A stretch of 64,000 nt of DNA from Methanolobus sp. WCC4. Lineage in GTDB: Archaea > Halobacteriota > Methanosarcinia > Methanosarcinales > Methanosarcinaceae. Location of the stretch: assembly GCF_038022665.1 (NCBI RefSeq), contig NZ_CP150629.1, positions 2,338,480 through 2,402,479 on the forward strand, given 5' to 3'. The notes below the pieces were generated by a model that saw only the letters and a list, made by a program, of their open reading frames with translations, searched no databases and was not told where the DNA came from. The position numbers and the translations under genes are program-made. Every line of letters begins with the position of its first letter. Position 1 is the first letter of the stretch. This document shows, in pieces, positions 1 to 64,000 of the stretch.

Positions 1-1084
1 CACCCCATGCGTTGGTGGTACCGGATGACATTGGGAATGTCAGTTCGTCGTCGCCCATAAGACCGGCAAGTCTTATACGCTCCATGTTGGTGTAAGCGTA
101 GTCAAGACCGTAACCCAGAGCTGCTGTGGTTGGGTCCATTACTATTCTGTCCCTTGGGACATTACACTGCTTCATAAGCTTCCTGTTAAGCTCTTTCTGA
201 GCGTTGATCTCAAGCTGTGTCCAGGAAAGGACATTGTGTCCGTAGTCCATGGCTGCCTTTGCGATCCTCTCGTAGTCAAGGTTCAGACTTGCGGATGCGA
301 GAAGTACTCTCTCTCCTTCTGCAACTTCTGCTGCCTTCTCGAGTACTTCAGGGTCCTTCTCAGGGTTACCTGAACCACCGATAACGATAGGTACGTCAAC
401 TGCCTGAAGTACATCTTCGACGACCTTTGCTGCTTCCTTTGCAGGGGTGTCGCTGATGAGCGGGTCAGTTGAGATAAGGTGAATTGTTACCATGTCTGCG
501 TTAAAGTCACGCACGACCTTCTTTGCCCACTCGGCAGGATCGTTGATAACATCCTCGTAGTTGCCCTTTACTGCCTTTGCCATACCTATCGGCATGTCGA
601 AAACGTCCATTGTGACGTAGTTCCTGTGTGGCATCTCGGCATCGAAGTAATATGGAAGTGCGTTCTCTCCACCAATGGTCACAGTGCTCTTTCTCGTTCC
701 ACCGTCACCTGATGTTGCACCAAGTGTTACTTCCTGGATAGGGTTCTTCCAGTTGTCTACCTTTGAAACCTCGAATTTGGAAGCAAGGAGTTCCTGTATC
801 TTCGGGGAAGTTGGTAGTGCTCCTGCCTGTGGTGCTTCTGCCATTCCGAAAGCAGATGCGAACAACTGTTCAGCAGGGAATCCAAGCATCCTTCCGATGT
901 TGGCCATGTGCAGGGATATCTGGGATATCTCATTTCCCAGTGCATAAGCGAGTGCAGGATTAAGTCCTCCACCGCCGGATATGTTAAGCTCGATGTCACC
1001 TTCGATGGTCACACCTTCCAGTGACTCCACATCGAGGTCCTGCAACATATCACTAAGCTGTGATAATTTCATTTTCTTTGTCAT
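1..1084 (-). CDS. cdhD: CODH/ACS delta subunit, 5' part (C-terminus beyond window)
   Basis: This is the corrinoid-protein delta subunit of acetyl-CoA decarbonylase/synthase. With gamma (CdhE) it carries the methyl group between tetrahydrosarcinapterin and the A-cluster of CdhC. About 361 codons are visible and the gene runs off the left edge. The readable protein begins [14 protein letters not shown] and contains TIM-barrel-like stretches such as the one around [15 protein letters not shown] chose the ATG at 1084 because GGTGGA lies six bases upstream (1091-1096); an in-frame ATG at 1090 touches that site and is less likely. It is the fifth gene of the minus-strand cdh operon, 26 bases after cooC. 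The assignment rests on gene order and sequence character; the family is well known in Methanosarcina. Confidence 0.93.
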
Positions 1085-1110
1085 GTGCATTCCACCATAT
1101 GATATATTTG

Positions 1111-1863
1111 TTACAAACCAAGTTTCTGAGCGATCTTCTCAACTTCCTGTACTGCAATGGAATCGTCAGGAAGATCGAATAAAGGTTCCCCGGCAAGATC
1201 TCTCTCCACGATCATCTCATCCACGGGGATCATTCCTATCAGTTCAAGACCGAGTTCTTCAGCAGTACTGGAGATCCTCTCACGGTTTGCATCTGTGACC
1301 TTGTTCGCAATGACGTAGATGTTGGAAACGTCTGTTTCCAGCTCGTTAACAAGTTCCCTGATACGCTCAGCGGTCCGAAGACCCCTGCGTGAACCATCCG
1401 TAACAACTACAAGATCATCAACGTTCCTGAAGATCTTCCTGCTGAAATGTTCCAGACCGGCTTCAGCATCGATGATGAGTACATCATAGTTTGTCACAAG
1501 CTTGTTCATGATACCACGAAGCAGATTGTTCACATAACAGTAACATCCTGAACCTTCAGGCCTTCCCATGACCAGCAGGTCATATCCTGGCATCTCTTCA
1601 AGGATCTCATAGAGTTTTCCTTCCAATATGGATTCCTTGTTGACATCAGGAGGGAGATTGTCACGTTCCTCGTGCATGTACTCTTTTATGTCACCAATTG
1701 TCTTTGTAGTATCACATCCCAGAGTTTCCGGGAGATTTGTATCAGGGTCCGCATCAACGGCAAGGACTACCTTATCACCTTTTGTAAGTTGGCGAATGAG
1801 AAGACTGGTCGTTGCCGTCTTCCCTGTTCCGCCTTTACCTGTCACTGCAATTATCTTAGCCAC
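1111..1863 (-). CDS. cooC: CooC-type ATPase for CODH/ACS nickel maturation
   Basis: This is a MinD/CooC-family P-loop ATPase of 250 residues, thought to drive nickel insertion into CO dehydrogenase/acetyl-CoA synthase. The deviant Walker A motif GKGGTGKT lies at residues 10-17, directly after the first strand. DADPDTNL and [14 protein letters not shown] are the switch and Walker B regions. A Cys pair within GSGCYCYVN matches the metal-binding CxC of CooC dimers. The start is GTG at 1863, preceded by AGAGAGGTC. It sits between cdhC and cdhD, the usual place for this gene in Methanosarcinales, 12 bases after the cdhC stop, so it should be co-transcribed. The family is secure. That it acts on the A-cluster or C-cluster here is inferred from context. 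Confidence 0.94.
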
Positions 1864-1875
1864 AGAAGACCTCTC

Positions 1876-3291
1876 TTAGTCCTGTTTCTTAATGATTACC
1901 TTGTCAATGCTTACCTTTGCATTCTTAAGGACGATCTTTACACCGCCAGATCCGCCGCCGCTCATCATTGGCATGGATGGCATGAAGCCGCCAGTTGGCA
2001 TCTGCATCTGTGGTGCAGCAAAGCCTGCCTGTGGAGCTGCTTCGGTTGCCTCTTCCTCTTCAGGTGCTTCCTCTTCTTCCTCTACCCACCTTGCAAGAAT
2101 TGGGTGATCATTGTCCTTGAGGAAGTTCCTGAGACTCTCGACATCTGTTGCATCCTCTTCGGTTGCGATCTTGTCACGGATGTCCTCTGGAATGTCGCTG
2201 AGGATCTTGTCCTTGAGCATCTTAGGGAGCCAGACAACCCTGTCCCATCCACCGTCGGACTGAATGAACTTTGGTGAACGGAAGTAGTTGACACCTACAC
2301 CGAGGAAACCTACTACCTGCTTACCTCCACCGGTCTGTCCTGCCATGGTTGAGAACTGGAGACCGTTTGGAGCTGTTCCTGCGAAGTCCCTGTCCACCCA
2401 TCCGATACCGTCCACTTCAGGTATGTAGAAACCTACTACCTCGAAACATCCACAGGATGTGTGTGGGTACTCGAAGAATGAGTGCAGCTTGATACGGTCA
2501 TATTCGCCGCTTGAAAGCCTCTCTGCAGCTTCGTTGACACCGGTGTATTCTCCGGATTCTGCGTCAATTACATCGCCTTTTGGAATTGCGAACTGAGGAC
2601 CTTCAGGGTCTACCTTTGCAGCTGCCCTGCCGTCGAACCAGTTGATAGCACCACAAAGTGATATCCTGTCTGGTGTGACGACACAGACATTGGTTGGAGC
2701 GAATGATGCACAAAGAGTACATCCATAGAATGTGTCAACATCCTCATCGTGCAGGTCACGGGTCCTCTCATCTCTTGCCTTATAGACTGCCCTTGCATTC
2801 TCGACTTCCTTCTCGATCTCATCCATATCTGTGATGTAGATAGCTTCTACAGCCTCTATGAAAGGAAGTTCGTTCTTAAAGAGCATCATGATAGCTTTTG
2901 CAACAGATTCAAAGGAGGTCATGCCCTTTGCAACTGCATCCTTGCTTACCCTCATCCAGACATCGTCTCTCTGGTTCAGGTGCATGAAACCCTGTATGTA
3001 GTTCTGGAATTCGTGGTTCCTTCTTTCAACGATGGACTCAAGATCAGCTTCTACAAGCTCTCCTGCGATCTTGTAGATCATTGCAAGAGGATACCTGGAA
3101 CCTTCTTCCATGTCTGAGATATCAGGACCGATAAGTGTGAACTTACCATCCTCCACCTCATTCATATCTGCTGCTCTTACAAGTTCGAATCCTTTGGATT
3201 TAGGACCTGCAAGTTCTGCATACATACCGTCTTTTCTAATCCTCTCTCCTTCAAACATAGGAGATATTTCAAAAGGAAATTCATCTGCCAT
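1876..3291 (-). CDS. cdhC: CODH/ACS beta subunit (acetyl-CoA synthase, A-cluster)
   Basis: This is the subunit that assembles or cleaves acetyl-CoA at a Ni-Ni-[4Fe-4S] A-cluster. It has 471 residues. The four expected cysteines are visible: C191 and C194 in GCTLCASF, and C280 and C282 in HTSCGCFEV, at nearly the same numbers as in characterised Methanosarcina CdhC. Residues from about 395 form a Glu/Ala/Met/Gly-rich flexible linker ending in a conserved basic tail (VKIVLKNAKV), a typical feature of the archaeal beta subunit. The start is ATG at 3291 with GGAGAAC upstream. It lies 36 bases after cdhB and 12 bases before cooC. All active-site residues are present, so the gene looks intact. Confidence 0.97.
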   Translation of the reverse strand: MADEFPFEISPMFEGERIRKDGMYAELAGPKSKGFELVRAADMNEVEDGKFTLIGPDISDMEEGSRYPLAMIYKIAGELVEADLESIVERRNHEFQNYIQGFMHLNQRDDVWMRVSKDAVAKGMTSFESVAKAIMMLFKNELPFIEAVEAIYITDMDEIEKEVENARAVYKARDERTRDLHDEDVDTFYGCTLCASFAPTNVCVVTPDRISLCGAINWFDGRAAAKVDPEGPQFAIPKGDVIDAESGEYTGVNEAAERLSSGEYDRIKLHSFFEYPHTSCGCFEVVGFYIPEVDGIGWVDRDFAGTAPNGLQFSTMAGQTGGGKQVVGFLGVGVNYFRSPKFIQSDGGWDRVVWLPKMLKDKILSDIPEDIRDKIATEEDATDVESLRNFLKDNDHPILARWVEEEEEAPEEEEATEAAPQAGFAAPQMQMPTGGFMPSMPMMSGGGSGGVKIVLKNAKVSIDKVIIKKQD

Positions 3292-3327
3292 GATTAGTTC
3301 TCCGTATTGTCACCATTCAAATAAATA

Positions 3328-3840
3328 TCATAAATTCTCAACGAGTTCAGCAAGCGCTTCCACGTGTACCTCGGGCTTGAGGTTACCGAAGGACAATGTA
3401 GCGTTCTGCATGTAATGTCTTTCGATTGCCAGAGCCTTCAGGTCAGTGAAGTTCTTAATTCCTGAAAGTACCTGATCAAGATAGTACTTCTTGTGTCCAA
3501 GGAAGACAACTGTGTCATACGGACCCTGTCCGTCAAGACCTGTCCAGTTCTTGTCCCCGAGGAAAGTACCAAGTGAGTGTATGTTGATGTACTTTGCGCC
3601 GATATCCTTGTTGACAAGGGCCGTAATGGAATGTCCGGTAGCAGCTACCGGAATTCCCTTCTTTGCCATTGCGACTATCTTCTCGATGATCTGTTCATTG
3701 TCCACTATCTCAGAGCCTACTACAAGAAGCGGTCTCTTTGCCTTTGAAAGCATCTTGCCTGCAACATTGGGGTTTACAGGTTTTGCCATCTTTCTACCAT
3801 AGGTGGAGTATATCTGTGTGTTCTTGGTGGTGTCTACCAT
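3328..3840 (-). CDS. cdhB: CODH/ACS epsilon subunit
   Basis: This is the 170-residue epsilon subunit, which associates with CdhA in the alpha2-epsilon2 CO dehydrogenase component. The protein starts [17 protein letters not shown] and has a Rossmann-like DHS-type fold with strands around [11 protein letters not shown] and [15 protein letters not shown]. No metal-binding cysteine motif is present, as expected. The ATG at 3840 follows directly on the cdhA stop codon (3841-3843) with no gap, so translation is probably coupled; a G-rich stretch inside the cdhA tail may serve as its ribosome site. Family and position leave little doubt. Its biochemical role, perhaps FAD binding or electron transfer, is less settled in the literature. 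Confidence 0.95.
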
Positions 3841-6252
3841 TTAACATTCCCCCTTGCAGAGTCTCTTTACGTTAGTAGGCTGGGCAGAAACATCTGCCTT
3901 CATTGCCGGACCGGAAATGATCTTCTTACGCTTCCAGTCGACCTCCCATCCGTGTTCTGCCTCAAGGATCTTGAGAAGCTCCTCACGCTTTGCAAGCGGA
4001 AGGTCTGTCTCTGTCCTTACGAACCTGTACCAGTCCTCAGGCATGTGACCGAGGTACTTCTGACTGAGCTCCATGTAGTGGGTCAGTTTGATCATCCTTC
4101 CCATGCTGTTGTCAGATGGACGGATACAGTTCTTTGCAAGCATCGGGAAGAGTTCCTCAATGGACTCAGCGGTTGTGAGCAGGAACTCAGGTGCGGATGG
4201 GATAGGCATCTCTGAACCGTCCCTTGCATCGTATACCTTCCATGCTGCTTCATCATATGGCTTACCGATGAGTGCCCTTCTGTACTTGGAACCGTGTGGT
4301 CCGACAATTACAGGTATACCGAGCCTGTTACATCCTGAACCGATCGCAACTGCCTTCTGTGAGTATGCTCCCCATGCTACACCGACAGCACCGATACGGT
4401 TTGTGATGTAGTCAGCGATCTCCTCATAGTTACCTGTAACATTCCTCTGAGCGAAGATGGCAGCTACCTTGATCGCTGTTCCTGTGATGTGTGAGTTGGA
4501 GACACATGAACCTACATTGATGAGGTTACCGGCAAGGAACTTTGCAGGATATTTCTCATAGAGGGTCTCACCGTCCTCGTTCTTGTACATACCGAGGTCC
4601 ATTGCTGAACATCCGGACATGACGACGATGTAGTTCCTCTTGAGCATCTCATCTGCAACCTTGTACAGGTCCTTTGTACCGTTAGGATAGTTGGAACATC
4701 CTACCATTGCAATGATACCTGGAGTTGTACCAAGAACAAGGTTGACACCTTCCTCACGGATCTCAGGGTCACTGATCTGTCCTCTTCCTGCACGTACAAT
4801 ACCCTTCTCTTCACTGATGAGTTTCTGTGAAGCCTTTTCTATCATGTTGAGGACAGGGATATCCTTTGGACATGCCTGGTCACATCTTCCACAACCGATA
4901 CAGAGGTCGTGGAGTTCCTCGAACTTGCGGAAGTCCTTGTCAACACCATCTTTCATGGCTGCCATGATCGGAAGGTTTACAGGACAGTCAAGTTCACAGG
5001 CACCACACTGGACACATTTCTCTGAAAGTTCCTGAAGTTCCTCATCGCTTGGAAGTGCGGTTATACCCATGTCGTCACGTATCTTTGACATCTTGATAGC
5101 AAGTTCAGGTGCTACCTCTCCAAGGGTATCGAAGTTGAGAATAAGTGCTCCGGGGTCCTTGAAGGTTGAAAGGTCTTCAATGATCTCTGCTGCACTGTCA
5201 TTTGACCTGTTAGGCAGACCGTACATGATCTTCTCGTTCGTTGTGATAACAGGGATAGAGAGTTTCTTTGCCTCGTCAAGGACGTCAGCCCTGACACACT
5301 GTTCATCCACAACGATCACATCAGGTACACCGGACCTGATCATCTTGAGTTCCTTTGCAAGGGTACCGATGATCTTAGCGTGTGGCTGACCACCCTTCTC
5401 AGCCTGGTAACGTGTCATGTCAAGAGCAGTACAGCACAGTCCTGCAAGCTCGATCTTGTCATCGAGGTCATGATCGTGTATGTAATCCATGATATAGGTT
5501 ACACCGGAGACGTTGTGTCCGATAACAACAAGCACTGGCTTCTGGGGATCGATGCATCCCATTCCGATCTCAACGAGTGGTGTGTCGGTCTCAGCCTTTG
5601 GCATTCCGAGACATGACATCTGTGCAAGGTCGGATACTTCCATACCTACGTGGTCAAGCATACCACCGTGAAGGATCTTAGACTCGAAGTCAATGGCGGC
5701 TCCTTCCTGCCCTGCGTGGATGGTAGCAAGAAGCTGGTTTACCTGTTCCTCAACATAGTCCATTACCTCTTCGAGGTCACCAAGGGTCTCTGGTCTGATG
5801 CCTGTAACAGCCTGGGTGTTAGGAGCTATGAGGTTTGAAGGTCCTACATCTATTGGTTTGTCACGTCCGTACTTATCGATCAGGTGATGAAGGATGTGAC
5901 GACCGTGTGCAGAGTGTGCTGCAGTACCGGTGATTACTCTCAGAAGGGTCTCACGTGCCTGGTGTGCTTCCATGTTGATACCACATGCACCTTCCTTGTT
6001 ACCGGTAAGGTCACACTTACCAAAGGTACAGTAACAACACTGGTCACAGACAGGAGTGTAAACTGGCTGGTAGCGTGACAGCAGCTTATAATCCCAGTCC
6101 CTGAGACCGGAGATACCCGGTTTAGGAGTTGGACCTACTTCTATTCCTTCTTCCTCTGCTTTTTTCTCAATGGCACCTACGATCTTGCCGATCGTGATCT
6201 GGACGTTTTCCAGTTCGTCAATGGAAAACTTTCCAGCTTCTATGTCGCTCAT
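3841..6252 (-). CDS. cdhA: CODH/ACS alpha subunit (Ni-Fe carbon monoxide dehydrogenase)
   Basis: This is the CO-oxidising or CO2-reducing alpha subunit with Ni-Fe-S C-cluster, 803 residues. Visible motifs are the N-terminal cluster-ligand set CDQCCYC...C...C (residues about 69-90) and two ferredoxin motifs [12 protein letters not shown] (from about 413) and [12 protein letters not shown] (from about 451) that are specific to the archaeal enzyme. Further C-cluster cysteines follow around IGSGCNRLG and [10 protein letters not shown]. The reading frame is open upstream to 6327, but I choose ATG 6252 because AAGGAGGA (6262-6269) lies nine bases before it and the protein then starts [10 protein letters not shown] as in relatives. 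It is the first gene of the operon and is followed without a gap by cdhB. Confidence 0.97.
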
Positions 6253-6360
6253 GTTTGTTTTGTCCTCCTTTATAGGTGTAGAAGTGCTACGAAAAAACAC
6301 TGTTGTATGATTTAGTATTATTTGCAAATCAATTCGTAATATTTTTGAAACTGTTATGTA

Positions 6361-6382
6361 GGGTGTTCTAATAACACCACCC
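6361..6382. repeat. Inverted repeat at the predicted cdh transcription start
   Basis: GGGTGTT (6361-6367) pairs with AACACC (6373-6378) across a five-base loop, and an ACCC follows that extends or offsets the right arm. It abuts the TATA element and covers the predicted start site. It could be an operator or the first hairpin of the leader RNA. Confidence 0.45.
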
Positions 6383-6394
6383 TATATAAAAAAG
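6381..6394 (-). promoter_or_regulatory. Probable TATA box of the cdh operon
   Basis: On the minus strand this reads CTTTTTTATATAGG, a good archaeal TATA box. Start of transcription would fall near 6361, inside the adjacent inverted repeat, about 108 bases before the cdhA ATG. Confidence 0.55.
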
Positions 6395-6631
6395 TTTCCT
6401 AGATCTATCATGATTATTTGTGACCATTCTTTTCAATGTTTCACATAAGGTCCGGTCAATAGAATATATACGTACATATGAGTAATAAGTGACAACAATA
6501 CACGATTTTCACATATAAGTTTTCCGATAAATATCACGATTATTCTTGACAATAAAAAAGCTCTCAAGATGTATTTTTCGGAAACGGTTTTATTTAATGC
6601 CAGTATACCATAAAGAAGCATTAAGAACACG

Positions 6632-7498
6632 GTGAATCATTTGGATAAAAAATGCTGGATATGTGGCAAAGAAGAGAGCATTCCCTTCAGATGTCGTTTT
6701 TGCGATAAGGTCTTTTGTTCCAAGCACAGGCTTCCCGAGCAACATGCATGCGAAGGCCTTGAACAGCTCAAACAGGACAGATCATACAGCGGAAGCCCAG
6801 GATATGGGAATTACGGAAATGATGATATCTTCAAGGATGCACTGAAGAACACTGCGAAACATGCAGCCAAAAGCGCAGTGAAAGGCATGGGCAGTAATAT
6901 TAAGTACTCCATGAAAAGCAGCCCTTCAATGGCGATCATCTACCTCTGTATATTCTCGTTCATCCTACAGATAGTGATACCGGGCTATCAGGAATTGTTC
7001 CAGATGGTGCCTGCATTCATACTATCGCACCCATGGACACTGTTAACCCACATGTTCATCCATGCAGACTTCACCCACATATTCTTCAATATGCTGGTAC
7101 TGTTCTTCTTCGGACCTGAACTTGAAAGGAGAGCAGGCAAAAATATATTCCTTAATGTATACCTCACAGCGGGTCTTGTTGCTGCCATAGCCTATTCCCT
7201 GACCACAGACAACCCCTTCATACCTGTTGTCGGTGCCAGTGGGGCGATAATGGGAATATTTGCAGCCCTTGCCATAATAGCACCGGACATAAAGGTATAC
7301 GTATATTTCATCCCCATGCAGATCACACATGCATTGATACTCTTCGCCATAGTTGATTTTGTCCTGCTGGGTTCGAACGATATGATAGCTCACACTGCCC
7401 ACCTGAGTGGTATACTTGTGGGTCTGCTCATGGGAAGCCGTATAAAGCGAGCACAGATAAAGTATAGTTCATACGGCAACACATATTATCGAAGGTGA
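6632..7498 (+). CDS. AN1 zinc-finger rhomboid family intramembrane serine protease
   Basis: The product is a membrane protease of about 285-288 residues. Residues 8-45 form an AN1-type zinc finger (CWIC...CRFC...CSKH...H.C). A charged linker follows, then six or more membrane segments with rhomboid signatures: HADFTHIFFNML, the catalytic serine in GASGAIMG, and the catalytic histidine in AHTAHLSG. Rhomboids cleave membrane-embedded substrates; the AN1 finger probably recruits protein partners in the cytoplasm. Reading can begin at GTG 6632, but GGTGA at 6631-6635 sits five bases before TTG 6641, which may be the true start. The stop codon overlaps the start region of the next gene (GTGA at 7495-7498), so the two are probably co-translated. 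Confidence 0.9.
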   Translation: MNHLDKKCWICGKEESIPFRCRFCDKVFCSKHRLPEQHACEGLEQLKQDRSYSGSPGYGNYGNDDIFKDALKNTAKHAAKSAVKGMGSNIKYSMKSSPSMAIIYLCIFSFILQIVIPGYQELFQMVPAFILSHPWTLLTHMFIHADFTHIFFNMLVLFFFGPELERRAGKNIFLNVYLTAGLVAAIAYSLTTDNPFIPVVGASGAIMGIFAALAIIAPDIKVYVYFIPMQITHALILFAIVDFVLLGSNDMIAHTAHLSGILVGLLMGSRIKRAQIKYSSYGNTYYRR

Positions 7499-7914
7499 TC
7501 CTGTTGGTGGGAGCAAGGAGCAACCTTGCCAGGCTTTTTCCAAGACCTGAAGAGGGCGAGTTCATCCCCATACAACTAATTGATATGCAGGAAAAACTTG
7601 CAGGCTGGTCCCCTCAGCTCAGACGTTCGGTATACGTTGACGATTTTAAGGATACAGAAGGACTGAAAAGAGTAAGGGAAATAACACTCCTGAAGGTCTA
7701 CAACTGGCTGCTTGATGGTGAGAGCCTTATAGAACTGTCTGACATGGAAAGAGAACAGTTCGAGGAAGTAATGGATACTTTTATAAAACATGGCGGAGAA
7801 ATTCTTTTTACCAGAAAGCGAAGTGGTGGGAGGCTTGTGAACTATTTTATACTGAACGATAGTTGCAAACCGGATGCAGACGTTGAGAAAAGATCGCTGG
7901 ATGAAATAATATGA
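7495..7914 (+). CDS. Conserved-looking small acidic protein, function unknown
   Basis: I do not recognise this 139-residue protein. It starts MILLVGARSNLARLF from GTG 7495; TTG 7504 is an alternative preceded by GGTGA (7494-7498) with good spacing. It is soluble, with mixed charge. A central helical segment (VREITLLKVYNWLLDG) is followed by an acidic helix (SDMEREQFEEVMDTF) and a short basic strand (TRKRSGGRLVNYF). No catalytic motif is visible. It overlaps the rhomboid gene by four bases, so a partnership with, or regulation of, the protease is a reasonable inference but not shown by the sequence. Confidence 0.7.
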   Translation: MILLVGARSNLARLFPRPEEGEFIPIQLIDMQEKLAGWSPQLRRSVYVDDFKDTEGLKRVREITLLKVYNWLLDGESLIELSDMEREQFEEVMDTFIKHGGEILFTRKRSGGRLVNYFILNDSCKPDADVEKRSLDEII

Positions 7915-8124
7915 CGTAGAACCCGATAATGGTAAATATTCTCATATTCTTTCATAAAACAGCGCATCCCCAGTAACAGTTATATCCTATTAGTAAAAAC
8001 CCATAGTAATAATATTTATAACGTACGATCTGTACACATATCACCTTATATTTCAATTATTGGAACTTGTCGGATATGATCATTTTGAAAGTTCATATCC
8101 ATATTATAGTTATAGTGAGGCATC

Positions 8125-8709
8125 ATGGCTAATGTGAAAACCGGACTTAATTCAATTGTAAAATACCTTAGTACCAAGAAAGAGACAGGCAGGCGCAGCA
8201 TCGGTCTCCTTGTAGATGGTCCCAACGTATTACGCAAGGAATTCAATGTGAACCTCGAAGAGATAAGGGACGTCCTGAAAGAATACGGTAACGTGAAAAT
8301 AGGAAGGGTATTCCTTAATCAGTATGCATCTGACAAACTTGTAGAGGCCATTGAGAACAATGGTTTCGAACCTATTATATGTTCAAGTGATGTTGACGTG
8401 AGACTGGCAGTGGAAGGAATGGAACTCGTCTATAACCCCACTATCGACACAATGGCACTTGTTACAAGGGATGCTGATTTCAAACCACTTCTTAACAAGG
8501 CCAATGAACATGGAAAGGAAACCATAATATTTGGTGTGGAACCCGGTTTTTCAACAGCTTTGAGGAACTCTGCAGACTATGTCATCATCCTCGAGAATGA
8601 CGAGATGAACTATTACGATGATAGTCATTTCAAAGAAGAAGAGGAAGCTGTCCCTGAAACAGAGATCAGGCACAACTCAAAACATAAAAATGAAGCAGTG
8701 ATGCATTAA
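8125..8709 (+). CDS. NYN-domain (PIN-like) putative ribonuclease, TIGR00288-like
   Basis: This 194-residue protein has a NYN/LabA-like PIN fold. The metal-binding acidic residues are in LLVDGPNVLRKEF (near residue 31), DVDVRLAVEGMEL and LVTRDADFKPLL. The spacing matches NYN nucleases, which cut structured RNA. The last 30 residues are acidic and then His/Lys-rich and probably disordered. ATG 8125 is preceded by a weak ribosome site (GTGAGG); an upstream TATA-like element lies near 8045. It stands alone, convergent with aksA seven bases downstream. RNA cleavage is inferred from the family; no substrate is indicated by the neighbourhood. Confidence 0.85.
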   Translation: MANVKTGLNSIVKYLSTKKETGRRSIGLLVDGPNVLRKEFNVNLEEIRDVLKEYGNVKIGRVFLNQYASDKLVEAIENNGFEPIICSSDVDVRLAVEGMELVYNPTIDTMALVTRDADFKPLLNKANEHGKETIIFGVEPGFSTALRNSADYVIILENDEMNYYDDSHFKEEEEAVPETEIRHNSKHKNEAVMH

Positions 8710-8716
8710 TAGGCAA

Positions 8717-9889
8717 TTAATGCTGTTTTGCTTCTTTTACCATTGTCTCAAGTCTTGAAGGAGATATACCGTTCTTTGTTTCGGTACAGTTCTTTATCCT
8801 GTCAAGGAGCCCGGCTAGTTGTTCATCTGAAAGCTGGTGGCCCATATCACCGACAATTCCTTTCAGGGCCTTCATTCCCGTATGTTTACCTACGATCAGA
8901 TGGCGCTTCCCACCTACCATCTCCGGGGTGAATAGCTCATAGGTACGAGGTTCCTCAAGGATCGCACACACATGGATACCTGATTCATGTGAGAAAGTAT
9001 GCTCACCTACGATAGCTTTATTGACCGCAGGCTTAAGTCCTGAGTATTCATTGACCATCTTTGAGAGCTCAGTTAGCCCGGTAGTATCATACCTGTCAAT
9101 TCCATATTGGATCCTCAATGCAACGAGAACTTCCTCAAGTGAGGCATTACCTGCTCTCTCTCCAATGGCGTTCACAGTCGTATGAAGTTGTTTTGCACCT
9201 GCCTCAGCAGCAGCAAGAGTGTTTGCGGTTGCCATTCCAAGATCATTGTGGCAGTGTATACATACAGGAGTATCAACCGTTTTCCTGATCTCACTTACAA
9301 GATAATAGGTAGTACTTGGATTCAGGATACCGATTGTGTCAGCAATACTCACATAGTCTACTTTGTACTCCTCAGCAGCCTTGAAAGCATTCTTAAGCAC
9401 CTCTACATCTGTCCTGCTACCGTCCTCTGCTGCGAACCTGACACCTACGCCATGGTCCTTTGCATACTGGACAGCTTCCATTGCACAGGAGAACATCTCC
9501 TCACAGCTCTTATGGTACTTATATTTAAGATGGAGATCGGACATTGCGATGAATATGCTGATGAAATCAACATCACAGTCGACTGCCGTCTCAACATCAC
9601 TTACCTTTGACCTGGCAAGACAGCATGTACGTGCATCGAGTCCCATGTTGGCAATTTCCTTAACAATTGCCTTTTCAGAGACGGATACCACAGGGAATCC
9701 TGCCTCGATGATATCCACACCAATGGAGTCCAGTTTTGTTGCAAGGGCGATCTTCTCCTCCCTTGTAAAGACCACTCCGGGTGTCTGTTCACCATCCCTG
9801 AGTGTCACGTCGCAGATCTCAATATCAAGAGGTGGTAAATTCAGATGATCCATAAGCTTGTTTCTTGAGTAATCCTTATTTTCTGACAT
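8717..9889 (-). CDS. aksA: Homocitrate/(homo)n-aconitate-pathway synthase (coenzyme B biosynthesis)
   Basis: This is a 390-residue member of the LeuA/NifV/AksA family, which condenses 2-oxo acids with acetyl-CoA. Diagnostic motifs are DVTLRDGEQTPGV (from about residue 27), CIHCHNDLGMA, NAIGERAGN and HESGIH. It lacks the C-terminal LeuA allosteric domain, which fits AksA or NifV rather than isopropylmalate synthase. In methanogens AksA makes homocitrate and its longer homologues toward 7-mercaptoheptanoyl-threonine phosphate (coenzyme B). No nif genes are in view, so I favour AksA. It stands alone, with about 190 bases to the upstream nadK on the same strand. Confidence 0.88.
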   Translation of the reverse strand: MSENKDYSRNKLMDHLNLPPLDIEICDVTLRDGEQTPGVVFTREEKIALATKLDSIGVDIIEAGFPVVSVSEKAIVKEIANMGLDARTCCLARSKVSDVETAVDCDVDFISIFIAMSDLHLKYKYHKSCEEMFSCAMEAVQYAKDHGVGVRFAAEDGSRTDVEVLKNAFKAAEEYKVDYVSIADTIGILNPSTTYYLVSEIRKTVDTPVCIHCHNDLGMATANTLAAAEAGAKQLHTTVNAIGERAGNASLEEVLVALRIQYGIDRYDTTGLTELSKMVNEYSGLKPAVNKAIVGEHTFSHESGIHVCAILEEPRTYELFTPEMVGGKRHLIVGKHTGMKALKGIVGDMGHQLSDEQLAGLLDRIKNCTETKNGISPSRLETMVKEAKQH

Positions 9890-10079
9890 GGTTCTGACTC
9901 CTGTGATTGCTGTGAATTTCCAGTTCCATTATATAACTGTTAGGTTTTTTGAGATAATTTGCGTCTTTTCAGCATTTGCTGAAGAGTAATGTTTATCTAG
10001 TGAATAGAAGGCAATTTTATGCTGATTTCAATGATCTTTCCGATATTCCTATCAGGCAGAAGGGTCACGCCAGTGCTCA

Positions 10080-10913
10080 TCAGGCAAGCTTGCTCTGTAC
10101 CTTTTCATAGAATCCATTTACGGAACTACTGACGAACCTTGCAGGGTTCTCTCCCCTGGTGATCGTGACCACATCATTCTCCTTCATATCATAGGAATGC
10201 TGTCCATCTATGACAATTACAGCCTCCTTCTCCGGAATTGTCATCTCCACCTTGATACTGCTGTCACCCGGTACGATCCAGGGTCTGGCAGACAGCTTGA
10301 AAGGAGCTATAGGGACCACTATTGATGCATCAACACGTGGATCCACGATGGGACCACCAGCACTCATTGCATATGCCGTCGAGCCCGTAGGTGTTGCAAT
10401 GACGATACCATCAGCCCTCATATCCTCTATCTCCGAATCATCCACCGCTATCCTGAATGTAAGGATCTTTGCCGGTCTTGCAGTAATGAGAACTATCTCG
10501 TTGGTGGCATCCTGTAGCCTTTTACCGTTAAGGTGCACACTGAGCCGTGAACGCTCTGTATAAGTGAAACCTTTCAGCACATCCTCAATGTTCTCAATGG
10601 CATCCTCCGGGGGCACATCCACAAGGAAACCCAGAGTTCCCATATTGATGCCAAGTACCGGCAACGGGTCTTCCATCTTCGATATATTTCTGAGCACCGT
10701 GCCGTCACCTCCCACAGAAATTATCATCTGCACACCTGCAGCACGCATTTCCTCCACCGGAAGGGTGTTCTCTGTCAGCCCGAGGTGCGTTCCTGTCTTT
10801 GGAGAGAGCACGATGTCCACCTTTGAGCTGAACTCATCGTGGATCATCCTGACCATATCAAGAGCATCCTGATGATCGAAGCGCGATACAATTCCTATTT
10901 TACTGACCTTCAT
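10080..10913 (-). CDS. nadK: NAD kinase
   Basis: ATP-dependent NAD kinase of 277 residues, making NADP in the cytoplasm. The GGDGT nucleotide-binding motif is in ISVGGDGTVLRN (near residue 70), NMGTLGFL follows, and the glycine-rich conserved block is DGIVIATPTGSTAY near residue 165. The length is standard for the archaeal enzyme. Its start overlaps the end of the IMPase-like gene by 14 bases, which implies tight translational coupling. In Methanocaldococcus jannaschii NAD kinase is fused to an IMPase-like NADP phosphatase, so this split, overlapping pair probably has the same combined job of setting the NAD/NADP ratio. Confidence 0.95.
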   Translation of the reverse strand: MKVSKIGIVSRFDHQDALDMVRMIHDEFSSKVDIVLSPKTGTHLGLTENTLPVEEMRAAGVQMIISVGGDGTVLRNISKMEDPLPVLGINMGTLGFLVDVPPEDAIENIEDVLKGFTYTERSRLSVHLNGKRLQDATNEIVLITARPAKILTFRIAVDDSEIEDMRADGIVIATPTGSTAYAMSAGGPIVDPRVDASIVVPIAPFKLSARPWIVPGDSSIKVEMTIPEKEAVIVIDGQHSYDMKENDVVTITRGENPARFVSSSVNGFYEKVQSKLA

Positions 10914-11718
10914 GTACTATCCCTGTTGAAAGCTTTAAGATCCGTTCGTGTGCAAGTCCGTTGGATGCGACCACACTATCCCTGCCCATTACTTTGTCCT
11001 CTAACTTTAAAGATTCACCGTATCCGTTGGTAATGATACCTCCGGCCTCTTCTACGATAAGCTTGCCTGCGACAATATCGGTCATACGCATCGTGCCCCT
11101 GACGTCTGCGAATGCATCGATCATCCCCGCTGCAACGTAACACAGCTCAAGCGCCACACTTCCAAGTGCCCTTATCCTTCTGACACTCCCGGAAAGTCCG
11201 GCAGCATTTTCTATATTGTTCCTGTAACCGTAAATACTTACGCAGAATCTGCTGACATCCCTGTTGTCAGATATAGAGATACGATTCCCATTAAAAAAGG
11301 AGCCTTTCCCTGCCTCTGCATGAAAAGTATCACCTGTGGCAAGGTTCCTTACGAATCCAAAACGTATATCGTTCAGGTCCTTTGTGGTCACAGCGATCGA
11401 AAGACCATAGAAGGGAATCCCCTGTGATGCATTATAGGTTCCATCGATAGGGTCTATTATCATTGTGTGTTCGGGAGAAGTCCCGATCATCTTTTCCCCT
11501 GCCTCCTCACTGATCACCCTGAATGAAGTACCCTCTTTCTCCAGCAGGTCAAAAATAGCTTTTTCGGAAACATCATCAATTAGTTTAGTGGGCGTTCCGT
11601 CAGCCCCTGTATAAAGGACCCTGCCGGCGTCCGATGTGCCGACAAGTCCCTCGATGGCACTATGCACTGCCTCAGCTATCCTTTCACTCAGTTCCAGGAA
11701 ATTGCCTGTACGCTGCAT
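10900..11718 (-). CDS. Inositol monophosphatase-family phosphatase (IMPase/FBPase or NADP phosphatase)
   Basis: This 272-residue member of the metal-dependent IMPase superfamily has the key motifs: SEEAGE (near residue 70) and DPIDGTYN (near residue 88) supply metal ligands, and MRMTDIVAGKLIVEEAGG near residue 210 supplies the last aspartate and substrate site. Archaeal members hydrolyse inositol phosphate, fructose-1,6-bisphosphate or NADP. It lies 26 bases after gap and overlaps nadK by 14 bases. The overlap makes NADP phosphatase a good candidate activity, while the GAPDH neighbour would suit a gluconeogenic FBPase. The sequence alone does not decide between these. Confidence 0.88.
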   Translation of the reverse strand: MQRTGNFLELSERIAEAVHSAIEGLVGTSDAGRVLYTGADGTPTKLIDDVSEKAIFDLLEKEGTSFRVISEEAGEKMIGTSPEHTMIIDPIDGTYNASQGIPFYGLSIAVTTKDLNDIRFGFVRNLATGDTFHAEAGKGSFFNGNRISISDNRDVSRFCVSIYGYRNNIENAAGLSGSVRRIRALGSVALELCYVAAGMIDAFADVRGTMRMTDIVAGKLIVEEAGGIITNGYGESLKLEDKVMGRDSVVASNGLAHERILKLSTGIVHEGQ

Positions 11719-11744
11719 AGAGCCATTCTCGGTCTAAAGTTATC

Positions 11745-12752
11745 TTAGATTCCCATTGACTTGTTGGTCTTTGCTACTGACTTTGCACCATCGGATTCCA
11801 GCTCCATCATGGCACGGATAGCATCGACGTTCTCAGGAATGACATCTGATTCCTGGTGGATGGCCTGGAAGAAGTAAAGCTCACCCTCATACATTGTAAC
11901 AGAGTCTTCCCAGACACAGTTCTCCCACATGTCGCCCCTTGGGCGTCCAAGGTCCTTTCCAAGCTCCATTATCTCGGCTGTAGAGCTGATACCCTGACCG
12001 ACCATCCTTACACGTGGCTGTTTTGCAAAGAGATCCTTTACATCATCAGATGTGCAGTCCTTCTCAAGCTCGATGTTGAGGGTGTGAAGGTGCATAAGGG
12101 TTGTTGGAAGCTTTACAGCGGTTGATGTGATGTTGATGTGAGGGATGACGGACTTTACATCAGGACCGTGGTGTGAAGGGAGCTTGATAGGGTTCGGGAC
12201 GATAGCATTGATCGGACCGGTCTTGATATCGTTAGGATCTGCGGACCTTCTCATGAGAGTGACCCTTACCTTCTTTACACCATATTCCTGGTCCAGCGGA
12301 TAGATCACTCTGCACAGACCTGTGGTGTTACAGGATACTACCCTTACGAAGTCCTTGCCAAGTGCTTCAGCATAGTTTGCCTCAGAATTGAATGAACATC
12401 CTGCAAGCTCGTGGTCCTCGCCACCCTGCCAGATCGCCTTGACACCTGCCTTCTCGTAGAGTGCCTTGTTCTTCTCACCAACACCACCTGGTGTACAGTC
12501 GACCACGACATCGGCCTCTGAGATCATGTCCTCGACAGTTCCTGCTGCAGGGATACCTGCTTTTTTCATGGCATCGACCCTGTCATCAAGGGTATAGACA
12601 TCATATCCCCTGTCGTGAGCTACGAAGGCCTCATAATTTGGCCTTGTCTTGGCAACACCGATTATTTCCATATCGTCCTGTAAGGTCACAGCATCAGCAA
12701 CACGTTTACCAATGGTACCATACCCGTTTATTGCAACTTTTACTTTAGACAT
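11745..12752 (-). CDS. gap: Type II (archaeal) glyceraldehyde-3-phosphate dehydrogenase
   Basis: Phosphorylating GAPDH of the archaeal class, 335 residues, usually NADP-linked and working in gluconeogenesis in methanogens. The Rossmann motif NGYGTIGKRVADA is at residues 9-21. The catalytic cysteine is C141 in SCNTTGLCR, preceded by WQGGEDHELAG. The ATG at 12752 has GGAAGGAAC upstream. It appears to head a unit gap - IMPase - nadK, with a 26-base gap and then a 14-base overlap, which joins an NADP-using enzyme with NADP synthesis. It follows cooT by 78 bases on the same strand, where a separate promoter is possible. Confidence 0.96.
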   Translation of the reverse strand: MSKVKVAINGYGTIGKRVADAVTLQDDMEIIGVAKTRPNYEAFVAHDRGYDVYTLDDRVDAMKKAGIPAAGTVEDMISEADVVVDCTPGGVGEKNKALYEKAGVKAIWQGGEDHELAGCSFNSEANYAEALGKDFVRVVSCNTTGLCRVIYPLDQEYGVKKVRVTLMRRSADPNDIKTGPINAIVPNPIKLPSHHGPDVKSVIPHINITSTAVKLPTTLMHLHTLNIELEKDCTSDDVKDLFAKQPRVRMVGQGISSTAEIMELGKDLGRPRGDMWENCVWEDSVTMYEGELYFFQAIHQESDVIPENVDAIRAMMELESDGAKSVAKTNKSMGI

Positions 12753-12830
12753 CTTAGTTCCTTCCGATCGAAATTTAGTTTATATATTTGTAAAGTTCAA
12801 TATGAATTTAATTGAATATAGATCATAAGA

Positions 12831-13019
12831 TCATTTTTGAAGCAGTACTGCCTCTCCTGTTCCAAAGTTAATTTCTTTTATCGAGCCCTTTACGGTCTCT
12901 TTTTCCCCGAGGATCCCATAAAGGTCTATATTATCATCATTAACAACTATCTTTGTAACTGACTCCATGACAGTATCACGGGTCTCGCCACTTACAAGGA
13001 CAACCTTGAGTTCACACAT
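12831..13019 (-). CDS. CooT-family nickel-binding protein (COG1532)
   Basis: A 62-residue protein beginning MCELKVVLVSGETRD. The Cys2 position and a small all-beta body (KIVVNDDNIDLYGILGEK, FGTGEAVLLQK) match CooT, a dimeric nickel-binding accessory factor for CO dehydrogenase known from Rhodospirillum rubrum; related archaeal proteins had been labelled RNA-binding. GGAGTGAT lies just before the ATG. It starts six bases after the DUF89 gene stop, so the two are translated together. A role in nickel delivery to the CODH/ACS encoded at the left end of this window is an inference from family and proximity. Confidence 0.8.
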   Translation of the reverse strand: MCELKVVLVSGETRDTVMESVTKIVVNDDNIDLYGILGEKETVKGSIKEINFGTGEAVLLQK

Positions 13020-13025
13020 AATATA

Positions 13026-13904
13026 TCACTCCTCAAATAAGCGGGCAACTGAACAGCCCTTAGGTGCACCGATATCCTCTCCCACAGGATCACATTTCAC
13101 CTTAAGTAAATAGGCTATAGGTCTATAATTCTCTTCTGACAGTGTCTCGTAATTTGCCATTCCCTTACTTATAATAAGTGATGCATTATCCAGTGCATCT
13201 TTAAGTTCCTGCGGTGCTTCCTCAAAGCGGACACCTATGGAATTGGAACCTGTTGTAAGTACCCTGTCAACCTTTTCAGCAATACCGAACTCCTCGATCT
13301 CATCCATGGTGACATCGTTCAGGATAGGAGCACCCCTGACAACGAGGGTGATGTTGCCACCCATCTTCTTTATGGTCTCGAAAACAAGGGTATCGATAAG
13401 TATCTCCCCGCAGTTGTCGGCAAGATATACGACATTGCTGAGCCTGTCCAGCATCCTGTCCGTATCATCTATGTCCAGACCACGTTTGAAATGTTCCTTG
13501 AAGGTCTCATCGAAGACATCAATGGGTACTTCAAGACCCATAACACCATAGTCGAAGTAGTTACCGATAACAGCGGCAAGCACAGCGCGCTTGAACTCGG
13601 CGACAACATCGTCGTCACCATTGAAGACATGGGAACGTATTACCGGCATGAACCTGGCTGCGACCTGACTGCTCAGTTCCTTCACTTCACGATAGGGATC
13701 TGTGTCATCAAGGATCTCATAGGCTTTCCTGTGCATAGGAGTGGATAACTCTGCTGCAGGCATACCTGGCTGATAGAGAGCATTGAGCACCTCTATTCCA
13801 CCGAGAACCGCCTTCTGGATCAGTTCCTCGTCATCGGTCGACAGTTCCGCTTCCTGGTGGACCCTGGATAGCAGACAATATGAACATCTTGGGTGAACTT
13901 TCAT
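13026..13904 (-). CDS. DUF89/ARMT1-like metal-dependent phosphatase
   Basis: A 292-residue DUF89-family protein. N-terminal cysteines (PRCSYCLLSRVHQEAEL) are followed by a helical region. The conserved catalytic core comprises LADNCGEILIDTL (near residue 162), LVVRGAPILNDVT, TTGSNSIG and SKGMANYETL. Members are damage-control phosphatases acting on sugar or metabolite phosphates and are activated by divalent metals such as Co, Ni or Mn. It is the first gene of a pair with the CooT-like protein, six bases apart. The physiological substrate is unknown; the context suggests either repair of damaged phosphometabolites or a metal-related role. Confidence 0.88.
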   Translation of the reverse strand: MKVHPRCSYCLLSRVHQEAELSTDDEELIQKAVLGGIEVLNALYQPGMPAAELSTPMHRKAYEILDDTDPYREVKELSSQVAARFMPVIRSHVFNGDDDVVAEFKRAVLAAVIGNYFDYGVMGLEVPIDVFDETFKEHFKRGLDIDDTDRMLDRLSNVVYLADNCGEILIDTLVFETIKKMGGNITLVVRGAPILNDVTMDEIEEFGIAEKVDRVLTTGSNSIGVRFEEAPQELKDALDNASLIISKGMANYETLSEENYRPIAYLLKVKCDPVGEDIGAPKGCSVARLFEE

Positions 13905-14054
13905 GGGACCATTCCTGTATGGGTTGTCGGGTCTGTATTTTTATCATGTGCAATAAGCTTAACCTTGCCTGAGTACTTGAAATATCCGAAAAAGAAAAAA
14001 AGCTTTGTGTGTATCTTTAACCTGAGTCTTATTTCAAGACCACAGAAGGTGATC

Positions 14055-14612
14055 ATGAACAATACAGGATCTCTCAAAAAAAGACGCTTTAAACTGAAAA
14101 CAGAACACGGTCGTTATATAATACTTGGCAGCATCGATGGTATACTGGCAGTTCTGGGTGTGGTGATAGGCACTTCCCACGTATCCGATGACCCTACCAT
14201 TGTTATCAATGCAGCACTTGGTGGCGCGGTAGCACTTGCACTCACCAACGGCATAGGCTCATATCTGGCCGAAAGTGCAGTAGAGTACGGCAGGCTTGCA
14301 GAAATGGAAAAACCTCTCCTGCGCAGCCTCAACAGCACAAGACTGGAACAGGAAGCTAAAAAGAAGATATGGAACGATTCTTTCTTCCACGGCGGCGCCA
14401 GCTTCTGCGGCTCCCTTGTACCGATACTCCCTTTCATGCTTCTCGATGAATATATGCTTGAGGTGGCCATCGTTCTGAGCATAGTTGTCCTTTCGATACT
14501 TGGAATATATTCAGGAAAACTGGCAAAGCAAAGCATGATAAAACACTCGGTTCGTATGGTGGGACTTGGAATTATGATAGTGGTTGCAGTTACAATGCTG
14601 GGTCTGGAGTGA
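14055..14612 (+). CDS. VIT1/CCC1-type membrane transporter
   Basis: A 185-residue membrane protein related to the VIT1/CCC1 iron/manganese transporter family. After a basic N-terminus, the first membrane segment carries GSIDGILAVLGVVIG, followed by DPTIVINAALGGAVALALTNGIGSYLAES, then a cytoplasmic charged helix with glutamates that can bind metal (EMEKPLLRSL...RLEQEAKKK), and three further membrane segments. I start at ATG 14055 because AAGGTGATC directly precedes it; the frame is open further upstream without a better site. It is monocistronic and divergent from the DUF89 gene. Iron or manganese efflux is the likely role but is not proven. Confidence 0.8.
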   Translation: MNNTGSLKKRRFKLKTEHGRYIILGSIDGILAVLGVVIGTSHVSDDPTIVINAALGGAVALALTNGIGSYLAESAVEYGRLAEMEKPLLRSLNSTRLEQEAKKKIWNDSFFHGGASFCGSLVPILPFMLLDEYMLEVAIVLSIVVLSILGIYSGKLAKQSMIKHSVRMVGLGIMIVVAVTMLGLE

Positions 14613-14647
14613 GGGTTTATTCAACTCCACCTGCAACATATTATAGG

Positions 14648-14756
14648 AACAAAGAACAATGCAACCACCCGTCACAGGCGGCACGGTCCTTTACTGCAAT
14701 CCTGAATATTTTTGAGATAATGCAGTTGTTTAAAATTGTCGGGTTCAAAGTTGCAA
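14648..14756. repeat. Repeat block A, copy 1
   Basis: This 109-base block aligns without gaps to 55988-56096 at roughly four-fifths identity by eye. Both begin AACAAAGAAC and end GTTCAAAGTTGCAA. Copy 2 has a perfect CCGCC-GTA-GGCGG hairpin that has decayed here. Read on the minus strand, both copies keep one open frame for about 35 codons, so it may be the end of a dead transposase gene. Confidence 0.65.
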
Positions 14757-14864
14757 TTCATGGAAACAACATGATGCTGTGGGAATAGTAAACATTATGG
14801 AATGTTTATCATGAGCAATTTTCCTGCTGGCAGATATAAATTTTTTATTATGGTCAACTATCAG

Positions 14865-14979
14865 CTCTGTAGAAAAACTCGTTTGTGTGCAGGAACAAAA
14901 TTTAAGCTACAGAACATCTCTTGCACTTTTTCGGATTGTGCCGGCTTCGCCGGACCCTTCGGGATGTTTTAGTTATTCA
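14865..14979. repeat. Repeat block B, copy 1, with transposon-like left end
   Basis: The block opens with CTCTGTAGAAAAAC (14865-14878), the reverse complement of the right end of the 56-kb copy. It continues to TCGGATTGTGCCGGCTTCGC... (14931 onward), nearly identical to 55865-55914. GTGCCGGCTTCGCCGGACCC forms a strong hairpin. In this copy block B follows A; in the other, B precedes A. Confidence 0.6.
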
Positions 14980-15027
14980 TGATCAGTGGTCGCCTTCAAT
15001 CTTCACTTACTTTTAAATGCCATGTGA

Positions 15028-15987
15028 ATGTATAGGTCCCTCATGCTTTTGACGTTCGCATTACTGATCGTAAGTCTTGTCATGATAACAAAGGGTGCCG
15101 ACTGGTTCGTGGAATCAGCAGTTAACATCTCAGAGAAAAGCGGTATCCCAAAGATCATCATAGGAGCTACGATAGTCAGTTTTGCAACCACGGCACCGGA
15201 ATTCACTGTGTCTGCCATGGCAGCATATCTTGACCATGTTGAGATGACAGTGGGTAATGCAGTGGGTTCGGCAATATGCAACATCGGCCTTGTCCTTGGA
15301 ACCGTCATCCTGATCAAAGCGATCCCTGTGGAACTTCATGGCTTCACACGTAAAGGAGGGTTCATGCTTGGTTCCGCCCTGCTTCTGATAGTTGTGGCAT
15401 ATGACGGTGTTGTCTCACCATTTGACGGAATACTGTTGTTGACGGTGTTCCTGGGATTCATGTATTATAACTTCCGCCTCCAGCGTGCGGTCTTTGACGG
15501 AAAGGACGAACTCAGGGAGAAGGTACCCCTCGTCCAGTTGAAAAAAGATATAGCTCTTTTCATCGTGGGTGCATTGCTTGTTGTTGTGGGAAGCCGCATT
15601 CTTGTTGATGCAGGTATAACCATTGCAGAATGGCTCGGCATTCCTGAGATGATAATAGCCCTGACACTCGTTGCACTTGGAACATCACTACCGGAACTTA
15701 TCACAGCGGTCTCAGCCACATTGAAAGGACATCAGGATATTTCCATAGGCAATATACTTGGTGCAAATACAATGGATATAGCACTCATTCTCGGTGCTTC
15801 CTCACAGATAAGACCACTGACAATTCTCAATCAGTCCCTTGTATATGATTTCCCGCTGATGATCGTATTGATGGTGCTCCTCCTCATCTTCGGAATAACA
15901 GGAAGGAAACTGGAGAGATGGGAAGGTGGAGTTATCCTTGCTGTCTATCTCGGATATGTGGTCGGTCTGTTCACAATTTTCAATTGA
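15028..15987 (+). CDS. CaCA-family sodium/calcium antiporter
   Basis: A 319-residue integral membrane protein of the cation/Ca2+ exchanger family. It has two inverted halves of about five helices, each with the alpha-repeat signature: GATIVSFATTAPEFTVSA (near residue 50) and ALTLVALGTSLPELITAVSA (near residue 210). The acidic residues in these repeats bind Na+ and Ca2+. The short loop around residues 155-175 is charged. ATG 15028 has no clear ribosome site; ATG 15043 (MLLTFALL) is an alternative. It stands alone downstream of the repeat-bearing intergenic region. The family call is secure; the transported cation is predicted. Confidence 0.9.
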   Translation: MYRSLMLLTFALLIVSLVMITKGADWFVESAVNISEKSGIPKIIIGATIVSFATTAPEFTVSAMAAYLDHVEMTVGNAVGSAICNIGLVLGTVILIKAIPVELHGFTRKGGFMLGSALLLIVVAYDGVVSPFDGILLLTVFLGFMYYNFRLQRAVFDGKDELREKVPLVQLKKDIALFIVGALLVVVGSRILVDAGITIAEWLGIPEMIIALTLVALGTSLPELITAVSATLKGHQDISIGNILGANTMDIALILGASSQIRPLTILNQSLVYDFPLMIVLMVLLLIFGITGRKLERWEGGVILAVYLGYVVGLFTIFN

Positions 15988-16156
15988 CCTACAGTACCCT
16001 ATACCGATCTAATGAGCATGAGAAGTGTATTACCACTGCATCCATTTTATCGTCCCCTCATATGCATTTCCTGAGACTTCGCCCGAAATATTTTGAGAAG
16101 TGAAACAATACATTTAAATCAGGATAACTTTCTAACTCTTTTAACAGGGGTGTTCT

Positions 16157-16624
16157 ATGAACAGAAAAATAGTAGTATTCATAATGTTGCTTGTATTGTC
16201 ACTGGCAGTATCAGGCTGTAGCGATAAGGAAACCACCACCACCATAGAAAGCGAGGATGGGGAAGAATATGAGGTCACCTATACAGAAGGTGATGTCGGG
16301 GACGAGGAATGTCCTGTAGGTTCCTCATGGACCGCAAGTAATCCGAGCACCGGCGAAATAATGACCATGGAGATCGTTGGCAGGGAAGAGATCGAAGGCA
16401 TCGAGATGTGCCATGCCGTCTATGAAGCCAATGTCATAGGAGAGGACAACGTAGCCAGAGTGGATTATTACTGGTCCGATGAAGAAGAGGATGGTGCATT
16501 CATGTTCATCGCCTATGATGAGGATGGGAATATCGTCTCCGAGATGAAGGCCATGAACGGTAAGATGACGATCACAGGTGAAGATGGGGAAACAATTGAA
16601 ATGGACATACCTCAGGATGAATGA
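16157..16624 (+). CDS. Acidic lipoprotein of unknown function
   Basis: A 155-residue secreted lipoprotein. The signal peptide MNRKIVVFIMLLVLSLAV ends in a lipobox (AVSGC), with the lipidated cysteine near residue 21. The mature protein is strongly acidic, rich in Glu and Asp, with a Thr-rich start (KETTTTIES) and predicted beta strands (MTMEIVGREEIEG, VARVDYYWSDEEEDG, KMTITGEDGETIEM). The two mature cysteines near residues 57 and 90 could form a disulfide. A beta-rich fold exposed on the cell surface is likely, but I do not recognise a family. It stands between the antiporter and an XRE-CBS regulator without obvious operon linkage. Confidence 0.78.
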   Translation: MNRKIVVFIMLLVLSLAVSGCSDKETTTTIESEDGEEYEVTYTEGDVGDEECPVGSSWTASNPSTGEIMTMEIVGREEIEGIEMCHAVYEANVIGEDNVARVDYYWSDEEEDGAFMFIAYDEDGNIVSEMKAMNGKMTITGEDGETIEMDIPQDE

Positions 16625-16762
16625 GGGCATTTCGATTTCCACTTTACTTTTTTCTCTTTTTCTCAATAGTTCCATTATCTGTCCGGCAATCCGTCCTCTG
16701 TATCGGGGGCCTGACGTCTAAATAGCTGCTTTTAAATATGATAATTACTATCAGTAATAGCC

Positions 16763-17320
16763 ATGCAACTTCCATCACCAGATGAACTGAAGCAAAAAAG
16801 GAATGATCTGGGTCTTACACAGAGCGACCTTGCAAAAAGAGCAGGTGTCAGCCAGCCCCTGATAGCCAGAATAGAAGCAGGGGATGTAGATCCAAGACTG
16901 TCTACACTGAAGAAGATAATCGATGTGTTCAATGATATAGAGAAGGAAGATATCTATCTCAAGGATATAATGCACCGGGAAATTATATCAGTATCACCTG
17001 ATGAGAGCATCGACAGAGCAGTACATATCATGGAAGACAACAACATCTCACAGATACCCGTTATTCAGGAAGGGATCTCTGTCGGCAGTATATCAGAGGA
17101 GATGATAGTCAGGTCCATGGCAGACAAAAAGACCTCTGTGGTATCCCACATGATGGTCGGTGATATCATGGGTGATTCATTCCCGACCCTTAGCCCCGGC
17201 ACAGATGTAAAGACAGCATCTTACATGCTTGAGAAGAACCCTGCGGTTCTGGTGCTGGAAAAAGGTCAGGTAACCGGTGTTGTGACAAAATACGACATAT
17301 TGAAACTGCTTAGCGAATAG
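16763..17320 (+). CDS. XRE-type HTH regulator with paired CBS domains
   Basis: A 185-residue putative transcription regulator (COG3620-like). The Xre/Cro helix-turn-helix spans about residues 8-60 (RNDLGLTQSDLAKRAGVSQP...). Two CBS domains follow: IMHREIISVSPDESIDRAVHIM from about 70, and the second from about 130 (IMGDSFPTLSPGTDVKTA). CBS pairs usually bind adenosyl ligands such as AMP, ATP or SAM, so the protein probably couples DNA binding to energy or methyl-group status. A TATA-like element (TTTTAAATATGA) lies about 25-35 bases before the ATG, suggesting a short leader. No target is evident nearby. Confidence 0.9.
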   Translation: MQLPSPDELKQKRNDLGLTQSDLAKRAGVSQPLIARIEAGDVDPRLSTLKKIIDVFNDIEKEDIYLKDIMHREIISVSPDESIDRAVHIMEDNNISQIPVIQEGISVGSISEEMIVRSMADKKTSVVSHMMVGDIMGDSFPTLSPGTDVKTASYMLEKNPAVLVLEKGQVTGVVTKYDILKLLSE

Positions 17321-17523
17321 GGTTTCAGGAAAGTGTCCGGCTAAAGTTAAATAATAAGGTTGCATATGTGGCAAAGTCGCCTGTTCAGAGCGACGGGACT
17401 GCATAAATTTGAATCGCACGCATAATTTGCATCAAATACAAATTCAACATCAATAACCAATCCCAGCAATTTCACCTACAATAAGTTACAATATATTACA
17501 CTAATAATTATCAGGAGATCAGT

Positions 17524-18675
17524 ATGAATCTTGAAGATACACTTCTTATGATGCCAGGACCTGTTCCGGTGGCACCTCGCGTACTCAGGGCAATGTCAAA
17601 ACCCATGATCAACCACAGGGGCGCAGAGTTCTCAGCAATGTACGATGACTGCTGTGAGATACTGGCAGACGTATTCCAGACAAAGAACGACATTTTCATC
17701 TTGAGCGGATCAGGAACCGCTGCAATGGAAGCTGCTGTGGGATGCACAGTAGGTAAGGACGACGTTGTTGTAGCCCTTGAGAACGGTAAGTTCGGTGAGA
17801 GATTCAAGGATATCGCAGCAAGATACGGAAAGGTGAACCCACTTGCCATCGAATGGGGACACTCCTTCGACCTCAGTGAAGTAGAGAAGAAGCTCGAAGA
17901 AGGTGCAAAGGCGATCACCCTTGTACACAACGAGACCTCAGTAGGTATCCAGAACCCTGCAGAAGAGATCGGCAAACTTGCAAAGAAGCATGATGCACTC
18001 TTTATCATGGACGGTGTGACAACCCTTGGCGGGGACACAGTAAAGACAGACGAATGGGGAGTCGATATCGCAGTGGTAGGCTCACAGAAGTGTCTTGCAG
18101 CACCACCAGGACTTTCAATGATCTCTGTAAGTGAACGTGCCCTTGCAGCAATGGATGAAAAGGATGCACTTCCATATTATCTCGACCTTAAGGCATACAA
18201 GAAGAGCGGTGACAAATCACAGACACCATACACCCCTGCAGTACCATTGTTCTTTGGTCTTCAGGAAGCCCTTCACATCGTAAAGGAAGAAGGCATGGAA
18301 GCAAGGATCAACCGCCATGCAACTGGTGCAAAGGCGATCCGTGCAGCAGCAGCAGCAATGGGTCTTGAGATGTTCCCACAGCTCCACGATGATCACAGCT
18401 ACTATTCCAACACTGTCACAGCTATGAAGGCTCCGGAGGGAGTTACAGGCAATGACATCAAGAAGGACCTGATGGCAAAAGGTATCACCATTGCCGGTGG
18501 CCAGTCACATCTTAGCGGTAAGATCTTCAGGATAGGAAGCATGGGTAACGTCCAGCCAAAGGATATCATGCTGACAATACAGGAACTTGAAGTTGTCCTG
18601 AAGAAAAGAGGAGTAGTATCCGAGATAGGAGCAGGGATCGAGGCAGCCAGCGAAGTGCTGGATACCCTCCTTTAA
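17524..18675 (+). CDS. Class V aminotransferase (SerC/alanine-glyoxylate type)
   Basis: A PLP-dependent fold-type I class V aminotransferase of 383 residues. The start MNLEDTLLMMPGPVPV is typical of the alanine-glyoxylate/serine-pyruvate group. The lysine that binds PLP is in VVGSQKCLAAPPG near residue 195, and DGVTTLGGD supplies the cofactor aspartate. In methanogens this family acts as a broad-specificity aspartate or phosphoserine aminotransferase. GGAGATCAGT precedes the ATG. It lies 50 bases upstream of ribC on the same strand, so it may share its transcript, but a role in riboflavin synthesis is not established. Amino-acid metabolism is the safer call. Confidence 0.88.
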   Translation: MNLEDTLLMMPGPVPVAPRVLRAMSKPMINHRGAEFSAMYDDCCEILADVFQTKNDIFILSGSGTAAMEAAVGCTVGKDDVVVALENGKFGERFKDIAARYGKVNPLAIEWGHSFDLSEVEKKLEEGAKAITLVHNETSVGIQNPAEEIGKLAKKHDALFIMDGVTTLGGDTVKTDEWGVDIAVVGSQKCLAAPPGLSMISVSERALAAMDEKDALPYYLDLKAYKKSGDKSQTPYTPAVPLFFGLQEALHIVKEEGMEARINRHATGAKAIRAAAAAMGLEMFPQLHDDHSYYSNTVTAMKAPEGVTGNDIKKDLMAKGITIAGGQSHLSGKIFRIGSMGNVQPKDIMLTIQELEVVLKKRGVVSEIGAGIEAASEVLDTLL

Positions 18676-18704
18676 TTAGTATCACCTAATATCCGATAAC
18701 ATAA

Positions 18705-19190
<486 letters not shown>

Positions 19191-19268
19191 TCTTATAAAT
19201 GAAGAGAACAGATGATCCAATGATCGATCTGGATCAATTAAAATAATCTAAACTCTTAAGTGATCATT

Positions 19269-19673
19269 ATGACCATAAAATTGGGATTTGTAATAGCTGA
19301 ATTCAACAGGGACCTTACCTACCAGATGGAACTGCTCGGTGAGGAACATGCAAAGTTCCTTGGAGCAGAGGTAGTGGAGAAGATCCTGGTACCCGGAGTA
19401 TATGATATGCCACTGGCTATCAAGAAGCTCTGCGAACGCGACGACATCGACGCAGTGATTACCGTCGGAATCGTTATCGAAGGTGCAACGCAGCATGACG
19501 AGATAGTCGTGCAGCATGCTGCCAGGAAGATCACGGACCTTTCACTTGAATACAACAAACCTGTGACACTGGGTATCGCAGGACCAGGTATGACCAGGAT
19601 GGAAGCACATCAGCGCGTGGATTACGCAAAGCGTGCTGTCGAGGCGGCTGTCAAGCTTGTACAGCGCCTGTAG
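19269..19673 (+). CDS. ribH: 6,7-dimethyl-8-ribityllumazine synthase
   Basis: Lumazine synthase of 134 residues, condensing a ribityl-aminopyrimidine with dihydroxybutanone phosphate. Family motifs are [14 protein letters not shown] (substrate contact), [14 protein letters not shown] and [16 protein letters not shown], followed by [19 protein letters not shown] with the phosphate-binding region. The usual second Arg/His area is intact. I prefer ATG 19269 with AGTGATC just upstream; GTG 19260 would add three residues. Together with ribC it completes riboflavin synthesis. Homologues form icosahedral or pentameric assemblies; the oligomer here cannot be seen. Confidence 0.95.
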
Positions 19674-19738
19674 ACCGATAACTGATCAAAAGAACAGTAT
19701 CTTAAAGAGCAAAACTAAAAAATGGTTGTGTTAATTGC

Positions 19739-20881
19739 ATGGCATCATCAAGGTTAACAAGGGTGGAAGAGTCAGCAACGATGAAAGCTGCAAATGTTGC
19801 CAACAAAATGAGACAGGAAGGCATTGATGTGATCAGTTTCACTCTGGGTGAACCTGATTTCGATACTCCTAAGCATATTTGTGATGCAGCAGCAGATGCG
19901 ATGTACAGGGGAGAGACACACTACGCACCTGGTGCTGGAATTCCCGAGCTTAAAAATGCTATTGCTGAAAAACTCTGTACAGAGAACAAACTGGAAGCTA
20001 AAGCTTCTGATATAGTTGTCACACCGGGGGCAAAGCAGGCTATTTTCGAGATAATGATGTCAGTACTTGACGACAATGATGAAGCGGTCCTTTTCGACCC
20101 TGCATGGGTATCATACGACCCTGCCATCAAATTTGCAGGTGCCAACACAACATGGGTCCCTACTGACCCGGAAGATGGATTCAAACCAGAGAATATTGAA
20201 GAATACATCACCGATAAGACAAAGCTCATTGTGGTCAACAGTCCCGGAAATCCCACAGGTGCTGTCTATGACAAACAGACACTTAAGAATATAGCCGACA
20301 TAGCCATCGATAATGATATCCTTGTACTCTCTGACGAGATATACGAGAAGATAATCTATGACCAGAAGCATGTCAGTATAGGTTCCTTTGACGGGATGCA
20401 GGACAGGACCATAACGGTCAACGGTTTTTCAAAAGCATATGCAATGACCGGATGGAGACTTGGATATGTCCATGCAAGACCGGATATCATCAAAGGCATG
20501 TTGAAGATACAGTCCCACTCGGTCAGCAGCGCAACAAGTTTTGTCCAGTACGGTGGTATCGCAGCTCTTGAAGGACCACAGGAACCCGTTACAGAGATGG
20601 TGGACAGGTTCAGGATGAGACGTGACCTTCTGGTTGACGGACTGAACGATATAGATATAAAGTGTCAGAAACCTGGTGGTGCCTTCTATGCATTTGCCGA
20701 TGTCAGCGAATACGGGGATGGCAATACCGTCTCAGAGAAGCTCCTCATGGATGCACATGTTGCAGTGACCCCAGGATCTGCTTTCGGAGAAAGTGGCAGG
20801 AACTTCATCAGGATATCCTATGCTACATCAATTGAAAGGATACAGGAAGGATTGGAAAGGATAAAGACAGCACTTGTCTGA
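19739..20881 (+). CDS. aspC: Class I aminotransferase (aspartate aminotransferase type)
   Basis: A 380-residue PLP-dependent class I/II aminotransferase. Motifs are SFTLGEPDFDTP (near 38), the Y...PG.G substrate block HYAPGAGIPELKNA, NSPGNPTGAVYD (near 170) and the catalytic lysine in NGFSKAYAMTGWRLGY (near 235). R372-type residues are in FIRISYATS. It is closest in style to archaeal aspartate aminotransferases, although aromatic or alanine specificity cannot be excluded. ATG 19739 has only a weak ribosome site (GGTTGTG). It follows ribH by 65 bases on the same strand, perhaps with its own promoter. Confidence 0.9.
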   Translation: MASSRLTRVEESATMKAANVANKMRQEGIDVISFTLGEPDFDTPKHICDAAADAMYRGETHYAPGAGIPELKNAIAEKLCTENKLEAKASDIVVTPGAKQAIFEIMMSVLDDNDEAVLFDPAWVSYDPAIKFAGANTTWVPTDPEDGFKPENIEEYITDKTKLIVVNSPGNPTGAVYDKQTLKNIADIAIDNDILVLSDEIYEKIIYDQKHVSIGSFDGMQDRTITVNGFSKAYAMTGWRLGYVHARPDIIKGMLKIQSHSVSSATSFVQYGGIAALEGPQEPVTEMVDRFRMRRDLLVDGLNDIDIKCQKPGGAFYAFADVSEYGDGNTVSEKLLMDAHVAVTPGSAFGESGRNFIRISYATSIERIQEGLERIKTALV

Positions 20882-20952
20882 TATTCCTTTTTCAATTATC
20901 TTTACTTACTATTTTTAATATGATCGCGTTTGATCGAAAAAAGCATTCTTAA

Positions 20953-21378
20953 TTATTCTTGTTGATAGCGCTCAAGCACCTTTTTGATGATCTTCCCGCT
21001 ACTGCAGAGAGGACATGTCAGTGACTGGCCGACCCTTACGACCTTGCAATCGAAGCCCCTGTCATGCAGATCATTCTGGAGCCTGTCGATATCAAAACCC
21101 TGATCGTAACCAAGTGCGATGATGTCAGGCCTGATCTCCATGATCGGCTCAAAGATATCAGATTCACTACCAAGAAGTGCTTTGTCCACCACTTTCAGGG
21201 AGCTTACCATCTCAAGCCTTTGTTCATCGGGAATGATAGGTTCTGGTTTATGTCTTATCATAGACTGCCTGGCAACTATCACATATAGTTCATCACCCAT
21301 CTTCTTAGCTTCGCTAAGATAGAGTATATGTCCCGGATGAAGCAGATCGAATGTCCCTGTTGCTAGTACTCTTACCAA
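20953..21378 (-). CDS. ribL: Archaeal FAD synthase (RibL-type cytidylyltransferase-like)
   Basis: A nucleotidyltransferase of about 141 residues that adenylylates FMN to FAD in archaea. It has the HxGH-type signature GTFDLLHPGH near the start, the RHKPEPIIPDEQRLEMV block, and the RibL-specific C-terminal cysteines in LTCPLCSSGKII, which are redox-sensitive in the Methanocaldococcus enzyme. I choose TTG 21378 because GGTGA lies four bases upstream, giving MVRVLATGTFD; an ATG at 21399 is possible but overlaps that site. It faces the aspC gene and belongs functionally with ribC and ribH nearby. Confidence 0.88.
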   Translation of the reverse strand: MVRVLATGTFDLLHPGHILYLSEAKKMGDELYVIVARQSMIRHKPEPIIPDEQRLEMVSSLKVVDKALLGSESDIFEPIMEIRPDIIALGYDQGFDIDRLQNDLHDRGFDCKVVRVGQSLTCPLCSSGKIIKKVLERYQQE

Positions 21379-21492
21379 AACATCACCTGTGTATCGCACC
21401 CTATAAACAGCATCTGTTATAAAGATAGCTACATATCACATATTTCAAAAACAACACATCTAATCAGGTTTTTTGGGTGAAATCTGCACAGT

Positions 21493-21505
21493 TTTTATAT
21501 AAGGA
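21493..21505 (+). promoter_or_regulatory. TATA box of the histidine kinase gene
   Basis: TTTTTATATAAGG is a strong archaeal TATA element. Transcription would begin near 21525, leaving a leader of about 80 bases before ATG 21607, which has GGTGACTGC as ribosome site. Confidence 0.6.
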
Positions 21506-21606
21506 GATATATAGATAATGAACTAATATTATATCATTGGTCAACTTACTATAAAAACAATTTCTTGAGCCTGGATTAGCTGTCTATTGAAGGTTATGGT
21601 GACTGC

Positions 21607-24540
21607 ATGAAAATATACAACAAAACGGTAGTAACCCTCGGAATAGTATTTATGTTCCTGTTCCTTCTCACCGCATCAGTTACACATTATGTCTTCATGA
21701 CCCACACCCAGCAGATAGAGAATGAAGTTCTGGAAGACAATAGCCTCAGAGTACAGCGTGCATTCAGCAATGAAATAGACCACGTCGACAAGAGCACTTA
21801 TGACTGGGCTGCATGGGATGATACATATGAATTTGTCCAGAACGGAAATTCTGAATATATATATTCAAATCTGGATTCTATTGAAACTCTGCTCATCCTT
21901 GATGTGAATTTCATACTGTTCTATGACAATGATGGGAACCTTGTTTACGGCAGAGCATGTGACCTCACTGAAGAAGAAGAAATACCACTTCCTGTCAGTC
22001 TTCTTGAGGAGTTCGATGGGAATAACATAATGTTAGAGCAGACTTCTGTTTCATCCTCATCTTCAGGAATTGTTGTGCTCGCTGACCTCCCGACAATAGT
22101 TGTATCAAGACCAATAATACAGAGTAACTATGAAGGACCTATTGCAGGTACCCTGATCATGGGACGATTTATTGACAGATCGTTCGTAGAATCAATAGAG
22201 GAGCAGACATTACTTCCAATTGATATCCATTACATCAACGACCCCGGCCTGCCCTCGGATTTTGGATCGATAAAAGAACAGGCACTAAAAGAAAATCATG
22301 TAACTCTGATCAGTAATAATGGAAATACCATTTCAGCTTATTTTATAATTGAAGATATCTACGGAGAAACTTCACTCATTTCAAGGACAGAGCTGCCAAG
22401 AACGATCTATAAACAAGGGCTTGCAACCATATCCACTACATTCTATCTGACACTCTTCATATCACTGACATTTGCCCTCCTATTGTTGTTAATATTGAAA
22501 AAAGACCTTCTTTCACGAATAACATCCCTGCGTAATGGGATAAGGGATATTGATCTGAAAGCGGATATAAAGTCCCGCCTTGACATTAATGGAGAAGATG
22601 AACTTACAGATCTTGCAGACAGCATCAATTCAATGCTGGATTCATTACAAAGAACAGGTTCTATATTCCAGTCAACCATTGAATCAATTAGCTATGGACT
22701 TGTAGCAGTTACAAAGGAACAAAAGATCATTTTCATGAATCCTGCATACAGGAAAATGTTTGAAATACCACCGGAAATGGATTTCGGAAATGATGCCCAG
22801 GAATTATTAAGTTACATAATTCAAAAGGCCAGGGATCCGGAAGAGATAGCTGACAGGAAAGATGAAAGAAGATATACATTGGATGTGAAAAATTCTGTTG
22901 CAGAGTTGAGAGATGGAAGGACCATCGAAACCATTTCATTACCACTGATAGTCAATAACGAGATACACGGAAGACTATATGTTCATAATGATATCACAGA
23001 TATCTTATCGCATGAGAATGAACTCAGAGATGAGATCGATAAAAGGAAAAAGGCAGAAGAGAGATTAAAGCTCAGTGAGGAGAAATTCTCGAAGATCGCC
23101 ACATATGCCAATGATGCCATAATAATGATCAATGATGAAGGCAGAACCACTTTCTGGAACAATGCTGCAACAAGCATGTTCGGATACTCTGAAGAAGAAG
23201 TGAAGGGAGAAAGGATACATGAGTTCATATCACCTGAGAAGTATCTTGATCTATACAAGACAGGTTTCCGAAAATTCACAGAAACAGGTACAGGTCCGGT
23301 CCTGGGTAAGACCATTGATCTTGAAGGAAAAAAGAAGGATGGTACAGAGTTTCCTATTGAGCTTTCCCTGTCTTCCATGCAGCTCTCGGACGGTTCATGG
23401 AGTGCAGTTTCCATCGTTCGTGATGTGACTGAAAGAAAACGTCTCGATGATATGGAACATGAACTTCTGGAAAGGTTACTTACTATCATAAACAACATCA
23501 ATACTGGAATAATGCTCATTGACAGTAAGAGCAAGACGATAGTAGATGTAAATCCAGTAGCTGCCGAGATGATAGGACTTCCTAAAGAAAAGATAGTTGG
23601 AAACATCTGCCATCGATTTGTCTGTCTTGCAGAAGAGGGCCATTGTCCCATCATTGACCTGAATCAGACCGTTGACCATTCTGAAAGAATTCTTTTGGAT
23701 AAGGATGGAAAAGAGATACCTGTTGTTAAATCGGTAGTAACCGTGAAATTGAAAGGAAAGGAATACCTTATAGAGAGCTTCTATGACATATCCGACAGGA
23801 AAAAAGTTGAGGAAGCACTGATAGATGCAAAACTCGCTGCTGAAGCCTCAAACAGGGCAAAGAGTGAGTTCCTGACCAATATGAGCCACGAACTCCGTAC
23901 ACCTCTGAATTCCATAATTGGTTTTTCAGACATGTTACTACACAACGGGACAAACACTTCCAGTGATAAACAACAGAAATATCTCTCGAATATATCCAAC
24001 AGTGGCAAACACCTGCTGGAAGTTATAAACGACATCCTTGACCTGTCCAAGATAGAAGCCGGAAAGGGAGAACTTGATATCGAAGAATTCAGCATTCAAG
24101 ATGTAATGGATGAAGTGAAGAGAACACTTATGCCACTCGCATCAAAGAAGGACATATCATTTGAATATACTGTTGACGATGATATCGACATAATAGAAGC
24201 GGACCGCCTGAAGATCAAACAGATACTCTACAACCTGGCAGGCAATGCGATCAAGTTCACACTGGACAACGGAAGCATCCGGATATTCGTAAGAAGAACA
24301 TTGAACAATGTAGAGGTAGACGTAAAGGATTCAGGAATAGGTATCCATCCTGATGACCTTATCGATCTGTTCCAGCCTTTCAGACAGGTGGATTCAGCAC
24401 TCAATAGAAACTATGAAGGATCAGGCCTTGGTCTTGCGATCGTTAAAAAGTATGTTGAGATGCACGGAGGAAGTATACGTGTTGAAAGTGAACCTGATAA
24501 AGGTTCATCATTCATATTTGAGATACCGCTGCATCAATAG
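21607..24540 (+). CDS. CHASE4-HAMP-PAS sensor histidine kinase
   Basis: A 977-residue membrane sensor kinase. A first membrane segment (residues about 8-30) is followed by an extracellular CHASE4 domain (about 60-265, with the YDWAAWDDTYEFV signature), a second membrane helix (about 275-297), HAMP (about 298-350), three PAS domains (about 355-465, 490-615, 620-735), a HisKA domain with phospho-acceptor H761 in MSHELRTPLNSIIGF, and a HATPase domain (N box near 880, DSGIGI and GSGLGLAI G boxes near 912 and 940). It lacks a receiver domain, and no response regulator gene is in the window, so its partner is elsewhere. GGTGACTGC precedes the ATG. The extracellular signal is unknown. Confidence 0.95.
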   Translation: MKIYNKTVVTLGIVFMFLFLLTASVTHYVFMTHTQQIENEVLEDNSLRVQRAFSNEIDHVDKSTYDWAAWDDTYEFVQNGNSEYIYSNLDSIETLLILDVNFILFYDNDGNLVYGRACDLTEEEEIPLPVSLLEEFDGNNIMLEQTSVSSSSSGIVVLADLPTIVVSRPIIQSNYEGPIAGTLIMGRFIDRSFVESIEEQTLLPIDIHYINDPGLPSDFGSIKEQALKENHVTLISNNGNTISAYFIIEDIYGETSLISRTELPRTIYKQGLATISTTFYLTLFISLTFALLLLLILKKDLLSRITSLRNGIRDIDLKADIKSRLDINGEDELTDLADSINSMLDSLQRTGSIFQSTIESISYGLVAVTKEQKIIFMNPAYRKMFEIPPEMDFGNDAQELLSYIIQKARDPEEIADRKDERRYTLDVKNSVAELRDGRTIETISLPLIVNNEIHGRLYVHNDITDILSHENELRDEIDKRKKAEERLKLSEEKFSKIATYANDAIIMINDEGRTTFWNNAATSMFGYSEEEVKGERIHEFISPEKYLDLYKTGFRKFTETGTGPVLGKTIDLEGKKKDGTEFPIELSLSSMQLSDGSWSAVSIVRDVTERKRLDDMEHELLERLLTIINNINTGIMLIDSKSKTIVDVNPVAAEMIGLPKEKIVGNICHRFVCLAEEGHCPIIDLNQTVDHSERILLDKDGKEIPVVKSVVTVKLKGKEYLIESFYDISDRKKVEEALIDAKLAAEASNRAKSEFLTNMSHELRTPLNSIIGFSDMLLHNGTNTSSDKQQKYLSNISNSGKHLLEVINDILDLSKIEAGKGELDIEEFSIQDVMDEVKRTLMPLASKKDISFEYTVDDDIDIIEADRLKIKQILYNLAGNAIKFTLDNGSIRIFVRRTLNNVEVDVKDSGIGIHPDDLIDLFQPFRQVDSALNRNYEGSGLGLAIVKKYVEMHGGSIRVESEPDKGSSFIFEIPLHQ

Positions 24541-24567
24541 GATCCTGAAAATAATAAGTGTTTAGAC

Positions 24568-24804
24568 CTATTTCTTGATAGTACCGACCACAGGATAGTT
24601 TTCCAGAGCATCGACCTCATGCGGTGCTTCCATATCGAGGGATTCTGTCAGGTCAGTACCTGCTTCATGTAATCCCATATGTTCCCCATCATCCCAGAAA
24701 TCGCTATCTGTCACATCATAGACCTTTCCTGCATAGACAACATATACCTTATCTTCATCCCTGCCATTGTACTTCGCAACTTCATCCATTGTGAATTCCT
24801 GCAT
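24568..24804 (-). CDS. Cytochrome b5-like heme/steroid-binding domain protein
   Basis: A free-standing domain of about 78 residues. The order FTMDEVAKYNGRD, VYVVYAGKVYDVTDS, WDDGEHMGLHEAGTDLT and YPVVGTIKK matches the cytochrome b5-like heme/steroid-binding family; H of EHMGLH and neighbouring residues could ligate heme. There is no signal peptide or membrane anchor, so it is cytoplasmic. I start at ATG 24804 because GGTGA lies four bases before it; ATG 24819 overlaps the site. It is convergent with the histidine kinase gene, 27 bases from its stop. Redox transfer or small-molecule binding is plausible; the true ligand is unknown. Confidence 0.85.
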   Translation of the reverse strand: MQEFTMDEVAKYNGRDEDKVYVVYAGKVYDVTDSDFWDDGEHMGLHEAGTDLTESLDMEAPHEVDALENYPVVGTIKK

Positions 24805-24934
24805 ATCTTCACCACTCATACATTTAATTTTAAGCTTAAAGGTTTTTGGGTGCTGGCACCACCGGTTCAGTAATCAGTTGATAACTTCACCCTAAACACT
24901 ACTGTTGCATGCAAAACCTGAATAACTTACCTCA

Positions 24935-25447
24935 TCAATATCGTATAAAGCAACCACCTTCGGTTCCCCTTTTCTCAAAATACTGCTGATGATATTCCTC
25001 TGCACGATAGAATGGTCCGGCAGGTACTATCTCTGTAACTATAGCTCCCTTATGTTTGCCTGACCCTTCCAGATCCATCTTCGAATCAATTGCCGTACGT
25101 TCCTGTTCAGGATCGTGATAAAAGATAGCAGAACGATACTGTGTTCCAATATCCGGTCCTTGCCGATCAAGGGTCGTTGGATCATGTATCTCCCAGAAGA
25201 GTTCCATTAGTTTACTATACGGAACCACAGAAGGATCGAAGACGATCTCAACTGCTTCTGCATGTCCGGTTTTCCCCGTACAGACTTCCTTGTATGTCGG
25301 ATCATCCTTTGTCCCACCGGTATAACCTACCTGGGTGAATTCCACACCCCTGACTTTTCTGAAAGCAGCTTCCACTCCCCAGAAGCAGCCTGCTGCAAAT
25401 GTCGCTATCTCATCGCCTTTCTCAAGTAATTCTTCCTTAGATGCCAT
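24935..25447 (-). CDS. msrA: Peptide-methionine (S)-S-oxide reductase
   Basis: MsrA, about 170 residues, repairs oxidised methionine in proteins. The catalytic cysteine is in [13 protein letters not shown] near residue 20. [27 protein letters not shown] and [23 protein letters not shown] are the conserved substrate-site segments. A further cysteine near the C-terminus (GGCFIRY) could serve as the resolving residue. I choose ATG 25447 (MASKEELL) since GGTGATCAC directly precedes it; an in-frame upstream ATG at 25471 lacks a site. No msrB is seen nearby. The gene is monocistronic. Confidence 0.96.
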
Positions 25448-25665
25448 GTGATCACCGATCGAATAGATCAATACTATTTATTTCGAACTCTACGATGAGT
25501 CCGAAAAGCAGTAAAATAGGAGTTTCAGTCTTACATCGTCCAAACGATGTCATAATCTCCCCATTTAAATGTCAGATAGCATGAAGTATAAATCTTTCTC
25601 TAGTGTAAAGCGAGATAATATATAGCAAAAAAATAGCCCTGAAAAACTATATCGTCCGGCAGGTC

Positions 25666-26475
25666 TTAAACAGCCTGCTTGCAGCCGATCACATCTCTCT
25701 TGAAATCCGCATAGCATTTTTCAAAAAGGTCCTGCCCACCTTCGATCTCAAGTATCTCGAAACCGAATATCTCTGCGAACTCATCCACTTTCTCATCGAA
25801 ATCATCCGTATAGGTCAGACCTGTACGGATCTTGGCAACCCGCTTATATCCGGTCATCTCATTGACCTTCTTAAGCATCTTTATGGTCTTCTCGGGTTTT
25901 ACAGGATCCACTTTCATGATCTCCCTCCAGGCATGGGCATACATAGGAGTGAAAAGGAAAGTACCATGTTCACTGAACTTCTTAAGAGTAGCAAGATATT
26001 CTCCACAGCCTCCGAGGGTGGCACCCACGCAATCATCAACTACCCTTGAATCATCCCTTAGTATCCTGACAGGACAGGTCTCCTCAAGATGTGAGAAATC
26101 GATATCCAGCTTGTCGAACACATTCCCACAGAGCCCATAGAAGAGAAGGATACCACTGGAGCATCTGCTCAGTTCATCTATTATCTTGTAGACCTCTTCC
26201 TTAAGGATCTTAGGGAATTCGTGCAACGCAAGTTCCACTATATACACCATTACAGTGTATTTTCCGGCATCGTTCCTGTATGCATGCGTATCGGACCGAA
26301 GTGTTGCAGGTGACAATGAACGATATTCCAGACCAACTGCCTTAAGTTTGGAAACGAACTCATCTTCCTCTCCATTACCAACAACAAGTATCTCATCAAC
26401 CGAAGGATCATTCTCAAGGATATGTACGATCTCATCCTGAAGAACCTTGCATGACAGAATTGTAAGTAATGGCAT
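25666..26475 (-). CDS. DUF1638-like protein
   Basis: A 269-residue cytoplasmic protein that resembles the DUF1638 family common in methylotrophic methanogens. It opens LLTILSCKVLQDEIVHIL, and has a conserved-looking Cys/Gly centre: LLFYGLCGNVFDKL and VGATLGGCGEYLATL, followed by TFLFTPMYAHAWREI. The C-terminal half is alpha/beta with acidic helices. Several cysteines and histidines could bind metal or a corrinoid-related ligand, but that is conjecture. In relatives such genes often lie near methyltransferase and corrinoid protein genes; none is adjacent here. A 59-residue membrane protein gene lies 22 bases upstream on the same strand. Confidence 0.7.
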   Translation of the reverse strand: MPLLTILSCKVLQDEIVHILENDPSVDEILVVGNGEEDEFVSKLKAVGLEYRSLSPATLRSDTHAYRNDAGKYTVMVYIVELALHEFPKILKEEVYKIIDELSRCSSGILLFYGLCGNVFDKLDIDFSHLEETCPVRILRDDSRVVDDCVGATLGGCGEYLATLKKFSEHGTFLFTPMYAHAWREIMKVDPVKPEKTIKMLKKVNEMTGYKRVAKIRTGLTYTDDFDEKVDEFAEIFGFEILEIEGGQDLFEKCYADFKRDVIGCKQAV

Positions 26476-26497
26476 GCTGGTATGTTTTCACTACTAG

Positions 26498-26677
26498 TTA
26501 TTGACCCTTTTGCCTGTACAGATATAAAAAGGTCAATGCAGAAACAAATATCCCTGAAGGAATTCCCGGGAACAGCGAGAAATATATGGTTTCCTGTAAT
26601 GCATGAGTAACAACTAAAGTGACCAGTATGAAAATAGCAAGACTTATGGCCACTATCTTTGTAATATGTATTCCCAT
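26498..26677 (-). CDS. 59-residue membrane protein with two predicted helices
   Basis: A short open frame from ATG 26677 to TAA 26498. It starts MGIHITKIVAISLAIF; residues about 8-25 and 34-54 are hydrophobic and the tail is LYLYRQKGQ. The hydrophobic pattern with a basic end is what a real small membrane protein shows, and the frame is uninterrupted, but no strong ribosome site is visible. It lies 22 bases upstream of the DUF1638-like gene on the same strand, so the two may share a transcript. An overlapping 148-codon frame on the same strand has no such regular pattern. Function unknown. Confidence 0.5.
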   Translation of the reverse strand: MGIHITKIVAISLAIFILVTLVVTHALQETIYFSLFPGIPSGIFVSALTFLYLYRQKGQ

Positions 26678-26792
26678 TCATCTGACGCCTGAACAAGTTT
26701 AAAGTATTGATAGAAATAGTAAGGATCTAATAGAATGATCAACTGACGATGTGAACATAAAGAACTCAGTTACAATTATAAGAGGCAAGAGC

Positions 26793-27293
26793 ATGGAAAA
26801 CGTACCAGATAAGAACGAGATATCTGTAAGGCACACGAATGAACAGGACATCCCCCTTATAATGGACTTTGTACGTTCACTGGCTGATTTTGAAGACCTG
26901 AGTGACCATGTCATTTCAACGGAGGACTCGCTCCGTGAAGCACTCTTCGGTGAAAGAATATATGCAGAGGCCATAATAGCCGAGGTCAACAGGAAACCTG
27001 CAGGCTTTATCATCTTCTTCCATAACTTCTCTTCATTTGCCGGTAAACCCGGACTGTACATCGAAGATATATTCGTTCAACCTGAGTTCCGTGGCCTTGG
27101 TGTGGGAAAGGCACTCATGGTACGCTGTGGACAGATCGCACAGGAACGTAACTGCGGCAGGATAGAATGGAGCGTACTGGACTGGAACCCTGCAAGGAAG
27201 TTCTATGAGAGGTTTGGAGGGGAGCATCAGAAAGAGTGGCTCTTATACCGGTTGGATGAGAAAGGCATTGAAGAACTTGCCGGAATAAAATAA
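26793..27293 (+). CDS. GNAT-family N-acetyltransferase
   Basis: A GCN5-related acetyltransferase of about 166 residues. The acetyl-CoA pyrophosphate loop is in [27 protein letters not shown] provides the central strand, and [18 protein letters not shown] is the usual C-terminal element with the tyrosine. This resembles the diamine/spermidine acetyltransferase-like and ribosomal-protein-alanine-like GNATs; the substrate cannot be deduced. ATG 26793 ([11 protein letters not shown]) is my choice, but a GTG at 26751 is also in frame and neither has a good ribosome site. Its stop lies at the junction with a broken ABC-transporter fragment on the other strand. Confidence 0.88.
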
Positions 27294-27295
27294 AT

Positions 27296-27472
27296 TTCCG
27301 GATCAAGTGCGGAAGTGGGTTCGTCAAAGAGCATTACTTTCGGTTGCATAGCAAGCTCTCTTGCAATAGCGACTCTCTGTTGCTGGCCTCCTGAGAGTGC
27401 GTCTGGCAGGATATCTGCTTTCTCTTCAAGGCCAACCTTTTGAAGCAAACTCATAGCCCTGTCATTGGCCTC
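27296..27472 (-). pseudogene. Remnant of an amino-acid-type ABC transporter ATPase
   Basis: A 59-codon fragment on the minus strand that reads from [15 protein letters not shown] through [16 protein letters not shown] (the ABC signature) and [14 protein letters not shown] (Walker B and D-loop). It matches GlnQ-type polar amino acid transporter ATPases. Walker A upstream is missing: a stop codon lies immediately before the fragment. Everything after the D-loop is also missing, the frame running instead into the back of the acetyltransferase gene. It is therefore a piece of a once complete gene, left by deletion or recombination. No partner permease or binding-protein gene is nearby. Confidence 0.85.
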
Positions 27473-27683
27473 AACTCAATACACATACTCTAATCGGCGC
27501 CAGAGCTACGTTCATTATATCAAAATAACGACTAAAATTAAGAAATTACACAACATCAAGATGCAATTGTTAAGTCAACAGGACTTAAGAAAAGTTGATC
27601 AAAATGATCTTAAAGCATTATAATGGATAACCATGATTCCCAAAATCTTCAGAAGATAATGGGATCATAGTTGACAAAAAAAC

Positions 27684-27959
27684 TTAGTGCTCTTCAGCTG
27701 CTGCTTCTTCAGCTGCTGCTTCTTCAGCAACTTCTTCTTCAGCTACTTCTTCTTCAGCAACTTCTTCTTCAGCTACTTCTTCTTCAGCAACTTCTTCTTC
27801 AGCAGCATCCTCTTCGGTTGCTTCTTCGGTTGCTTCTTCTGCTACTTCTTCTGCGTGTTCTTCTTCTGCAACTGGTTCTTCAGCTGTGTCTGCACATCCT
27901 GATACGGCTACGAGTCCGACCATCAGGAAAACCATAAGTAAACTTAAGAATTTCTTCAT
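27684..27959 (-). CDS. Low-complexity acidic repeat lipoprotein
   Basis: A 91-residue secreted lipoprotein. The signal peptide MKKFLSLLMVFLMVGLVAV ends at a lipobox (AVSGC). The mature part is almost wholly Glu, Ala and Val, made of EEVAE pentapeptide repeats (several consecutive units encoded by a 15-base direct repeat, about 27719-27800) and ending AAAEEH. I start at ATG 27959, which has GGAGATC upstream. Such anionic tails may form an extended surface coat or bind cations. The repeat is prone to copy-number change, and the opposite-strand Leu/Phe-rich frames here are only its mirror image. Confidence 0.8.
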   Translation of the reverse strand: MKKFLSLLMVFLMVGLVAVSGCADTAEEPVAEEEHAEEVAEEATEEATEEDAAEEEVAEEEVAEEEVAEEEVAEEEVAEEAAAEEAAAEEH

Positions 27960-28244
27960 TATTAGATCTCCAATCACTACATTGCTATATAGTCTATAGA
28001 ATACTATAGATGCCTATTGATACACAAGGAATTACTTAAGTTTTTCTATTAATAACGGTGCTTGGTGCCATATTTAAAAATAACAGCATTATAGCGACCA
28101 GAAAAATAGAATATTCCTGAAAATATGACAGAAAATAAAGAAAAATAATGGAACAAAATACAGATCTGAAAATTGCTCGCACCCACTAAAACTGGAATGT
28201 GGGTATTATGAAAAAGATATAGGAAAAAGAACTAACCTTCCTTT

Positions 28245-28787
28245 TCACTCAATAAAGACCATTGCTGCTGTAACAGTTGTCCACTTGCCATCCTTATCTC
28301 CATACGCAGTCTGGCAATAATGGGTCGTATTTATGATATGTCCGCTTGCCTTGTACATCTGTTCCCTTTCATGCCATGCACTATCGGAATCGAACTCTAT
28401 CCCCAGGGTTGTTGCAAGCATGGTTGCTGCTATGTCCTCTGCGTACTCGCCTGCAATGAGTTCATCCTCTCCAAAGGAATGATGCTCTGAAATATACCCA
28501 TAATTGTCCTCATTGACCGGAACCGCAGTCCCGACGGCTGCTGCAACCAGCCTCTGGGGCTCATTGGTCTCATTACGTGCAAGGACACAATGTACTATCT
28601 CACCTGCTGGCAGATCCTTTATTCCCTCTTCCCTGGATACGAGTTTACAGTTCGGTGGAAGTATGCTGGAAACTTTGACAAGATTGTATTTCTCGATCAT
28701 CGCATCACGCAGTGCCAATTCAAAAGACGCTAATCTATCTTTATGCACACCAACACCTTTAGTTAAAAAACATTTCTTGGGAACCAT
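28245..28787 (-). CDS. pdaD: Pyruvoyl-dependent arginine decarboxylase
   Basis: A 180-residue proenzyme of the archaeal PdaD family that makes agmatine from arginine for polyamine synthesis and for the agmatidine modification of tRNA-Ile. It self-cleaves between serines in LVKVSSILPPNC (near residue 42), converting the second serine to pyruvoyl. Other conserved blocks are VHCVLARNETNEPQRLVAAAVGTAVP and YGYISEHHSFGEDE. I choose ATG 28787 (MVPKKCFLTKG), preceded by GTGATGAT. The gene stands alone. Family assignment is secure from the cleavage site and overall length. Confidence 0.95.
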   Translation of the reverse strand: MVPKKCFLTKGVGVHKDRLASFELALRDAMIEKYNLVKVSSILPPNCKLVSREEGIKDLPAGEIVHCVLARNETNEPQRLVAAAVGTAVPVNEDNYGYISEHHSFGEDELIAGEYAEDIAATMLATTLGIEFDSDSAWHEREQMYKASGHIINTTHYCQTAYGDKDGKWTTVTAAMVFIE

Positions 28788-29025
28788 TTGTATCATCACT
28801 TCAGTTACTATTCATACTGGACTCCATGAACATATCGTTTTCCATACTTCACGTAAGGTCAGATGATATGAGAATGAAAGGCAACACAGGAAATTGCATC
28901 TTATTATAATAAAGTTGTGCACCCGGCAATTCGGCATCAAGAACAGTGGAACTATAAATATTCCAGCTATTGGACTATAAGCTTTAAAGGATAAGAAACC
29001 TAATAGCCACCGGAGCCAGCCAAAA

Positions 29026-31830
29026 ATGGATATTTCTCAGCTTATCGAAATGATCAGATCATCAAGAAGATATGAAGGACAGATATCTCACATAGAGGAC
29101 GTACCGGCCAGAGAAGCAGAGTACAGGGATGTCGAGATCAATCCACTTATCAGATATGCAATGAGTGAGAATGGCATCGATAAGCTCTATGTTCATCAGG
29201 CTGAAGCTGTTGAGCTGGCAAGACGAAGGAAGAACATAGTACTTTCGACCAGTACCGCCAGCGGTAAATCAATGTGCTACATGCTCCCCATATTCGAACG
29301 CCTTCTTGAAGAACCACATGCTACCGCGCTTTACATATCACCCCTGAACGCCCTTGTGAATGACCAGCTTGACACCTTCAGGAATCTCAGTCATACAATG
29401 GGTTTGAATGTGAACATCGACCGTTTTGTGGGTTCCATGACGAAGTCCGAGAAGGATGCGGTCAAATATGGTAACACAAAGATCATCTTCACCAATCCCG
29501 AAATGCTTCATTTAAGCTTCCTGCAATGGAAACACCAATGGAAGTATTTCCTTTCCAATCTGAATTTCATTGTCCTGGACGAGAGCCACACATACAGCGG
29601 GGTAATGGGAAGCCACATGGGAAATCTCCTGAGAAGACTGAACCGTATCTGCAAACACTATGGATCAGACCCACAGTACATATGCTGCACTGCAACCATC
29701 GGTAATCCGGTAGCTCACAGTTCTGCCCTTACCGGAAAGGAACTCAACCTGATAGATAACGACAGTTCAGGCCAGGGTCCGCAGAAGTTCATGTTCTGGA
29801 ACCCTCCCCTATATTCAAGATCAAGTAATTTCACCCGGAGAAAAGCAAGTTTTGGAGAGACTGTCGACCTTTTCACAACCTTTGTCCAGAATGATCTCCA
29901 GACGATAGCCTTTGCACGTTCAAGACAGAAGGTCGAGAGGATGTACGTCCAGGCAAAGAACACACTTGCAGAAAGGGGAGGCGAGGAAAGGATCAGCCCT
30001 TACAGAGGAGGATACCACGGGAATGAACGTGAGGCCATAGAAAAAGAGCTTGCACAGGGTAACATAGATGGTGTGATATCCACCAATGCCCTGGAGCTTG
30101 GAATTGATATCGGTGGACTTGATGCCTGTATCATGGACGGTTTCCCGGGGACCATCATGAGTGCCAGACAACAGGCAGGAAGAGCGGGCCGTGGAAGCAG
30201 GGAAAGTATAGTTGCACTTGTAGCTGACTCCAATGCGCTTGACCAGTATTACATGAGAAATCCACAGGACTTCTTCAGGCGGGATTGTGAGGAGGCTGTG
30301 GTCAATGTCTCGAACCGCTACATTCAGGCAGGTCATTTATTATGTGCTGCAAAGGAACTTCCCTTGAGATCAGAGGACAGTGAATATTTCGGTCCTGAGT
30401 TCGATACCATCGTAAAGGTACTTGAGGAAGAGGATCTGCTTGAAGGAGCTAATGAGAAGCGTTCACTTGACCCGAACCCTCACATGAGCTTGTCCATACG
30501 CAGCATCGATAATGATAATTACACGATTATCGACAGGACTACCAGAAAACCTCTGGAAAAGGATATTGAAAGACTGCGTGCATACAGGGAAGCCTTCGAA
30601 GGTGCGGTGTACATCAACAAAGGCACTCCTTACTGTGTCACAAGACTTGACCATGAGAAGAAAGAGATACATGTTGAGAAGGCACAGGATGGATACTATA
30701 CAAGGTCGCAGGTATCATCGGACATCGTTGTGAGAGAAGTTGTAGAAACAAAGACCCTTGAAACATATCCCGATGTGAAGGTAGGTTTCGGTGATGTCGA
30801 TGTTACCCAGCAGGTGACAGGCTACAGGAAGTTCCAGCAGCGAACGGAAACGGAACTCGGACAGGTGCCTCTGGACATGCCTGAGTTCAGACTTGAGACG
30901 GAAGCCCTGTGGCTTGAACTACCCTTCGAATTCACAGAACTTGTAAATGAATATGACCGCGACCTTGCAGGCGGTATACATGCCATCGAGCATGCTATGA
31001 TAGCAATGTATCCACTCCATCTGCTTGCTGACAGGAACGATGTCGGAGGTGTTTCCACACCAGAGCATGCTGACCTTTCCCATAACACCGGCATATTCGT
31101 ATATGACGGACATCCAGGAGGTGTCGGGTATGCTGAAAGTGGTTATGAGAAGATTACGGAGATGCTTGAGGTGACCCTGCGGTCCATTGAGAGCTGCCCG
31201 TGCTTCGATGGTTGTCCTTCATGCATCCAGTCACCGAAATGTGGTAACAACAACAGTCCTCTTGACAAGGATGCAGCGATAATAATACTCCGTAAGATGC
31301 TCGATAAGCCTGCATATATTCCTCAGAAGAGGAAAGTTGTCAGGAAAACTGAAAGGCCAGGCTGGAAAGAGACCGCTGGACCTGTACAAAGGAAGCCTGA
31401 GGACAGGCCATTCGATCATAATGCTGCACTTAACAGGGCAAGAAGAAAACTCAGGCAGCGTGACCGTAAAACGGTCTCTGAATGGATACAGGAAGGTGTC
31501 AAAGCAGGAAAGGAAAAGAACAGGGAACTTGCCTATGAGTGTTTTGAGGCTGCACTCCAGATCCAGCCACATAATGCCACAGCCCTTATGAACAAAGGAA
31601 TAACATGCCTCCATCTTGGTCAGAACCAGATGGCACTGACCTGCTTTAACAAACTTATAAGTAGGGGCTATGGAAAAAGTGTGGTCTGGAAGCACAAAGG
31701 TATTGCACTTCACAGGCTTGGCGACTATATTGGCGCTGTAGAGATGTTCGATGAGGCTTTGAAAGAAAAGCCGGATGATACTAAACTGCAGGAACTAAGG
31801 AAGAGGTCATTTGAAAAGGTCCGGCAATGA
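29026..31830 (+). CDS. Hrq1/YprA-type DEAD/DEAH helicase with C-terminal TPR repeats
   Basis: A 934-residue superfamily 2 helicase. Motif I STSTASGKS is near residue 77; motif II VLDESHTYSG near 183; motif III CCTATIG; motif VI QQAGRAGRG near 382. A region resembling DUF1998/MZB follows, with a four-cysteine cluster CPCFDGCPSCIQSPKCG near 725 that probably binds zinc. The last 120 residues hold about three TPR units (AYECFEAALQIQPHNATAL and AVEMFDEALKEKPDD), which is unusual for this helicase group and suggests a protein-binding module. DNA unwinding in repair is the family role. No operon partner is seen. Confidence 0.93.
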   Translation: MDISQLIEMIRSSRRYEGQISHIEDVPAREAEYRDVEINPLIRYAMSENGIDKLYVHQAEAVELARRRKNIVLSTSTASGKSMCYMLPIFERLLEEPHATALYISPLNALVNDQLDTFRNLSHTMGLNVNIDRFVGSMTKSEKDAVKYGNTKIIFTNPEMLHLSFLQWKHQWKYFLSNLNFIVLDESHTYSGVMGSHMGNLLRRLNRICKHYGSDPQYICCTATIGNPVAHSSALTGKELNLIDNDSSGQGPQKFMFWNPPLYSRSSNFTRRKASFGETVDLFTTFVQNDLQTIAFARSRQKVERMYVQAKNTLAERGGEERISPYRGGYHGNEREAIEKELAQGNIDGVISTNALELGIDIGGLDACIMDGFPGTIMSARQQAGRAGRGSRESIVALVADSNALDQYYMRNPQDFFRRDCEEAVVNVSNRYIQAGHLLCAAKELPLRSEDSEYFGPEFDTIVKVLEEEDLLEGANEKRSLDPNPHMSLSIRSIDNDNYTIIDRTTRKPLEKDIERLRAYREAFEGAVYINKGTPYCVTRLDHEKKEIHVEKAQDGYYTRSQVSSDIVVREVVETKTLETYPDVKVGFGDVDVTQQVTGYRKFQQRTETELGQVPLDMPEFRLETEALWLELPFEFTELVNEYDRDLAGGIHAIEHAMIAMYPLHLLADRNDVGGVSTPEHADLSHNTGIFVYDGHPGGVGYAESGYEKITEMLEVTLRSIESCPCFDGCPSCIQSPKCGNNNSPLDKDAAIIILRKMLDKPAYIPQKRKVVRKTERPGWKETAGPVQRKPEDRPFDHNAALNRARRKLRQRDRKTVSEWIQEGVKAGKEKNRELAYECFEAALQIQPHNATALMNKGITCLHLGQNQMALTCFNKLISRGYGKSVVWKHKGIALHRLGDYIGAVEMFDEALKEKPDDTKLQELRKRSFEKVRQ

Positions 31831-31836
31831 TGTGTT

Positions 31837-32273
31837 TCAACCTTTGGCCTTCTCGATATATTTTATCAGGTCATGTAGTGGTTTTGTTCCACCGGATATC
31901 AGGAAACCTGTTACAATCGAGTCTATTACCGGAAGGACTGTTACACCAAGCATTTCCAGGAATCGTAGCTGCAGCAGAAATGCCAGAGGCAGTCCCAGGA
32001 ACGAAGTCATAACGAATACACCAAGGACCATACGATTATCCCTTTGATTTTTGTATTTCAGCAGGGTATGGAGTTCATCGTATAGTCTTTTCTCTTCTTC
32101 TTTCCCGATGTCACTATCCAGCTTTGCTTTTATCTTCTCTATTTGAAAAGAAGTTACCTCGATGTCAGCCTTGGTATCATCATACGCCCGAAGGATTTTA
32201 TTATAGAATCAGTGATCCGTTCAATTACCTGGGCAGCCACATAGAATATTGCAAAGACATCTATTACGGACAT
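31837..32273 (-). pseudogene. Small membrane protein gene split by a frameshift
   Basis: Two minus-strand frames together make one sensible protein of about 145 residues. The first starts at ATG 32273 after GGTGTGAG (MSVIDVFAIFYVAAQVIERITDS). The second is open from just after a stop at 32209 with no start codon, and continues ILRAYDDTKADIEV, an acidic/basic coiled helix, two hydrophobic segments (LGVFVMTSFLGLPLAFLL and PVIDSIVTGFLISGG) and GTKPLHDLIKYIEK. The change of frame falls near 32195-32215 (around TCTATAATAAAATCC read on the minus strand). It could be a decayed gene, a sequencing error or a programmed shift; no classical slippery heptamer is visible. Confidence 0.65.
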
Positions 32274-32439
32274 TCTCACACCCTGGATAGTAGAATAAAT
32301 GCGATTCAAGTAAAATGAATAATTGTGATCCCGATAAAGGACCATGCATCAACAATACAAATAAAACTGTATAGTATATATCGATTTCCTGAAAGTAATT
32401 AAAAAAGAGTTTGAACTCAGGATGAGTTCAAATAACTGC

Positions 32440-32904
32440 TTATGCTTCAACGATCTTGATGCTGAATGTCAGAGCCTTGCCTGCAAGTGGATGGTTCATA
32501 TCAAGGACTATAGTCTCGTCTGTGACCTCAGCGATCCTTGCCGGCATCTGCTGGCCATCTGCCGTGCCTACCATGATCACCATTCCTGCAGATATCTCAC
32601 AATCAGACTGGAGCATTGACCTTGGAACGGTCTGTGTCATATCGGGGTTCACTTCACCATAAGCATCAGCAGCCTCTATCCTGAATGTCTTCTCTTCCCC
32701 CACTTCCATACCCTTTACAGCTTCGTCAAAACCAGGGATGACCTGACCTGCACCTACTGTGAACACAAGAGGTTCGTCATGTTTCTCAGAACTATCAAAA
32801 ACAGTACCGTCATCAAGTGTGCCGGTATAATCGATCGTAATGGTATCTCCATCTTCTATTGGCAAAATATCAACTCGGTTTATACAAAACAAGCTCTCAC
32901 TCAT
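32440..32904 (-). CDS. FKBP-type peptidyl-prolyl isomerase (SlyD-like)
   Basis: A 154-residue prolyl isomerase and chaperone. The FKBP core is ITIDYTGTLDDGTVFDSS, FTVGAGQVIPGFDEAVKGM and EVGEEKTFRIEAADAYGE, followed by an insert-in-flap domain (residues about 85-135, VPRSMLQSD...GMVIMVG) and the closing strand LDMNHPLAGKALTFSIKI, the arrangement seen in SlyD and short archaeal FKBPs. It lacks a His-rich metal tail and a signal peptide, so it acts in the cytoplasm. ATG 32904 is taken as start; TTG 32865 (MPIEDGDT) would also give a complete FKBP and better matches the usual family N-terminus. Monocistronic. Confidence 0.92.
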   Translation of the reverse strand: MSESLFCINRVDILPIEDGDTITIDYTGTLDDGTVFDSSEKHDEPLVFTVGAGQVIPGFDEAVKGMEVGEEKTFRIEAADAYGEVNPDMTQTVPRSMLQSDCEISAGMVIMVGTADGQQMPARIAEVTDETIVLDMNHPLAGKALTFSIKIVEA

Positions 32905-33040
32905 TTTAGCTCAATGGAGGTAGGGACATTACTTAGGTGTTTTGGTAACACTATAAAATCAGAATGCTGAGGCTCCAACAGACTGTACAGCAAACCTGTT
33001 AAATATATAGCCATTATTGTATATTTTAATCATTAACCAG

Positions 33041-33697
33041 GTGATAGACATTATAGACCTGTTACAAGCTCTTGTTCTGGGAATCACAGTAGGCATATCT
33101 GCCGCCATTATTCCCGGCCCCATGATGTTCGCGACCATTGGTATCTCCATGAAGAACGGATGGAGGACAGGACCATGGGTATTCATTGGACATGCACTCG
33201 TAGAAACGGTTATCTTCCTGCTTATCCTTGCCGGTGCCACAGCTTTTCTGGGAGACAGGTTGATGTCATACATATCAATCATAGGAGGAGCTATGATGCT
33301 ACTATTCGCATTGGTTCTCATCAGTAGTGCAAAAAAGGTTTCCACAATGGATATCTCTGCATCTTCCGGAAAACAGGAACTCTCATCGGGTCCTGTATCT
33401 GCAGGTATACTGACCTCTGCTTTGAACCCTTCGCTTGTAATATGGTGGCTGACCGCAGGCAGTGCCATCATTCTTCAGGAATATCTGTTAGGTATCTCCG
33501 CAGTTATCGTGTTTATCCTTGGACACTGGCTGGCAGACCTTGGATTCCTTGTAGCGGTCTCATCTTCATTCTCAAGAGGAAAAGAGCTATTCTCACCACG
33601 GACACACGAAAGGATACTGTACTTCTGCGGAGCATTTATGGCTGTTTTCGGCCTGTGGTTCCTTGCCAATTATGATAATGTCTCTGCATTTTTCTGA
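33041..33697 (+). CDS. LysE-family amino acid exporter
   Basis: A membrane protein of about 218 residues with six hydrophobic segments in the LysE/RhtB pattern: ALVLGITVGISAAIIPGPMMFATI carries the conserved G...PGP motif, and ALNPSLVIWWLTAGSAI the second-half NP motif. LysE proteins export basic or neutral amino acids by proton exchange. GTG 33041 overlaps the GGTGA ribosome-like site at 33040-33044, so translation might in fact begin at the ATT codon at 33050 or at an upstream TTG (33017); the sequence leaves this open. It is divergent from FKBP and convergent with the large oxidoreductase. Confidence 0.85.
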   Translation: MIDIIDLLQALVLGITVGISAAIIPGPMMFATIGISMKNGWRTGPWVFIGHALVETVIFLLILAGATAFLGDRLMSYISIIGGAMMLLFALVLISSAKKVSTMDISASSGKQELSSGPVSAGILTSALNPSLVIWWLTAGSAIILQEYLLGISAVIVFILGHWLADLGFLVAVSSSFSRGKELFSPRTHERILYFCGAFMAVFGLWFLANYDNVSAFF

Positions 33698-33760
33698 GGA
33701 GAGAAAACAAAAAGGAGGAAAACGACCGACTTATAGGCCTTTTCCCTGTAACAATTCACC

Positions 33761-36454
33761 TCATTTATGGCGAACACAACTTGTGCCAAGCAGTTCTATC
33801 GCCTGCTTCATGAACTGGCCGATCGTTTCCGTAGGATCATATGTGACCTCTATTCCCATGGATTCACACAGTATATCCGTTATATCCTTCTGTTTAACAG
33901 GTGCTTCCATCATATTGGTGGTCAGATTGAGTTGTGATGCACAACCCGCACAATTGGTAATAACGTAATCTGCTCCTGTGTCCATTGCCTCACAGACACG
34001 TTTCTCTCCGCAATGAGCAACCGTAGGCAGGTCATCGAAAGATGTAACGATTCCACAACAAAGAGCATCTTCCCTGTTGTGTTCCATTTCCACAAGAGAC
34101 ACACCCGGAATGGCATTTATCACGTTCCTTGGATACTCATAGGCACCGAACCACCTTGATACATGGCATGCATCGTGGTATGTTACCCTCTTATCAACCG
34201 GCTTCCCGAGATCAAGCTTTCCATCCCTGATAAGTTCATCAAGGAGTACAACCACGTGCTTTGTCTCAATATCCCAGTCAAGACCAAGCATCTCTGCAAC
34301 GGCAGCATATTGTTCGGTGAAGGTGGCAAAGCATCCCGGGCAGGAGAATAGCAGTGTCTTTACACCCTTCTCATTGATCAGGTTGATATTTTTCTCAACA
34401 GTGCTCACGAAGTCCTCGGTGTATCCTCCGAGTGCAAGATAAAGACCACAGCATATATTGTCCTGTTCTCCGAGGTTAACCAGTTCGACACCTGCCCTGT
34501 TCAGTATCCTTACTATGTTCTGAGGCATGTTCTTTGTAACAGCAGAAGACCAGCAGCCTGGCCAGTATCCAATTGCTCCCGTGTCAACCATCTTCATATC
34601 ATCAGCCTTCCACTCAAGCGCTTCTTCTGGCAGTCCCCAGAAGTTTCCTGCTTTGAGTACGTTCTCCCTGATGATCCCAAGACCTGTGTTCTCAAAATCC
34701 TTCTGTCCCATGATGCTGCGCATATTTATGAAATTGTGAGCTATTGACAGGTCTGTCTGGCATTTAAGATCACATTTCTTACAGGTAGCGCACAGGAACA
34801 TTGTGGATGCGAATTCCTCGTCGAATTCGATATTACCTTTCAGATATTCGGAGAGCAGGTACCATTTACCCCTTGGTGATCTGCTTTCCCATGGGTCTGC
34901 GTCATACACGGTACAGGTGGTCTTACAGGCTCCGCACTGCGCACAGATGAATGCATCCTTCCCTATCTCCTCAGGTAATTTGTCACCATACTTGTATTCC
35001 ACATCTTTCCCATCCATGATCTTCCCTGCAAAGCTCATTAAGGATCGACCCTTGCTGGCACCTTTCATGGCAATGGAAAGTTGTTTTATAGGGGAGTTCT
35101 TCTCAACCGAAGGTGGCAGGATCTTTCCCGGGTTCATTATATGTGCGGGGTCGAACTCCTTCTTGAAAGCAACTACCCTGTTGAACAGTGCCTCTCCCAG
35201 CAACTCCTTTGACTCATCAGTGAAGAATATGCCTGTGGCAGTAAGTCTTCCTCCCATCTTCTTCGCAATGTCGGCAACTATGAGCGACGATGAGAATTTC
35301 AATGGATAATTGGTCTTTCTTTCATCGGCCAGCATGAATCCCATCATGATGAGCCTGTCAGGGGTTTCCATTATGCCTTCAAAGACGAACTCACCCTTGA
35401 ATTTCCTGTCAACTGCCTTCAGGAAATCTCCCAGTGAATCTGTTGGTACGATAAGTTCACTTGCAACCAGCGAAGGACCAAGACGCTTGAGCCTCATTGT
35501 GCGGAACCTGTTGTGCCACTCGTGAACTGCAACATCTTCAGGGAGGATCTCACCTTTATTGCTGCTGACAATATTTTCGATAAGGGAAGCAACTTCAGCA
35601 TGGGACTGGCCATAAACTAGCTGTGCAATGTATTTGCCCCGTGGCATCTTTGTTTCATTTGCTGCCTGCTGGCTCAGTTCCACATAGCCCGGTGTCTGGA
35701 TGCTTACAGACCACAGGTCAATTCCTGAACCCCTTATCTCATCAAGTGTTGCCTGCAATTCCTTTTCATCTGTGAATGCCGCAAGAACAGGTGTAAGCCC
35801 TTCGGACTTTTTCACTTTGATAGTAACCTTTGTGATTATGCCGGTGATACCTTCAAGAGCATAAACAAGGTCAATATCATCTCCTTCCATTACCTTCAGG
35901 TCACCCATGGGATCGACCATTTCTACCGAAACGATGTTGTCCCGGAAAGTGCCGTACTCATAACTGCCGATGCCACTGCCTCCCTGGGCGACCCATCCGG
36001 CCACCGTAGATGTGGGTGCGCTGCTCGGGTACAGACACAATGCAAGTCCCTTTCTTTTGAGCTTATCATCCAATTCCGACCAGACAACACCAGGTTCTAC
36101 CTCTGCACTGAGATCATCGGGATCAATGGAAATGATATTGTTCATTCTCGCAAGATCGATGACTATACCATTTGCCACGGGAACTGCTCCCCCGAATCCA
36201 CTGGATGCTGCTCCTCGTGGAATGACAGGGATATTATTCTCAATTGCAATTCTGACAAGGGAAGATACCTCTTCGGAGTTTACAGGCTGAACGACTGCAT
36301 CCGGCATTGTGGAAATGGTCTTTTTGACAGAGTCAGGAATGGTTCCCACATCATGGGAATAGACGATCCTTTCAAGTTCACTGAAAGATACGCGATCTTC
36401 AAACATCTCTTCAAGCTTGCTTTTCAAAGCTTCATTGATTGTATAACTGGTCAT
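33761..36454 (-). CDS. FAD/Fe-S/CCG-domain oxidoreductase (GlcD-GlcF or D-lactate dehydrogenase type fusion)
   Basis: An 897-residue fusion. Residues about 50-190 form the FAD-binding PCMH domain (IPRGAASSGFGGAVP, VAQGGSGIGSYEYG), and about 230-450 the FAD-oxidase C-terminal domain ending IMNPGKILPP. Two 4Fe-4S motifs follow (CAQCGACKTTC at 504; CATCKKCDLKC at 555), then two CCG domains (GYWPGCWSS with CCG near 669; HDACHVSRWFG with CCG near 799 and NCAGCASQ) like those of HdrD. Relatives oxidise D-lactate or glycolate. The CCG part could pass electrons to a quinone-like carrier or a heterodisulfide-type partner; that is inference. It is divergent from a FilR1-type regulator, a possible controller. 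Confidence 0.9.
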   Translation of the reverse strand: MTSYTINEALKSKLEEMFEDRVSFSELERIVYSHDVGTIPDSVKKTISTMPDAVVQPVNSEEVSSLVRIAIENNIPVIPRGAASSGFGGAVPVANGIVIDLARMNNIISIDPDDLSAEVEPGVVWSELDDKLKRKGLALCLYPSSAPTSTVAGWVAQGGSGIGSYEYGTFRDNIVSVEMVDPMGDLKVMEGDDIDLVYALEGITGIITKVTIKVKKSEGLTPVLAAFTDEKELQATLDEIRGSGIDLWSVSIQTPGYVELSQQAANETKMPRGKYIAQLVYGQSHAEVASLIENIVSSNKGEILPEDVAVHEWHNRFRTMRLKRLGPSLVASELIVPTDSLGDFLKAVDRKFKGEFVFEGIMETPDRLIMMGFMLADERKTNYPLKFSSSLIVADIAKKMGGRLTATGIFFTDESKELLGEALFNRVVAFKKEFDPAHIMNPGKILPPSVEKNSPIKQLSIAMKGASKGRSLMSFAGKIMDGKDVEYKYGDKLPEEIGKDAFICAQCGACKTTCTVYDADPWESRSPRGKWYLLSEYLKGNIEFDEEFASTMFLCATCKKCDLKCQTDLSIAHNFINMRSIMGQKDFENTGLGIIRENVLKAGNFWGLPEEALEWKADDMKMVDTGAIGYWPGCWSSAVTKNMPQNIVRILNRAGVELVNLGEQDNICCGLYLALGGYTEDFVSTVEKNINLINEKGVKTLLFSCPGCFATFTEQYAAVAEMLGLDWDIETKHVVVLLDELIRDGKLDLGKPVDKRVTYHDACHVSRWFGAYEYPRNVINAIPGVSLVEMEHNREDALCCGIVTSFDDLPTVAHCGEKRVCEAMDTGADYVITNCAGCASQLNLTTNMMEAPVKQKDITDILCESMGIEVTYDPTETIGQFMKQAIELLGTSCVRHK

Positions 36455-36728
36455 GGGTGATGCCTCTATGGTACTGAATCCTACACATTTTCAATCGCGA
36501 GCAACTGTGATGTAACGCCGTTAACAAGTAGATGTTAAGACTGAATACTTATATACTAACCCTCTCCTGTATCGTAAAATCATGAAAAAACATCACAGGG
36601 ATCAAAATAAACAAAGGCGTTAAAAATCGTGAGGGCTTTGAAATGGTCAAAGCCAAATAGATATAATAAATTAGCATGCCTAATATATGAGATATACACA
36701 GTTCCCTTAAATTCAGGATGAAACGTAA
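36455..36728. promoter_or_regulatory. Divergent promoter region between the oxidoreductase and the FilR1-type regulator
   Basis: This 274-base region holds TATA-like elements (TACTTATATACT near 36545-36557; CTAATATATG near 36680-36690), a perfect hairpin at 36634-36654 and a near-palindrome TTAGCATGCCTAA just before the second TATA element. It suits shared control of the two divergent genes. Confidence 0.5.
36634..36654. repeat. Perfect stem-loop upstream of the FilR1-type regulator
   Basis: GGCTTTGA (36634-36641) and TCAAAGCC (36647-36654) are perfect inverted arms around a five-base loop. It lies between two TATA-like elements, about 75 bases before ATG 36729. It could be an operator or a leader hairpin. 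Confidence 0.5.
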
Positions 36729-37544
36729 ATGAAAGCTTCAATTATAGATGCGATCTTCCTTTCCGAAAAAAGAAAAAAGCTTCTTTTACTGCTGATGGAA
36801 GGTCCAAAGGATATCGAAGAAATAAAAGAAGCACTCGATGTTACGTCCAGTGCCATGCTTCCCCAGATCAAGAAGTTGAGAAAGCTCGACCTTATTGTGT
36901 GCAATGAGAGGGTCTATTCCCTGACAGAAGCTGCCAGGATACTCGTTGAAAAAATGGAACCTCTTCTTGGAACCATCGAGGTTTTTGAGGAGAACTATGA
37001 TTACTGGATGAGCCGTCATATCAGCAGTATTCCCGAGGAGTTTCGAAGTCGCTTGTGGAACCTTGGAGAATGTGAACTTAAAAGACCGGACATGATATAT
37101 CTTTTTGAACCACCGGAGGAGTTCAATGAGAGCCTTGCAAAGTCAAAGAATATCAGGACACTTGCTTCATTCTTCCATCCACAGTGTCCGCATAATTATG
37201 CCCAGCTTGCTAAAAAGGGAGTGGATGTAACCCTTATACTCACAAAAGCAGTTTTCGACAGAATGAAAAAGGACGGTTCAAAATATCTTCAAAAAATACT
37301 GGAATCAGAAGGGTCAGAATTGTTCTTCATGAAAGAAGAAATACCCATAGGATCGATCACAGTCACCGACGATATTTTCATGATAACATTGTTTAACAAG
37401 GACCTTGTGCTCGATCATCTGAAACTCATAAGCTATGAACCCCAGGCAAGACAATGGGGACTTGATATTATAGATCATTTCAAGGAGCTAGCGATCCCTG
37501 TTGATAAAGATAAAATGCTTAGGGAGATCGGTGATCAGGAATAG
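36729..37544 (+). CDS. Winged-HTH regulator with FilR1 middle domain (DUF1724; Msr family)
   Basis: A 271-residue transcription regulator. An N-terminal winged helix-turn-helix (residues about 10-75, LLLLMEGPKDIEEIKEALDVTSSAMLPQIKKL) is followed by the FilR1/DUF1724 middle domain (about 120-250, with IRTLASFFHPQCPHNYAQLAKKGVDVTLILT). In Methanosarcina the Msr proteins of this family activate methyltransferase genes, and FilR1 relatives control filament formation in Methanosaeta-type organisms. AGGATGA lies before the ATG. Its divergent position suggests it controls itself and perhaps the oxidoreductase at 33761-36454; the effector is unknown. Confidence 0.9.
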   Translation: MKASIIDAIFLSEKRKKLLLLLMEGPKDIEEIKEALDVTSSAMLPQIKKLRKLDLIVCNERVYSLTEAARILVEKMEPLLGTIEVFEENYDYWMSRHISSIPEEFRSRLWNLGECELKRPDMIYLFEPPEEFNESLAKSKNIRTLASFFHPQCPHNYAQLAKKGVDVTLILTKAVFDRMKKDGSKYLQKILESEGSELFFMKEEIPIGSITVTDDIFMITLFNKDLVLDHLKLISYEPQARQWGLDIIDHFKELAIPVDKDKMLREIGDQE

Positions 37545-37720
37545 GGAAGTGGATATTCAGACCTTTACGTATCTGACAGCATCACCACCAATTGTTTTAA
37601 CACATACCCACACGATCTGAAATATAAATATGTAAAGGTTTGATCTTTATTTTGAGCATTTGCTTATCCATATCTTCTCCATTATAAAAAATAAAATTGA
37701 TATCGGTCAATTTCATATTT

Positions 37721-40549
37721 TTAACCGATATTGACCTTACCATTGACCGCTTCATAGCTTTTCACGGCCTTCGGAGTATTGAGCAGTATCTTCCTGATCC
37801 TGTTGTACACACTTGGTGACCTCTCCTGATCGAGCCTTTCCAGGAAACGTACCAGCATTCCCACCAGAGGGATGTGATATTCCTCCTCCATCCTGTCAAT
37901 ATTTGCAAGGACATTGAGTATGCTCACAGCATTGTACTCATTGACCTTAGCCAGCCTGAGAACTATATCCTCAAGCAGCTTCCTGCCTTCTTCGGTCTGA
38001 AGTGATCTCTTTCTGTTGAAAGCAAAGCTCCCATAAAGTGCTCTCTGGTCATTTGCCTGTTCTATCCTGAAAGAACCGGAACTTCCAACCTCCCTTACCA
38101 GATCGAATACATCATTGCTGCTGTTGCTTCCCACAACCCTCAGGAAAGCTTCCCAGCTAACCGGATGTTTTTCTGCTTCCTGCTGGAAGGACTTCAACAG
38201 GCTGATCCTGTCAGGTGCGGAACTGTTAAGATAGAAACTGAAAGCACTTAATCTGTCTGTGGCATTTTGTGCTGTCTCGAACTGTTGCCTGATCATCTCA
38301 TGTATCACAGGAGTATCAAGGGTGGAAAGAACAGAAAGGATGGTATTCTTTACCTGACGGTCCTTGATAGAATCAACTTCATCTTTCAGATAGTCCTGAC
38401 CACTATATTCCTTCTCATTGCAGACCTGATAGAGTGATATCAGGGAATCCTCATGCCTGCCTGCTATAGCTTTCAGGAGTTTTTGTTTGACCTCATATAG
38501 CAACTGATAACTGTGTGCAAATCTCTCATCCTCCACTGATTCAAAGATGGTCAGGAACTGAGCACCTGCTTCATTCATCAGGTCATTATCCACGACAAGC
38601 TCGTGATAGAGATCAGTGAATTCCTTTGATGGAAGATGGTCGCTATCCCCTATCAGTTCCATCTTTTCCATATCCACTACACGGTAGAATGCTATGAACC
38701 TGTTGATCAGATCACTGTCCACTTTTGTCTGAAGGACCAGTTCATCGACATCCGCCTCATGAACTACTTTTCCAAAGAAAGAATATCCACGGTTCAGGGA
38801 GAGGAAAGCAGGCCTGTCCACACCAGTGATGATTATTTCCTTCTCCTTACCTTTCATCAGTTCCGTAACTTCTGCAAGGTCATTTCCTTCCCTGTCTACA
38901 AGGGCTACACTGAACGGTAACTCCCAGAACTCAGCTCCTTCAGGGACTTCCTGCTCCAGCAGCAATGTATAAGCCCTTTCATTTTCATCATAGGATGTCC
39001 TTACGTGGACCACAGGGAACTGTGTCTGTTTCAACCAGATATCTGCCATCTCTTTGAACTTCTGTCCTGAAACCTCTTCCATTGCTTCTATCCATTCCCG
39101 TGTTGAAGCATTCGAGTGTTTATATCTGGAATGGTAGACATCCAGAGCCTTTGCAAAGGTCTCCTTCCCCATCATTTTCTCCAGCATCATTACGAATTCA
39201 GGTGCCTTTACATAGGTCACTGCAGAGATAAGGTCATCAGGATCATTGAACCCATCGGGGATGATGGGCATGGATGCTGCTCCCCTGTCAAGGGCAAAGG
39301 TTCCGGAACCCGGAGCCAGAAGGTCAAGTACCTCACCAAGACGGGCGTATTCCTCACCAAAGTGATATGCGTGGTACATCCTTTCAATGTGAACGGTGAC
39401 AGCCTCGTTGAGCCATATCTCAAATGGACTCCAGCCGGTCACCTCTGAACCATTCAGATTGTGATAGAACTCATGTACCTTCACCCTCATCAGGTACTCA
39501 AATGCATTGTCGGTCATATGAGGGAAGGGCATTATGCGGTTGGTGCTGATGGTAGTGTTTCCCACATTCTCCATTCCACCGAAATTAGAGTTCTGCATAC
39601 CTATCTCCCTGTAAACGGTACCTGTGTACCTGTATCCAGTCTGGATGGACCCTGCAGACCTCTTCAGTTCCTCCCTTATCTTTTCCAGCCCCTCATTGTC
39701 GCTTTCACCTTCATTTTTGAGCCTGTCCCTTTCCCGGATCATATCCATGAGCTTTCCACGTAGTTTAAGCTGATCATACTGCTCAGGCCCTGTGAAAAGA
39801 TAGATCCACATGATAGAATCATAAAGAATATCAAGGGATCTCTGAGCTATTACCGGGTCTGAGCCGGGTGGTACCAGAAGTTCAAGGTCAAAGGTATAGC
39901 CGTCAGGGTATTCGAATTCCTTTGTAAACGTCTCATAGGTACCCAGACCAAGGAAGAAGAGATATGTTGCCATTGGTGTGACCGAATTGTCATAGACGAT
40001 CCTGTCCCTGCCGTTCCCAAGAGAATGTCTTGCCTCTACAATATCACCGTTGGTAATGAGATTGGTATATCTCTCATCGGCAATGATGGTTGTAGTGTAA
40101 GTGCATTTTGCCACCATATCATCTATACATGGTACTATCCTCTGGAATCCCCATTGCTGACACTGGGTTATCTGTTGAGGTGGAGCACCGGCAGGAGTTT
40201 CATCGTAATAGAGACCTTCAAGTATGTTATTTGTAGGTCTGCAGATCGTCTGCGTATTTATCACGAACTCAGTGTTCTCAGGTACAGACTGACCGAAACT
40301 GATCAACAGGATATCTTCCTTTTCCCTGTATTCATGATCGATATCGTATTCCCCGCAACTTACAGACAGGATCTCAAGTTTCTTGCAATTAAGTTCCAGT
40401 TCATCAATTGCTTTGTCGAGGGTTTTCAATTTCAGATCGGATGTTACCTTTGTATGGTCGTCGAATATGTCGAAAACAAGGTCCATGTGCACAACTTTAA
40501 CGGTTAATTCTCCAAAATCCTCAGGATAATATTTGTATATTCTTTCCAT
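37721..40549 (-). CDS. M1-family metallopeptidase (aminopeptidase N-like)
   Basis: A 942-residue zinc aminopeptidase-like protein. GGMEN (residues 324-328) replaces the usual GAMEN exopeptidase motif. HEFYH (359-363), followed after 18 residues by E382 in NEAV, is the HEXXH-X18-E zinc site. The N-terminal beta domain has the substrate-binding block QQITQCQQWGFQRIVPCIDD. A charged coil (about 258-300) is inserted between the catalytic beta-strand region and GGMEN. The C-terminal 350 residues are helical, as in tricorn-interacting factors. No signal peptide is seen, so it is probably a cytoplasmic peptidase acting late in protein breakdown. Confidence 0.92.
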   Translation of the reverse strand: MERIYKYYPEDFGELTVKVVHMDLVFDIFDDHTKVTSDLKLKTLDKAIDELELNCKKLEILSVSCGEYDIDHEYREKEDILLISFGQSVPENTEFVINTQTICRPTNNILEGLYYDETPAGAPPQQITQCQQWGFQRIVPCIDDMVAKCTYTTTIIADERYTNLITNGDIVEARHSLGNGRDRIVYDNSVTPMATYLFFLGLGTYETFTKEFEYPDGYTFDLELLVPPGSDPVIAQRSLDILYDSIMWIYLFTGPEQYDQLKLRGKLMDMIRERDRLKNEGESDNEGLEKIREELKRSAGSIQTGYRYTGTVYREIGMQNSNFGGMENVGNTTISTNRIMPFPHMTDNAFEYLMRVKVHEFYHNLNGSEVTGWSPFEIWLNEAVTVHIERMYHAYHFGEEYARLGEVLDLLAPGSGTFALDRGAASMPIIPDGFNDPDDLISAVTYVKAPEFVMMLEKMMGKETFAKALDVYHSRYKHSNASTREWIEAMEEVSGQKFKEMADIWLKQTQFPVVHVRTSYDENERAYTLLLEQEVPEGAEFWELPFSVALVDREGNDLAEVTELMKGKEKEIIITGVDRPAFLSLNRGYSFFGKVVHEADVDELVLQTKVDSDLINRFIAFYRVVDMEKMELIGDSDHLPSKEFTDLYHELVVDNDLMNEAGAQFLTIFESVEDERFAHSYQLLYEVKQKLLKAIAGRHEDSLISLYQVCNEKEYSGQDYLKDEVDSIKDRQVKNTILSVLSTLDTPVIHEMIRQQFETAQNATDRLSAFSFYLNSSAPDRISLLKSFQQEAEKHPVSWEAFLRVVGSNSSNDVFDLVREVGSSGSFRIEQANDQRALYGSFAFNRKRSLQTEEGRKLLEDIVLRLAKVNEYNAVSILNVLANIDRMEEEYHIPLVGMLVRFLERLDQERSPSVYNRIRKILLNTPKAVKSYEAVNGKVNIG

Positions 40550-40816
40550 TGAATAACCTCGGTAATTTCAGGATAGCATAATGATCGGACATTGGACCGG
40601 TCATTGATCTAATTCGTGTTACCAGTCTTTGTTCTTATTATTAATCCGTCTTACTACTCAAGGTTTGGGTCAATGATTCAGACATGGAACACATGATCGA
40701 TCAGGGATATGACAATGGTCTGAATATCACAGTGTATTCACTAAAAGAAGGAAAGAAATAACAAAACTAAAGAGCTAGAAGCTAGGAAAGGCCAAATATT
40801 CTAAAAAGAAGTCAAG
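40550..40816. other. Spacer between the M1 peptidase and tRNA genes
   Basis: This short spacer carries no supported gene. A 25-codon frame at 40684-40761 is open (start MEHMIDQGYDNG) but has no ribosome site or homologue that I recognise. Confidence 0.5.
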
Positions 40817-40891
40817 TGGGCCTAACCGGATTCGAACCGGTGGCCGCTCGGTTATGAGCCGAGCGCTCTAACCTGGCTAAGCTACAGGCCC
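40817..40891 (-). tRNA. tRNA with CAU anticodon (Ile2 or elongator Met)
   Basis: On the minus strand a full cloverleaf reads from GGGCCTG to TAGGCCC plus discriminator A. The anticodon loop is CTCATAA on a CTCGG/CCGAG stem, and the T arm ACCGG-TTCGAAT-CCGGT is perfect. CCA is not encoded. A CAU anticodon fits elongator methionine or isoleucine-2 (agmatidine-modified). The GGG start and A discriminator make Ile2 plausible, but I cannot decide. Confidence 0.93.
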
Positions 40892-40912
40892 AATGCGAAA
40901 AAAGTTTTGAAG

Positions 40913-40985
40913 CGCCGCAAACAGGGCTCGAACCTGTGACATTCTGGTTAACAGCCAGACACTCTACCAACTGAGTTATTGCGGC
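40913..40985 (-). tRNA. tRNA-Asn (GUU)
   Basis: The minus strand shows a complete tRNA: acceptor GCCGCAA/TTGCGGC with discriminator G, D arm with AGTTGGTAG, anticodon stem-loop TCTGG-CTGTTAA-CCAGA giving anticodon GUU, and T arm ACAGG-TTCGAGC-CCTGT. CCA is not encoded. It lies 21 bases upstream of the CAU tRNA and the two are probably one transcript. Confidence 0.95.
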
Positions 40986-41249
40986 TCTCAGCAAGGCGCT
41001 TAGGCGCGAATTCCTCTAATGCAGTTATTGCTTTTAAACCTTTTGATTGCACCAGTTCTTTGTTTTAATTTTTGGACTAATTTTGACAGGCCATCATAAT
41101 GATGATGATAATATATGCTTGGATGTATATGTTCCAATAGAAACGAGGGGGTAAAAATACAACGGTCATTAATATACAGTAACCCTGACCAGTTACATCC
41201 CTCATATTTTTATTAAAACTGCCTTAAACAAAGATAACCACGTGCGGCA

Positions 41250-42269
41250 TCAATGCCCGGGCACAATGGGAATATGCTCACCGCAACGTGGGCAAGTGGT
41301 CCCATCGGTCAACTTATTCAATTCAATATTGAACATTCCTCTTTTGATCAGCAATTCCCCACATTGAGGACAGACGGTGTTCTCGTAATCCGTTCCCGCT
41401 ACATTCCCGATGTAGATATATCGCAGACCCTCCTCCCCTGCAATATCGTATGCCCTTTCAAGCGTTGCCAGAGGAGTTGAAGGAATGTTCTGCAACTTGT
41501 AGTACGGATGGAAGCGGGTGAAATGAACAGGAGTATCCTCACCAAGATTCTCGCGTACCCACACACACATCTCCCGTATCTCCTCCGGAGAATCGTTTAG
41601 AGTAGGTATTATCAGGTTCACGACCTCCACATGCATCCCCAGTTCCCTTGCAAGTTTTGCGGACTCAAGTACAGGTGCCAGTTTCGCACTTGCTATATCA
41701 TGGTAGAATTCCTCTGTGAACGCCTTGATATCCACCCTGAAAGCATCCAGATACGGGGCTATCATTTCCAGCCCCTCCTTTGTGATATAGCCATTGGTGA
41801 TATATGCAGTTGCCAGCCCGGCCTCCTTTGCCAGTTTTGCACAATCATAGGTATATTCGAACCATATGGTCGGTTCGTTGTAGGTCCATGCAATGACCTC
41901 TGCCCCCGAGGCCACAGCCCTTTCAACAGCCCTCTCAGGAGTGATCTCGATGGCATTGGCCTCATCTATATCTATCTGGGATATGGTCCAGTTCTGGCAG
42001 TGCTTACACCTGAAATTACAACCTATGGTCCCCAGGGAATAGGCCAGCGAACCCGGATGGAAATGGAAGAGCGGTTTCTTCTCAATGGGATCCAGAGCCT
42101 CACTGGAGACAACGTTATAGTTCAGGGTGTACAGGGTTCCCTCCCTGTTCTCCCTTACAGCACAGATCCCTCTCTTTCCCGGAGCTATCCTGCACCTGTG
42201 ACTGCACAGTTTACACCGGACCTTTCCATCATCAAGTCTGTCATAAAGCATCGCTTCCCTGATCATCAA
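41250..42269 (-). CDS. amrS: AmmeMemoRadiSam-system radical SAM protein
   Basis: A 339-residue radical SAM enzyme of the AmrS group. N-terminal cysteines (CKLCSHRCRIAPGKRGIC) precede the SAM cluster motif CNFRCKHC near residue 84. WTYNEPTIWFEYTYD, YITNGYITKEGL and FRVDIKAF line the barrel, and the C-terminus holds two CxxC pairs (CPQCGELL and CPRCGEHI) for zinc. The protein belongs to the Memo-AMMECR1-radical SAM set widespread in archaea, whose reaction is undefined; Memo and AMMECR1 genes are not in this window. It is probably monocistronic, downstream of the tRNA pair. Confidence 0.93.
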   Translation of the reverse strand: MMIREAMLYDRLDDGKVRCKLCSHRCRIAPGKRGICAVRENREGTLYTLNYNVVSSEALDPIEKKPLFHFHPGSLAYSLGTIGCNFRCKHCQNWTISQIDIDEANAIEITPERAVERAVASGAEVIAWTYNEPTIWFEYTYDCAKLAKEAGLATAYITNGYITKEGLEMIAPYLDAFRVDIKAFTEEFYHDIASAKLAPVLESAKLARELGMHVEVVNLIIPTLNDSPEEIREMCVWVRENLGEDTPVHFTRFHPYYKLQNIPSTPLATLERAYDIAGEEGLRYIYIGNVAGTDYENTVCPQCGELLIKRGMFNIELNKLTDGTTCPRCGEHIPIVPGH

Positions 42270-42400
42270 TTACACCCAATAGAAGATTCGAGCTGATCAC
42301 TCATTAAGTTAAGTGTTGGGCAGGGAAGGAACAGATAAGAAAAACGCAAAAGAATTATCAATGAATGTGGATGTTGATATATCCCTGTTTCATCCTTAGT

Positions 42401-43318
42401 TCATGAAATGAGGTTCAGGTCCACATCAAAGATTGATTTAGTGACATTGAGTTTGATATCCTCCCCGGAACCACCTTTCAGGAAGAAGACTACCACAGAG
42501 TCATTGTAACTTATCGAATACTCTGATGCATCCATTCCTGCATCATCCGTCATTGTCTCAAAGAAGGTCACCCATGAAGATACCTGTGATGTCCTTAAGG
42601 TCATCGTCATATCTGTAAAGAGTATACCTTCCCAGTACAGGGAGTCTGAACCATTTGTCCTGAAAGTAAGTTCCTCCACAGAACTGCTGCTGATACTTCT
42701 TGTAGGACCATCCATATCCACAGCATTGACATACATAGTGATATTTGTGGAATTCTCCGTCCTTTTCACTGACATCTGAGGTTCAAGGCGCATAAGTGAA
42801 TAGTCATTCTGGGAAACTATCAGTGCACCATTCTCATATGTCAGGACCTGATTGACAAAATAATTGTTGTCAGATGCATAAGTAACAGTACCAAGGTCAA
42901 GCAACACCGGATCACTATCATAGTCAAGGCCTGGTGTAGTTGCCACTATATTCATATCGAACTCTTCGTCATTTATAGCCAGCCTGCCACTGGACTTCCC
43001 TGAAGCGAATATAGGGATCGAGGCTCCTCCCATCTTAACAGGGACACTGAGTGAAAGACTCGTGGAAGGTTCTGTCAGGGAGTATGCGGATAACATATCC
43101 ACCTCATTCTTCATCTCAGCCATATCATAGAAAACATCATCCATATGTACCTGCTCAGCACTGGTTTTCCATTCAGGCACATACTGCACATTCACAACGG
43201 TAATGACCGAGACAACGATACCAAGTAGAAGCACAGCTGATATCACACTGGAGATGGCACTACTACATTTGCCCAGACTTTTGAATTCCACTTCAGTTCG
43301 CTTTTTCTGTGCTCTCAT
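42401..43318 (-). CDS. Archaeal type IV pilin-like protein
   Basis: A 305-residue exported protein. After a basic start (MRAQKKRTEVEFKSLGKC) comes SSAISSVISAVLLLGIVVSVITVV, the hydrophobic helix of archaeal type IV pilins, whose prepilin peptidase site would lie just before SSAIS. The rest is an extended beta-rich ectodomain with Ser/Thr-rich strands and N-glycosylation sequons such as NST and NIT. It ends a three-gene minus-strand cluster, 10 bases after the TadC-like membrane gene, so it is probably the main or minor subunit of the pilus made by that system. The cleavage site is a prediction. Confidence 0.82.
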   Translation of the reverse strand: MRAQKKRTEVEFKSLGKCSSAISSVISAVLLLGIVVSVITVVNVQYVPEWKTSAEQVHMDDVFYDMAEMKNEVDMLSAYSLTEPSTSLSLSVPVKMGGASIPIFASGKSSGRLAINDEEFDMNIVATTPGLDYDSDPVLLDLGTVTYASDNNYFVNQVLTYENGALIVSQNDYSLMRLEPQMSVKRTENSTNITMYVNAVDMDGPTRSISSSSVEELTFRTNGSDSLYWEGILFTDMTMTLRTSQVSSWVTFFETMTDDAGMDASEYSISYNDSVVVFFLKGGSGEDIKLNVTKSIFDVDLNLIS

Positions 43319-43327
43319 AGATCCGCC

Positions 43328-45274
43328 TCAGATCAGTACTGTGAATATGATATAGGAGATCGACATCATCAGAATTGAGTGTTTGAGTCCTGAATAGATA
43401 TACCCGGTGCTCATCTTTCCTGCAACCAGGCCGGAACAGAATCCCTGGATCATAGCAGCATGGAAGAATAACAATGTATACGTTTCAAGGTCGAAGTCGA
43501 TCGAAAAGGATGAACCTGCAACTGCATTATCCATGGATGCAGGCATAGCAGGCAGGAAATAAGCTGCAAGTATGTAAACGATGAACAGGAACACCGCGAA
43601 TGCTATGTAGATGATAAAAACATAAACGAAGATCTCAGCATTACGTTCTTTCTTGAGCTGCCTCTGGACATCGGCATCATGTGCTGCTATTGTCAGGACA
43701 GTCTTGATATCACTGGTTGCTTCATTGGCCTTGATGATGAGAGTTATCAAACGCCTTGTCATATCCGTACGGATACGGTACTCGAACTTCCTCAATGCAT
43801 CATCGAGTTTCGTACCCCATGATATATCGTTCACAAGACGTGTGACTTCGGTATGAAGGACACCCACTTTCAATTGCATGCTCATGATTATAGCATCTAC
43901 GAGAAGGATACCTGCCTCATTTATACTTGCCAGGTTGTTGAGAAAATCAGGTATGCTCGATTCTATCTGCTTTACACGATAACTTCTGATCTCATCAAAT
44001 ATGACGAATGGGGTCAGCATTATGAGAGACGATATGAAGATATGGTCATCTACAGCACTTGCATTTATAGTATTATAGTTGGTGAAATAGATAATATTCC
44101 TGAGATTTATGTAATCACCAATCGAGTGGAAAACATAGATAAGTGCCAGAGGAATGGTCACAATGAAAACATACGATGGTTTGCCTGTAAAAAGACTGAT
44201 AGGATGCAATATCTGATCCATCGTCTTGACAAATCTGGCATGATATCGAATACTTCTTCTTTTATTATCTTCATCTTCGTCCCCTTCTCTTATAGGAATG
44301 GCAGAGAAATGGTCCAGCTTTTTTTCCACCACATAATAGGGAGGAACCTTGGGATTATCATTGGTCAGTGAATTAAGGAGTATCAGGAAGAAAACGGTCC
44401 CTATCGGGATTAAAATGTACACTATTAAATTAAGTATGCTGGCAGAACCCGTATTTACAAGCCCCAGAACCACAAGGATAGTAATAAGGAAAAGCGGACC
44501 AGCTACAAATGCAGAGATATATACTTCAGCAAGGACACCCAGCGTCTCAAAGAAAATCTTCTGTTCCTTGGTAGCTGTGAGACGATACTGATCATTCTTT
44601 GCTTTCAGGTATGAACTTACATCACCACCACTGGTGACAACTGATGTAAGGCCCTCAAGGAAATCCTTGAACTTCTTGGAAGGTGTCCTCTGACCGGCCT
44701 TATCGAGAGCTTCCAGAAGATCGGTGCCATAATATTCCATATCCTTTACAATAAGACCGATCTCCTCTGCAGATGAACCATATATATAGTAGTTCTCGGC
44801 CAGCGAACTCATTACATCAAGGAGATTCATGCCTCCACCACGACTCATTGCATAAAGATATGCAGTACTATGCGGCAGGGACTGATTTATGAGTGTGCTT
44901 CTTATATTCACCTGCACCTCAGGTATCGATGTGAAGATATAATATGTGAGGGATAAGGCTATGGTTGCAAATAGAACGGCTATCCCAACACTCAGGATGA
45001 AATGAAAATTGGATATGATCAACGGATGTGTGGATCCGATACCCAGCATATAAGGCTGGACCCCTTCCATCCAGAAGTATCCGATGAGCAGACCTGCGAT
45101 ACCGGCTATTACAGCCATCAGGGAAGATAAAAAGTATATCTGTGCGATATATTGCTCGATAAGGATGCCCATGCCTGCTTTGCGTATAAGTGACCTTTGT
45201 TTCTCATAACGGCCAATATGCTTCCTTACATAGTTTCCGAATAAAAGATGTGAAACAGAATCTATGATATCCAT
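43328..45274 (-). CDS. Type II/IV secretion system membrane protein (TadC/FlaJ-like)
   Basis: A membrane platform protein of about 648 residues with two type II secretion F-type domains: the first after an N-terminal helix pair, centred near residues 130-300 (SRGGGMNLLDVMSSLAENY), the second near 425-560 (NEAGILLVDAIIMSMQLKVG). At least eight hydrophobic segments are present, as in FlaJ/TadB-TadC fusions of archaeal pilus systems. The frame begins at GTG 45283, directly after the ATPase stop; ATG 45274 is the better start because GGTG lies six bases before it. It anchors the ATPase and extrudes the pilin encoded downstream. Confidence 0.88.
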   Translation of the reverse strand: MDIIDSVSHLLFGNYVRKHIGRYEKQRSLIRKAGMGILIEQYIAQIYFLSSLMAVIAGIAGLLIGYFWMEGVQPYMLGIGSTHPLIISNFHFILSVGIAVLFATIALSLTYYIFTSIPEVQVNIRSTLINQSLPHSTAYLYAMSRGGGMNLLDVMSSLAENYYIYGSSAEEIGLIVKDMEYYGTDLLEALDKAGQRTPSKKFKDFLEGLTSVVTSGGDVSSYLKAKNDQYRLTATKEQKIFFETLGVLAEVYISAFVAGPLFLITILVVLGLVNTGSASILNLIVYILIPIGTVFFLILLNSLTNDNPKVPPYYVVEKKLDHFSAIPIREGDEDEDNKRRSIRYHARFVKTMDQILHPISLFTGKPSYVFIVTIPLALIYVFHSIGDYINLRNIIYFTNYNTINASAVDDHIFISSLIMLTPFVIFDEIRSYRVKQIESSIPDFLNNLASINEAGILLVDAIIMSMQLKVGVLHTEVTRLVNDISWGTKLDDALRKFEYRIRTDMTRRLITLIIKANEATSDIKTVLTIAAHDADVQRQLKKERNAEIFVYVFIIYIAFAVFLFIVYILAAYFLPAMPASMDNAVAGSSFSIDFDLETYTLLFFHAAMIQGFCSGLVAGKMSTGYIYSGLKHSILMMSISYIIFTVLI

Positions 45275-45283
45275 CCAGAGCAC

Positions 45284-46975
45284 CTACATATTCTCATCAA
45301 GGATAGATTCCAGAGTATCATTCCCGATAGCCTCAAGAACTTTATTCGAATCTGCATCATACGCCTGTACTACAAGAGAGATACGTATATAGTCCCTGAT
45401 ATCATTCCTGATCAGGTAATTGATAACGCGTTCCCTTCTTCCCAGTTCTTCGAGGAGTGTGTTCTTGTCCCATCCCCTTGAGATCATGACCTTGTTAAGA
45501 GTATATGAATCACCAGTGCGGATGAACTCATCTTTTACAGGGTCCCACCTGTAAAGTTCATTTATGCGTATGTAACCGGTCTTTGTATCTATACCTGTGA
45601 ACTCTACAAGACTTTTGGTCCTTCTAACCCTTTTACCTTTTACAAACGTCTGCACCTGTATGCTCAGAATATCAAGTGATTGTAGCATGACATGAGGAAC
45701 ATTAAGAGGAGGACTGTCAAGCCTGTTGACAACGGTCTGGACATCACCTGCATGCATGGTGGAATAGGTAGCATGGCCCGTGGATATGGCCTGGAAAAGT
45801 GTCAGCGCCTCTTCACCCCTGATCTCTCCCACCAGTATATATTCGGGCCTCTGCCTCAAAGCAGAACGCAGCAGGTCATACATGGAGACCTCACCTGCAC
45901 TGCTGACATTCATTGGCTTGCGTGTGACACCAGCGATCCAGTTATCGTGGTGCAGGGTTACTTCCCTTGTATCCTCTATTGATACAACCTTGGATAAAGG
46001 TGGAATGAAAAGGGAAACTGCATTGAGCATCGAGGTCTTACCGGATGCTGTACCTCCGGCAAAGATAGCGCAATCCCCGTTCTCCATTGAAAGCCAGAAA
46101 TACGCCATCATCTCGACATTACAGGTATTGTAATTTATCAGGTCTATCGGGGTTATCGGGTCACCCCTGAACTTCCTGATAGTGAAAGAGCTACCTCTGG
46201 TAGTTATTTCTTTACCAAGGGTCGCCTGCAGTCGGGAACCATCTGGAAGGGTGGCATCGACCATAGGTTCGCTCATGGAAATATGCTTTCCACTTTTCTG
46301 GCAGAGCTTGATCACAAGAGAATCAAGTTCCTTTTCACCAAAGGAGACGTTCGTCTTGATGTTACGATATCTGGAGTGGTACATAAAGACAGGTATGTCT
46401 ATACCATCACAGGAGATGTCCTCTATGTTGGGGTCGAGCATCAATGAGTTTATACGATCGTGACCAAGGAAATTGCGCTTGAGATAGTAGAGTATACGGA
46501 ATTGAGAAGGTACCTCAAGACTGGCATGGTACCTGTTGAAAAGTATCAGTGCATTTTCCATTAATGCTGTTTCTTTGTCTTTACCTGAACCAACCCCGCC
46601 AAGACTGAGGATGTCCTGAAGATCATCATAGACCCTCTCAAGGATATCCTTCTCATACAGTGTCAGCATTGGTTCAACGACATGATATTGATAGATATTA
46701 TTTCTCTCGATAATGGAAATGAAAGAATAAGGTTCATTCACCCAGTACCTTTCCACTTCAGTGAAGCCATCAGGTATCTCGAACTCTATGAGTGAGCCAT
46801 GTAACTCCAGATCATATACAGGAAGCTCTGTGCGTGGATGCAGGATGTAGTGGATACCAGCCTTTACACTACCGATAAAAGAAGATAATCTGGAAGGTTC
46901 TTTCTCATCCATCCCGGATATATCATCAGGGATCGCTTCATCTACGATCAGCATGTCTGGTTCCGAATCCTTCAT
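45284..46975 (-). CDS. Type II/IV secretion system ATPase (pilus assembly)
   Basis: A 563-residue hexameric secretion ATPase of the TadA/FlaI/archaeal PilB class. A mainly acidic N-terminal region precedes the ATPase core: Walker A GGTASGKTS near residues 303-311, the Asp box SIEDTREVTLHHDNW, Walker B ILVGEIRGEEALT, and the His box GHATYSTMHAG near 415. It powers pilus assembly with the TadC-like protein directly downstream. It is the first gene of the cluster; its TATA box is about 27 bases from the ATG, so the mRNA is probably leaderless. Confidence 0.92.
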   Translation of the reverse strand: MKDSEPDMLIVDEAIPDDISGMDEKEPSRLSSFIGSVKAGIHYILHPRTELPVYDLELHGSLIEFEIPDGFTEVERYWVNEPYSFISIIERNNIYQYHVVEPMLTLYEKDILERVYDDLQDILSLGGVGSGKDKETALMENALILFNRYHASLEVPSQFRILYYLKRNFLGHDRINSLMLDPNIEDISCDGIDIPVFMYHSRYRNIKTNVSFGEKELDSLVIKLCQKSGKHISMSEPMVDATLPDGSRLQATLGKEITTRGSSFTIRKFRGDPITPIDLINYNTCNVEMMAYFWLSMENGDCAIFAGGTASGKTSMLNAVSLFIPPLSKVVSIEDTREVTLHHDNWIAGVTRKPMNVSSAGEVSMYDLLRSALRQRPEYILVGEIRGEEALTLFQAISTGHATYSTMHAGDVQTVVNRLDSPPLNVPHVMLQSLDILSIQVQTFVKGKRVRRTKSLVEFTGIDTKTGYIRINELYRWDPVKDEFIRTGDSYTLNKVMISRGWDKNTLLEELGRRERVINYLIRNDIRDYIRISLVVQAYDADSNKVLEAIGNDTLESILDENM

Positions 46976-46996
46976 CGACTAATATATAATCTTATG

Positions 46997-47007
46997 TATA
47001 TAAAAAG
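46997..47007 (-). promoter_or_regulatory. TATA box of the pilus operon, leaderless geometry
   Basis: Minus-strand CTTTTTATATA has its centre about 27 bases before the A of ATG 46975, the usual TATA-to-start distance. The transcript therefore probably starts at, or within a few bases of, the start codon, and no ribosome site is seen. Confidence 0.55.
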
Positions 47008-47122
47008 TCTTTGACCTTTTAATTATATACTAACAAACTGACGTATCCAATACAAAAAAGATAACTAAGACCAAATAAAAGGAAGGAATTAAAAAATAGA
47101 ACTACAGATGACACCGGCGGAG

Positions 47123-48022
47123 TCATCCAATTTCAGGAAATGTACCAAAGTTCTCTTCGTACCTTGATATCATTTTATCCCATGTGGGAAGGTCGGTCTG
47201 GCAACCGATGCTCTGAACAGCAAAAGAAGCGACCGTGGAACCTATCCTGCCACATGTTTCCAGAGGATAACCGCGTGTGTATGCAAGCAGGAAACCCGCT
47301 CGGTAGGCATCCCCGGCACCGGTAGGATCAAGGGCCTTTACAGGAACGACAGGTATCATGAACTCATTTCCGCTGTTGTGGATCTTACTGCCATCTGCAT
47401 CATAGGTAACGACAACTGTCTCGATCATGCCAAGAATATCATCAAGTGACTTTCCTGTCATATCACAGACACGCTGGATCTCATGCTTATTGGTGAAAAG
47501 GATATCCGTGTTCTCAAGGATGCTCTCAAGGTTCTCCTTTGAGTAAGTAACAAGATCCTGTCCCGGATCAAAGGAAACAAAACCTGCTTTCTTAGCAATC
47601 CTTGCGTTGTATGTTGAATCAGAGGTTGCAAGATGTACGAAGTCAACTGCCGGTGGTTCCAGTTCCTTGAGCTTTGCAGATGCACCCCAGTGGAAATATG
47701 TGCTCTGGTGGTGGTCCCTGTCTGTGAAAACAAATGCCCTTGTACTCTTCTCCTCAGGGAACCTGTATAACAGGGAAAGATCGACACTGTGCTTCTCAAG
47801 TTCTTCTTCATAGCCCGATGATGCAAAGTCACCGCCAACTGCGGATATCAACTGTGCATTACCACCGAGTATGGCAATCGCAACGGCGATATTGGCAGCT
47901 CCGCCACCATAATACTGATGATAGTCGATTATAGGATGGGATTCGTTGTGGACCGCGATATTCTCAACATCGAAAAGAAGGTCTATGGCAGCGTGGCCTA
48001 CAACAGTGATGGTCCTGTCCAT
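47123..48022 (-). CDS. PfkB-family carbohydrate/nucleoside kinase
   Basis: A 299-residue sugar or nucleoside kinase. The N-terminal motif YGGGAANIAVAIAILGG (near residue 38) and the C-terminal catalytic motif DPTGAGDAYRAGF (near 240, with the catalytic aspartate) define the ribokinase/PfkB fold; DGSKIHN and NKHEIQRVCD are linker elements. Archaeal members phosphorylate ribose, adenosine, cytidine or related compounds; the substrate cannot be assigned. Its start is 23 bases after the UPF0212 gene stop on the same strand, so they may be co-transcribed. Confidence 0.9.
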   Translation of the reverse strand: MDRTITVVGHAAIDLLFDVENIAVHNESHPIIDYHQYYGGGAANIAVAIAILGGNAQLISAVGGDFASSGYEEELEKHSVDLSLLYRFPEEKSTRAFVFTDRDHHQSTYFHWGASAKLKELEPPAVDFVHLATSDSTYNARIAKKAGFVSFDPGQDLVTYSKENLESILENTDILFTNKHEIQRVCDMTGKSLDDILGMIETVVVTYDADGSKIHNSGNEFMIPVVPVKALDPTGAGDAYRAGFLLAYTRGYPLETCGRIGSTVASFAVQSIGCQTDLPTWDKMISRYEENFGTFPEIG

Positions 48023-48045
48023 GTCGATACTTCCTTACTCCGTCC

Positions 48046-48387
48046 TTACTCGAATTCATCGACATCAACAACAGCCAGAGGGACATCCCTCAATGCTCTG
48101 CCGATAACGGATTTAGCTATCCTTGATGCATGCTCTGCACTTTCTGCGTCAAAGACCTTCATCTCAAGTACAAGTCCGACAATTGCAGTGTTCGCAGCGA
48201 TGAACACACTGCTTATAGGTTCCTCACATGCGGGACAGAATGTAGTTCCTATATCTACCTCAACATAGTCAAGTTTAGGATTGAGGCGTTTTCCTGCCTC
48301 AGAAATAGCGACACCTATGGCATCGTCTGCTGATTTTACATCTCTTACCAACCAGGCGGCTTCAAGTACAACGTGATAATTTGACAT
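48046..48387 (-). CDS. UPF0212 (DUF555) family protein
   Basis: A 113-residue protein of the archaeal UPF0212/DUF555 family. It starts [19 protein letters not shown] and has a conserved zinc-like pair in [12 protein letters not shown], then a hydrophobic strand ([16 protein letters not shown]). The family is restricted to archaea, mostly methanogens and relatives, and its function is not known. It lies upstream of the PfkB kinase gene on the same strand with 23 bases between, suggesting a shared transcript; the DUF357 gene upstream is a further 91 bases away. Confidence 0.88.
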
Positions 48388-48478
48388 TAGATCTCTCCGA
48401 TATATACTTCATTTCTTCTTCAATTTTAAATAACTAGGACATTAAGTAGTGTATTGATCAGGTATTACTTTAACTGAC

Positions 48479-48790
48479 CTATATGGTGAACAACACATCG
48501 TCGTCAACATCGAACAGGCCAAGCCTTGCTCCTGCATCAAGCCACGCATGCCCATAACTAAAACAGACAAGTGCATTCACAGGGTCATTCGTTTCAACGA
48601 AGTGTAACCCGTCATTATAGTATGAACTTGCCATGTTGCGATAGTCACCGGCGACTGTATACATGTGTGATTGCGGAATAGGTGCGATCTCAGCCTTTTC
48701 AAGGGCTTCCCTTAATAGACGCTCATATCTCTTAACTTTTTCATTCAGGTCAGCAGCCATAGTAACCACACATGCCTCAACAGTGTTCAT
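48479..48790 (-). CDS. DUF357 family protein
   Basis: A protein of up to 103 residues in the archaeal DUF357 family. The helical core is KVKRYERLLREALEKAEI, DYRNMASSYYNDGLHFVETND and PVNALVCFSYGHAWLDAGARLG; two helices resemble a TPR-like hairpin. The start is uncertain: ATG 48790 lies six bases after the HerA-like gene stop, but ATG 48760 (MAADLNEKV) is more like family members. The tight spacing behind the HerA-like ATPase gene suggests co-expression. Function unknown; the helical hairpins suggest protein binding. Confidence 0.85.
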   Translation of the reverse strand: MNTVEACVVTMAADLNEKVKRYERLLREALEKAEIAPIPQSHMYTVAGDYRNMASSYYNDGLHFVETNDPVNALVCFSYGHAWLDAGARLGLFDVDDDVLFTI

Positions 48791-48796
48791 GCTTAA

Positions 48797-50572
48797 TTAT
48801 CTGTTCGCTCCGAACAACTTTTTGAACAATTTTCCGCCACCTTCTTTCTCATCATCATTTCGGGGTGCCCTTGAAGGCTTTCTCTTAGGCGGAGGGGTGA
48901 ATTCCTTTTCCTGTCCGGGCACTTCCATGACAGGTACATCCATCATTGCCCCGGGTTCCCAGGTATCTGCAGGTGCAGCCACAGGTGCGCTTACAGGCGG
49001 AACTTCCCTTCGTACCGGAGCACGAGCGGGTGTCGGAGTTTCCGGTTCTTCATAGGTAACCTCAGGTGGTGGTGGAGGTGTAACGGTCCTTGCAGCCTTG
49101 AGAACATTCACGGACTCACCACCGTGTTTGGATTTCCTTATCCTGATGTCCACAAGTACAGGGCGCTCGATCTCATTGCTCACAAGCATTGCAACACCGG
49201 GCGGCAGGCGCATGAGCTCCTCCTCAACGTAGGATGTAACACCTTCAAGACCCTTACTGATAGCTTTGAGGTCGTTAGGGTTTGTGACCTTCATAATGAC
49301 CTGGGTACCACATTGCGAGAGTACGTTCTTATCGACCCTGGCAGGTCTCTGGGAGATCACCATCATACCAAGACCGAACTTCCTGCCCTCGGATGCGATC
49401 GTCCTGAGAATATCAGTACTTGTGGTCTTGCTGAATCCCTTTTCAGGAGCATAGTTGTGAGCCTCCTCCACTACCAGCATTCCCGGCGGGATCGTATTGA
49501 GCTTACGTGACTCGAAAAGACTTGAACAAAGGCTTGCAACGATCATGCTCTGCAATTCCGGTGCCACACCCTTGAAATCAATTACTGATGCCTTTCCTTT
49601 CTGGAATAGTTCCTCTATCGAGGTAGGATTAGGTGAAAGTATGTTGGTATCCCTTATCTGCTCAAGGGAATTGATAACGATCCATTTTGCCTTGCTCTTA
49701 TCGTTACCAACCTCGAATATTATGTCATCGATGGTGTAGGTCTCCATCTCTGCACGGACTTTCTGTATGGCCTCGTACAGTATACCGGTATGTGTGGTCG
49801 AGAAATTATCCGGGAAGATGGATATCAGGTCATTGACGGTCAGATTCATCCCATTCAATCTGAAAAGCTCATCAGCATCAGGATTCAATGCCTTGCTGGC
49901 AGGAGTATATACCGTTATGTTCGAACCATATCCTTTGGGTTTGACACCAAAACGGGCGAAATCCTCTTCACTTCCCTCACCTTCCACCTTCAGGGAAGAG
50001 TACTCGCTGTGAGGATCCAGGATAAGAAGCGGAATATTGTGATCAAGCAGTTCTTCAAGCAATACAGATGCAGTATATGACTTACCACTACCGGTCTTTG
50101 CCAGTATGCTGCAGTGTTTCTGCACGAGACTGTTCACACTAAGCTGGACCTTGATATTTGTGCCTTCCAGCAGACCGATGCTCATCTCATTACCCGTAAG
50201 TCCAAGAACGGACCTTGTAAGACCCTCGTCCGCTGCGAAGATCGGACTTCCCGGACTGAAAGGTATCACAGGTGCCCTGAGCATACCTAACTCATCCCTT
50301 GAACCGATTATCATAACCTCTGCAACGATCTTATCATCGCTCTTATCGGTACGCTGGCCTTTCATAGCCTCTTCTATGGAAAATGAGTCACTGTATCTTT
50401 TTATCGCCATTACCTGTCCAAGTACCCAGGTATGGTCCTTCTCATCCGAGGAAGCATCATGCCATACTTTGACGTATGCCCCCCTATACACTTTAGAACT
50501 GTCGAGAACCATCACTTTGAACTCAAAGGTTCCGGTCTCTCCGAAAATTACGCCTACTGAACCTCTTACCAT
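48797..50572 (-). CDS. HerA-like DNA translocase/helicase
   Basis: A 591-residue FtsK/HerA-superfamily ATPase. The N-terminal HAS-barrel (about 1-100) is followed by Walker A AKTGSGKSYTAS near residue 160, Walker B GMLVVEEAHNYAP near 365 and the arginine-finger region QRPARVDKNVLSQCGTQ. The C-terminal 110 residues are a Pro/Glu-rich tail (TVTPPPPPEV... KRKPSRAPRND) ending in a short basic helix (KLFKKLFGANR), which may bind a partner. HerA works with NurA in DNA end resection, but no nurA is adjacent, so this may be a HerA paralogue. It is followed closely by DUF357. Confidence 0.9.
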   Translation of the reverse strand: MVRGSVGVIFGETGTFEFKVMVLDSSKVYRGAYVKVWHDASSDEKDHTWVLGQVMAIKRYSDSFSIEEAMKGQRTDKSDDKIVAEVMIIGSRDELGMLRAPVIPFSPGSPIFAADEGLTRSVLGLTGNEMSIGLLEGTNIKVQLSVNSLVQKHCSILAKTGSGKSYTASVLLEELLDHNIPLLILDPHSEYSSLKVEGEGSEEDFARFGVKPKGYGSNITVYTPASKALNPDADELFRLNGMNLTVNDLISIFPDNFSTTHTGILYEAIQKVRAEMETYTIDDIIFEVGNDKSKAKWIVINSLEQIRDTNILSPNPTSIEELFQKGKASVIDFKGVAPELQSMIVASLCSSLFESRKLNTIPPGMLVVEEAHNYAPEKGFSKTTSTDILRTIASEGRKFGLGMMVISQRPARVDKNVLSQCGTQVIMKVTNPNDLKAISKGLEGVTSYVEEELMRLPPGVAMLVSNEIERPVLVDIRIRKSKHGGESVNVLKAARTVTPPPPPEVTYEEPETPTPARAPVRREVPPVSAPVAAPADTWEPGAMMDVPVMEVPGQEKEFTPPPKRKPSRAPRNDDEKEGGGKLFKKLFGANR

Positions 50573-50634
50573 TTTTCATCCCTCAAATTCATGGTCTTCA
50601 GTATTATGTTTATTATGTATTATTATATCTTCCC

Positions 50635-51438
50635 TCAGTCATCAAGTCCCTCAAGTATCTCCTGGGGAGCACCTGCGAGCCTTACAAGAGCCTCTGCCTC
50701 GATGAAGTGTAGTGATGCAGGGACCACCAGTATGTGCAGAGGTTCACCGAAGTCCTCATCTTTGAGAACATGTGCGTAACCTGCCTTTACAACAGGCTCA
50801 TCGGAACCTGCTCTGGCAATACCCACAGCAACGGCATTCTCCATGATGCCTTCGCCTCTTTTGTCCTCGACCTTGAGAAGAAGTTCAAGTGCCTGGTTCA
50901 CGGTCATGTAGCCTTTGTCCTTATCGATATCCAGGAAAACAAGGGTATGCATATTGTGTTCCTTGTTGAGCTTGATGGTATCATACGGGGTTTCAGATAC
51001 AACGGTGATACCACGACTGCTGGTGAAGGGATGTGGTATTGTGGAAGACTTCCCGAACCTGTAGTTCTGCAATCCCGAGAGTCCGCAGATAGCTGAAGCT
51101 ATGGAAGCCCCGTGTATGAGTTTAGTATCTATGCCAAGGTCCTTTGCACGAAGACGGAGATCCACATGTGTCGTGGATACCATGGTGTCCCCGCCTGTCA
51201 GGAAAGCCACATCCCTGTCCTTTGCTTCTGCAAGCCAGTCCGGGGATATTTCAACATCTTCCCTGGAAAGCACATTGACCTTCTTACCGTACAGTTCTTC
51301 GAGTCTTTCTATTGTACTACCCATCAGACGTGATGTGTAGAATTCCGCAAATACCATATCAGCATTTTTTATAGCTTCGAGTCCTTTTAGGGAGATATCT
51401 TTCTCGTCAAAAAGGCCCAGTCCTATGAAAGTGAGCAT
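50635..51438 (-). CDS. dph5: Diphthine synthase
   Basis: A 267-residue SAM-dependent methyltransferase that methylates the modified histidine of elongation factor 2 during diphthamide synthesis. The tetrapyrrole-methylase-like core is MLTFIGLGLFDEKDISLKG, AFLTGGDTMVSTTHVDLR and HGASIASAICGLSGLQNYRFG; these match archaeal and eukaryotic Dph5 closely, and the length is standard. A TATA element for it lies near 51490-51502 on the minus strand. It is divergent from the thermosome gene, placing two protein-synthesis and folding genes back to back. Confidence 0.96.
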   Translation of the reverse strand: MLTFIGLGLFDEKDISLKGLEAIKNADMVFAEFYTSRLMGSTIERLEELYGKKVNVLSREDVEISPDWLAEAKDRDVAFLTGGDTMVSTTHVDLRLRAKDLGIDTKLIHGASIASAICGLSGLQNYRFGKSSTIPHPFTSSRGITVVSETPYDTIKLNKEHNMHTLVFLDIDKDKGYMTVNQALELLLKVEDKRGEGIMENAVAVGIARAGSDEPVVKAGYAHVLKDEDFGEPLHILVVPASLHFIEAEALVRLAGAPQEILEGLDD

Positions 51439-51530
51439 GATCTGCTCTATGTCCTTATGGGTTAAATGCTTTGAGAATGCTAGCAGTGTGGTAATATATA
51501 CAACGTGTGTGAACGGGGTAGACTCGCAAT

Positions 51531-51541
51531 GTTTTTATAGA
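51531..51541 (+). promoter_or_regulatory. TATA box of the thermosome gene
   Basis: GTTTTTATAGA is the best TATA-like element upstream of the chaperonin. Transcription would start near 51565, leaving a leader of about 70 bases with TTGGAGGTC before ATG 51638. Confidence 0.55.
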
Positions 51542-51637
51542 ACCACATACAGTTAGTTTCACTCATAAGTATCATCTATACTATGCAGAATTACTTACTA
51601 CAATTCATTATAATTACACGATTGGAGGTCTGAAGTC

Positions 51638-53266
51638 ATGGCAGGATATGGAAATCAACCAGTAATCATCGTAGATCCAAGTAAAGAGCGCACTACAGGA
51701 AAGGATGCATTATCAATGAACATCGCTTCTGCACAGGCAGTTGCAGGTATTGTGAAGACGACACTTGGTCCAAAAGGTATGGACAAGATGATGGTAAACA
51801 TCATGGGTGACATAACTCTCACCAACGATGGTGCAACCATCCTTGAAGAGATGGAGATCGAACACCCTACCGCAAGGATGATCGTCGAGGTGGCAAAGAC
51901 ACAGGAAAAGGTAGCAGGAGACGGTACTACCAGCGCTGTTGTTCTGGCAGGTGCTTTGCTTGAAAAAGCACAGAAACTTATCGAGACAGGTGTACACCCA
52001 ACTGTTCTTGTCAAAGGATACACTATGGCTACAGAGAAAGCCCTTAGTGTTCTCGACGACTATGCCATAACAGTAGAGAAGACAGACAGGGAAATGCTTG
52101 AGAAGATAGCAAACACCTCCATCACAGGAAAGGCATCTGAGATGGCAGGCGACCACCTTTCAGGTATCTGTGTGGACGCGATCTACGCTATCGAAAATGA
52201 TGGACAGGTAGATGTTGACAAGGATATCGTAATGGAAAAGGAGATCGGCGGGACCGTTCACGACACCGAACTTATCAACGGTATTTCCATCAGGAAGGAA
52301 GCACTTCACAATGAGATGCCACGCCGCATAGAGAATGCAAAGATCGCTCTTATCGATACTGAACTCGTGTTCGCGAAGACAAACACTAACTCCAAGCTCC
52401 AGGTTGACAGTGCTGAACAGTTGTTCGACTTCAAGGAACAGGAAAAGGCAAACTTCAGAAAGACCATCCAGAAGATAATCGACACCGGAGCAAATGTGGT
52501 ATTCTGCTCCAAGAAGATGGATGACTATGCGCTTCACTTCTTCAAGGAAGCTAACGTGTACGCTACAAGGCGTGTAAAGGATGAGGATATGGAAGTACTC
52601 TCATACTCCACCGGTGCGGCACTTGTAAGGAACGTCAATGAGCTCACAGCTGATGATCTTGGATATGCAGAACTTGTTGAGCAGGAAGATGAGCATGAAG
52701 AGAAGACCTACATCAAGGGCTTCAAGGAAGCAAGGACAATGACCATCCTCATCAAGGGCGGTTCAGAACATGTTACTGACAGCGTTGAGCGTGTTTTCGA
52801 TGATGCACTCCATGTTGTAAAGTCCGTTTACGAGGACGGAAAGATCGTACCTGGCGGCGGTGCATCAGAGATCGAGGTCTCAATGGCACTCAGAAAGTAC
52901 GCTGCATCTGTCGAGGGACGTGAACAGCTTTCTATAATCGCTTTCGCCGATGCTATAGAAGAGCTTCCAAGGGCTATTGCAAGCAACTGTGGTTTCGATA
53001 CCATTGACACGATCATCAGCCTGCGTGCAAAGCACGGAACTGTAAAGAATGCAGGACTTGATGTCGAGTCAGGTGATGTTGTCGATATGCTGGACAAGGG
53101 AATTGTAGACCCACTCAGGGTCAAGACACAGGCGATCAAGTCAGCAGCAGAAGCTGCACTTGTAGTTCTTCGTGTTGATGATATGCTCCGTGCAAGGCGA
53201 CAGGCTATGATGGATGTCAAACCTGAGCACAACGTCCATAACTACGACGCTACAGGTATGCTGTAA
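51638..53266 (+). CDS. Thermosome (group II chaperonin) subunit
   Basis: A 542-residue group II chaperonin that folds proteins by ATP-driven lid closure. Motifs: TTLGPKGMDKMMV and TNDGATIL near the start, GDGTTSAVVLAGALL (catalytic aspartate region, near residue 88), and VPGGGASEIEVSMALR near 405. The C-terminus ends DATGML without the Gly/Met repeats of some paralogues. GGAGGTCTGAAGTC precedes the ATG. The preceding promoter and the following strong terminator make it monocistronic. Methanosarcinales carry several paralogues, so I do not assign a specific thsA/B/C number. Confidence 0.97.
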   Translation: MAGYGNQPVIIVDPSKERTTGKDALSMNIASAQAVAGIVKTTLGPKGMDKMMVNIMGDITLTNDGATILEEMEIEHPTARMIVEVAKTQEKVAGDGTTSAVVLAGALLEKAQKLIETGVHPTVLVKGYTMATEKALSVLDDYAITVEKTDREMLEKIANTSITGKASEMAGDHLSGICVDAIYAIENDGQVDVDKDIVMEKEIGGTVHDTELINGISIRKEALHNEMPRRIENAKIALIDTELVFAKTNTNSKLQVDSAEQLFDFKEQEKANFRKTIQKIIDTGANVVFCSKKMDDYALHFFKEANVYATRRVKDEDMEVLSYSTGAALVRNVNELTADDLGYAELVEQEDEHEEKTYIKGFKEARTMTILIKGGSEHVTDSVERVFDDALHVVKSVYEDGKIVPGGGASEIEVSMALRKYAASVEGREQLSIIAFADAIEELPRAIASNCGFDTIDTIISLRAKHGTVKNAGLDVESGDVVDMLDKGIVDPLRVKTQAIKSAAEAALVVLRVDDMLRARRQAMMDVKPEHNVHNYDATGML

Positions 53267-53295
53267 AGAGGTTTAGTACCTCTTTTTCTTTTCTT
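53265..53295 (+). terminator. Intrinsic-type terminator after the thermosome gene
   Basis: AAAGAGGT (53265-53272) and ACCTCTTT (53278-53285) are perfect inverted arms around a five-base loop, followed by a T-rich run. It begins within the thermosome stop codon. Confidence 0.7.
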
Positions 53296-53424
53296 TATTA
53301 TTACTATCATTATCTTTTCCTGATACATTTTTATCATTTTTTGTAGCAGTAGCTGTATTCTCCGAAAAGCAATTTGATATTTGTTTAACTACCTACAACA
53401 TACTAGCAAACAAAATACAATGAA

Positions 53425-53489
53425 TAATCATGATAGATTTGCAAAATACTTATATAGCATTAATTCCTAGTATGTCATGATAAATCATG
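53425..53489 (+). promoter_or_regulatory. Conserved promoter and palindromic sites of micro-gene 1
   Basis: TAATCATGA (53425-53433) lies upstream of TATA box CTTATATA (53450-53457); TCATGATAAATCATGA overlaps the predicted transcription start and the ATG. The arms TCATGAT/ATCATGA are perfect inverted repeats. In copies 2 and 3 the upstream box is an extended TGATTAATCA palindrome. These look like operators for one repressor or activator. Confidence 0.6.
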
Positions 53490-53591
53490 ACAGAACAATA
53501 CTACAATAACAACATCGACCTTAGTAAGTTCGCAGGAATGCTCACAGCATTTGCAGCAGCAATGATGGCATACTATTCCTTCATGGCATGA
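53487..53591 (+). CDS. Micro-protein copy 1 (34 residues, single membrane helix)
   Basis: The first of three tandem paralogues. The protein starts MTEQYYNNNIDLSKFAG, followed by one hydrophobic helix (MLTAFAAAMMAYY) and SFMA. The N-terminus is polar and the C-terminus very short, so a single membrane-spanning segment, perhaps with the N-terminus in the cytoplasm, is likely. There is no Shine-Dalgarno site; the TATA box (53450-53457) is centred about 33 bases upstream, so the transcript has only about 7 leader bases. Differences from copies 2 and 3 are mostly synonymous in the first 21 codons, which argues for a real protein. I do not recognise the family. Confidence 0.72.
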   Translation: MTEQYYNNNIDLSKFAGMLTAFAAAMMAYYSFMA

Positions 53592-53793
53592 TCTGTTATC
53601 TGCCATGAAGAATTTCTAATTATTCTTTCCTCCAATCCTTCTTTTCATGTTATTTATCTGGCCACCCGCAGGTTCATCTTTCTACATGGCAGTAAAGAGA
53701 ACAGACTGATCCGGAAAAACAACAGAGCATTTATGGCCACTTGAGATACGTTCAAGCTCATTTTCAAAATAAAGGATAAAATCAGTTGGAAAT

Positions 53794-53861
53794 GATTAAT
53801 CATGACAGATTTACAAACATTTATATACCTTTAATTCCTAGTACATCATGATAAATCATGA
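53794..53861 (+). promoter_or_regulatory. Conserved promoter and palindromic sites of micro-gene 2
   Basis: TGATTAATCA (perfect palindrome) upstream, TATA box at 53820-53827 and TCATGATAAATCATGA over the start codon. The order and spacing equal those of copies 1 and 3. Confidence 0.6.
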
Positions 53862-53962
53862 CAGAACAATACTACAACAACAACATCGACCTTAGCAAGT
53901 TTGCCGGAATGCTCACAGCATTTGCAGCAGCAATGATGGTATACTATTCCTTAATGGCATGA
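53858..53962 (+). CDS. Micro-protein copy 2 (34 residues, single membrane helix)
   Basis: Second tandem paralogue, identical to copy 1 in the first 27 residues at protein level. It differs at two positions: Val for Ala at 28 and Leu for Phe at 32. Base changes at codons 7, 13, 15 and 16 are silent, evidence of selection on the protein. The TATA box TTTATATA is at 53820-53827 and the start-codon palindrome is complete. The helix runs from about residue 16 to 32. Its stem-loop (ATGGCA...TGCCAT) covers the stop codon. Confidence 0.72.
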   Translation: MTEQYYNNNIDLSKFAGMLTAFAAAMMVYYSLMA

Positions 53963-54095
53963 TCTGTTATCTGCCATGATAACATTGTTATAATCATTTC
54001 CTCCAACCCTCTTTTTGCATTCACTTTTCCGGACAGCAGCGAAGCTGTTCATTCTGAAGGATACGTTTCAAATATAGAACATAATTAATAGAAAT

Positions 54096-54164
54096 GATTA
54101 ATCATGATAAATACACGCAACTCTTATATACTATCAATCCCTAGTACATCATGATAAATCATGA
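54096..54164 (+). promoter_or_regulatory. Conserved promoter and palindromic sites of micro-gene 3
   Basis: TGATTAATCA upstream, TATA box at 54123-54130, and TCATGATAAATCATGA over the ATG. Between these conserved sites the bases differ from the other copies, so the sites are under separate constraint. Confidence 0.6.
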
Positions 54165-54265
54165 CAGAACAATACTACAACAACAACATCGACCTTAGTA
54201 AGTTTGCCGGAATGCTCACAGCTTTTGCAACTGTAATGCTGGTATACTACTCCTTCATGGCATGA
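54161..54265 (+). CDS. Micro-protein copy 3 (34 residues, single membrane helix)
   Basis: Third and most divergent paralogue. The first 23 residues match the other copies; the helix then reads TVMLVYYSFMA, replacing AA with TV, Met with Leu and Ala with Val, all conservative for a membrane segment. Silent changes at codons 15, 16, 21 and 30 again point to a coding sequence. CTTATATA at 54123-54130 is the TATA box and lies about 34 bases from the ATG. The stop codon sits in a hairpin loop. No gene for a partner follows on this strand until 56224. Confidence 0.72.
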   Translation: MTEQYYNNNIDLSKFAGMLTAFATVMLVYYSFMA

Positions 54266-54369
54266 TCGTTGTCTGCCATGAGATAATTCCAGCCATTATT
54301 TTCCTCCAATCTTTTCTGTACTTTTTCAGGCCTTATCCTGTAAATCCTGACTATTCCAGAGTCTACTGA

Positions 54370-54966
54370 TCAGAGTTCATCATCTGAAAGACCATAGAAA
54401 TTCCTGTAGTCCTCAATAGCCTTTCTGGCCTGCTTCGGATACCTCTCAAGCATGCATTTCAGGAACTCATCCCTTGAAGTGAACTCCTTCATCCTTTTGA
54501 TGATCCTTGTTGCATACTCTTTCGAAAGGGCATTGCCCTTCTGTATCTCGAATGTCAGGCAGAGAGCATCCTGCGGGAAATACTTCCTGCGAACGTATGG
54601 AGCTACAGATCCCAGAAGCACATCATGGTCAAGCCTGCTGAATGCCGGTACGCCAATACGCTGCAACCTTTCAGCACCTGTGAGTTTCTCAAGATTCTCA
54701 GCAGAATAGGAATGGATCTCGATATAAACATCCGGCCTGAGCTCTTCCACAGCCTCTATGATAACTGTGCCGATCTCAGTGAAATAACTGTCATCAAGTG
54801 TAGAGATATAGTTACCTTTGCTCACAAGAGGAATAACTGCAAGTGTTCCTTTCTCTGGAGCATCTATATTCTCAAGTATATCCGTGGTATCCTTCCATTC
54901 CTCACCATGCAGACCTGCCACGAACAACCTGACAGGTTCGCCTTCTCCAAGTATCCTGTATGACAT
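54370..54966 (-). CDS. DUF2119 family protein
   Basis: A 198-residue archaeal protein of the DUF2119 family. VAGLHGEEWKDT near residue 17 and YIEIHSYSAENL near 100 carry His and Glu residues arranged as in M14/aspartoacylase-type zinc hydrolases, to which the family is distantly similar; KGTLAVIPLVSKGNYIS is the intervening strand region. A zinc-dependent amidohydrolase or carboxypeptidase role is therefore an inference. It lies 41 bases after the S4-methyltransferase gene on the same strand and is convergent with the third micro-gene. Function unproven. Confidence 0.85.
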   Translation of the reverse strand: MSYRILGEGEPVRLFVAGLHGEEWKDTTDILENIDAPEKGTLAVIPLVSKGNYISTLDDSYFTEIGTVIIEAVEELRPDVYIEIHSYSAENLEKLTGAERLQRIGVPAFSRLDHDVLLGSVAPYVRRKYFPQDALCLTFEIQKGNALSKEYATRIIKRMKEFTSRDEFLKCMLERYPKQARKAIEDYRNFYGLSDDEL

Positions 54967-55007
54967 GCCCCTCCGAAGCCACTGTTAAATGCTCTTATCT
55001 TTATAGT

Positions 55008-55685
55008 TCACTTATCCTTACCAAGGTCTGCAGTCTTCTGTGCTATGATATAGATCTCCTGCCTGTCCGAATCCAGAACATCAATTATCTTTACACCCAT
55101 GGACTCGACCTTAGCAAGTATGGGTTTACTGTTCTTCTCCTTTCCCATCTTGATGACCTGAAGCAGTTTTCCCTGATCCTTCAACAACGGAAGCACCCTC
55201 TCAAGGGCTGCCAGCGAGTCCATTGGTTCAAGGGTCATGTCGCTAAGGATGACATCCACCGGCTCCGGTGCCATCTCCTCAAGAGGTATCTGGAACACAT
55301 CCCCGAACATCACAGATACATTATCCTTTTCCTGAACCACTTTCCCAAGCTCTTCATCAAAATCCCTGCTGAACTCTACACCCTTCACAGACGATGCTAC
55401 CTCGGATGCCATCATCAGAAAACCCCCCGCACTGGAACCCAGATCGAGTACTCGGTCACCCGGAGATATCACACCTGTCGCATCCTGTATCCTCTTGAGT
55501 TTGAAGTATCCCCTGGGCATATCAAGCCCTTCATCCACATCGACCTCAGCTTCAGAACTGATATCCTTTGAGGGCTTTTTGACAACATTGCCATCGACCC
55601 TGACACTTCCGTTGAGTATGGCTGTCTTGGCCCTTCCCCGTGACTTGAAATATTCCATTTCCACAAGGTATGCATCCAGTCTCAT
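55008..55685 (-). CDS. S4-domain RNA methyltransferase (FtsJ/TlyA-like)
   Basis: A 225-residue protein with an N-terminal S4 RNA-binding domain (residues about 1-55, MRLDAYLVEMEYFKSRGRAKTAILNGSVRVDG) and a SAM-dependent methyltransferase domain: VLDLGSSAGGFLMMASE is the SAM motif I (near 80), VDVILSDMTLEP motif IV. The RKxxxxG-type linker and fold resemble TlyA and FtsJ rRNA 2'-O-methyltransferases. An RNA target, probably rRNA, is the family expectation; the catalytic K-D-K-E set cannot be fully confirmed by eye. It precedes DUF2119 on the minus strand by 41 bases. Confidence 0.88.
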   Translation of the reverse strand: MRLDAYLVEMEYFKSRGRAKTAILNGSVRVDGNVVKKPSKDISSEAEVDVDEGLDMPRGYFKLKRIQDATGVISPGDRVLDLGSSAGGFLMMASEVASSVKGVEFSRDFDEELGKVVQEKDNVSVMFGDVFQIPLEEMAPEPVDVILSDMTLEPMDSLAALERVLPLLKDQGKLLQVIKMGKEKNSKPILAKVESMGVKIIDVLDSDRQEIYIIAQKTADLGKDK

Positions 55686-56223
55686 GATTCAGATAATACG
55701 GAACTGTACTATTTATAATGTCAACATATGGAATCTGTAGAATGTTCCATTTGAATGACTCATGTAATTATGCGTATCTCTAATGATTATGGGAAACATT
55801 GTGACTTTTCAATTACCGATATGTAGAAAAAGAGTGAAAACAACAGATATTCTTATGCATCTTTTCGGATTGTGCCGGCTTCGCCGGACCCTCCGGGGTG
55901 ATTTTAGTTATTCACAACTTCCTATTGGTCAAACACATTGTCACCTTGTTCTTGTGTTTCTGATAGCTCAACATAAAATCATTGATAAACAAAGAACGAT
56001 GTGACCATCCGCCGTAGGCGGCGCATTCCTTTGCTGCCATCCTGAAGACTATTGAAATAATGCATTTATTGAAAATTGCTGAGTTCAAAGTTGCAAGTAA
56101 CAGGTTTTCTACAGAGAAAAAATATGGAGAACATCGGGTTTCTACCCCCTGCAATACAACATCGTAACGACAAAAACAGGTTTATACAATGCTCACCGAT
56201 GCTTCCCTCACAATGGTGATCAT
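55686..56223. other. 538-base intergenic region with a transposon-like remnant
   Basis: No intact gene is found. The centre is the second copy of the repeat also seen at 14.6-15.0 kb (55821-56116). Either side are AT-rich promoter-like stretches: one for the S4-methyltransferase on the minus strand (about 55700-55760) and one for the HAD gene (56180-56223, with GGTGATC before TTG 56224). Confidence 0.7.
55821..56116. mobile_element. Transposon-like remnant or MITE bounded by TGTAGAAAA inverted ends
   Basis: The element opens ATGTAGAAAAAGAG (55821-55834) and closes GTTTTCTACAGAG (56104-56116), inverted versions of each other over nine or more bases. Inside are hairpin block B (55861-55914, GTGCCGGCTTCGCCGGACCC) and block A (55988-56096, with CCGCC-GTA-GGCGG). 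Both blocks recur near 14.7-15.0 kb. At 296 bases it is too short to encode a transposase, which suggests a deletion derivative or a MITE. No clear target-site duplication was found. Confidence 0.5.
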
Positions 56224-56886
56224 TTGTTAAAGGCAGTTATATTCGATATGGATGGTGTGCTCGTTGATTCGATGTCATATCATGCGGAGGCGGTCCAGCA
56301 CATCTTCGATGAGATAGGCGTTGAGATGGACAAACAGGACATCTTCGAGAGAGAAGGTGAGAGGACCGTGGATATCGTTGAGTTCCTGCTTGAGAAAGGA
56401 ACAGGTGATGCATCGAAGTACGACATACCGGACATAGTCGAGAGATACATTGCCGAGTTCAATAGAATAGTGGAGCTAAAGGTATTCCATGGGATGCAGG
56501 AATGTCTCTCTGGCCTTAAGGACAGGTTCGACCTTGCGGTGGTATCAGGTTCTGACAGACCCATAGTTCTGGATATTGTGGAGGCGAAGTACCCGGGCAT
56601 ATTCAAAGAACTGGTCACTGCCGATGATGTGCAGCGCGGGAAACCCGAGCCTGACCCTTATCTGAAGGCTGTTGAGATGCTAGGCATATCGAGCCACGAG
56701 GCCATAGTGGTAGAAAACGCACCCATGGGCGTGGAGGCTGCTAAAAAGGCAGGGCTGTGCTGTGTTGCAGTTCCCACATACCTGGATGCGAAAAAGTTCC
56801 ATCAGGCAGATATGGTCTTTGAGGACCACACACGCCTTGTAGAGTTCCTTAACGGACTGGACCCCTCTTATGACTGTTACCGTTAA
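56224..56886 (+). CDS. HAD-family phosphatase (beta-phosphoglucomutase/phosphatase-like)
   Basis: A 220-residue haloacid dehalogenase-type hydrolase. Motif I is FDMDGVLVDS (nucleophile D9, acid/base D11), motif II VVSGSDRP, motif III KPEPDPYLKA with lysine near 140, and motif IV VVENAPMGVEAAK. The helical cap between residues about 17 and 90 makes it a subclass I enzyme such as beta-phosphoglucomutase or phosphoglycolate phosphatase. It starts with TTG 56224, because GGTGATC lies just before it. The substrate cannot be predicted, and no operon partner is seen. Confidence 0.92.
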   Translation: MLKAVIFDMDGVLVDSMSYHAEAVQHIFDEIGVEMDKQDIFEREGERTVDIVEFLLEKGTGDASKYDIPDIVERYIAEFNRIVELKVFHGMQECLSGLKDRFDLAVVSGSDRPIVLDIVEAKYPGIFKELVTADDVQRGKPEPDPYLKAVEMLGISSHEAIVVENAPMGVEAAKKAGLCCVAVPTYLDAKKFHQADMVFEDHTRLVEFLNGLDPSYDCYR

Positions 56887-57252
56887 TGATTATAGTCACA
56901 CTTATTGGTACTGATAATTTAGATATATGATCTGATATCTGCCAGTCAACCTGTACTCAAACAAAATAGTTATAATAATCCGGGTAGATTGAAATTTGTT
57001 TTATTTTATCTTTTTTCATCTGGCATTTTACAGGATCTTTTAAACTTGTATTGTTGATACAACGTTACTCTACATCAATTGCTTTTTTTACAAGAGATAT
57101 CCTGCACGCTGACGAGTGTATAAATGTAACATATACACAATATAGTAATATTTATATAATAGTACTAGGAATAGAATTACCTATGTATTTAAAAAATACA
57201 AAGATTCAGGTTTACAGTTATTAAAAATAGGATGGATTATAGGGGATATAAG
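56887..57252. promoter_or_regulatory. 366-base AT-rich region upstream of the Cache protein
   Basis: No gene is supported here. A TATA-like element ATTTATATAAT at 57150-57160 would place the start of transcription near 57182, giving a leader of about 70 bases. No other element stands out. Confidence 0.55.
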
Positions 57253-59652
57253 ATGAGTGAGGAAATAAATTTCAGTGTTTTTGATCCCTCGATACGTTTT
57301 GAACATCGGGAATTCTATGAGGAGATCGTCACTGAACTGAATGTTCTTGTTCCGGTATGTTTTTATGGAGAAGCCATAGCTGTCGCGGTCAGTGAAAATT
57401 CGGTAGAACGTGATCAGATCACCGAATTAATGAAAAATGTGGAAAGATTCTCAAGACAATTGTTGCAGATCACAAAGAAACTATTTGACCAATATTACGT
57501 CGCCAAGGAAGAACAACATGAATCTATCCTTCATACTACTGCCTACAATAAGATCAACACTCTGGACAGAAATCTTCTTGAACGGACTTGCGATGTGAGA
57601 TGGTGGGCGCTGGAAACAGCATTTGGAGACTGTATTTCTTTTTACGAGAGGACAAAACGAAGATCAGCATCTGTTCTAAGAATTCTGGAGAAAGACCAGG
57701 GTCGATCCCAGACCCGGGAAGTGGAGATATCTGAAGAAAGAGATGATCTTCTTTCAAAGACAATATCAAATACGTCTTATCAGATAGCTGATGACCTTAA
57801 GGACTTCTCAGGATTATTGAAAGATGGGGCATTAAAGGACTTTATCGGAAGATTCAAGCATCTTTGCCAGGACTTTAAGGGCATGGATGATGACCAAAAG
57901 GTTCTGGATGGCTTTCTGCAGGACCTTGTGGACCTGGAATCCAGGATATCTTTTGCCTGCTACAGGCTGGAAGACATTAAGAGTTCCTACACACTTTACA
58001 GAGATCTGGTAATTACTGATCCTGAAGGATATATCCTCGCAAATTCAGACAGCCTGCGGAGATCGGAAGTTTTAGGCCTGAGAGTGAACGATGAAGATTG
58101 GTTCATCAGGGCTTTAAGAACCCAGAATGGAACAGAATATATTGCTCAGGATATCTGTCCATCCAGAATAGAAGAGCAGCTATCTCTGGTATATTCGACC
58201 GCCGTCCGTGAAAATAGTGATGAGAATGGCAATGTGATCGGGGCCATGGGCATCTTTTTTGATTTTCAGGGAGAGGCCAGGATAATCCTGGATGAATATA
58301 TGCCTTTGACACAGACAGGGACCATACAGGATGGATGTTATTCGATGTTTACCAGTAACGATGCAAAAATCATTGCATCGACAGATGAAGATATACTTGA
58401 GGTCGGTAAAAAAGCGCATGTTCCAAGAAATAACCGCTCCTTAAATGACGGCGAACAGATCAATACCTATATGGCTTTTGAAGGAGTGGATTCTGCCATC
58501 TTTTCTTCCAGAACGGACGGTTATCTGGACTATCGCGGGCTTGGGTGGAGTTCCCATATCATTCTTCCAAAATCACATATCTTTGCGAACACGGTTCAGG
58601 CTGATGGATACAACATCGGATCAAATGAATTGATGAATTCCAACATCAATCCGGATATCAACAAACAGACCTACGCAAAAATACAGAATGACAAAAATGA
58701 AATTCAACTTATATCGCTCAACGGGACCATATACGCCTCTAAAATGGGAGAACGCGGTGATCAGCTGGGACCTATTTTCAATCAGATCACCCGATCCAGT
58801 AATTTCATTACGTCTAAAATGGAAGAATTGTTACAGGAGATGGCAGCCGTTGAACTGCAGCTGAATTTAAAGACACTGGAAAACTTTGCTAAACAGGCGA
58901 TCGATCTTATAGACAGGAATCTCTTTGAAAGATCGGCTGATGTTCGCTGGTGGTCAACTGATGAATATTTCTGGAAAGCACTTTCAGATCCATCTGAAAA
59001 GGAATTCATGAGAGCCAGTGACAGGCTAAAAGTGATCAACGGCAGTTATACCATGTACAGGAACCTGGTTCTAACAGATTCGGAAGGAATTATAAGGGCA
59101 TGTTCAAATACGGAGTTGATGAGTGAACTTGGCGGACTTGATGTATCTGATAATATCTGGTTCCAGGAGGGAGCCCGTACTTCACGATCAAGTCAATATG
59201 CCGTTCAGGACGTCATGGGTTCTTCTCTGGAAAAAGATAAGGAAAGGTCTCTTATCTATGCCGGCGGTGTTCGCAGAAATGGCAAAAGGGACGGTGAAGC
59301 CATTGGTGTACTGGGCATCCTGTTCGATTGGGACACTGAAGCGAGAACGATACTGGAAACATGTCTTCCCAAAGACAGAGATGGAGAGGTTATCCCCGGC
59401 AGTGTTGCTGTGTATGTTAACAGGGATCTCGAAGTGATCGAGACAACAGGAGGAGAGGAACTTTCTATAGGTTCTGTTCTTTCCCTTCCTGATGAGGTCT
59501 CTGTCCTGCAGCCAGGAGAGAAGATATCCGGCCTGTTCGAGTTCAATGATCAAAAATATGTCTACGGTGCATGCAGGACAAAGGGATACCGGGAATATCC
59601 GGGATTGAACTGGATCGCCTGCGTCCTCCGACCTATCTCTACGAACACCTGA
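57253..59652 (+). CDS. Soluble tandem-duplicated Cache-domain protein
   Basis: A 799-residue protein built from two similar halves. The first half (about 100-430) carries RNLLERTCDVRWW, SSYTLYRDLVITDPEGY, DWFIRALRTQNGTEYIAQD and VIGAMGIFFDF; the second (about 550-799) carries RNLFERSADVRWW, GSYTMYRNLVLTDSEGI, WFQEGARTSRSSQYAVQD and AIGVLGILFDW. These are PAS-like Cache sensor elements. A helical segment of about 100 residues precedes each half. There is no signal peptide, membrane helix, kinase, methyl-accepting or CheW domain. I start at ATG 57253 with AGGGGAT six bases upstream. Its ligand and partners are unknown. Confidence 0.8.
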   Translation: MSEEINFSVFDPSIRFEHREFYEEIVTELNVLVPVCFYGEAIAVAVSENSVERDQITELMKNVERFSRQLLQITKKLFDQYYVAKEEQHESILHTTAYNKINTLDRNLLERTCDVRWWALETAFGDCISFYERTKRRSASVLRILEKDQGRSQTREVEISEERDDLLSKTISNTSYQIADDLKDFSGLLKDGALKDFIGRFKHLCQDFKGMDDDQKVLDGFLQDLVDLESRISFACYRLEDIKSSYTLYRDLVITDPEGYILANSDSLRRSEVLGLRVNDEDWFIRALRTQNGTEYIAQDICPSRIEEQLSLVYSTAVRENSDENGNVIGAMGIFFDFQGEARIILDEYMPLTQTGTIQDGCYSMFTSNDAKIIASTDEDILEVGKKAHVPRNNRSLNDGEQINTYMAFEGVDSAIFSSRTDGYLDYRGLGWSSHIILPKSHIFANTVQADGYNIGSNELMNSNINPDINKQTYAKIQNDKNEIQLISLNGTIYASKMGERGDQLGPIFNQITRSSNFITSKMEELLQEMAAVELQLNLKTLENFAKQAIDLIDRNLFERSADVRWWSTDEYFWKALSDPSEKEFMRASDRLKVINGSYTMYRNLVLTDSEGIIRACSNTELMSELGGLDVSDNIWFQEGARTSRSSQYAVQDVMGSSLEKDKERSLIYAGGVRRNGKRDGEAIGVLGILFDWDTEARTILETCLPKDRDGEVIPGSVAVYVNRDLEVIETTGGEELSIGSVLSLPDEVSVLQPGEKISGLFEFNDQKYVYGACRTKGYREYPGLNWIACVLRPISTNT

Positions 59653-59665
59653 AGATAAGAAATAA

Positions 59666-59713
59666 GAGCAGTAGGGCAGACTTTGAAATGACTCTTCTCA
59701 AATTGCCCTGCTC
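59666..59713 (+). terminator. Likely terminator hairpin after the Cache gene
   Basis: GAGCAGTAGGGCA (59666-59678) pairs with TGCCCTGCTC (59704-59713) with a small bulge and a 25-base loop. It lies between convergent genes. It lacks a long T run, so termination is only probable. Confidence 0.4.
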
Positions 59714-59796
59714 AGGCTTGATCACCAAGCAAGAAAAAAGAAAGGGAATCTAACCTGATGATCAAAAGCCACTGTACCTCTTGAATATCCCTATGA

Positions 59797-60900
59797 TCAT
59801 ACCTTTGCGGAATTACCAAAATCGTAATTACATTTTATTCCGCTCTCATCGGAACACAAATTGCATGAAACACATTTTGCGACCTCTGTCTCGCCTTTCC
59901 TTATCTTTGCCACAAGATCAGGTTCACAGATGAGAGGGCGGCACAGGGACACCATATCGGCATATCCTTCATCGACCATCTGTTCCATTACAGCTCTCGA
60001 TCGTAGACCACCCACTACCATCACAGGTACGTCCACTGCTTCCTTTATCATTTTAGAATAATCCCTGTAATATGCCTCTGAATCAGCATCATTGATCTTT
60101 GTCCTGAACATCTGCTGTCCTGCCTCGACGATACCGCCGCTGACCTCTATGGCACATACACCATTTGCAGCAAGGATCTTTGCTATCTCTACACATTCAG
60201 GAGCATCAAGAGTGTTCTTCGTTCCTTCCGGGAAACCATCGGTAGCATTGAGCTTGACAAGTATCGGGAACTCATCGCCGATCATCTCATGTATCCTGTC
60301 AAGGATGTCAAGGATTATCTGTGTCCTTTTCTCTGTGGAACCACCCCATCTGTCCCTACGCCTGTTGGTATATGGGGAGATGAAATTGCTGAGCAGGAAA
60401 CCGTGAGCTACGTGAAGCTGTACACCATCAAAACCTGCTTCCTTTGCTCTCCTTGCAGCATTGGCAAAATCCTCTATGGTCTGAAGCACTTCCTCCTCTG
60501 TCATCTCCTCAGGAGTTACACCGTTCCTCTTGTTGGTCACAGCGGAAGGTGCAAGGATAACAGGATTCTCAGCGGTCATCATTGTCTGCCTGCCGCCGTG
60601 AACGATCTGCACTACGATCTTACTTCCATGTTCATGGACCCTTGAGACTATCTTCCTGTAAGGCTCGATGAACCTGTCATCATAGATTCCCTGCTGGAGA
60701 TCGTCACTTTTCCCATTGGGATTGACGTACGCATATCCGGTGATGATAAGCCCTACCTCACCACGTGCAAGCTCTTCGTACATATCACCGATCCTGTCGG
60801 TTGGCGTGCCATCGGGCTCTGCCATCCACTCATGGGTCGCAGAACGTACAAAACGATTTGGGACTTCCATATTTCCCAGCATAATAGGTTCGAACAACAT
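59797..60900 (-). CDS. Old Yellow Enzyme-type NADH:flavin oxidoreductase with C-terminal Cys cluster
   Basis: A 367-residue FMN-dependent ene-reductase-like protein. The TIM barrel begins MLFEPIMLGNMEVPNRFVRSATHEWMAE; VVQIVHGGRQT, GVQLHVAHGFLLSNFISPYTNRR and VVGGLRSRAVMEQM are FMN and substrate segments, and DMVSLCRPLICEPD is the phosphate region. It ends with CVSCNLCSDESGIKC, a 4Fe-4S-type cysteine set as in 2,4-dienoyl-CoA reductase and BaiC relatives, but the extra flavin/NAD domain of those enzymes is missing. Electrons would therefore come from ferredoxin or a partner. It lies 42 bases after ccmC on the same strand. Confidence 0.88.
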   Translation of the reverse strand: MLFEPIMLGNMEVPNRFVRSATHEWMAEPDGTPTDRIGDMYEELARGEVGLIITGYAYVNPNGKSDDLQQGIYDDRFIEPYRKIVSRVHEHGSKIVVQIVHGGRQTMMTAENPVILAPSAVTNKRNGVTPEEMTEEEVLQTIEDFANAARRAKEAGFDGVQLHVAHGFLLSNFISPYTNRRRDRWGGSTEKRTQIILDILDRIHEMIGDEFPILVKLNATDGFPEGTKNTLDAPECVEIAKILAANGVCAIEVSGGIVEAGQQMFRTKINDADSEAYYRDYSKMIKEAVDVPVMVVGGLRSRAVMEQMVDEGYADMVSLCRPLICEPDLVAKIRKGETEVAKCVSCNLCSDESGIKCNYDFGNSAKV

Positions 60901-60942
60901 GCAGGAGTATTGAGAGCAGGAACTTATATGCTTTTTCTTAGC

Positions 60943-61653
60943 TCATGATCGCTGATACTGCATTTCTTCAAGCTCTTCCTTAAGAGCTTCATTGTTTATC
61001 CTGTAGACCAGCATTGAAACAAAGAGTAATACAAAGGCCAGCATGTTCACCATGAGAGTAAGTTGAAGTGATGTACCGTCAAGTCCCCCACCGCTGCTCC
61101 CGTATGAAGAGCCACCGAACATAAGCGGGTGGGCTGAGCGCCACAACCTGATAGACAAGAAACTGAGCGGGACCGAGAGAAAACCAATGATACCAAAGAC
61201 AGCCGCAAGACGTGCTCTCTTCTCAGGTTCCTCTAAAGCCTGACGCAGCATCAGGTAGGCAAGATAAACGAGGAAGAGTGCAAGTGAGGTTGTAAGTCTG
61301 GGTTCCCATATCCAGTACCATCCCCATGTTGCTTTGGCCCATATGGAACCTGTGACAAGTACAAGGAATGCGAATACCACACCGACCTCGGCGGCAGAAT
61401 GAGCAACGATGTCCCATTTACTGCTATTTCCCTTAAGCTGCATGATGCTTGCAATAAAAACAACGGTGAACGCCACGTATGAGACAATTGCGATCGGCAG
61501 ATGGAAATAGAATATCTTAAAACTGCTGTCAAGTATCTCACCGGCATTGCCTTTCATCTGGGGTACATAGAAAAAGACCATCCAGATAGCAATTAGCATA
61601 GCAGGGAGCGTTATGGCTGCGAGTATTCTTTCTTTTTTCCTGTCGATGAGCAT
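60943..61653 (-). CDS. ccmC: Cytochrome c biogenesis heme-handling protein CcmC
   Basis: A 236-residue membrane protein with six hydrophobic segments. The tryptophan-rich heme-handling motif is WGWYWIWEPRLTTS (near residue 110), with the periplasmic histidines expected of CcmC in FYFHLPIAI and RSAHPLMFGG. CcmC delivers heme to CcmE in system I cytochrome c maturation. Cytochrome c-containing methanogens such as Methanosarcina and Methanolobus carry ccm genes. No other ccm gene lies in this window, so the rest are presumably elsewhere. It lies 42 bases upstream of the Old Yellow Enzyme-type gene. Confidence 0.9.
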   Translation of the reverse strand: MLIDRKKERILAAITLPAMLIAIWMVFFYVPQMKGNAGEILDSSFKIFYFHLPIAIVSYVAFTVVFIASIMQLKGNSSKWDIVAHSAAEVGVVFAFLVLVTGSIWAKATWGWYWIWEPRLTTSLALFLVYLAYLMLRQALEEPEKRARLAAVFGIIGFLSVPLSFLSIRLWRSAHPLMFGGSSYGSSGGGLDGTSLQLTLMVNMLAFVLLFVSMLVYRINNEALKEELEEMQYQRS

Positions 61654-61955
61654 ACTTGTTCCTCTGCTAATTGAGATTCCTTGTTTAAATGCTTTTCATA
61701 CGCTTTAAACGATTGTTTTAGGGAGGTGAAGAGGGAGATTAATACCTAAAAATAATATTGGTGCATTTTAGTGTTACTAACAAAAACAAAAGTATTAAAT
61801 ATAAAGATAAATTATCACAAATCGTTTACTAGATAGAAATATCATTAATACTTGTAATACGACATTTCTCTGATTTTTGATTATCAATCAAAAAATAAGC
61901 ATGAGATGTGATGAACACAGGTTGGAGCTAGAAAATATACACAGGAGCATTTGTG
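61654..61955. promoter_or_regulatory. 302-base promoter region between ccmC and the ABC transporter operon
   Basis: This AT-rich region holds A+T stretches usable as TATA elements (AGTATTAAATATAAAG near 61790-61805) and a perfect palindrome at 61874-61894, 62 bases before the transporter ATG. No gene is supported. Confidence 0.55.
61874..61894. repeat. Perfect palindrome upstream of the ABC transporter
   Basis: TTTTTGATT (61874-61882) and AATCAAAAA (61886-61894) form perfect nine-base arms around ATC. Its position fits an operator in a metal- or nutrient-regulated promoter. It does not resemble the bacterial NikR consensus closely. Confidence 0.5.
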
Positions 61956-63578
61956 ATGAAAAGATCATTAAGCATTTTACTGGCAGGAATGCTATTACTA
62001 GGAGTAGTTGCAATTTCCGGATGCACAGACACTAAAATGGAGATAGCAGGTACTGAAGGAACAACAACAGATGATGAGTTGATCGCAGCAGTTGGGACAC
62101 ATGGCGGAGAACCTGAATCAGGTTTTAATCCGGTCACAGGATGGGGTTACAATCATGAACCGTTGATCCAGAGCACTCTTTTTAAGAAAGATAGTAATGG
62201 AGCTCTTATCAACGATCTTGCAACGGATCACTCCGTTAGTGAAGATGGATATACATGGACCGTCACAATAAGGGATGATGTAACATTCCACGACGGGGAA
62301 GTACTTACAGCTGAAGATGTAGCATTCACATTCAATACCGCATCAGAAGCCGGCGGAAGTGTGGACCTTTCCATGCTTGAAAAAGCTACAGCTACAGATG
62401 ATAATACTATTGAATTCAAACTAAGTGACGATCAGGCCACATTTATCAACAAACTTGCAGTGATTGGAATTGTCCCTGAACATGCATACGATGAGAACTA
62501 TGGTCAGAACCCGATCGGTTCCGGTCCTTACGAATTTGTACAGTGGGATAAAGGACAGCAGGTAATTCTGGAAGCAAATCAGGACTACTATGGAGATGAA
62601 CCTTACTTCAAGAAACTCACCATTGTATTCATGGAAGCAGACACTGCTTTTGCAGCTGCGAAATCCGGTCAGATCGACCTGGCTGAAATTCCAGCATCCT
62701 ATGCAGGTCAGGAAGTCGAGGGAATGAAGATAGTGGCTCTTGAGTCTATTGACGCCCGCGGGATCAGCTTCCCGACACAGCCAGAAACAGGTGAAACATC
62801 CGAGGATGGATACACAATTGGAAATGATGTAACATCTGACGTTGCCATCAGAAAAGCACTGAACATCGGAATTGACAGGCAGACCCTGGTGGATGGTGCA
62901 CTTAACGGACAGGGTGAAGAGGAATTCACAGGTGTTGACAAATTACCATGGGGAAATAAAGAAGCCATTATTGAAGACGGAAATGTTGAAGAAGCTAAGA
63001 AGATCCTAAGCAATGCCGGATGGGAAGATACCGATGGTGATGGCATTGTAGAAAAGGACGGTGTCAAGGCTGAATTTACTCTTCTATACGCTGCCAGCGC
63101 ACAGGAAAGACAGGCACTGGCTGTTGCTGTTTCAGAGGAAGCAAAAGAACTGGGGATCAATATAATCCCTGAGGGTGCAAGCTGGGATAAGATCGATACA
63201 CTTGCTCTTTCAACTCCAGTCGTATTCGGTTACGGTTCACTTGACCCGACCGACCTATACTTAAAATACTACAGTGAGAGCTACGATCCTTCAAGCTACA
63301 ACAACATAATAATGTATAGCAACCCGACCGTAGATTCCTATTTAAGAACTGCAATTACCAGTTCAGACCAGAGTATTGCAAATGAGAACTGGCAGATGGC
63401 AGCATGGGATGGAGAAACAGGATTCTCTCCAAAAGGAGATGCTACCTGGATGTGGATGGCAACACTCGATTACCTCTATATCATGGACGAGGACCTTGAC
63501 ATAGGAACTCCAAAGATACAGCCACACGGTGCTGATATTTTCGGAAATATCCTGGAATGGGAACGCACAGAAAACTAA
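61956..63578 (+). CDS. Nickel/peptide-type ABC transporter substrate-binding lipoprotein
   Basis: A 540-residue SBP of family 5 (OppA/NikA). The signal peptide MKRSLSILLAGMLLLGVVAI ends at a lipobox (AISGC), anchoring the protein in the membrane. The mature protein has the family signature FHDGEVLTAEDVAFTFN, GPYEFVQWDKGQQVILEANQDYY and AIRKALNIGIDRQTLVDGAL. Methanogen homologues are thought to take up nickel or a nickel chelate, needed for CODH/ACS and methyl-CoM reductase, but peptide uptake cannot be excluded. ATG 61956 is the chosen start; an upstream GTG at 61953 is equivalent. It is followed by a permease gene. Confidence 0.88.
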   Translation: MKRSLSILLAGMLLLGVVAISGCTDTKMEIAGTEGTTTDDELIAAVGTHGGEPESGFNPVTGWGYNHEPLIQSTLFKKDSNGALINDLATDHSVSEDGYTWTVTIRDDVTFHDGEVLTAEDVAFTFNTASEAGGSVDLSMLEKATATDDNTIEFKLSDDQATFINKLAVIGIVPEHAYDENYGQNPIGSGPYEFVQWDKGQQVILEANQDYYGDEPYFKKLTIVFMEADTAFAAAKSGQIDLAEIPASYAGQEVEGMKIVALESIDARGISFPTQPETGETSEDGYTIGNDVTSDVAIRKALNIGIDRQTLVDGALNGQGEEEFTGVDKLPWGNKEAIIEDGNVEEAKKILSNAGWEDTDGDGIVEKDGVKAEFTLLYAASAQERQALAVAVSEEAKELGINIIPEGASWDKIDTLALSTPVVFGYGSLDPTDLYLKYYSESYDPSSYNNIIMYSNPTVDSYLRTAITSSDQSIANENWQMAAWDGETGFSPKGDATWMWMATLDYLYIMDEDLDIGTPKIQPHGADIFGNILEWERTEN

Positions 63579-63594
63579 ATTTGAGGTTTCATGA

Positions 63595-63619
63595 AACTGA
63601 GGGGAACTTACCCTCAGTT
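63595..63619 (+). terminator. Stem-loop between binding-protein and permease genes
   Basis: AACTGAGGG (63595-63603) and CCCTCAGTT (63611-63619) form a perfect nine-base stem with a seven-base loop, 17 bases after the binding-protein stop. In binding-protein operons such hairpins stabilise the upstream message and reduce read-through to the permease. No long T run follows, so partial termination is likely. Confidence 0.55.
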
Positions 63620-63721
63620 CAACCTATTTTAACCATTTAATTGGTTTTTCAAAGGATCTAAAATCACAAAAGATCACAAGAAACCATAAAATTGCTGGAA
63701 TGGATAATGGAGGTTAAAATT

Positions 63722-64000
63722 GTGAATTACAGGAAATTAAGTATCTTTATGGGGAAAAAAGCCCTCAAATTAGTTTTCCTTTTAATTGTTGTTTGTATTG
63801 CCAGCTTCTGGATCGTAGAACAATCTCCCATTGACCCGGTCAGGGCATATATAGGGGAAATGAGCATCCAGCCGGAACAAAAGGCAAAGCTGGAAGAATA
63901 TTGGGGAGTAAATACTCCTGCACACGAAAAATTCCTGAACTGGGCTGAAAATCTACTCAAAGGAGATCTTGGCACTTCACTGATATACAGAATGCCTGTG
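63722..64000 (+). CDS. ABC transporter permease, N-terminal part (NikB/DppB-like)
   Basis: The first 93 codons of a permease that leaves the window on the right. It begins at GTG 63722 with GGAGGT (63709-63714) seven bases upstream. After a basic start (MNYRKLSIFMGKKALK), a membrane helix (LVFLLIVVCIASFWIV) is followed by SPIDPVRAYIGE and an extracytoplasmic helix with YWGVNTPAHEKFLNWAENLLKGDLGTSL, exactly as in the DppB/NikB permeases of family 5 transporters. It follows the binding-protein gene by 143 bases and must belong to the same system; the partner permease and ATPases should lie beyond the right edge. Confidence 0.88.
   Translation, partial: MNYRKLSIFMGKKALKLVFLLIVVCIASFWIVEQSPIDPVRAYIGEMSIQPEQKAKLEEYWGVNTPAHEKFLNWAENLLKGDLGTSLIYRMPV

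Follow-up and report, generated by a model that had tools for sequence, protein, structure and literature searches.

Three tandem microgenes in Methanolobus sp. WCC4

In the window (the whole 64-kb stretch of DNA analysed), three ORFs of 34 codons were found head to tail on the plus strand (Table 1). They are flanked on one side by a thermosome subunit gene (51638-53266) and on the other by a DUF2119 gene on the opposite strand (54370-54966), after which comes a TlyA/FtsJ-like methyltransferase gene. All three ORFs are contained in a 226-nt direct repeat with spacings of 371 and 303 bp and identities of 85% and 72%. Residues 1-27 are identical in copies 1 and 2, and residues 1-23 in copies 1-3, while silent differences among the three copies occur at codons 7, 13, 15, 16, 21 and 30. 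The amino-acid differences (residues 24, 25, 27, 28 and 32) all lie within the hydrophobic part or the tail. The initial annotation had described three tandem 34-residue micro-genes with three TATA boxes, the same shared residues and silent codons, and changes confined to the helix or tail; each of these points was recovered, the shared residues and silent codons by codon comparison.

Table 1. Coordinates of the microgene and cdhA features in the 64-kb window
Feature	Position	Strand	Basis
cdhA, CODH/ACS alpha subunit	3841..6252	-	TIGR00314, 1097.9 bits
Box ATCATGATAGAT, proximal cdhA (CODH/ACS) operon promoter	6403..6414	-	Box search
Weaker second box ATCGTGATATTT, distal cdhA promoter	6529..6540	-	Read from sequence
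Promoter box 1, copy 1, ATCATGATAGAT	53427..53438	+	Box search
TATA box, copy 1	53450..53456	+	Read from sequence; position conserved
Promoter box 2, copy 1, GTCATGATAAAT, one base 5' of start codon	53474..53485	+	Box search
Copy 1 ORF, 34 aa, MTEQYYNNNIDLSKFAGMLTAFAAAMMAYYSFMA	53487..53591	+	ORF translation, homologues, pN/pS
Hairpin, copy 1, overlaps last codons and stop	53579..53610	+	Hairpin alignment
TTTCCTCC stretch 3' of hairpin, copy 1	53626..53633	+	
Promoter box 1, copy 2, ATCATGACAGAT	53799..53810	+	Box search
TATA box, copy 2	53820..53827	+	Read from sequence; position conserved
Promoter box 2, copy 2	53845..53856	+	Box search
Copy 2 ORF, 34 aa, MTEQYYNNNIDLSKFAGMLTAFAAAMMVYYSLMA	53858..53962	+	ORF translation, homologues, pN/pS
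Inverted repeat ATGGCA/TGCCAT, copy 2, shortened hairpin; lone-strand fold prefers other pairing	53954..53977	+	
TTTCCTCC stretch, copy 2	53997..54004	+	
Promoter box 1, copy 3, ATCATGATAAAT	54101..54112	+	Box search
TATA box, copy 3	54123..54130	+	Read from sequence; position conserved
Promoter box 2, copy 3	54148..54159	+	Box search
Copy 3 ORF, 34 aa, MTEQYYNNNIDLSKFAGMLTAFATVMLVYYSFMA	54161..54265	+	ORF translation, homologues, pN/pS
Hairpin, copy 3, overlaps last codons and stop	54254..54282	+	Hairpin alignment
TTTCCTCC stretch, copy 3	54300..54307	+	

When the single peptide was used as the query against 186 genomes of the order, 18 genomes had matches, all of them Methanolobus. A profile (A2) search raised the tally of confident matches to 19 of 27 Methanolobus and 6 of 6 Methanomethylovorans genomes, with one weak match (G129) excluded. 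No family member was found outside these two genera at E <= 0.01 among 238 genomes of the class, and the viral contigs searched gave no matches. Two weak Methanosarcina matches (E about 0.05-0.1) were rejected, there being no homologous small ORF or promoter at either, and matches to Bacillus and Dehalococcoidia in the genome collection came without the promoter and resembled chance. The initial annotation had recognised no family; in agreement, searches of Pfam, NCBIfam, PHROGs and PADLOC with the peptide gave no match above cut-off, and a PDB profile search with the peptide family gave no matching chain. The family peptides are 33-39 residues long, with one longer, and fall into two branches. 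Branch A is the present locus type, with 1-3 tandem copies between the thermosome and DUF2119 genes in nearly all genomes, whereas branch B is a single copy at another genomic place; the WCC4 genome has a fourth, divergent family member of branch B (MTEYHVNSNTYNFGTFLASLMFALLTYYSFLNYHGVV; G000:C1:2093983-2094093). Branch B, together with the twin boxes, the CODH/ACS link and the 3' hairpin with CCUCC presented below, is an addition to the initial annotation. The family adds a well-supported, previously unnamed group of microproteins to a methanogen lineage.

Selection was assessed by codon comparison in both branches. The pN/pS of the sense frame was 0.30 in branch A (20 distinct sequences) and 0.32 in branch B (15 sequences), and none of 200 column shuffles of branch A reached a value as low as that observed. 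In the 20 branch A sequences the sense frame alone was open, the five remaining frames all being interrupted by stops, and the frame is kept although its length ranges from 33 to 39 codons across the family. The low pN/pS, the shuffle test and the result from two branches therefore indicate purifying selection on the peptide. The initial annotation had proposed such selection, and the homologous frames in related genomes and the low pN/pS that bear on this proposal were both found. Judged by these comparisons, the micro-genes are real: the tandem ORFs are not chance, because the same frame recurs in the 19 Methanolobus and 6 Methanomethylovorans genomes and because the shuffles did not reproduce the observed pN/pS. 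They almost certainly encode a selected peptide. The boxes and the 3' hairpin are better conserved than the ORF interior, as would be expected of a noncoding repeat element in which DNA or RNA is conserved and the ORF is incidental; however, codon-level selection in both paralogous branches contradicts such an element, as does the upkeep of the frame through changes in length, leaving it very improbable. A product of the opposite strand, from a Cys-rich 43-aa ORF (53606-53475) with a strong SD-like GGAGGAAA (GGAGG) upstream of its ATG, was rejected and is practically ruled out, since over the same codons its pN/pS was 0.92, the 20 branch A sequences contained 12 stops in it, the GGAGG-to-ATG distance varied (some 15-28 nt) and no minus-strand TATA was conserved.

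The twin-box promoter and the cdhA box

Upstream of the microgenes, a 12-bp box (ATCATGATAAAT) at about -60 is repeated at -13, the two boxes flanking the TATA box. The box-to-box distance was 46-47 bp in 42 of 44 family promoters. The TATA box starts at -38 in most promoters and at -38 or -40 in almost all, and upstream conservation stops near position -75. Box 2 ends one base short of the ATG, and no SD sequence was seen before the microgene start codon. Leaderless transcripts make up about 16% of the total in Methanolobus psychrophilus, where 19-22 nt separate the BRE/TATA from the start site (PMC5378194); from these distances, transcription is expected to start about 5-12 nt 5' of the ATG, and the microgene mRNA should lack a leader or have almost none. 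The box-TATA-box layout was present at all three copies, which bears out the earlier proposal that each copy has retained its promoter and lends no support to copy-specific control, also suggested there, as all three promoters have one layout.

We searched the 64-kb window for the box, allowing at most 1 mismatch. Seven matches were obtained compared with 1.2 expected, a count equalled in 0 of 100 shuffles; six lie at microgene promoters (one being an overlapping reverse-strand match) and one lies at cdhA. Across the genus, the cdhA box was found at the same TATA distance as microgene box 1 in 20 of 27 Methanolobus genomes (control matches: 0), and the cdhA start was 150-167 nt 3' of the box at all 15 loci inspected. 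Box 2 was seen at microgenes only. A box-like site ahead of a LeuA-type synthase overlaps a different palindrome and was excluded from the count.

There appear to be two tandem cdhA promoters at 6385-6545 on the minus strand of the window, about 125 bp apart, each with an ATCRTGATA-type box, a BRE-like GGAAA and a TATA, and paired cdhA box-TATA units recur in several other Methanolobus genomes. In several Methanolobus genomes, a DUF22 gene (PF01629; G000:C1:2685865-2685900, L062) is likewise preceded by the box with an identical spacing to TATA.

The matching box and spacing suggest that the microgenes are probably co-regulated with cdhA. One factor acting at the microgene, cdhA and DUF22 promoters would be the simplest reading; alternatively, different factors might recognise the box at the different genes. 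Among known regulators of methanogenic pathways is MreA of M. acetivorans (cited in PMC11409679); the papers found contained no description of CODH/ACS regulation in Methanolobus. In the mechanism we propose, one transcription factor would bind the upstream box and set the microprotein and CODH/ACS together, while box 2, overlapping the expected transcription start, would give extra repression or feedback; a protein bound there would block initiation at the microgenes. The box in common with the CODH/ACS operon offers a testable handle on the microprotein family, and the twin box around the TATA a ready-made system in which activation and feedback could be studied at a single archaeal promoter. 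Eight Methanolobus genomes gave no confident family match, and because some of these keep the cdhA box, the peptide is dispensable for CODH/ACS.

The 3' end of the transcript

In branch A, a nearly invariant hairpin (TCATGGCA...TGCCATGA) covers the last codons and the stop; its stem hardly varies, so that covariation is uninformative. Of 28 complete branch A copies, 18 had a CCTCC within 110 nt past the stop, compared with 2 of 50 window genes. It lies some 24-54 nt 3' of the stop, in 17 of the 18 as TTTCCTCC, and is unpaired in only part of the branch A folds. The stability of whole-transcript folds was not uniform (z -4.5 to +0.7). The L016 copy has an unrelated hairpin where the branch A hairpin normally sits. 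In branch B, the 3' hairpin showed 3 pairs changed on both sides, and the region resembles an independent structured RNA.

Two further observations concern these regions. The 3' region of branch B (L061, L065-L074) is strongly conserved and includes GTACCAC and a hairpin (AAATGGAT...ATCCATTT). In branch A, the start region TCATGACAGA (53485-53494) could pair at 9 of 10 positions with the hairpin arm TCTGCCATGA (53599-53608), so that an alternative fold might join the start to the stop.

These features raise the question of a dual-function RNA, in which the transcript would encode the peptide and also carry a 3' hairpin with an exposed UUUCCUCCAAU that pairs with the SD of a target and represses it, like sRNA41 of M. 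mazei. The enrichment of CCTCC in branch A is consistent with such an RNA, as are comparable stretches 3' of several Methanomethylovorans copies, the near-invariance of the branch A hairpin, the other hairpin in the same place in L016, and the conserved hairpin of branch B with its paired changes. In M. mazei, sRNA41 represses ACDS translation and masks ACDS ribosome-binding sites (PMC5867862), and many sRNAs contain translated sORFs (PMC11456600); like sRNA41 and the dual-function candidates of these studies, the present locus combines a small transcript tied to CODH/ACS with a possible SD-pairing stretch. However, the CODH/ACS link in Methanolobus is a shared promoter box rather than RNA pairing. 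Pattern searches of the WCC4 genome and the genus found no shared target, and SD sites matching TTGGAGGAAA...ATG were few, in some genomes hardly differing in number from the controls. Complementarity to CCTCC is common to any strong SD, and the motif is absent from 10 branch A copies and from branch B. The Rfam search gave chance matches only, with no matching family. The recurrent target candidate groES was rejected because it has no match in the WCC4 genome, and rpS24e was rejected with sites mostly in genomes without branch A. Taken with this evidence, a dual-function RNA is rather unlikely. A combined form, in which the CODH/ACS factor would induce near-identical transcripts in a dosage-tuned manner, each of which would encode a membrane microprotein and carry an anti-Shine-Dalgarno tail at its 3' end, is quite unlikely; if true, carbon fixation and methylotrophic energy metabolism would be tuned jointly at the RNA and protein level. 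As a separate observation, a groES match (E <= 1e-10) was missing in 8 of 27 Methanolobus genomes, WCC4 included.

Shape and possible role of the peptide

The peptide has a short polar N-terminus followed by one hydrophobic helix, and the window copies contain no cysteine. AlphaFold2, applied to the three window copies, predicted a single helix over residues 2-33 (mean pLDDT 81). The initial annotation had proposed one hydrophobic helix of 13-17 residues; the single helix held, and its predicted length was greater. The best 17-residue hydropathy mean, 1.4-2.2 across the family, ranged from borderline to clear for a membrane span; branch A, at 1.41-1.65, was borderline. On hydropathy and the predicted fold, a membrane location of the peptide is likely.

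We favour a modulator role by analogy with small M. mazei proteins that act on the Mtr complex. The peptide would insert in the membrane, where it would either belong to a complex of C1/acetyl-CoA or energy metabolism as one of its small subunits or modulate that complex; the modulator role by itself we put slightly below even chances. MtrI and MtrR (PMC12774963, PMC13370731), which serve as the model, are likewise small, Methanosarcinales- or Methanosarcina-restricted, and located at the membrane Mtr complex. MtrI has 68 aa and an N-terminal four-Cys zinc ribbon, in contrast to the cysteine-free window copies, and the PDB profile search gave no relation of the peptide to solved MtrI; MtrR (49 aa) is hydrophilic, unlike the hydrophobic-helix peptide of Methanolobus. 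The sORF microproteins of M. mazei (e.g., membrane-associated sORF_05; PMC11456600) are likewise unannotated, shorter than 70 codons, from the same archaeal family and predicted to form a hydrophobic helix, whereas no sequence relative of the Methanolobus peptide was found in Methanosarcina genomes. Tandem triplication and a twin-box promoter are not described in the part of PMC11456600 used for this comparison. As a whole, the reading of a multi-copy, single-helix membrane microprotein that is co-regulated with CODH/ACS and modulates a membrane complex stands at about even chances.

A toxin-like peptide, as the initial annotation had suggested, would instead make the locus a type I module silenced by antisense RNA. 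The Ldr and Ibs genes of Escherichia coli are tandem hydrophobic-peptide type I toxin genes of similar size. The microgenes resemble them in being tandem genes of about 35 codons, each with its own promoter and a single-hydrophobic-helix peptide, and their copy number is lineage-specific. However, a search within 150 nt downstream of the ORF found no conserved minus-strand TATA box for an antisense promoter, whereas the sense TATA is fixed. The syntenic locus is stable across the genus, the promoter box is common to a metabolic operon (cdhA), in which the microgenes differ from Ldr/Ibs, and there was no PADLOC match. These results make a toxin module highly unlikely.

In the membrane-modulator reading, tandem copies would raise dosage. 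High dosage had also been suggested initially; it agrees with the variation of 1-3 copies and remains a proposal. In multi-copy genomes, the closest relative of a copy was mostly another copy from the same genome, and tandem duplication or homogenisation therefore recurs. In the Methanolobus MAG DJKA59 (L181, about 6400), a two-box promoter was observed ahead of an apparent 9-codon ORF (MIEYNTGHR), which is possibly a decayed family member.
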